21,068 nt of DNA. Origin: Chloroflexota bacterium (lineage in GTDB: Bacteria > Chloroflexota > Anaerolineae > Anaerolineales > Villigracilaceae). Shown here piece by piece: positions 1 through 21,068 of this stretch; position 1 is the first letter of the stretch; each line of letters begins with the position of its first letter. The position numbers and the translations under genes were made by a program. Below the pieces are notes generated by a model that saw only the letters and a program-made list of their open reading frames with translations, did not search any database and was not told the origin of the DNA. The stretch covers positions 1 to 21,068 of the forward strand of contig JAJYOH010000034.1 of NCBI GenBank assembly GCA_021796315.1. Reading direction: 5' to 3'.

Positions 1-749
1 ATCAAGTCGTGTGCGCGCGGAATATCTTCTTCGATGTTGTCGTAAATTAAATGGCGGTACGTTTGTGTCAGATAATTTTTGACGGTTGGATTGGGCCACA
101 AATGATCCCGGAAGATTTCAAGTTGCAGGGAAAAATCCAGCAGGTTATTTTGCAGGCAAAAATCGCGGAAGCGGTTGGCGCAGTCTTGGGCATCAGCGTA
201 GATTCGGCGTTGGGATGGCTCGCCGATCCAGGCGGAGTCCAGACGCGGGCCAATCTCGGTGTATGGGAATCCAACCGCCGCAGATTTATTTAAGTTGTCG
301 AGAATTTGGGAATACAACCGGTTGCGGTCAATCGTCAGCGATTCGAAATATCCGGCGTCCAGCAACGGGCGGACGAGATGCGCCATGTAATATTGCGATG
401 TTTCGAGCGTCAGAAACGCGGGCGGATTTTCGGGATGCGCGAAGCCCGCGGCTTCAGCGGCCAACGGCCAAAACAGATCGACCATGCGCCGCGCCAAACC
501 GCCGACGGTGGCCGGGGTCGCTTCGCCGCCCGCGATCCTTTCGGGCGAGCGGATGATATCGAGATAAGGTTCCTGCAAAGTTCTCTGCGGCGTGATGACA
601 AGGATCGAGTCGCCGCTCACGCCGTTGGCCAGCAAAAATTTCAGCCGCTCGACCCCGACCGTGGATTTGCCCGTCCCGGCGGGGGCGTGAAGAAACAGCT
701 TGGATGTCAACGAGGCTTCGATAACGGCGAGCTGGTTTGGTGTCAGCAT
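1..749 (-). CDS. UvrD-like P-loop helicase/ATPase, N-terminal part (runs off left edge)
   Basis: An open frame of 249 codons reads from ATG at 749 to the window edge with no stop, so the C-terminal part is missing. Residues 2-12 (LTPNQLAVIEA) resemble the Q-motif region of superfamily 1 helicases. Residues 21-30 (HAPAGTGKST) are a clear Walker A motif, and residues 51-58 (VITPQRTL) fit motif Ia. Where the Walker B/DExQ motif is expected, residues 234-242 read LIYDNIEED, a non-canonical version. The family assignment to SF1/UvrD-like proteins is inferred from these motifs; the helicase C-terminal motifs are outside the window. The start was chosen because an upstream in-frame stop lies close by, the protein begins like other members, and a promoter-like element sits 6 bases before the ATG. 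No Shine-Dalgarno sequence is visible. Confidence 0.72.
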   Translation of the reverse strand, partial: MLTPNQLAVIEASLTSKLFLHAPAGTGKSTVGVERLKFLLANGVSGDSILVITPQRTLQEPYLDIIRSPERIAGGEATPATVGGLARRMVDLFWPLAAEAAGFAHPENPPAFLTLETSQYYMAHLVRPLLDAGYFESLTIDRNRLYSQILDNLNKSAAVGFPYTEIGPRLDSAWIGEPSQRRIYADAQDCANRFRDFCLQNNLLDFSLQLEIFRDHLWPNPTVKNYLTQTYRHLIYDNIEEDIPRAHDL

Positions 750-755
750 GCAGCG

Positions 756-784
756 AGGGTACAGGAGAGCGGGGGATTTGTCAA
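756..784 (-). promoter_or_regulatory. Sigma-70-type promoter, possibly leaderless
   Basis: On the minus strand a perfect -35 hexamer TTGACA (784-779) is followed by a 17-base spacer and a weak -10 TACCCT (761-756). Only six bases separate the -10 from the ATG at 749, so transcription would begin at or next to the start codon. Confidence 0.45.
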
Positions 785-795
785 CGTTCAAAGAC

Positions 796-866
796 TTAAC
801 GCGAAGACGCAAAGCCGCGAAGTTAATTTAACTCCGTTCCTTTGCGTCTTCGCGGCTTTGCGTTAA
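796..866. repeat. Inverted repeat of the GCGAAG/GCAAAG family (copy 1)
   Basis: Arms 796-822 and 840-866 pair along 27 positions with three mismatches and two G-T pairs around a 17-base loop. The arms are themselves built of units starting GCGAAG or GCAAAG with period 8, so two shifted pairings are perfect: 801-814 with 840-853 (14 bp) and 808-822 with 848-862 (15 bp). It lies between the stop of the hydrolase gene and the helicase promoter and could act as a terminator for the hydrolase operon, though no long T tract follows. A related copy lies at 20268-20326. Confidence 0.85.
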
Positions 867-870
867 ATTT

Positions 871-1542
871 CTAATTCAGTTTCTTGTTGAAGAATTTTGT
901 CACACGTTCCCACGCATCTTTGGCCGCTTCGGGTTTGTAAACACTCGGGTCGCTGTCGCGGAAGAAGGCGTGGCCTGAATTTGGATAAACGACCACTTCA
1001 TGCTCGACGCCAACCTCATCGAGCAATTTGTCGAATTGTTCTATCGTCCCAACCGGGATGGATTGATCCTTGTCGCCGAAAAGTCCAAGCACCGGGGCTT
1101 TAATGGCGGGTAGTTGATCGAAGACCTGTTGCATTCCGCCGCCATAAAAAGTGCAGATCGCATCCAGCGGGCGCGTGATGCCGAGCGAAAGCGACATACG
1201 TCCGCCGTAGCAAAAGCCAACACTGCCGATCTTGCCGTTGCAATCTGGATGCTTCTTGAGCACGTCGTAAAGGTTCTGCAAGTCAGTCAGCGCGGTTGCG
1301 CCATACTTTTGCACCAGTTTCATCGCAGTATCACCGTCACCGAGTTGCACCAGTTCGCCGTGATAAAGATCGGGCGCAAAGGCCAGATAACCGAGACCCG
1401 CAACACGGTCCGCGATGGATTTGGTTTGGGCATCGAGTCCCCACCATTCCTGGATGACTATCACGGCAGGCCATGGACCTTTGCCGGTTGGTTTTGCTGG
1501 ATAACCTGAAACAGTACCGAGTTGAGTAAGTTCCTTGTTCAT
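871..1542 (-). CDS. Dienelactone hydrolase family protein
   Basis: A 223-residue cytoplasmic alpha/beta hydrolase of the carboxymethylenebutenolidase (DLH) family. The nucleophile is Cys111 in GFCYGG, the acid is probably Asp159 in FGDKD, and the base is His191 in NSGHAF. Glu32 in IQEWWG matches the glutamate that positions the Cys in known DLH enzymes. Length is normal for the family. The substrate cannot be told; many members act on esters or lactones other than dienelactone. The start at 1542 (MNKELTQLG) is preferred to further upstream codons because AGAAAGGA precedes it at proper distance, overlapping the stop codon of the upstream gene 13 bases away. It is therefore the last gene of the operon that begins with the SppA-like peptidase. 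Confidence 0.92.
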   Translation of the reverse strand: MNKELTQLGTVSGYPAKPTGKGPWPAVIVIQEWWGLDAQTKSIADRVAGLGYLAFAPDLYHGELVQLGDGDTAMKLVQKYGATALTDLQNLYDVLKKHPDCNGKIGSVGFCYGGRMSLSLGITRPLDAICTFYGGGMQQVFDQLPAIKAPVLGLFGDKDQSIPVGTIEQFDKLLDEVGVEHEVVVYPNSGHAFFRDSDPSVYKPEAAKDAWERVTKFFNKKLN

Positions 1543-1555
1543 CGTTTTTTCCTTT

Positions 1556-2989
1556 CTAGCCTGCGGGCGTTGGGGTTTCACTTTCAACAGGTGTGGGAGA
1601 TGCAGGAGTAGTTGAGAACGATCCGCCTGAACCAATGCTGCACACCCCGATGTTATTTTGCAGGAAGCAGCCTGAAAGATTGCCGCTGCTCAAAGTATCC
1701 ATCAAGGTTGTCAGGTCGGTTACCGTGTCGGCCAGCAAAACGATTGTGTTGCCGCTTTTGCCTGCGCTGAATAATATGATTCCATTTCCGGCCCGGCCAA
1801 GTTTTCCAAATTGTGGGATTTCAACGAACTCGCTGGTGTCGTCCAATTTTAAATTAAAAGCATCGGTATATTTTGTCAAATCGTCGCTGGGCGAAAAAGT
1901 GCCAAGCACGATCATGTCGCCATCCGATGCGGTCTCGCTGATTTTCATGCCGACATTCAGCGTTTTTAATTCAATTTGTAAACGCGATAACGCGCCGGTC
2001 ATCTCCGCCGTCATCTGCACATTGGATGTCGGCAAGATGCTGGCCGTTGATCCTTTGAACACAAATGGAAAATCAGACAGCGTGACTTGACGCGTGCCGC
2101 CGATGAGAAAGTCCGCGATGTTGTTGATGAACGTGTTGTTATCGGCGACGGTGTTATAGGGCGTTTGCATGAAAGTGAAATCGCCGACGGCCAACACGTT
2201 TCCATCCGCGCTCAGAGCGGACGCGGCCCAACCCTGCTTCGGATCATTCCCGGGCGTCGCGTCGGTGCCGGACGAGAGAGTTTTGCCGCTGCCGACCAGC
2301 AGGGCCAACCCTGAATCCGTTTTCAGCGAATGAGCGCCGTATAATGTGATCTTTTTCAAGCCCCACGTCAGATCGGATTTTCCAAACTGCTCGAAGAATA
2401 CGTTGCGGAAGTTGCCTTCATTGTCAGTGAGGTTGTAAAGATAATCGTTGTTGAAACTGAGGCCAAAAGATTCAAGCAATGGGTTGACGATGTCTGTATC
2501 CGGCAGAACCACTGGCGAACCGCTGACGTAATCCGTGTAAAGCAGGCCGCGTGTTGCATCGGTGAAAAAGGCCAATCGTCCGCCGCGCCGTTCGAAGTCC
2601 AGGATGAGGCGGGTTTCATCGGCAGTGAAATTGGCAGAGGGCGAAACCACAACATAAGAACTGGCATACTTCAATTGCGATTCCAATTGCGCCGAGTCTG
2701 AATTTGTCTCAACGCGCGCGCCGCGGCGGGTCAGCGCATCGGTCATCGTTTGGAATTCGCTGGGCTTGAACTGATTGCTGTGTGAATAATCCAGCAACAC
2801 CACACCGCTTTCTTGTTTGATATCTTCAAGCTGTGGTGTGGAAATGGGCGCATCCGGCATTTTCAAGCTGGCATAATCTGGCGTTGCAATTTTGCGCGGA
2901 AGGTCGAAGCCGGGGAAATACCAGGCGAGACGCAGCACGATGGGCAGGAGAAACAATGCAAGAACGATGGTAATGGTTTTGCGGTTCAT
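1556..2989 (-). CDS. Membrane-anchored DUF4350/GldG-like protein
   Basis: A 477-residue protein. Residues 5-24 form one hydrophobic segment (signal anchor), with the rest predicted outside the membrane. Residues about 60-290 look like a Rossmann/class-I-glutamine-amidotransferase-like fold seen in DUF4350 and GldG-type proteins: SGVVLLDYSHSNQF, then YVVVSPSANFTADETRLILDFERRGGRLAFFTDA, and later GWAASALSADGNVLAVGDFTF. Residues 300-440 form a second alpha/beta region. The end is a short Pro/Thr-rich tail (TPASPTPVESETPTPAG). No catalytic residues are recognisable, so it may be a binding or assembly component. AGGAGG upstream of the ATG overlaps the stop of the SppA-like gene, showing tight operon coupling. 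The family name is a resemblance call, not certain. Confidence 0.78.
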   Translation of the reverse strand: MNRKTITIVLALFLLPIVLRLAWYFPGFDLPRKIATPDYASLKMPDAPISTPQLEDIKQESGVVLLDYSHSNQFKPSEFQTMTDALTRRGARVETNSDSAQLESQLKYASSYVVVSPSANFTADETRLILDFERRGGRLAFFTDATRGLLYTDYVSGSPVVLPDTDIVNPLLESFGLSFNNDYLYNLTDNEGNFRNVFFEQFGKSDLTWGLKKITLYGAHSLKTDSGLALLVGSGKTLSSGTDATPGNDPKQGWAASALSADGNVLAVGDFTFMQTPYNTVADNNTFINNIADFLIGGTRQVTLSDFPFVFKGSTASILPTSNVQMTAEMTGALSRLQIELKTLNVGMKISETASDGDMIVLGTFSPSDDLTKYTDAFNLKLDDTSEFVEIPQFGKLGRAGNGIILFSAGKSGNTIVLLADTVTDLTTLMDTLSSGNLSGCFLQNNIGVCSIGSGGSFSTTPASPTPVESETPTPAG

Positions 2990-2998
2990 GGCTTCCTC

Positions 2999-3859
2999 CT
3001 ATTTTTGCTCAGCGGGCAATTGCGGAATGTAAAGCATGTACAACCCCGGACGGGACGGATAAGGAAGAGTCACGCCGTCTTTGGTTTGCAGGAAAAACCC
3101 GGATGCGTAAGTGTCGCCTGGAAGAACGACCGCAGCATTGTATAAATCTTTTATGTTGTAGTTCCAGATATGCGCCATGTTCGCGGCACGATAATACGCG
3201 TCGGTCTCGGAGCCAAGCTGGTCGATGAGTCCGAGGCGCAGGGCTTCGCTTCCGGGCCAGATCTGTCCGCGCAAAAGAACATCCGGGCCGATCTTTAGGC
3301 GGTCGCCGCGTCCGAGTTCGACAGCTTGATAAAAGCCTTGTTTGAGCATCTCGATCTCGCGCACGGTGGTATCGCGCGGCGATCCCCAGAGCTTGTAAGG
3401 TCCGGTTGAAATGATATCTTCAAAGACAAACGGAGATGCTGGCAGGTAACCAATGACTCCGACGTTTCCAACTTCCGAGGATGGGACGGCCACAACATAG
3501 TCCGTGCCTGAAGATAAATAATAAGCTCCGCTGGCGGCCATGCCGCTGACCCAGGTCACAACCGGCTTTGTTTCGCGCAGACGCGAGAGTTCCATGTAAA
3601 CGGCTTCGGTGTCCACGACTGTGCCGCCGGGGCTGTCGAGGATCAAAACGACAGCGCGGATTTCCGGATGTTCGCGTGCGTAAGTAATCTGTGTGATGAG
3701 ATCTTTGGCTGTGAATGCATTGATGGCATCGTTCAATCTTATGACGCCGATAATGGGTTTCTGAATCAAGAAGGAAATCAAAACGCCAAGCACCAGTGCA
3801 GGAATTGCCCACCATAGAAATCGATTGCGTTCCTCAGGGGTCATCTCAAAGTATTTCAT
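2999..3859 (-). CDS. sppA: SppA-type membrane serine peptidase (family S49)
   Basis: A 286-residue single-domain S49 peptidase. A hydrophobic segment at residues 14-32 anchors it in the membrane. The core has the family hallmarks: LILDSPGGTVVDTEAVY (residues 72-88), GMAASGAYYLSS with the likely nucleophile Ser110, a GNVGVIG strand, and YKLWGSPRD with Lys156 in the position of the catalytic lysine of short bacterial SppA. It probably degrades leftover signal peptides or small membrane proteins. It leads a minus-strand operon with the DUF4350-like and DLH-like genes (gaps of 9 and 13 bases). AAAGGAGG precedes the ATG. The short gap suggests that the peptidase and its anchored neighbour work on the same side of the membrane. 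This last point is inference. Confidence 0.88.
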   Translation of the reverse strand: MKYFEMTPEERNRFLWWAIPALVLGVLISFLIQKPIIGVIRLNDAINAFTAKDLITQITYAREHPEIRAVVLILDSPGGTVVDTEAVYMELSRLRETKPVVTWVSGMAASGAYYLSSGTDYVVAVPSSEVGNVGVIGYLPASPFVFEDIISTGPYKLWGSPRDTTVREIEMLKQGFYQAVELGRGDRLKIGPDVLLRGQIWPGSEALRLGLIDQLGSETDAYYRAANMAHIWNYNIKDLYNAAVVLPGDTYASGFFLQTKDGVTLPYPSRPGLYMLYIPQLPAEQK

Positions 3860-3885
3860 GAAGCCTCCTTTGTGCGGCTTTTATG

Positions 3886-3914
3886 AGCATAAATGATAGA
3901 AGGTGCTTTGTCAA
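3886..3914 (-). promoter_or_regulatory. Promoter of the sppA operon
   Basis: Minus strand: TTGACA (3914-3909), 17-base spacer, TATGCT (3891-3886). The predicted start near 3879 leaves a leader of about 20 bases that contains the AAAGGAGG site. Confidence 0.75.
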
Positions 3915-3997
3915 TCACAATTCGGTTGGTTGGTGGAATGTGGCGCGATTAAATTTTTTTCGCCCGTTTTTCATTCCAATTTACTTTACTGTTGCCG

Positions 3998-4026
3998 TTG
4001 ACAAGGCTTAACCCAGCCGTTATAAT
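3998..4026 (+). promoter_or_regulatory. Consensus promoter of the rplU-rpmA-rpmE operon
   Basis: A perfect sigma-70-type promoter: TTGACA (3998-4003), 17-base spacer, TATAAT (4021-4026). Perfect hexamers with ideal spacing fit strong expression of ribosomal protein genes. It is divergent from the sppA promoter, with about 84 bases between the two -35 boxes. Confidence 0.88.
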
Positions 4027-4032
4027 ACCGTC

Positions 4033-4158
4033 CGCTTCTGCCCTGGCTGCAAGAATGCCGGGGCGGAAATATGAATCCCAGCTTCCCCGACGGCGTGCGC
4101 AGGATGAAATCGTTCCCGCAGGCTGGGCGGCGAAGTGAATGACTGGAGAGAAAGAATA
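4033..4158 (+). promoter_or_regulatory. Structured 5' leader of rplU (possible L21-type autoregulatory leader)
   Basis: About 126 bases lie between the predicted start and the rplU ATG, long for this compact window. CCCAGC (4077-4082) can pair with GCTGGG (4122-4127), and the same 3' segment GCAGGCTGGGC can alternatively pair imperfectly with GCCCTGGCTGC near 4039-4050. Ribosomal protein operons are often controlled by binding of their product to such leaders. No match to a known leader model could be tested. Confidence 0.35.
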
Positions 4159-4740
4159 ATGAGATACGCAATTGTTGAAAGCGGCGGCAAGCAATACCGC
4201 GCCGTCGAAGGCGGCAAGATCGAAGTGGACCGCCTGTCTGCTCAAAAGGGCGACAAGATCAATATTGATCGAGTGCTGTTGATGGCAGATGGTGACGAAT
4301 ATTTGGTGGGCGCTCCGACTTTGAGCGAAATTTTGGTCAAGGCCACGGTCGTTGATCATTTTCGCGGCGAGAAAGCCTTCCGATTTAAATACAGCCCCAA
4401 GAAACGCATTCGCGTGCGCGGTGGACATCGTCAGCAGTATACACGGCTGATGGTGGACTTTATCGGGCGCGCAGGTGAGGAACGCAAGGTCGAAGTAGCC
4501 GAGCCAAAACCTGTGGTTGAGAAGAAGACCGAAGTCAAGGTTGAAAAGGCCAAGGCTGAACCCAAGGCAAAAGCTGAGAAGCCCGCCGCAAAGTCCGCGA
4601 AGGAAGCGGTAAAGAAAACTGAAAAGGCTCCGGCGAAAAAGTCCGAAAAAGCGCCTGCCAAAAAGTCAACTTCGACCGGCAAGCCCGCCGCGAAATCAAC
4701 AGATAAAAAATCGTCGACTGCTAAGAAGTCGAGCAAGTAA
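4159..4740 (+). CDS. rplU: 50S ribosomal protein L21 with long basic C-terminal tail
   Basis: A 193-residue protein. Residues 1 to about 105 are the L21 core: it begins [19 protein letters not shown] and contains [22 protein letters not shown] and the basic GGHRQQYTR segment that contacts 23S rRNA. Typical L21 stops near residue 105. Here about 85 more residues follow, almost entirely Lys, Ala, Pro, Glu and Ser with AKK/PAKK motifs, resembling histone-H1-like tails. The ATG at 4159 is chosen over an in-frame ATG at 4135 because the conserved L21 N-terminus begins there and GGAGAG precedes it. It is first in the operon with rpmA 14 bases downstream. The tail probably is disordered and binds RNA (inference). 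Confidence 0.96.
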
Positions 4741-4754
4741 TTAGAGAGGTAGAA

Positions 4755-5012
4755 ATGGCTCATAAAAAAGGCGGCAGTTCAAGCCGCAACGGTCGTGACT
4801 CAAATGCCCAGCGCCTGGGCGTCAAGCGCTACGCGGGCCAGTTTGTGTTGTCCGGTAACATCCTGATCCGCCAGCGCGGCACGAAGATCAAGCCCGGCCT
4901 AAATGTGGATGCTGGTAAAGATGATACGTTGTTCGCCACGGCGGATGGCGTTGTGATGTTCGATCTTGTGCGTGGTCGCAAGCGTGTGAACGTCATTCCA
5001 GCGGAGAAGTAG
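4755..5012 (+). CDS. rpmA: 50S ribosomal protein L27
   Basis: An 85-residue L27 of normal length. The N-terminus [20 protein letters not shown] is the conserved flexible arm that reaches toward the peptidyl transferase centre. It is followed by LGVKRYAGQ and a compact beta-barrel body. There is no N-terminal extension of the kind that needs Prp cleavage in Firmicutes. AGAGAGGT lies before the ATG. It follows rplU in the usual bacterial order and is followed with a one-base gap by rpmE. Confidence 0.97.
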
Positions 5013-5013
5013 A

Positions 5014-5490
5014 ATGAAAGCTGAAATTCACCCAACATATTATCCGGACGCCAAGGTAACTTGTGCTTCCTGCGGCAAGACTTGGACGACCGGCTCAACC
5101 AAGAAGGAGTTGCGCGTCGATATTTGTTCGAATTGCCATCCGTTCTTTAGCGGTGAGTCCCGCATCATTGACGTTGAGGGCCAGGTGGATCGCTTCTACA
5201 AGAAACTGTCTGCCCGCCAGACTTACGTTGAAAAGAAGAAAGCCAAGGAAGTTGCCGGCAGTTCACCGGAACGCGCCATCGCCGAGTTGGAAATGCCGGC
5301 CCGCGCGAATGAAGCGCTTTCCAAAGCTGGCATTACTGAAGTCGGTCAATTCCTTGCGAAGTTGGCTGAAGGCGATATGGCTGTTTTGGCGATTGAAGGC
5401 TTTGGCCAGAAGTCACTGGTGGATATCAAGAAGAAGCTGCGAGCAATGGGCTACAACCTTCCTGAAACCACCGCCGAAGCCGGTGCGTAA
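5014..5490 (+). CDS. rpmE: 50S ribosomal protein L31 fused to an RNA polymerase alpha-CTD-like domain
   Basis: A 158-residue protein. Residues 1 to about 75 are a zinc-type (C+) L31: [17 protein letters not shown], with paired cysteines at 17/20 and 38/41, and then HPFFSG and RFYKKL. Usual L31 is about 70 residues. After a short Lys/Glu linker, residues 90-150 align with the alpha C-terminal domain of RNA polymerase: [16 protein letters not shown] matches the LELxVRSxNCLKxAGI helix, and [15 protein letters not shown] matches NLGxKSLxEIKxKL. Arg97 falls at E. coli Arg265 and Lys133 at Lys298, both DNA contacts, but Asn268 is replaced by Glu100. GGAGAAG before the ATG overlaps the rpmA stop. 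The reading frame is continuous from L31 into the extra domain, so this is a true fusion in this sequence. Confidence 0.93.
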
Positions 5491-5522
5491 TCTTTGAAAT
5501 AAATGTAATCTCAGGTAAACTT

Positions 5523-5543
5523 GTGCAGGTAGAGCACCTGCAC
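5523..5543. repeat. Perfect hairpin GTGCAGGT/ACCTGCAC
   Basis: GTGCAGGT (5523-5530), 5-base loop AGAGC, ACCTGCAC (5536-5543). It is followed 8 bases later by a second perfect hairpin with a 5-base loop. The same arm words occur in the hairpin at 15859-15887. Confidence 0.8.
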
Positions 5544-5551
5544 TTTCAGCA

Positions 5552-5585
5552 GGCAGATGCAGAAAGCATCTGCCTGTTTGTTATA
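5552..5585 (+). terminator. Rho-independent-like terminator of the ribosomal protein operon
   Basis: GGCAGATGC (5552-5560), loop AGAAA, GCATCTGCC (5566-5574), followed by the T-rich TGTTTGTT. The 9-bp perfect stem lies after rpmE and directly before the tdk -10 element, so it would insulate tdk from ribosomal operon transcription. The T tract is interrupted, hence moderate confidence. Confidence 0.6.
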
Positions 5586-5587
5586 AT
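5579..5587 (+). promoter_or_regulatory. Extended -10 promoter of tdk
   Basis: TGtTATAAT: a TG motif one base upstream of a perfect -10 hexamer (5582-5587). There is no convincing -35, as is common for extended -10 promoters. The predicted start near 5594 excludes the in-frame ATG at 5592 and favours the GTG at 5616 as the translation start. Confidence 0.6.
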
Positions 5588-5615
5588 TGATATGAGGGAA
5601 CAACGGGAGACGGAT

Positions 5616-6185
5616 GTGAGACATACCCACGGTTCGATTGAAGTTGTGTGCGGTTCGATGTTCAGCGGCAAGACGGACGAATTGATTCGCCGCCTGGTGC
5701 GTGCGACGATTGCCAAGCAAAAAGTTCAGGTTTTCAAACCGGCCATCGATGTTCGTTATGCTGTCGAGAAAGTGACTTCTCATGCGGGCGCAAATTTCGA
5801 CGCGCTGCCTGTTGAAAAAGCGGCGGATATTCTCACCAAAATCGACAAGGATACAACTGTCATCGGCGTGGATGAGGCGCAATTTTTCGACCCCGGTATC
5901 GTGGATGTTTGCCAGCAATTGGCCGAGCGCGGCGTGCGCGTTCTGGTGGCCGGCCTCGACATGGACTTTCGCGGCGAGCCGTTCGGACCGATGCCGATTT
6001 TGATGTCGCGCGCCGAACACGTGGATAAGCTTCACGCCATTTGCATGGTGTGCGGGGACGAGGCTTCGCGCACGCAGAGACTGGTCAATGGCAAGCCTGC
6101 GCGTTATGATGACCCGGTGGTGATCGTCGGCGCATCGGAATTGTACGAAGCGCGTTGCCGCGTTCATCACGAAGTGCCGCGTTAG
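5616..6185 (+). CDS. tdk: Thymidine kinase (type II)
   Basis: Phosphorylates thymidine to dTMP with ATP in pyrimidine salvage. With the GTG start the protein has 189 residues, the usual length. It contains [15 protein letters not shown] (P-loop, residues 13-20), VDEAQFF with the catalytic base Glu87, a zinc-site CMVCG pair, and the lasso/substrate segment ending YEARCRVHH, where the last zinc ligands would be Cys and His. GTG at 5616 is chosen because GGGAGA lies 5 bases upstream and the extended -10 promoter sits at 5579-5587. An ATG at 5592 would add 8 residues but has no ribosome site. The 3' end, including the stop codon, is repeated just downstream. Confidence 0.93.
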
Positions 6186-6206
6186 CGGTGCGAAGTGCCG
6201 CGTTAG
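6170..6206 (+). repeat. Tandem duplication of the tdk 3' end
   Basis: A 16-base sequence, CGAAGTGCCGCGTTAG, occurs at 6170-6185 (the last codons and stop of tdk) and again exactly at 6191-6206, offset by 21 bases. The second copy is noncoding. Confidence 0.8.
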
Positions 6207-6231
6207 TTTGCCTGCTCTCAGTGGCGTCCCC

Positions 6232-6249
6232 GCCGCCGAGGACGGCGGC
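6232..6249 (+). terminator. GC-rich hairpin after tdk (weak terminator candidate)
   Basis: GCCGCCG (6232-6238), loop AGGA, CGGCGGC (6243-6249): a perfect 7-bp stem. Flanking TGCTC (about 6212) and GAGCA (about 6252) can extend it. No T tract follows, so it may be a pause or RNA-stability hairpin between tdk and hpt. Confidence 0.35.
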
Positions 6250-6282
6250 TTGAGCAAGATAGACCACTTGAGCAAGATAAAG

Positions 6283-6344
6283 AGACCTGTAAGACTTGTC
6301 AGGCTTATCAGACCTGTAAACCTGTTAGACTTGTGAGACCAATC
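6283..6344 (+). repeat. Degenerate 9-bp tandem repeat upstream of hpt
   Basis: About 6.5 copies of a 9-base unit close to AGACYTGTM (AGACCTGTA, AGACTTGTC, AGGCTTATC, AGACCTGTA and so on) fill the space directly before the hpt ATG at 6346. One unit is 8 bases long. The array replaces the region where a Shine-Dalgarno would lie. Confidence 0.7.
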
Positions 6345-6345
6345 A

Positions 6346-6903
6346 ATGCAAGATTATCACGACATTCTCGCCGAAGTTTTGATCGACGAAAAATCCTTGC
6401 AAACCCGCGTCGCCGAACTCGGTGCGGAGATCAGCGCGGATTATCAGGGCGATAATCTTTTGTTGATCTGTATTCTGCGCGGCGGCGTGCCGTTCATGGT
6501 CGATTTGAGTCGCCACATCACCGTTCCGCACATGATGGATTTCATGGCGGTTTCATCCTACGGCGCGGGCAAGCGTGAGTCGACCGGCAACGTACGCGTC
6601 ACTTTTGATCTGCAAACCAACATCAACGGAAAAGATGTGCTGCTCGTGGAAGATATTATCGATAGCGGACATACCATCGCGTCGGTGTTGGAAATGCTCA
6701 GCACGCGCCAACCGGCCAGTCTCAAAGTTTGCGCTTTGCTGGATAAGTCCGAGCGGCGTGAAGCGGTTGTTCCAATTCATTACCGGGGCTTCAGCATCCC
6801 AAACAAATTTGTCTTTGGCTACGGCCTTGACCTCGACGAGTATTATCGTAACCTGACTTTCGTCGGCGTTGTAAATTTGGATAAATACAAACCACCGGCT
6901 TGA
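6346..6903 (+). CDS. hpt: Hypoxanthine(-guanine) phosphoribosyltransferase
   Basis: A 185-residue cytoplasmic purine-salvage enzyme that joins hypoxanthine or guanine to PRPP. The PRPP-binding signature is VEDIIDSGHT (residues 101-110). LRGG (44-47) is the pyrophosphate loop, SSYGAG (70-75) is the flexible catalytic loop, LLDKSERR (131-138) carries the conserved lysine contacting the base, and KFVFGYGLD (154-162) is the base-binding segment. Length is normal. No clear ribosome binding site is seen: the upstream bases belong to a 9-bp tandem repeat. The CCA enzyme starts one base after its stop, so the two are co-transcribed. Together with tdk it makes a nucleoside/base salvage cluster. Confidence 0.95.
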   Translation: MQDYHDILAEVLIDEKSLQTRVAELGAEISADYQGDNLLLICILRGGVPFMVDLSRHITVPHMMDFMAVSSYGAGKRESTGNVRVTFDLQTNINGKDVLLVEDIIDSGHTIASVLEMLSTRQPASLKVCALLDKSERREAVVPIHYRGFSIPNKFVFGYGLDLDEYYRNLTFVGVVNLDKYKPPA

Positions 6904-6904
6904 T

Positions 6905-8578
6905 ATGCCCGATGATAGTTCGAAGATGATGGATGACGAAAACCCGTCCGCTAATTCTTATGCGGGACGCTGGGTTGCCCGTTTGTGGGGAAAGATCATC
7001 GCACAGGGCGGCACGCCCGAACAGGCACTTCAAGCTGCGCAAAAGATTCGTCACAAGGAAACGCCTGAAATTATTTACATGTCATCGCCTTTTCCTTTTT
7101 CACCTTTGGTTGATTCTGTCCGCGACACATTGCCCGATGCTGAAATTTATCTGGTCGGTGGGGCAGTGCGCGACGCGCTGCTTAATCGCATCTCACACGA
7201 CCTGGATTTTTCTGTTCCCAAAAATGCGATTGCAATAGCTCGACGCGTCGCATCTGCCCTCAAAGCGGATTTCTACATCCTCGACGAATCTTTCGACACT
7301 GCCCGCGTCATCCTCTCCGCCGAAAACGGTTTACGCGACATTTTAGATTTCGCGGCATTCCGAGGCTCGACCTTCGACTCTGATATTCGTGGCCGCGACT
7401 TTACCATCAACGCCATCGCTTTTGATCTTCACAAACAGACCATCCTCGATCCGCTCAACGGCGCGGCAGATTTGCGCGCAAAAGTTATCCGTGCCTGTTC
7501 CGAGACCTCGCTGCACGATGACCCGATTCGTATTTTGCGCGCGGTGCGTCAGGCCGCCGCGTTTGGATTCAAGATCGAGCTTGAAACGCGCAAGGCGATG
7601 AAAGATGCCGCCAGCCTCCTGCCGAAAATATCTCCCGAACGTCAGCGCGACGAGTTGTTCAAGATTCTCGAAGGCCCGCGTCCGGACGCGTCCCTGCGTG
7701 CGCTGGAAATGTTGGGCGTCTTTCCTTATCTGCTTCCAGAACTACCTCAACTAAAAGGCGTCGAACAATCCGCGCCGCACGTTTACGATGTTTGGGAACA
7801 CACTTTGAGCGTCATCCAGCATCTGGATGGACTCATTGCCGATCTCGCGCCGGGATACAATGCCGAGAAAACCAATGACATGCTCACGGGCCTGCTCACC
7901 CTGCGCCTCGGGCGTTATCGTGAACAATTCGCTGAGCACTTTGCAAAATCCCTGAACACAGATCGTTCGATGCGCGCGCTGCTTTTCTTCGCCGCGCTTT
8001 ATCACGATATATCGAAACCCGCCACAAAGTCCGTGGAAGAGTCGGGGCGTATCCGCTTCTTCGACCACGAGCAATTAGGCGCAAGGGTCACAGCCGAACG
8101 GGCGCAGGCGTTCAATCTCAGCAACGATGAAATCGAACGGTTAAAAATTATTATTGAGAACCACATGCGCTTTCATTTTTTCACAAGCCGCATGGAGGGC
8201 GAAAAGAAAGAGCCGTCGCGAAAAGCCATCTATCGTTTCTTTCGTGAAGCTGGCGAAGGCGGCGTGGACCTTGTCCTGCTCGGCCTCGCAGATTTACGCG
8301 GCACGCGTGGTCATTCATTGAGCCAGGAGGCCTGGGTCGCGGCCCTGGATGTGGCGCGCATCCTGCTTGAGAATTATTGGGAAAAACCGCAAGAAACAGT
8401 CGCGCCGCCTCGTCTGATGGATGGCAACGACATTATAAAAGAATATATAATCCAGCCGGGTCCGCTGGTCGGCCAATTGCTCGAAGCGATTCGTGAAGCG
8501 CAGGCCACGGGCAAAGTTTCCACGCGCGAAGACGCGTTAGCGTTTGGCCGCGGGTGGTTGCAGGAGAATCAAAAATGA
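6905..8578 (+). CDS. CCA-adding enzyme/poly(A) polymerase family protein with HD domain and N-terminal DUF5678-like domain
   Basis: A 557-residue protein in three parts. Residues 18-60 (YAGRWVARLWGKIIAQGG, then a helix and PEIIYM) resemble the small DUF5678 domain. Residues 66-290 are a class II nucleotidyltransferase: LVGGAVRDALL, HDLDFSV with catalytic Asp99 and Asp101, GRDFTINAIA (163-172), and the template region DDPIRILRAVRQAAAFGF (205-222). The C-terminal half has a metal-phosphohydrolase HD motif (YHDISKP, His367-Asp368) and a second His in ENHMRFHF. It may add or repair tRNA 3' CCA, or polyadenylate RNA; the sequence alone does not separate these. It begins one base after hpt and overlaps the next gene by 4 bases (ATGA). 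No ribosome site is visible, so translation coupling to hpt is likely. Confidence 0.88.
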   Translation: MPDDSSKMMDDENPSANSYAGRWVARLWGKIIAQGGTPEQALQAAQKIRHKETPEIIYMSSPFPFSPLVDSVRDTLPDAEIYLVGGAVRDALLNRISHDLDFSVPKNAIAIARRVASALKADFYILDESFDTARVILSAENGLRDILDFAAFRGSTFDSDIRGRDFTINAIAFDLHKQTILDPLNGAADLRAKVIRACSETSLHDDPIRILRAVRQAAAFGFKIELETRKAMKDAASLLPKISPERQRDELFKILEGPRPDASLRALEMLGVFPYLLPELPQLKGVEQSAPHVYDVWEHTLSVIQHLDGLIADLAPGYNAEKTNDMLTGLLTLRLGRYREQFAEHFAKSLNTDRSMRALLFFAALYHDISKPATKSVEESGRIRFFDHEQLGARVTAERAQAFNLSNDEIERLKIIIENHMRFHFFTSRMEGEKKEPSRKAIYRFFREAGEGGVDLVLLGLADLRGTRGHSLSQEAWVAALDVARILLENYWEKPQETVAPPRLMDGNDIIKEYIIQPGPLVGQLLEAIREAQATGKVSTREDALAFGRGWLQENQK

Positions 8579-9108
8579 ATCTTGTTTACTTCGATCTTGA
8601 AACGCAGAAACTTTTCGAAGATGTCGGCGGGCGCGGTGCATCCAAATTGCTCCTGGCCTGTGGGGTAACCTACTCAACTGCCAAAAATGATTTCTCGGTT
8701 TACTGGGAAAAGGATGCCGCGGCGTTGGTTGCCGAGTTGAAATCTGCCGATAAAGTGATCGGATTTAATATCAAAAATTTTGATTATCAGGTTTTGCAGC
8801 CTTACACACCGCAGGAGAATTTTAGAGGCTTCCGCTCGGTGGATATGCTCGACGATATTTTCCGCGTGCTGGGATTTCGCATCAGTCTTGATTCGCTGGC
8901 GAAGGCTTGCCTCGGCGCAACGAAGACCGCTGACGGCATTCAATCCGTAGAGTGGTTCCGCGCCGGTGAATTGGATAAAGTAGCTGAATACTGCAAGGCC
9001 GATGTGGACATCACGCGCCGCGTTTATGAATTCGGGCGCGATAATGGTTTCGTTCATTATTACTCGAAACTTGGGAGTAAATTGAAGGTCGCCGTAAATT
9101 GGAAGTGA
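8575..9108 (+). CDS. DEDD-family 3'-5' exonuclease (RNase H-like, YprB/PolB-exo type)
   Basis: A 177-residue stand-alone exonuclease domain. The N-terminus MNLVYFDLETQ supplies ExoI (Asp7, Glu9). KVIGFNIKNFDYQVL is ExoII with its aspartate, and YCKADVDITRRVYEFG is ExoIII with the YxxxD spacing of DEDDy enzymes. This set predicts metal-dependent 3'-5' exonuclease activity on DNA or RNA. The substrate is unknown. The ATG at 8575 overlaps the stop of the CCA enzyme (ATGA), preceded by GCAGGAGA, so the two are translationally coupled. Coupling to a tRNA 3'-end enzyme makes RNA 3'-end trimming an attractive but untested role. Confidence 0.82.
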   Translation: MNLVYFDLETQKLFEDVGGRGASKLLLACGVTYSTAKNDFSVYWEKDAAALVAELKSADKVIGFNIKNFDYQVLQPYTPQENFRGFRSVDMLDDIFRVLGFRISLDSLAKACLGATKTADGIQSVEWFRAGELDKVAEYCKADVDITRRVYEFGRDNGFVHYYSKLGSKLKVAVNWK

Positions 9109-9110
9109 AA

Positions 9111-9878
9111 ATGCAAAAAATTAAAGTCAACGGTTTCGATCTGGCTTTTGAGCGGCGTGGACATGGTCTGCCGCTTGTTTTGATTCACGGTTATCCGCTC
9201 GATCACACAACCTGGCAGGATGTTACGCCTTTGCTTGAAAAGGGTTTTGATTTGATCCTGCCGGATTTGCGCGGCCTTGGTCAATCGAGTGAAGTCGAGT
9301 CTGTTTATACAGTTTCTGATCTGGCTTCGGATATAGCCGGGTTGCTCGATCATCTCAAGATCGAAAAAGCCATCGTTGCAGGCCACTCGATGGGCGGGTA
9401 TGTGGCGCTGGCTTTTGCGCGCGCATACCCCCAGCGTTTGGCCGGACTTGGGATGATCTCGTCACAGGTCGCGGCAGATTCGCCGGAACGCAGGGAAGGC
9501 CGTTATAAATCCGCAGTGGAGGTTGCCGAGAAGGGTGTAGGTCAAGTGGCGGAGTCGATGGCTCCAAAATTATCCGCGAATAGGCATGTGCAAACGTTCG
9601 CACGGGATTTGATTGGTCGGCAAAAAGCGGCAGGTGTGATCGGCTCACTCAAAGCAATGGCTGAACGCCCGGATTCTACTGACCTTCTAAAGGCAATCAA
9701 AACTCCGACTGTAATTGTCCATGGCGATACGGATGCCTTGATTTCAGTTGAACGCGGACGCGAGATGAAGGGAATTGCTTCCGGCGCACATTATTTTGAA
9801 CTGCCTGAATTGGGACATATGCTGATGATGGAAAATCCACAAGTTGTTGCCAATGCTTTGAAGTCTTTTATAGGTTGA
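9111..9878 (+). CDS. Alpha/beta-fold hydrolase
   Basis: A 255-residue alpha/beta hydrolase. The oxyanion region is LIHGYPLDHTTW. The nucleophile elbow is GHSMGG with Ser93. The acid is Asp208 in VHGDTDAL (or Asp206), and the base is His236 in LGHMLMM. There is no signal peptide, so it is cytoplasmic. The substrate cannot be inferred; family members include esterases, haloperoxidases and C-C hydrolases. The ATG at 9111 follows the exonuclease stop by 2 bases and has GGAAG upstream; a TTG 12 bases earlier is less likely. It is the last gene of the cluster and ends 9 bases before a strong terminator. Confidence 0.9.
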   Translation: MQKIKVNGFDLAFERRGHGLPLVLIHGYPLDHTTWQDVTPLLEKGFDLILPDLRGLGQSSEVESVYTVSDLASDIAGLLDHLKIEKAIVAGHSMGGYVALAFARAYPQRLAGLGMISSQVAADSPERREGRYKSAVEVAEKGVGQVAESMAPKLSANRHVQTFARDLIGRQKAAGVIGSLKAMAERPDSTDLLKAIKTPTVIVHGDTDALISVERGREMKGIASGAHYFELPELGHMLMMENPQVVANALKSFIG

Positions 9879-9887
9879 TTAAGGATG

Positions 9888-9919
9888 AAAAACGGGACCC
9901 GCTGGCGGGTCCCGTTTTT
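9888..9919. terminator. Strong bidirectional terminator
   Basis: A 14-bp perfect stem (9888-9901 with 9906-9919), loop CTGG, with five A on one side and five T on the other. It ends the salvage/hydrolase cluster on plus and the convergent response-regulator gene on minus. Confidence 0.95.
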
Positions 9920-9925
9920 GATGCG

Positions 9926-10351
9926 TCAAGGTGAGATGGGATGTGTGCTGGAATGTATGGGAACATTGTCTGCGGGCGGTCTCAACACTCCCGTCCGCCT
10001 GCACAGTTTGTTGATGTGCGCCACGAGGACAGCGCTCGGCACCGGCTTCACCAAATAATCGTCTGCTCCGGCATCGAGTATGCTTGCGACGATGGCCGGA
10101 TCATCGAGGGCAGAAAGCACCAGGATGGGAATGTTGTTGAAAGTGCGCACTGCTTTACAGACCTGCCAGCCGTCCATGCCGGGCATCATCAAATCCAGGA
10201 TCACAACTTGCGGAGATTTATCTTTAATGATGCGAATACCGTCTTCACCATCATTTGCGATAAGAACATCGAATCCCTGGCTCCTGAGGATGATCCCCAG
10301 TAATTCGGTAATTGCAGCGTCGTCGTCTATTGTCAGTACAGTTGTTGTCAT
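9926..10351 (-). CDS. Receiver-domain-only response regulator
   Basis: A 141-residue protein consisting of one REC domain (residues 3-118) and a short tail without an output domain. The acidic pocket is Asp10/Asp11, the phosphoacceptor is Asp53 in VVILDLMMPGMDGW, the switch Ser is Ser80 in VLSALDD, and the invariant lysine is Lys102 in LVKPV. It would receive phosphate from a histidine kinase and act by protein contact, like CheY or SpoF. No kinase gene is in the window. The tail (PPADNVPIHSSTHPISP) is low complexity. Only a weak AGAGAC ribosome site precedes the ATG. It is convergent with the hydrolase gene and divergent from ppdK, with 158 bases between. Confidence 0.92.
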   Translation of the reverse strand: MTTTVLTIDDDAAITELLGIILRSQGFDVLIANDGEDGIRIIKDKSPQVVILDLMMPGMDGWQVCKAVRTFNNIPILVLSALDDPAIVASILDAGADDYLVKPVPSAVLVAHINKLCRRTGVLRPPADNVPIHSSTHPISP

Positions 10352-10460
10352 TTTGTCTCTAGGCCTATTATCATGGAAGTACGCGGAATTGAACTTTGCA
10401 GGTTATTTACAGATTGATATGATTGAAGTGATATTTGTCAATGGGCAAACGCCCCGTTTT

Positions 10461-10469
10461 TGGTAAAAT
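10461..10469 (+). promoter_or_regulatory. Extended -10 promoter candidate of ppdK
   Basis: TGgTAAAAT with no good -35 at standard spacing (a TTGTCA at 10435-10440 is 23 bases away). The start would be near 10476, giving a leader of about 34 AT-rich bases that ends in CAGGAGG before the ATG. Confidence 0.45.
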
Positions 10470-10509
10470 ATTTCACAATTAATATTTTATAAATTTTCAG
10501 GAGGCTGAA

Positions 10510-13362
10510 ATGAAGAAATGGGTTTACCTCTTTAATGAGGTGAAAGATGTAGAGAAAGCCGCCGGTGGAACCTGGGATAGTGTGAGGGCTCTTGTCGGCG
10601 GGAAAGGCGCAGGCTTGCTGGATATGACACGGGCAGGTGTGCCGGTGCCGCCGTTTTTTACAGTGACCACCGAAGCGTGTAATGAATATCAAAAGGCGGG
10701 CAAATTTCCGGCAGGGATGTGGACACAGGAAATAGCGGCGTTAAAGCAGGTCGAGAATAAAACCGGTAAAAAGTTTGGCGATCCGAAGAATCCATTGTTG
10801 GTATCATGCCGTTCAGGCGCAAAATTTTCCATGCCCGGTATGATGGATACGGTGCTCAATCTCGGTCTGACGGATGCGACTGCAGATGGAATGGTGAAGC
10901 TGACCGGCAACCCGCGCTTTGTCTATGACTCTTATCGCCGTTTGGTGGAGATGTTCGGTGCGGTGGTATTGGGCATTCCGGATGAAGCATTCGAAGAACC
11001 TTTGAAAGAATATAAGGCCAGAAAAGGTTACAAGCTTGATACAGAAATGACTGCGGATGACTGGAAAGCAATGGTCACGGTTTTCCAGCAGGCGGTTAAA
11101 AAACATAAGGGGTTTGACTTCCCGCAGGATCCATATAAACAGTTGGAACTTGCCACTGAAGCAGTGTTCAAATCCTGGAATGGAAAACGCGCCATTGATT
11201 ATCGAAACCACGAAGCGATTCCTCACGATCTGGGAACCGCGGTCAATATCGTGACCATGGTATTCGGAAATATGGGCGATGACTCCGGAACGGGCGTGGC
11301 GTTCACGCGCGATCCGTCGACCGGCGACAAAAAGATGCTGGGTGACTATCTGCTCAATGCGCAGGGCGAAGATGTTGTGGCCGGCATTCGTAACACGGAA
11401 CCGATCGAACACTTGAAAAAATATATGCCCCAGGCTTATACCGAGTTCATGGGTATCACGTCCAAACTGGAAAAGCATTACAAGGATATTCAGGATGTTG
11501 AGTTCACGATCGAGCGCGGCAAGTTGTGGATGCTCCAGACGCGTAACGGCAAACGGACAGCCAAGGCGGCGGTCAAGATCGCGGTGGATATGGCGAACGA
11601 AGGCCTGATCTCGCGCGAAGACGCGGTCAGACGCGTTCGTCCGGAAGATGTGGATACACTTTTGCATCCGCAGTTTGACGAGAACGCTCTGAAGAAGGCT
11701 GAGAAATACGCCAAGGGTGTGAACGCTTCGCCGGGCGCGGCTGTGGGCCAGGTTTACTTTGATGCGGATACTGCCGAGAAAATGGCAAAGGAAAGTAAAC
11801 AGGATGTGATCATGGTCCGCCCGTTTACCAAGCCGGATGACGTGCACGGTATGATCGCAGCCAAAGGTGTGTTGACCAGTGAAGGCGGCGCGACATCTCA
11901 CGCGGCTGTGGTTGCCCGCCAGTTTGGTATTCCGTGCGTGGTGGGCGCATCCATGATCAAGATCGACCTTGAAAAACGTTTGATGTCGGTCGAGGACAAA
12001 ATCGTCAAAGAGGGCGATTGGATCTCTGTCGATGGCACGACCGGCAATGTCTTTATTGGAAAAATCCCGACCGTTGAGCCGAGCATCGAAGAGCAGACCG
12101 ATCTGTTGACGTTGCTCAAATGGGCTGATGAAGTTTGTGCCCGTGATGGTATGCGCGCTGCGCCAAAGGGCTGGCCGACGCGCGGTTTGCAGGTTTGGGC
12201 AAATGCCGATTATCCCAAGGACGCGCGCCGCGCTCGCTCATACGGCGCGGTTGGTATCGGACTCTGCCGGACTGAGCACATGTTCTTCGAACCGGAGCGG
12301 CTGCCTATTGTCCAGAAAATGATCCTGTCCGAATCCAGCGCGGAGCGAACCGAGGCTCTCGATCTGCTTCTGCCATATCAGCGCAAGGATTTCGACGGCC
12401 TGTTTGAAGCGATGGATGGTTATCCAGTCATCATCCGCTTGATCGATCCGCCGCTGCACGAATTTATGCCTTCGGAAGAAGCCCTGCTTGAAGAAGTCAT
12501 CACCATGCGCGTCAAAGGCGAGACCGCCGGACTTGCTGAAAAGGAACATTTGCTGAATGCCGTCAAGGGTATGCACGAGTCCAACCCGATGATGGGATTG
12601 CGCGGCGTGCGCTTGAGCATTGCCATGCCGGAGATCGTCGAGATGCAGGTGCGCGCCATCTTCGAAGCCGCTGCGGATTGCACGTTGCGCGGCATCGTGG
12701 TCAAGCCTGAGGTGATGATCCCGCTGACGGGAACGGTCAAAGAGTTGGAGTGGATCCAGCCGCGATTGATCCGAATCGCCGCGGCCGTGATGGGCGAAAA
12801 GAAAGTCAAGTTTGATTACAAATTCGGCACGATGATCGAAATCCCGCGCGCGGCTGTGACTGCTGCGGAAATTGCCGGTCATGCTGAATTCTTCTCGTTC
12901 GGCACGAACGATCTGACTCAAATGACCTTCGGTTATTCGCGCGATGATGCCGAGCGCAACTTCCTCGTCACGTATGTTGCGGAAGGCATTCTGCCGAAGA
13001 ATCCCTTCCAGACGATTGACCGCGACGGCGTTGGACGCCTGATGAAGATGGCTGTGGAAGATGGCCGCTCGACTCGCACCGCGCTGGAAGTGGGCATCTG
13101 CGGCGAACACGGCGGCGACCCTGAATCCATTGAATGGTGCCACGTGATCGGCAATAACTATGTTTCCTGCTCGCCATTCCGCGTGCCGATCGCGAGACTT
13201 GCCGCGGCGCATGTCGCCTTGAAATATGCGGCGAAGCCTGCGACATCGTCCCCGAAGGGGAAGAAAGCTGTTGCTAAAAAAGCAGTGAAGAAAGTTATAA
13301 CATCGTCCCAGAAGGGGAAGAAAGCCGCGCCGAAGAAGGCGAAGACTGCAAAACGCAAATAG
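10510..13362 (+). CDS. ppdK: Pyruvate, phosphate dikinase with basic C-terminal tail
   Basis: A 950-residue enzyme interconverting pyruvate, ATP and phosphate with PEP, AMP and pyrophosphate. The N-terminal ATP-grasp part has VGGKGAGLLDM (29-39) and SCRSGAKFSMPGMMDTVLNLG (from 97). The swivelling phosphohistidine domain has GGATSHAAVVARQFGIPC with catalytic His464. The C-terminal PEP/pyruvate barrel has LCRTEHMFF, FSFGTNDLTQMTFG and GICGEHGGDP with Cys864. Family length is about 875-910. Residues 911-950 are an added Lys/Ala tail with KGKKAVAKKAVKK and KGKKAAPKKAK blocks. GGAGG precedes the ATG. It is likely single-gene, ending in a terminator. PPDK points to a reversible, pyrophosphate-linked glycolysis/gluconeogenesis node, common in fermentative Anaerolineae (inference). 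Confidence 0.97.
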   Translation: MKKWVYLFNEVKDVEKAAGGTWDSVRALVGGKGAGLLDMTRAGVPVPPFFTVTTEACNEYQKAGKFPAGMWTQEIAALKQVENKTGKKFGDPKNPLLVSCRSGAKFSMPGMMDTVLNLGLTDATADGMVKLTGNPRFVYDSYRRLVEMFGAVVLGIPDEAFEEPLKEYKARKGYKLDTEMTADDWKAMVTVFQQAVKKHKGFDFPQDPYKQLELATEAVFKSWNGKRAIDYRNHEAIPHDLGTAVNIVTMVFGNMGDDSGTGVAFTRDPSTGDKKMLGDYLLNAQGEDVVAGIRNTEPIEHLKKYMPQAYTEFMGITSKLEKHYKDIQDVEFTIERGKLWMLQTRNGKRTAKAAVKIAVDMANEGLISREDAVRRVRPEDVDTLLHPQFDENALKKAEKYAKGVNASPGAAVGQVYFDADTAEKMAKESKQDVIMVRPFTKPDDVHGMIAAKGVLTSEGGATSHAAVVARQFGIPCVVGASMIKIDLEKRLMSVEDKIVKEGDWISVDGTTGNVFIGKIPTVEPSIEEQTDLLTLLKWADEVCARDGMRAAPKGWPTRGLQVWANADYPKDARRARSYGAVGIGLCRTEHMFFEPERLPIVQKMILSESSAERTEALDLLLPYQRKDFDGLFEAMDGYPVIIRLIDPPLHEFMPSEEALLEEVITMRVKGETAGLAEKEHLLNAVKGMHESNPMMGLRGVRLSIAMPEIVEMQVRAIFEAAADCTLRGIVVKPEVMIPLTGTVKELEWIQPRLIRIAAAVMGEKKVKFDYKFGTMIEIPRAAVTAAEIAGHAEFFSFGTNDLTQMTFGYSRDDAERNFLVTYVAEGILPKNPFQTIDRDGVGRLMKMAVEDGRSTRTALEVGICGEHGGDPESIEWCHVIGNNYVSCSPFRVPIARLAAAHVALKYAAKPATSSPKGKKAVAKKAVKKVITSSQKGKKAAPKKAKTAKRK

Positions 13363-14282
13363 CAAACCGTAGAAGTGGAAAGAAGAAAATGTCCCTGTTG
13401 AAAAACAGGGACATTTGTTTCTGCATCCCCGTCTTTTACCTGCCACCAGGCAGAAACCATTGGCGGAGCGCAATTTATGGTTTTTGGCGACCCGCTTAAA
13501 ATTGTATTTGAACCGACTCCAATATTTTGGGCCAGGGCGTAGATATTATGACTTAATCCGTCATTAAAAATTTGCGGCATACTGAATTTGAATCCATGAT
13601 TCGGGTCGCCGCCGCAGCTTGAAGCAACGTCCGGCCTGGTTTGATTCGCGTATGTGGAGCCTATGTAATTTGTAAGTCCCGGGTCTGTATAAAAATTTAC
13701 AAAAAGCGGCTGATTAAACTGACTGGCATCGCAGGCCCATCCGGTATTAATTGTACAGCTTGCCGAATCGTACCACCCCGTTGGGTTAAGTGACTCGCAC
13801 CAGCAATTTGTTTGGCAGTCAATCTTATTCTTCCGCTCACCATCACAAAGACTCTGTCCAATTAACGCACCCGGTTGACGATTCCTACAGTTCCATAAGT
13901 TTGGGGCACAGCGCCATGTTATGCCATAATTCTGCCAAATATTTCCAAGTGGTCCGCACACAGTTTTTAGGTTTCGTTCAGAGCAATAATCCGTAACAGA
14001 AAAATTCGTACTACCGCCCCCGCTCCCGGTCGGGCAACAGCCGCCAGCCGTTTGGCAGGGATAATATCCGGAAGCGCAGCTTGCACCACACATACTGCCT
14101 TTGTCGGCTGCTGAGCATGTGCAGGTTGTGACACCTGTGATAGGATTTGTATGACAATTACTACCAGCGCCTGTTAAATCACACACGGGGCACCACTGAG
14201 CTTTGGCTGTGGTAGCTCCCGCCCACAAAAAAATTCCCAAAAGCCCAAACACAATCAAAGTTACAGTAAATAAACGCTTCAT
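13158..14282 (-). CDS. Exported cysteine-rich protein, probably 3'-truncated and reading into antisense ppdK
   Basis: The frame has 374 codons. Residues 1-28 are a signal peptide (MKRLFTVTLIVFGLLGIFLW, cut after AKA). Residues 30-90 are Cys/Gly-rich (CPVC, CTCSAADKGSMCGASC, GGCCPTG). Residues 190-275 (GWACDASQFNQPLFVNFY... GFKFSMPQIFNDGLSHNIYA... SGSPKTINC) look like a beta-sandwich domain found in many secreted bacterial proteins. Then SAWWQVKDGDAETN (277-290) resembles a motif that starts another extracellular segment. From residue 291 the frame runs through the ppdK terminator and about 205 bases of antisense ppdK, and codes Phe/Ala-rich sequence with no domain character. The true gene probably lost its 3' end at about 13415. 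It follows the membrane-protein gene by 8 bases. Function unknown. Confidence 0.65.
   Translation of the reverse strand: MKRLFTVTLIVFGLLGIFLWAGATTAKAQWCPVCDLTGAGSNCHTNPITGVTTCTCSAADKGSMCGASCASGYYPCQTAGGCCPTGSGGGSTNFSVTDYCSERNLKTVCGPLGNIWQNYGITWRCAPNLWNCRNRQPGALIGQSLCDGERKNKIDCQTNCWCESLNPTGWYDSASCTINTGWACDASQFNQPLFVNFYTDPGLTNYIGSTYANQTRPDVASSCGGDPNHGFKFSMPQIFNDGLSHNIYALAQNIGVGSNTILSGSPKTINCAPPMVSAWWQVKDGDAETNVPVFQQGHFLLSTSTVCYLRFAVFAFFGAAFFPFWDDVITFFTAFLATAFFPFGDDVAGFAAYFKATCAAASLAIGTRNGEQET
13243..13325 (+). repeat. Direct repeat coding the ppdK basic tail
   Basis: A 26-base sequence at 13243-13268 recurs at 13300-13325 with one mismatch. The offset is 57 bases (19 codons), so the frame is kept and both copies code TSS(P/Q)KGKK. 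The tail seems to have grown by tandem duplication. Confidence 0.85.
13387..13420 (+). terminator. Terminator of ppdK
   Basis: A 13-bp perfect stem (13387-13399 with 13404-13416) with a GAAA tetraloop, then GTTT. It lies 24 bases after the ppdK stop. Its minus-strand copy is read through by the convergent exported-protein frame. Confidence 0.88.
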
Positions 14283-14290
14283 TGTTATTT

Positions 14291-14878
14291 TTAATTGCTA
14301 AATATTTTAAATGTCAGGTTTTCCCCGACAGTGTTTTGATTGATCGGCGCCGTCTTATTTTGATCATACGCCTTTTTTATTGCATATAGGCTTCTTGCGT
14401 CCTGCCACACTGCCAATACTTTGGCGCCCTTGAATGCGGCTATTCCATCTTGGCCAAAATCCTTGCTTACCGGGCCGGTAAAGTTAAAAGCATAATTATT
14501 CGATATGAATATATACTCCCTGCCGTCGCTGCCAAGAATATAAATTGCCTTGTTGCCCGCATCCATCCGTGAGACCACCCCCCAAAGCGAATATGTGTAA
14601 GCGCCGGCCACGTCCGCTTTGTCTACAGAGATTGTGTAAACCGGGTCAAAAAGAGGATAAACCCTGACAGGCTTAGATACAAGCGATTCTGCCTTCCAGT
14701 AAGTGTTTTGATACCAATTTCTAAGGGGGATAATAAAAGAAAGGTTGGCAAAATATGTTGAGTAAAAAAACATCCAGAAGAAAACGCCGAGAATACTAAA
14801 AACTATTACAAGTCCGGCTGTCCACTTAATAAAGTTCCAGCCAATTCTCTCAATTTTTGCAGCAGTATCATCATTCAT
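14291..14878 (-). CDS. Single-pass membrane protein of unknown function
   Basis: A 195-residue protein I do not recognise. A short N-terminal segment (MNDDTAAKIERIGWNFIKWT) is followed by one strongly hydrophobic helix at about residues 20-40 (AGLVIVFSILGVFFWMFFYS). The remaining 150 residues are probably extracytoplasmic and beta-rich, with Tyr/Asp-rich patches such as YTYSLWGVVSRMD and REYIFISNNYAFNF. No enzyme motif is visible. It is the middle gene of a three-gene minus-strand set with a lipoprotein (54 bases upstream) and the Cys-rich exported protein (8 bases downstream). The codon and base content are visibly AT-richer than in the rest of the window. The ribosome site is weak (AGAAG). 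Confidence 0.72.
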   Translation of the reverse strand: MNDDTAAKIERIGWNFIKWTAGLVIVFSILGVFFWMFFYSTYFANLSFIIPLRNWYQNTYWKAESLVSKPVRVYPLFDPVYTISVDKADVAGAYTYSLWGVVSRMDAGNKAIYILGSDGREYIFISNNYAFNFTGPVSKDFGQDGIAAFKGAKVLAVWQDARSLYAIKKAYDQNKTAPINQNTVGENLTFKIFSN

Positions 14879-14932
14879 TGATACTTCTAAGTATGGAGCT
14901 AATAATTAAAAATTTCAAGTAAAACCTGAACG

Positions 14933-15775
14933 CTACTCAAGCCAATGGCCATTGGGGATTGTCATTAAATTTAATACCACAATTCCGGGTTTGCTAAGCG
15001 CCCCCATATCCTCCCCGCTAATGAATCTGCCAAATCTCTCTGCCATATCCGGATTATTATCAAATGTCATCTTAACCAGAGGATCTTCAGCCTGTTGGTC
15101 ATTAATGTCATTGTTATATATGGGTGTAGTTTTCATATATTTTCTCCAAGGATCGATAAATAATGGCGTTTTTTTATTAACACTCTCTTGATTGTGTCCG
15201 GGCCAATACATGGAGTAAACAGTTATCACCCATTGGTTTTTATCGGGATGCTTCGGGTCAAAGTATTCAACGGGCATAACAATATAGTCAATACCTTGAT
15301 AGGAAGCATAACCGGCCGTAACATCCCTTCTAAAGGGCGCCGTTGCCGGGTCTCTAAAATTTGGTGCAGTTTTAGTATCGTAAACAATAAGGCCGCCGTA
15401 CATAACTTCCATTGGCACTTGCTTAATTTTTGATTGGTCAAAAGGCTTGGAAAGAGTGTTCAGCCAGGCTAGATAATTGCCGTTGAATAAATCATCCACG
15501 GTTATCGGGCAATCACGGAAATTTTCAATCTGGCAGACCGGGAACTGCTTTACTTCCGGCGTGGGGGTTTCGGTGGGCGTTGCCGTCGGCTCGGGGGGCT
15601 TGGTCGGCTCGCTGGCGGGCGTGGCATCTGGTGTGGGCGTTTCGGGCTGTGTCGGAACGTCAAACGGCGGGGTGGGCAACGCATTGACAATTGTTGACGT
15701 TGGCGCGATAGCGTTTGATGTTCCACAAGCGGGAAGAAGAGTCAGAATAAAAAGGCCGATGAGAATTCGTTTCAT
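14933..15775 (-). CDS. Putative lipoprotein with Thr/Pro-rich linker
   Basis: A 280-residue protein. The N-terminus MKRILIGLFILTLLPACGTS is a lipoprotein signal with the probable lipidated Cys at residue 17. Residues 30-75 are a Pro/Thr/Glu linker (repeats such as TPTPDATP and PTATPTETPTPE) typical of surface proteins. Residues 80-280 form a globular domain of unknown family with QFPVCQIENFRDCPITVDDLF, GGLIVYDTKTAPNF and GHWLE at the end. The start at 15775 is chosen for the signal peptide and for GGAGG seven bases before it; an ATG at 15814 would add 13 residues ahead of the signal. It heads the three-gene AT-rich set. Its promoter touches the adjacent inverted-repeat element. Confidence 0.82.
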   Translation of the reverse strand: MKRILIGLFILTLLPACGTSNAIAPTSTIVNALPTPPFDVPTQPETPTPDATPASEPTKPPEPTATPTETPTPEVKQFPVCQIENFRDCPITVDDLFNGNYLAWLNTLSKPFDQSKIKQVPMEVMYGGLIVYDTKTAPNFRDPATAPFRRDVTAGYASYQGIDYIVMPVEYFDPKHPDKNQWVITVYSMYWPGHNQESVNKKTPLFIDPWRKYMKTTPIYNNDINDQQAEDPLVKMTFDNNPDMAERFGRFISGEDMGALSKPGIVVLNLMTIPNGHWLE

Positions 15776-15819
15776 GTTCTCGCCTCCATTGTTGCTCAAT
15801 AAAGTTTGAAACATATCTC

Positions 15820-15849
15820 ATTATACTTTCACTCAAAAGATTACGTCAT
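15820..15849 (-). promoter_or_regulatory. Promoter of the lipoprotein set, with its -35 inside a repeat end
   Basis: Minus strand: perfect -10 TATAAT (15825-15820), 18-base spacer and ATGACG (15849-15844) as a -35 with four of six matches. The -35 is formed by the left end of the inverted-repeat element at 15845-16011. The predicted start near 15813 leaves a 38-base leader with GGAGG. Confidence 0.5.
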
Positions 15850-16011
15850 TGCGAGCAACACCTGCACCTGCGCTGCAAGTGCAGGTGAGCGAAGCAATCT
15901 CTTGTTCGATTTGGGGATTGTTTCGCCATCCTTCGACTACGCTCACGTGTGCCTGCCTGTCCTGGTGATCTTCCAGGGCGGCACTGTGCAGGCAGGACGG
16001 CTCGCAATGAC
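15845..16011. mobile_element. MITE-like 167-bp element with 12-bp perfect terminal inverted repeats
   Basis: GTCATTGCGAGC at 15845-15856 is mirrored exactly by GCTCGCAATGAC at 16000-16011. Inside is GAGCGAAGCAATCT, the typical companion of this terminus in repeats I know from many bacterial genomes. Two hairpins sit within: CACCTGCAC (15859-15867) with GTGCAGGTG (15879-15887), and a longer one with CCTGCCTG and GCAGGCAG arms enclosing CCTGG/CCAGG. No coding sequence is credible. No clear target-site duplication was found. It fills most of the 281-base gap between two divergent lipoprotein genes. Confidence 0.75.
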
Positions 16012-16032
16012 AATATAAGATTTCATGAGGGA

Positions 16033-16038
16033 TATAAT
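16033..16038 (+). promoter_or_regulatory. -10 element upstream of the FGE-like lipoprotein gene
   Basis: Perfect TATAAT 18 bases before the ATG at 16057. The best -35 match, ATGACA (16007-16012), is formed by the right end of the repeat element but is 20 bases away, which is long. The leader would be about 12 bases with GCGAG as a weak ribosome site. Confidence 0.4.
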
Positions 16039-16056
16039 TCCCCTTGCGAGATATTC

Positions 16057-17580
16057 ATGAAGAAAATTATTTTGTTTGTTTCAATTACGTTGTTTTTGGT
16101 TTCCTGTATTCCGAACACAACCCCTGAAGCGCCCACGTCAATTCCGCCCACGCGCGTCCCGACTCTTGTGCCGCTTGATTTGTCCATGCCGATGCAGGTC
16201 GGATCAAAGTTCAGTTACGTGGACGGATCGACTCTTGTGGCGGTGCCTGCTGGTTCGTTCACCATGGGCCTGGATTCTGATCGCTCGACTCACACTGTTG
16301 AGTTAAGCGATTATTGGATTTATGCCAACGAGGTTACGAATCAACAATATTCGATCTGCGTTGCGCGAGGTCAATGCGCGCCTCCGAATCAAATTGACGA
16401 TCTTGGATACACTGATTTTGCATCGCAGAGCGATCCGGTCGTTGGAGTCACGTATGAACAAGCGCAGGCCTATTGCAGTTTCGTCAATGCCAGTCTGCCA
16501 ACGGAGGCGCAGTGGGAAAAAGCGGCGCGCGGACCCGATGGAAATAAATATCCCTGGGGGAATAACGACCCGACTTGCGATCTGTTGAACTTCAATAATT
16601 GCACGGGAAATTCCACAGATGTGACCAAATATCCAAAAGGCGCAAGTTATTACGGCGCGCTGGATATGGAGGGAAATGTTTACGAATGGGTGGCCGATTG
16701 GTATGACGCTTTATATTATAAAGATTCAAAATCGCAAGATCCGACCGGCCCCGATTCCGGCAAGGCGCGCGTGATTCGTTCGTCCGGTTATAAAAGCAAC
16801 CCGGCGCAGATACCGGTTTACGTCCGTTCCTTCGCTTCGCCGGGAGAGCATCGCCGCGACCTGGGATTCCGCTGCGTTGTCAATGATCCGACTTACTTTG
16901 CTCCATCGTGTCAGTTGGTTTCGGTAGCCGATGATTCTGCTCTTTCGTCTGTCACAACAGATTGTCCGGTCATTTCGATTGATTCCATCGCACAATCTTG
17001 TTCGTTGGGCGGCGGCTCCATTGTTACTTTTAAAGATGACCACTCCAATGATCCCAATGCGTCCATCGGTGGAGTATCGGGCTGCAAAGTCGTTTCCGGT
17101 ACGCCGGGATCCTTTCCGCTGCAATTCAAGTGCATGAATTCATCTACAGCCATCATGACAACCAATTGTACATACTCGGGAATTACAAATACATCCTGTC
17201 CCAATAATTATCAACTTGACGCGGCGACGGGTCTCTGCAATTGGACGGGGAAATCAACCAGCGCTTTGCAATGTCTGGCCGGGACCTATTATGATCCTGT
17301 GCATAATTGTTGTGTCAACCCGCCGGGAGTGGGCGCGAATTATCCCGCCTGTCCGGTGGGGAAAGTTTTCATCGAAGATACCAGCGGACATTATGTCTGC
17401 CTGCCGGGCGGAAGTGCGTTGAATGTTCAAACTCAGACGAAAAGCGTGAGCCCCCTGGTTTGCCCCAACGTTTGCAGTTTGAACGCCGATACTTGCAGTC
17501 AGCTGGGCCAGGTTTTCTGCTCCACGCTTTGCCAATGTTTTTCTGTGGGCTTCAAGTGTCCGAAACCAACAAAGCCGTAA
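16057..17580 (+). CDS. Lipoprotein with sulfatase-modifying-factor (FGE/SUMF1)-like domain and Cys-rich C-terminus
   Basis: A 507-residue protein. MKKIILFVSITLFLVSC is a lipoprotein signal with Cys17 as the lipidation site, and residues 21-40 are a Pro/Thr spacer. Residues 56-278 are an FGE-sulfatase-type fold: VPAGSFTMGLD, YWIYANEVTNQQYSIC, LPTEAQWEKAARGPDG, YPWGNN, MEGNVYEWVADWY, and closing LGFRCVV. The RSFASPGEHRRDLGFR stretch lacks the Cys of true formylglycine-generating enzymes, so enzymatic activity is doubtful and a binding or structural role is more likely. Residues 280-507 hold about 20 cysteines, including CC and CSTLCQCF, suggesting several disulfides outside the cell. The start follows the signal peptide; upstream in-frame codons run through the repeat element and were rejected. 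Confidence 0.88.
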   Translation: MKKIILFVSITLFLVSCIPNTTPEAPTSIPPTRVPTLVPLDLSMPMQVGSKFSYVDGSTLVAVPAGSFTMGLDSDRSTHTVELSDYWIYANEVTNQQYSICVARGQCAPPNQIDDLGYTDFASQSDPVVGVTYEQAQAYCSFVNASLPTEAQWEKAARGPDGNKYPWGNNDPTCDLLNFNNCTGNSTDVTKYPKGASYYGALDMEGNVYEWVADWYDALYYKDSKSQDPTGPDSGKARVIRSSGYKSNPAQIPVYVRSFASPGEHRRDLGFRCVVNDPTYFAPSCQLVSVADDSALSSVTTDCPVISIDSIAQSCSLGGGSIVTFKDDHSNDPNASIGGVSGCKVVSGTPGSFPLQFKCMNSSTAIMTTNCTYSGITNTSCPNNYQLDAATGLCNWTGKSTSALQCLAGTYYDPVHNCCVNPPGVGANYPACPVGKVFIEDTSGHYVCLPGGSALNVQTQTKSVSPLVCPNVCSLNADTCSQLGQVFCSTLCQCFSVGFKCPKPTKP

Positions 17581-17584
17581 ATGT

Positions 17585-18700
17585 TCATTCCTTTATAAGC
17601 TCGCCCAGCAATGCGACAATATTTTCGCCGAGCGCGTTATTTGCATAACCGCCTTCCATTACGATCAGCGATGGAAGATTCAACGCCGCAATTCTTTTCC
17701 CAATTTCTCGGATCCCTTCACGCGTGATCCTGAATTTTCCGAGCGGATCGTTTTCATAAATATCCATGCCGGTGGAAACGACAAGATATTTTGGCGCGAA
17801 ATCACGGATCATTTCAATCGCTTCATCCAGCGTGGATAAATATTTTTTGTCATCTGTTCCGGCAGGAAGTGGAAAATTGCGATGGAAACCAAGTCCATTG
17901 CCTGCGCCGATCTCATCAACGAAACCGATAAAATGCGGATATTCAAAATCGGGGTCTCCGTGAATTGAAATAGTCAACACATCGGCGCGATCGTAAAAAA
18001 TATCCTGCGTGCCGTTGCCAGCATGGTAGTCGATGTCGAGCACGGCGACTTTACCTTTTGCGGAAAGATAATTGGCCGCGACCGACGCATTGTTGATAAA
18101 ACAATAACCCGCGCCGTAATCTTTTCCGGCGTGATGTCCGGGCGGGCGGCAAAGCGCAAATGCGGCTTCGGCGACGCGCGTCGCCGAAGCAGGCGATAGC
18201 GGCGCGACGCCGCTTCGCCTAAACGATGGATGATTGACGCTGGACGATTCAAAAATAAATTTTGCGCCGCTCAACGCGCAATTCGCGGAAGATAATGCGG
18301 CCTGATACGTTCCGCTGACGATGACTGCGCTCAAATCCATGATGTAATATCCGGCGCGGCCCAATAAAGATTTTGGAACACGCGGCGTTCTTCTTAATGC
18401 AAATGTCGCGGGCAGGAAGGCGGAGTTGTCAGTTGCCGATTCAACTTCAGGTTCAGCAGCCCGCCACTCGTCAAAGCCGGAGGCGAGGAAATGAATGTAA
18501 TCTGTATCATGCACGGCGAGAATTGGGTCAAGCCCAAAATCGTTAGGCTCGATGACTTCCGCCCAATCTGTCGAGCGTAACGCGTTTAGGATTTTATCCA
18601 TGCGATCGGGATTTTCGAGATAAGGCACGCGCTGGCCGCCGTCGAAAACTTCAAAGGGCGGGTTGTGCTGGCGATGATTTTCTGAATAAAAAATCTTCAT
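17585..18700 (-). CDS. Histone deacetylase/acetylpolyamine amidohydrolase family protein with in-frame insertion
   Basis: A 371-residue zinc amidohydrolase. Family hallmarks: VHDTDYIHFL (63-72), CRPPGHHAGKDYGAGYCFINN (His189-His190 catalytic pair), LDIDYHAGNGTQDIFY (zinc ligands Asp224 and His226), VSTGMDIYENDPLG (zinc ligand Asp313) and MEGGYANN with the catalytic-site Tyr352. It probably deacetylates acetylated polyamines or a related small amide. Residues 151-179 (from ESSSVNHPSFRR to RVAEA) sit where relatives have only a few residues, and their DNA is strongly palindromic, so they look like an inserted repeat. The frame stays open and the active-site residues are intact. GGAGG precedes the ATG at 18700. 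It is divergent from the nitroreductase gene with a 51-base gap. Confidence 0.92.
   Translation of the reverse strand: MKIFYSENHRQHNPPFEVFDGGQRVPYLENPDRMDKILNALRSTDWAEVIEPNDFGLDPILAVHDTDYIHFLASGFDEWRAAEPEVESATDNSAFLPATFALRRTPRVPKSLLGRAGYYIMDLSAVIVSGTYQAALSSANCALSGAKFIFESSSVNHPSFRRSGVAPLSPASATRVAEAAFALCRPPGHHAGKDYGAGYCFINNASVAANYLSAKGKVAVLDIDYHAGNGTQDIFYDRADVLTISIHGDPDFEYPHFIGFVDEIGAGNGLGFHRNFPLPAGTDDKKYLSTLDEAIEMIRDFAPKYLVVSTGMDIYENDPLGKFRITREGIREIGKRIAALNLPSLIVMEGGYANNALGENIVALLGELIKE
18165..18250. repeat. Palindromic repeat inserted within the HDAC-like coding sequence
   Basis: Positions 18165-18190 are a perfect 26-bp palindrome whose half is GCTTCGGCGACGC. Positions 18191-18220 form a second hairpin: AGGCGA and AGCGGC pair with GCCGCT and TCGCCT around loop GCGAC, with one bulged T at 18197. 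Positions 18224-18250 are made of short related words (CGATGGATGATTGACGCTGG). The whole lies in frame in the gene on the minus strand. Confidence 0.78.
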
Positions 18701-18751
18701 AAGCCTCCGTAAGTTTTTGCGCTCCCATTGTATCAAGACAACAGAGGAACC

Positions 18752-19309
18752 ATGAACACACTAGAAACCATTCATCAAAGACACTCAGTGGGGAAGGTCA
18801 GGCAGGAACCAGTATCGCGCGAATTGATCGAGAAATTGCTCGATGCGGCTGTGCAGGCGCCGAACCATTATAAAGTTCGACCGTGGCGATTTTTTGTGCT
18901 GACCGGAAATGGACGCAATAGATTAGGCGACGTGATGGCCGCTTCGCAACACGACCGTCAGCCGGATCTGCCGCCCGAAGCTTTGGACAAAACCCGGAGC
19001 TTGCCGCTGCGTTCGCCGGTAGTGATCGCAGTCGGCGTGGACAAACCTTCCGAGCCGAAGGTGCTTGAGATCGAAAATATTTCCGCGGCATCGGCGGCCT
19101 GTCAGAATATTTTGCTGGCTGCACAAGCCGAAGGACTGGGCGCGCAATGGCGCACCGGCGAATGGGCGCGCGATCCAAATGTCAAGAAGTTTTTTGGCCT
19201 GGCCGAAGACCAGCATATCGTTGGGTTTATTTATATCGGCTATCCTGAGTTTGCGGCTGAGTCCGCAAGCAGGCCGGGATTTGAAGATCGAACAACCTGG
19301 ATCGAATAA
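18752..19309 (+). CDS. YdjA-like nitroreductase family protein
   Basis: A 185-residue FMN-dependent oxidoreductase of the small nitroreductase group. IHQRHSVGKV (7-16) replaces the usual RRSxR FMN-phosphate motif. APNHYKVRPWRFFVL (36-50) is the conserved substrate/FMN segment. GLGAQWRTGEWARDP (from 128) is the WRTG motif typical of YdjA-like members, and HIVGFIYIGYP closes the fold. The natural substrate is unknown. GAGGAA lies just before the ATG at 18752, which was preferred over an upstream TTG. It is divergent from the HDAC-like gene and is followed by its own terminator. Confidence 0.9.
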   Translation: MNTLETIHQRHSVGKVRQEPVSRELIEKLLDAAVQAPNHYKVRPWRFFVLTGNGRNRLGDVMAASQHDRQPDLPPEALDKTRSLPLRSPVVIAVGVDKPSEPKVLEIENISAASAACQNILLAAQAEGLGAQWRTGEWARDPNVKKFFGLAEDQHIVGFIYIGYPEFAAESASRPGFEDRTTWIE

Positions 19310-19323
19310 AATTTGATAAAGAA

Positions 19324-19362
19324 AAAAAGATGGTCGCTTTTACAGGCGACCATCTTTTTATT
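19324..19362 (+). terminator. Terminator of the nitroreductase gene
   Basis: A 14-bp perfect stem, AAAAAGATGGTCGC (19324-19337) with 19346-19359, an 8-base loop and a T run. It begins 14 bases after the stop codon. Confidence 0.93.
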
Positions 19363-19380
19363 GTTCAACATCTTCGATAA

Positions 19381-19409
19381 TTGACATGCTTCCGGTTTTC
19401 ACTTATAGT
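19381..19409 (+). promoter_or_regulatory. Promoter of the small membrane protein gene
   Basis: TTGACA (19381-19386), 17-base spacer, TATAGT (19404-19409). The start near 19416 is followed by AAAGGAGG at 19426-19433. The near-consensus strength for a 77-residue protein suggests it is well expressed. Confidence 0.78.
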
Positions 19410-19438
19410 GGCACAAGTATATTCCAAAGGAGGCAGAT

Positions 19439-19672
19439 GTGTTGGCACTTCGTATTCTTTCCGAGTCTGGACCTGATAGCAGTCTTTCGTGGATGTTGTT
19501 GTGGGCGATGGGATTTTTCTTTTTGATCGCCGCTATCGGCTGGGCGGTGAGTGGAAATAAGGGAAGCAGGTCGGAAGTCCGGGCTGAGGCGCATGAACAC
19601 GAGCGCAGGGAAGTTGATGAGCCAAAGGGTGAAGTTAAAAATCCGAAGCTGAAAAGCAAACGGCGCAAATAA
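19439..19672 (+). CDS. Small single-pass membrane protein with charged tail
   Basis: A 77-residue protein starting at GTG 19439 (or TTG 19442), directly after an ideal AAAGGAGG. Residues 17-38 are one transmembrane helix (WMLLWAMGFFFLIAAIGWAV). The remainder is a highly charged, probably cytoplasmic tail rich in Arg, Glu and Lys (RAEAHEHERREVDEPKGEVK), ending KSKRRK. No family is recognised. A good promoter, a strong ribosome site and its own terminator show that it is a real gene. The overlapping ATG at 19437 opens a 29-codon frame of odd composition and was not chosen. Confidence 0.8.
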   Translation: MLALRILSESGPDSSLSWMLLWAMGFFFLIAAIGWAVSGNKGSRSEVRAEAHEHERREVDEPKGEVKNPKLKSKRRK

Positions 19673-19709
19673 AAAACGTCCAGCAGTTTGAACTGCTGGA
19701 CGTTTTTTT
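19671..19709. terminator. Strong bidirectional terminator
   Basis: AAAAAACGTCCAGCAGTT (19671-19688) pairs perfectly with 19691-19708, with T and A runs at the ends. It overlaps the TAA of the small membrane protein on plus and the TAA of the convergent gene on minus. Confidence 0.95.
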
Positions 19710-20217
19710 AGAAATGCCAGTAACGTGCAGTTGCCATGCAAATCAATGCAAGGATCAATGCGCTGGTATTGATGGGACCCACAACACTGAGTCGTTTTTG
19801 CGCTGCTTGTATCTTATTCATTTGTTCGTCTGTTGGTTTGCCTTGTATCTGTGCCGCAAGATTTCCCAGGATGGTAGTGTTCTGACCGACCAGGATGCCA
19901 AAATACAAGCCAACGAGCGCCAAAAGACCGCCGATGCCAAACCCCAGGCCGGGCCCCGATTTTGTCCAGCCCGATGTCAGGCCGCCTGAGTCTATCCAAT
20001 ACAACCATCCGCCAGCCAGTACCGTTAAAATTGCCGCGACGGTGATGCGCATGACCATACGACTTTTGGTGATCAAATGGGCCATGAATTTTTGTCCCGC
20101 TTCACCGGTTGCGCTGACAGCGGGGGAAATGAAAACGCCCAGAAAGATCGAACTGCCAACCCAAAAGACTCCGCTCACGATATGAATAAAACGAAGAACA
20201 ATAATCAGGGTATTCAT
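19708..20217 (-). CDS. Four-helix integral membrane protein (CopD/DUF2269-like)
   Basis: A 169-residue protein with four hydrophobic helices at about residues 5-31, 54-74, 91-112 and 149-167. The first helix, RFIHIVSGVFWVGSSIFLGV, has the IH...GxxWVG pattern of CopD- and DUF2269-type membrane proteins, where the His (residue 12) may bind heme or metal. The loop at 115-145 is polar (QGKPTDEQMNKIQAAQKR) and probably cytoplasmic. Function unknown. The ATG at 20217 is chosen because AAGGAGA lies just upstream and an N-terminal extension to 20283 would run into repeat DNA. It is convergent with the small membrane protein gene. Confidence 0.82.
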   Translation of the reverse strand: MNTLIIVLRFIHIVSGVFWVGSSIFLGVFISPAVSATGEAGQKFMAHLITKSRMVMRITVAAILTVLAGGWLYWIDSGGLTSGWTKSGPGLGFGIGGLLALVGLYFGILVGQNTTILGNLAAQIQGKPTDEQMNKIQAAQKRLSVVGPINTSALILALICMATARYWHF

Positions 20218-20267
20218 ACATTCTCCTTTTTTATAAAGTCTCTTTACCGTACAAGCCAAAAAATTGA

Positions 20268-20326
20268 ACCGCGAAGCACGCAAAGTTCGCCAAGAAAAGC
20301 CTTTAAATCTTTGCGTTCTTCGCGGT
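20268..20326. repeat. Inverted repeat of the GCGAAG/GCAAAG family (copy 2)
   Basis: ACCGCGAAGCACGCAAAG (20268-20285) pairs with CTTTGCGTTCTTCGCGGT (20309-20326): 18 positions with one mismatch. Outer words ACCGTACA (20246-20253) and TGTACGGT (20339-20346) are also inverted, so the whole unit may span about 20230-20360. It shares arm words with the repeat at 796-866. The rest of the 237-base gap between the two flanking genes holds no other clear signal. Confidence 0.85.
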
Positions 20327-20415
20327 AGAAATCTTGTGATGTACGGTAGAGAGTATAAAGTTTGAATTTGGAGTTAATAACACCAAATAAAAAGTGTTGA
20401 TGCGATAGAATCCAT

Positions 20416-20453
20416 CAAAAAGCGGAATGGATTTTCCGGGTCCATTCCGCTTT
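20416..20453 (-). terminator. Terminator of the HEAT-repeat gene
   Basis: A 13-bp perfect stem (20419-20431 with 20441-20453), 9-base loop. Read on the minus strand it is followed by a run of five T. It begins 2 bases after the stop codon at 20455. Confidence 0.9.
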
Positions 20454-20454
20454 G

Positions 20455-21068
20455 CTATCCAATATTTTGTATTGCCTGTTTTGCCAGCGCCGCCATTTCA
20501 CGGTCAACGCGATTGGATGCAATTTCCTGCAACGGGCGAGTCGCGCGCGGGTCGCGTAATTCCCCAAGCGATTGGATCGCCTGTTTGCGGACAATGCGCT
20601 CCGGGTCATTCAGCGCATCGATCAACAATGGCGCTACGCTTGTGTGCTGGATTTTTCCGAGGGCGCTGACAACATGTTCGCGGATGGTTGTTTCGGGATG
20701 CGCCAACGCTTCTTTCAGGACCGGAAGGCTGGACGTCCCCAAATGGGCCAGCGACTCGGCTGCGGCCTGTCCCACATCAAAATGCAGATCGTAGATTGCC
20801 ATGCCCAATGACTCGATCGCCCGCTCATCGCCGATTTGTCCAAGCATGCGCGCCGCAAATTTGCGGACGGTTCCTTCTGAATCGCTGAGCGCTTCGATAA
20901 GCGGGTCAACGGACGCAGGGCCGATTGCTTCGATGGCCCACAATAAGTCGTCGGCAGTTTGTTCGCGTTCATACCACCAGAATGAATCACGCAGGGCTTG
21001 CATTAAATAGGGCAGGGCCTGGGGGTCTTTCGTTTCTCCAAAGGCACGCGCTGCGGCCTGCCTCACTG
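20455..21068 (-). CDS. HEAT-repeat (PBS-lyase-like) protein, C-terminal part (runs off right edge)
   Basis: About 204 residues of a protein whose start lies outside the window; the GTG at 21066 is the Val of a VRQAAARAFGE helix and not a true start. The sequence is made of about six helical repeats of roughly 31 residues, with signatures such as DPLIEALSDSEGTVRKFAARMLGQIG, PVLKEALAHPETTIREHVVSALGKI and PLLIDALNDPERIVRKQAIQSLGEL. HEAT repeats of this kind bind proteins or, in phycobilisome lyases, pigments. A lyase role is not implied here. A terminator follows the stop by 2 bases. Confidence 0.9.
   Translation of the reverse strand, partial: VRQAAARAFGETKDPQALPYLMQALRDSFWWYEREQTADDLLWAIEAIGPASVDPLIEALSDSEGTVRKFAARMLGQIGDERAIESLGMAIYDLHFDVGQAAAESLAHLGTSSLPVLKEALAHPETTIREHVVSALGKIQHTSVAPLLIDALNDPERIVRKQAIQSLGELRDPRATRPLQEIASNRVDREMAALAKQAIQNIG

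Follow-up and report, generated by a model that had tools for sequence, protein, structure and literature searches.

The locus described here raises the question of why a ribosomal protein should end in a domain characteristic of RNA polymerase, and of what such a domain could do there. To our knowledge, RNA polymerase domains are not expected on ribosomal proteins. The window, by which we mean the whole 21,068-nt stretch of DNA that was analysed, encodes a protein that the initial annotation read as a zinc-type L31 over residues 1-75, followed by a homologue of the C-terminal domain of the RNA polymerase alpha subunit (alpha-CTD), and both parts of that reading were borne out. The Pfam family PF01197 matches the protein with 91.3 bits against a family cut-off of 27, and the four cysteines of its zinc motif (CASC...CSNC) are invariant in 40 aligned rows; the profile search that had been proposed for the tail returned PF03118 with 39.7 bits, above the curated cut-off of 23.8, and in a structure comparison the fold of the module matches alpha-CTDs. 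In this lineage bL31 bears an alpha-CTD homologue. No alpha-NTD is present and PF01197 alone precedes the module, so the protein is not itself an RNA polymerase alpha subunit. It is like other bL31 proteins (PF01197, rpmE) in its complete zinc-type domain and its place in an L21-L27-L31 cluster, and unlike the usual bL31 in being about twice as long and in bearing the C-terminal module. The features of the locus are listed in Table 1.

Table 1. Features of the bL31 fusion gene and its surroundings (positions in the window)
Feature	Positions	Strand	Basis
Putative sigma-70 consensus promoter, TTGACA - 17 nt - TATAAT, upstream of rplU	3998..4026	+	read by eye
rplU, bL21 with long Lys/Ala-rich tail	4159..4740	+	PF00829 only; without alpha-CTD module
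rpmA, bL27, second gene of the L21-L27-L31 cluster	4755..5012	+	ORF; named from sequence
rpmE, bL31 with alpha-CTD-like module, 158 aa	5014..5490	+	ORF; PF01197 and PF03118
bL31 domain, residues 1-64, zinc type (Cys17, 20, 38, 41)	5014..5205	+	PF01197
Connecting helix, residues 54-83	5173..5262	+	predicted helix 54-82
alpha-CTD-like module, residues 84-150	5263..5463	+	PF03118; structural match to alpha-CTDs; conserved residues

The bL21 of the window has a long C-terminal tail (4465-4740) that is rich in Lys, Ala and Ser, contains repeats such as one of 11 residues, and resembles a histone H1-type tail; in some relatives the same position holds an alpha-CTD module. Scanning the window for Rfam families and tRNAs yielded no matches.

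The fusion is not peculiar to one assembly. The best 80 of 582 confirmed relatives were ranked by likeness to the query, which places fused loci first, and among these 80 the fusion is present in 37 and absent in 43 (the set includes two incomplete loci, L034 and L036). Of 298 genomes drawn evenly from the class of G002, Anaerolineae, at least 92 matched a profile of the fusion over at least 136 of its 160 positions, and three gave no match to it whatever. Seventeen of the weaker fusions among the 92 were read individually and all 17 contain the module, with scores of 34.6-77.7 bits against a profile of the L31 and S16 modules; both of the two that were run against Pfam passed the cut-offs for both domains, and in three genomes lying just under the line for the fusion profile the module was found on reading to be absent. 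A draw of 251 genomes from the phylum showed the fusion in 24 among the matches listed, of which 23 had also been part of the class draw and G532 was the one addition. The extension is thus conserved among relatives, recurring across many Anaerolineae, a group whose members are largely uncultured, and its recurrence among the best loci and in the class draw rules out a pseudogene or a misassembly. A chance match is ruled out by the fold, by the score of the profile search and by conservation across the family. The fused gene is the sole PF01197 match in all 33 fused genomes examined, so ribosomes that contain bL31 in these organisms would carry the module, and we infer that the fusion protein is incorporated into ribosomes. 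Selection on the tail was gauged from Nei-Gojobori dN/dS, for which 71 of 630 pairs had a usable dS; the tail has a median of 0.24 and the L31 core one of 0.11, single pairs reaching 0.84, and these values indicate that the module is under purifying selection. Eleven distant fused L31 proteins (L236-L242, L250, L251, L253 and L254) lack the zinc cysteines yet have the module.

What the module might bind can be approached through the residues that serve this purpose in the parent domain. UP-element DNA is bound by the alpha-CTD through residues 265, 268, 294, 296, 298 and 299, among which Asn268 and Asn294 are DNA contacts of the E. coli domain. In the module of the window 265, 296, 298 and 299 are kept, 268 is Glu and 294 is Gly, so the set of UP-element residues is incomplete; the initial annotation had placed Arg97 at Arg265 and a GxKS motif with Lys133 at Lys298, and had noted the replacement of Asn268 by Glu, all of which agree with the residue comparison. 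Counting identical aligned rows once, and bearing in mind that close relatives of the window are over-represented among the 178 L31 rows, we find Arg265 kept nearly everywhere (RpoA 31/31, L31 177/178, S16 111/112, L21 44/44, NusA 18/20, beta' 7/7). Asn294 is kept in all 31 RpoA rows and is Gly in 176/178 L31, 103/112 S16, 44/44 L21 and 16/20 NusA rows. Asn268 is likewise kept in 31/31 RpoA rows and also in 68/112 S16, 14/20 NusA and 12/44 L21 rows, and Glu or Asp stands at this position in 157/178 L31 rows. Lys298 is kept in 156/178 L31 rows and 3/7 beta' rows, and Ser299 in 1/7 beta' rows. The last helix of the L31 module adds basic residues of its own, namely Lys139 (175/178), Lys140 (170/178) and Arg143 (175/178), which are conserved together with Arg97, Gly131, Lys133 and Ser134 among these mostly close L31 rows. 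Reading by eye of the 17 weaker L31 fusions showed the Arg to be missing in two and the basic helix in five, with one more cut by a contig end, so these features are not universal in L31. The window-type L31 module therefore retains part of the alpha-CTD binding face and bears a basic patch of its own. Because Asn268 and Asn294 are lost, the case for plain DNA binding is weakened, and ordinary binding of UP elements has probably been lost; an Arg265/Gly-x-Lys-Ser face that is kept, Asn contacts that are lost and a basic last helix together suggest a protein or RNA ligand and not plain UP-element DNA.

The same module occurs on several other proteins of transcription and translation. In one genome whose L31 is unfused it is carried by bS16, with support from Pfam, and a database search with that S16 fusion listed 120 matches, all annotated with PF00886 and PF03118. 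S16 fusions were seen in at least 11 of the 298 genomes of the class draw, nine as near full-length matches and two through reading of ORFs with long linkers, and in some of these fusions the linker that precedes the module is both long and variable. A model of the S16 fusion has a mean pLDDT of 86.9 and helices in the module region; VIA-align on this model returned only S16-type chains among the 50 listed, and the module was assigned instead from profile matches and Pfam. Four S16 proteins (L150, L156, L167 and L168) have long acidic tails rich in Glu and Ala and no module, which may be remnants or precursors of linkers. On bL21 the module is found in G094, within an L21-L27-L31 cluster resembling the one in the window and alongside an unfused L31, and PF00829 occurs together with PF03118 in 49 of the 120 database relatives listed by the L21 fusion search. 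No genome is shared between the 92 seen with a fused L31 and the 11 seen with a fused S16; we do not claim that the two exclude one another, since both counts are lower bounds uncorrected for kinship and G094 has the module on both S16 and L21.

Two transcription proteins carry it as well. NusA carries the module in 22 genomes that were read (ORFs of 550-735 aa matched by the S16-module profile or PF03118), its identity being assigned mostly by motif; all five that were tested with Pfam showed NusA domains and PF03118, although L209 lies slightly under the PF03118 cut-off. One further 570-aa ORF of NusA size among the same matches (L256) could not be assigned by name. In ten genomes that were read (L216, L228-L231, L233, L234 and L260-L262) the module is inserted in RpoC, the beta' subunit. 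The insertion falls inside Rpb1 domain 3 in all four Pfam-tested cases, two of them above the PF03118 cut-off and two slightly below it, and in the seven cases with flanking sequence to hand it lies shortly before TTVGR or TTPGR; an alpha-CTD-like insertion in beta' is of interest by itself. Outside the 92 genomes, PF03118 matches in 130 genomes of the class draw include 27 frames of beta' size and, leaving L256 aside, 16 of NusA size, sorted by size and in a minority of cases read individually. These readings leave aside short frames in G144, G187, G091, G042, G539, G540, G544 and G556 and a 681-aa frame in G562. Many genomes of the class show the RpoA copy of the module alone.

This spread looks largely specific to the class, as judged, short of proof, from control sets that are small and were chosen via their L31. 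A PF03118 match was present in 20 of 23 genomes from other or unnamed phyla and was the single match in 18 of them; among 13 genomes of other Chloroflexota, four of them titled Dehalococcoidia or Dehalococcoidales, 12 had a single match, and the second match in G562 is a weak one in the NusA-sized frame just mentioned.

As to where the module came from, the CTD of RpoA in this class has a loop that exceeds its B. subtilis counterpart by three residues, and a longer loop is common to most modules on L31, S16, L21, NusA and beta', which suggests that the alpha-CTD of the lineage itself was the source and leaves an origin from another phylum unsupported. The domain was not transferred away from RpoA: a separate RpoA with its CTD is kept in 17 of 20 genomes, including 13 of 16 with a fused L31, and a search for an RpoA CTD found none in G001, G003 and G016. 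A tree of 94 modules (65 columns), in which the long beta' branches are unreliable and from which the divergent weaker L31 modules were left out, has one clade of 17 L31 modules (support 100/99) and nests the L31 module of G107 within the NusA modules (100/98). These well-supported branches imply at least two origins of the module on L31, and a single origin for all ribosomal protein fusions is unsupported when bL31 by itself needs two; in an earlier tree of 45 L31 rows, without the L31 of G107, the support for the L31 group was just 93/35. G107's L31 module shares 51 of 62 residues with the second NusA module of that genome. The two modules are separated by about 2.4 kb and their reading frames, which run on opposite strands of one contig, by about 0.8 kb, so that the L31 module looks like a copy that passed from NusA to L31.

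The individual domains concerned are all known; what is new is their combination and the repeated spread of one of them over transcription and translation proteins within one class. Full-text literature searches aimed at such fusions, with most subscription papers outside their reach, found no description of them, and the domain architectures are already present in a protein database as automatic annotation. With the RNA polymerase alpha-CTD (PF03118) the L31 module shares its fold, its sequence family and residues Arg265, Gly296, Lys298 and Ser299, and with the RpoA CTD of the class in particular the three-residue loop insertion; it is unlike the alpha-CTD in being attached to bL31 and not to an alpha-NTD, in the loss of both Asn contacts and in its basic last helix. 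A likeness may also be drawn to the small AR1 and AR2 domains at the C-terminus of E. coli NusA. PMC7171158 states that AR domains are restricted in their occurrence, and the NusA tails found here differ from them in scoring as PF03118 (L209, again, slightly under the cut-off); the S16-module profile (A2) matched 79 PDB sequences, and the 60 of these that were listed include no NusA-AR chain.

The reading that we prefer, with a probability of roughly 0.4, is that the module is a tether, a mimic of the alpha-CTD anchored on the ribosome that would dock on a partner of alpha-CTD-type domains. Descent from the alpha-CTD, the sites on L31, S16 and L21, and the presence of the module on NusA and beta' would make a docking module the easiest reading of these sequences, and the module's occurrence on NusA, beta', bS16 and bL21 lends indirect support to the initial suggestion that L31 might link ribosomes with DNA, polymerase or transcription factors. 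On bL31 the module would be held at bridge B1b, close to the head of the 30S subunit, and on the other carriers it would be held by linkers; the docking partner could be NusA, RNA polymerase or an adaptor shared by them. With such a tether the local ribosome concentration around a transcribing polymerase would rise, the result being a physical form of transcription-translation coupling in which the window-type L31 copy would be a specialised version of the module. PMC9966373 describes bL31 as forming bridge B1b from the central protuberance to the 30S, PMC7171158 reports that E. coli NusA AR2 binds the alpha-CTD and may thereby release NusA autoinhibition, and PMC12297416 has NusA together with NusG able to bind both RNA polymerase and the ribosome. 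A tether would be like coupling mediated by NusG and NusA in having a domain that links polymerase and ribosome, and unlike it in having that domain built into ribosomal proteins.

Several observations count against a tether. No one geometry of docking would serve all carriers, given how distant the sites of S16 and L21 on the ribosome are from that of L31. The module was found on NusA in only 4 of 16 genomes with a fused L31 (default threshold), and module-to-module pairing with NusA therefore cannot be the general answer. The genomes with the RpoA copy alone, the two DNA contacts lost on most L31 copies, the poor retention of Lys298 and Ser299 in beta' and the weaker L31 fusions without the Arg or the basic helix also tell against it. 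The strongest rival, because of that helix, is an RNA-binding structural role on L31, a possibility that the initial annotation had also raised, in which the helix-hairpin-helix would bind 16S, 23S or 5S rRNA or adjacent ribosomal proteins and so strengthen subunit joining or bridge B1b, independently of transcription. The G-x-G-x-K-S hairpin and the Arg are kept as this would lead one to expect, the connection to the L31 core is predicted to be helical, and C-terminal residues of E. coli bL31 help subunit association according to PMC9966373; we nevertheless consider it somewhat unlikely, since the module sits also on bS16 and bL21, far from bL31 (on S16 in some cases behind linkers that are long and vary), and on two non-ribosomal proteins, NusA and beta'.

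Those last carriers would be accounted for if the modules recruited ribosomal proteins to polymerase on rRNA operons, much as in an antitermination complex, for co-transcriptional assembly of ribosomes. S16 and L21 bind early in assembly, which would fit such recruitment, but bL31 is a late and weakly bound protein and is nonetheless the commonest ribosomal protein carrier seen (at least 92 against at least 11 for S16 among the 298 genomes), and we regard this explanation as unlikely even though NusA is a member of the rRNA transcription complex (PMC6614801). Less probable still is a role away from the ribosome, in which free L31 with its module would bind DNA or polymerase and autoregulate its own operon or repress others; retention of Arg265 and, in most L31 rows, of Lys298 would fit, as would an HTH protein with the same module in one genome and a report, cited in PMC10931766, that E. 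coli L2 interacts with RNA polymerase alpha, and the replacement of Asn268 and Asn294 in most L31 rows argues against it. We are just as doubtful that the module is a neutral graft, a harmless appendage kept by chance. In most genomes of the class draw no module was seen on a ribosomal protein, the tail has roughly double the median dN/dS of the core and single pairs go much higher, and some distant L31 copies are without the Arg or the basic helix; set against these are the low median itself, the near invariance of the surface residues in 178 rows, the two or more independent gains on L31 and the retention of the module in the 11 loci whose L31 lacks zinc cysteines.

Returning to the tether, one polymerase-type domain on ribosomal and transcription proteins alike hints at a physical link from transcription to translation. 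In a wider form, which we put forward tentatively and with slightly less assurance than the tether itself, Anaerolineae would have spread one docking module derived from the alpha-CTD over alpha, beta', NusA, bL31, bS16 and bL21, and matching modules would build transcription-translation coupling, or else co-transcriptional ribosome assembly, into the ribosome, beyond bridging by NusG and NusA alone. The lineage would then be a natural test of the usefulness of a ribosome-polymerase tether and of which partner it needs, with a value that comes from repeated gain on ribosomal proteins and two transcription proteins and from purifying selection on L31, where this was tested; it would also widen the known modes of coupling, which are now based mainly on a few model bacteria.

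Alpha-CTD-like modules were also noticed in proteins of other kinds. The HTH protein (PF01381) with a C-terminal module is encoded at L171:643-1137 in genome G024, and two ORFs of 818 aa (G001, L208) and 905 aa (G166) are unclassified. Three ORFs of 679-875 aa (L213, L214 and L215) contain, close to the N-terminus, at least two alpha-CTD-like repeats that lack the loop insertion, and in G139 (L223:3-2672) a family 2 glycosyltransferase frame is followed by three such modules in tandem, as either a fusion or an artefact.
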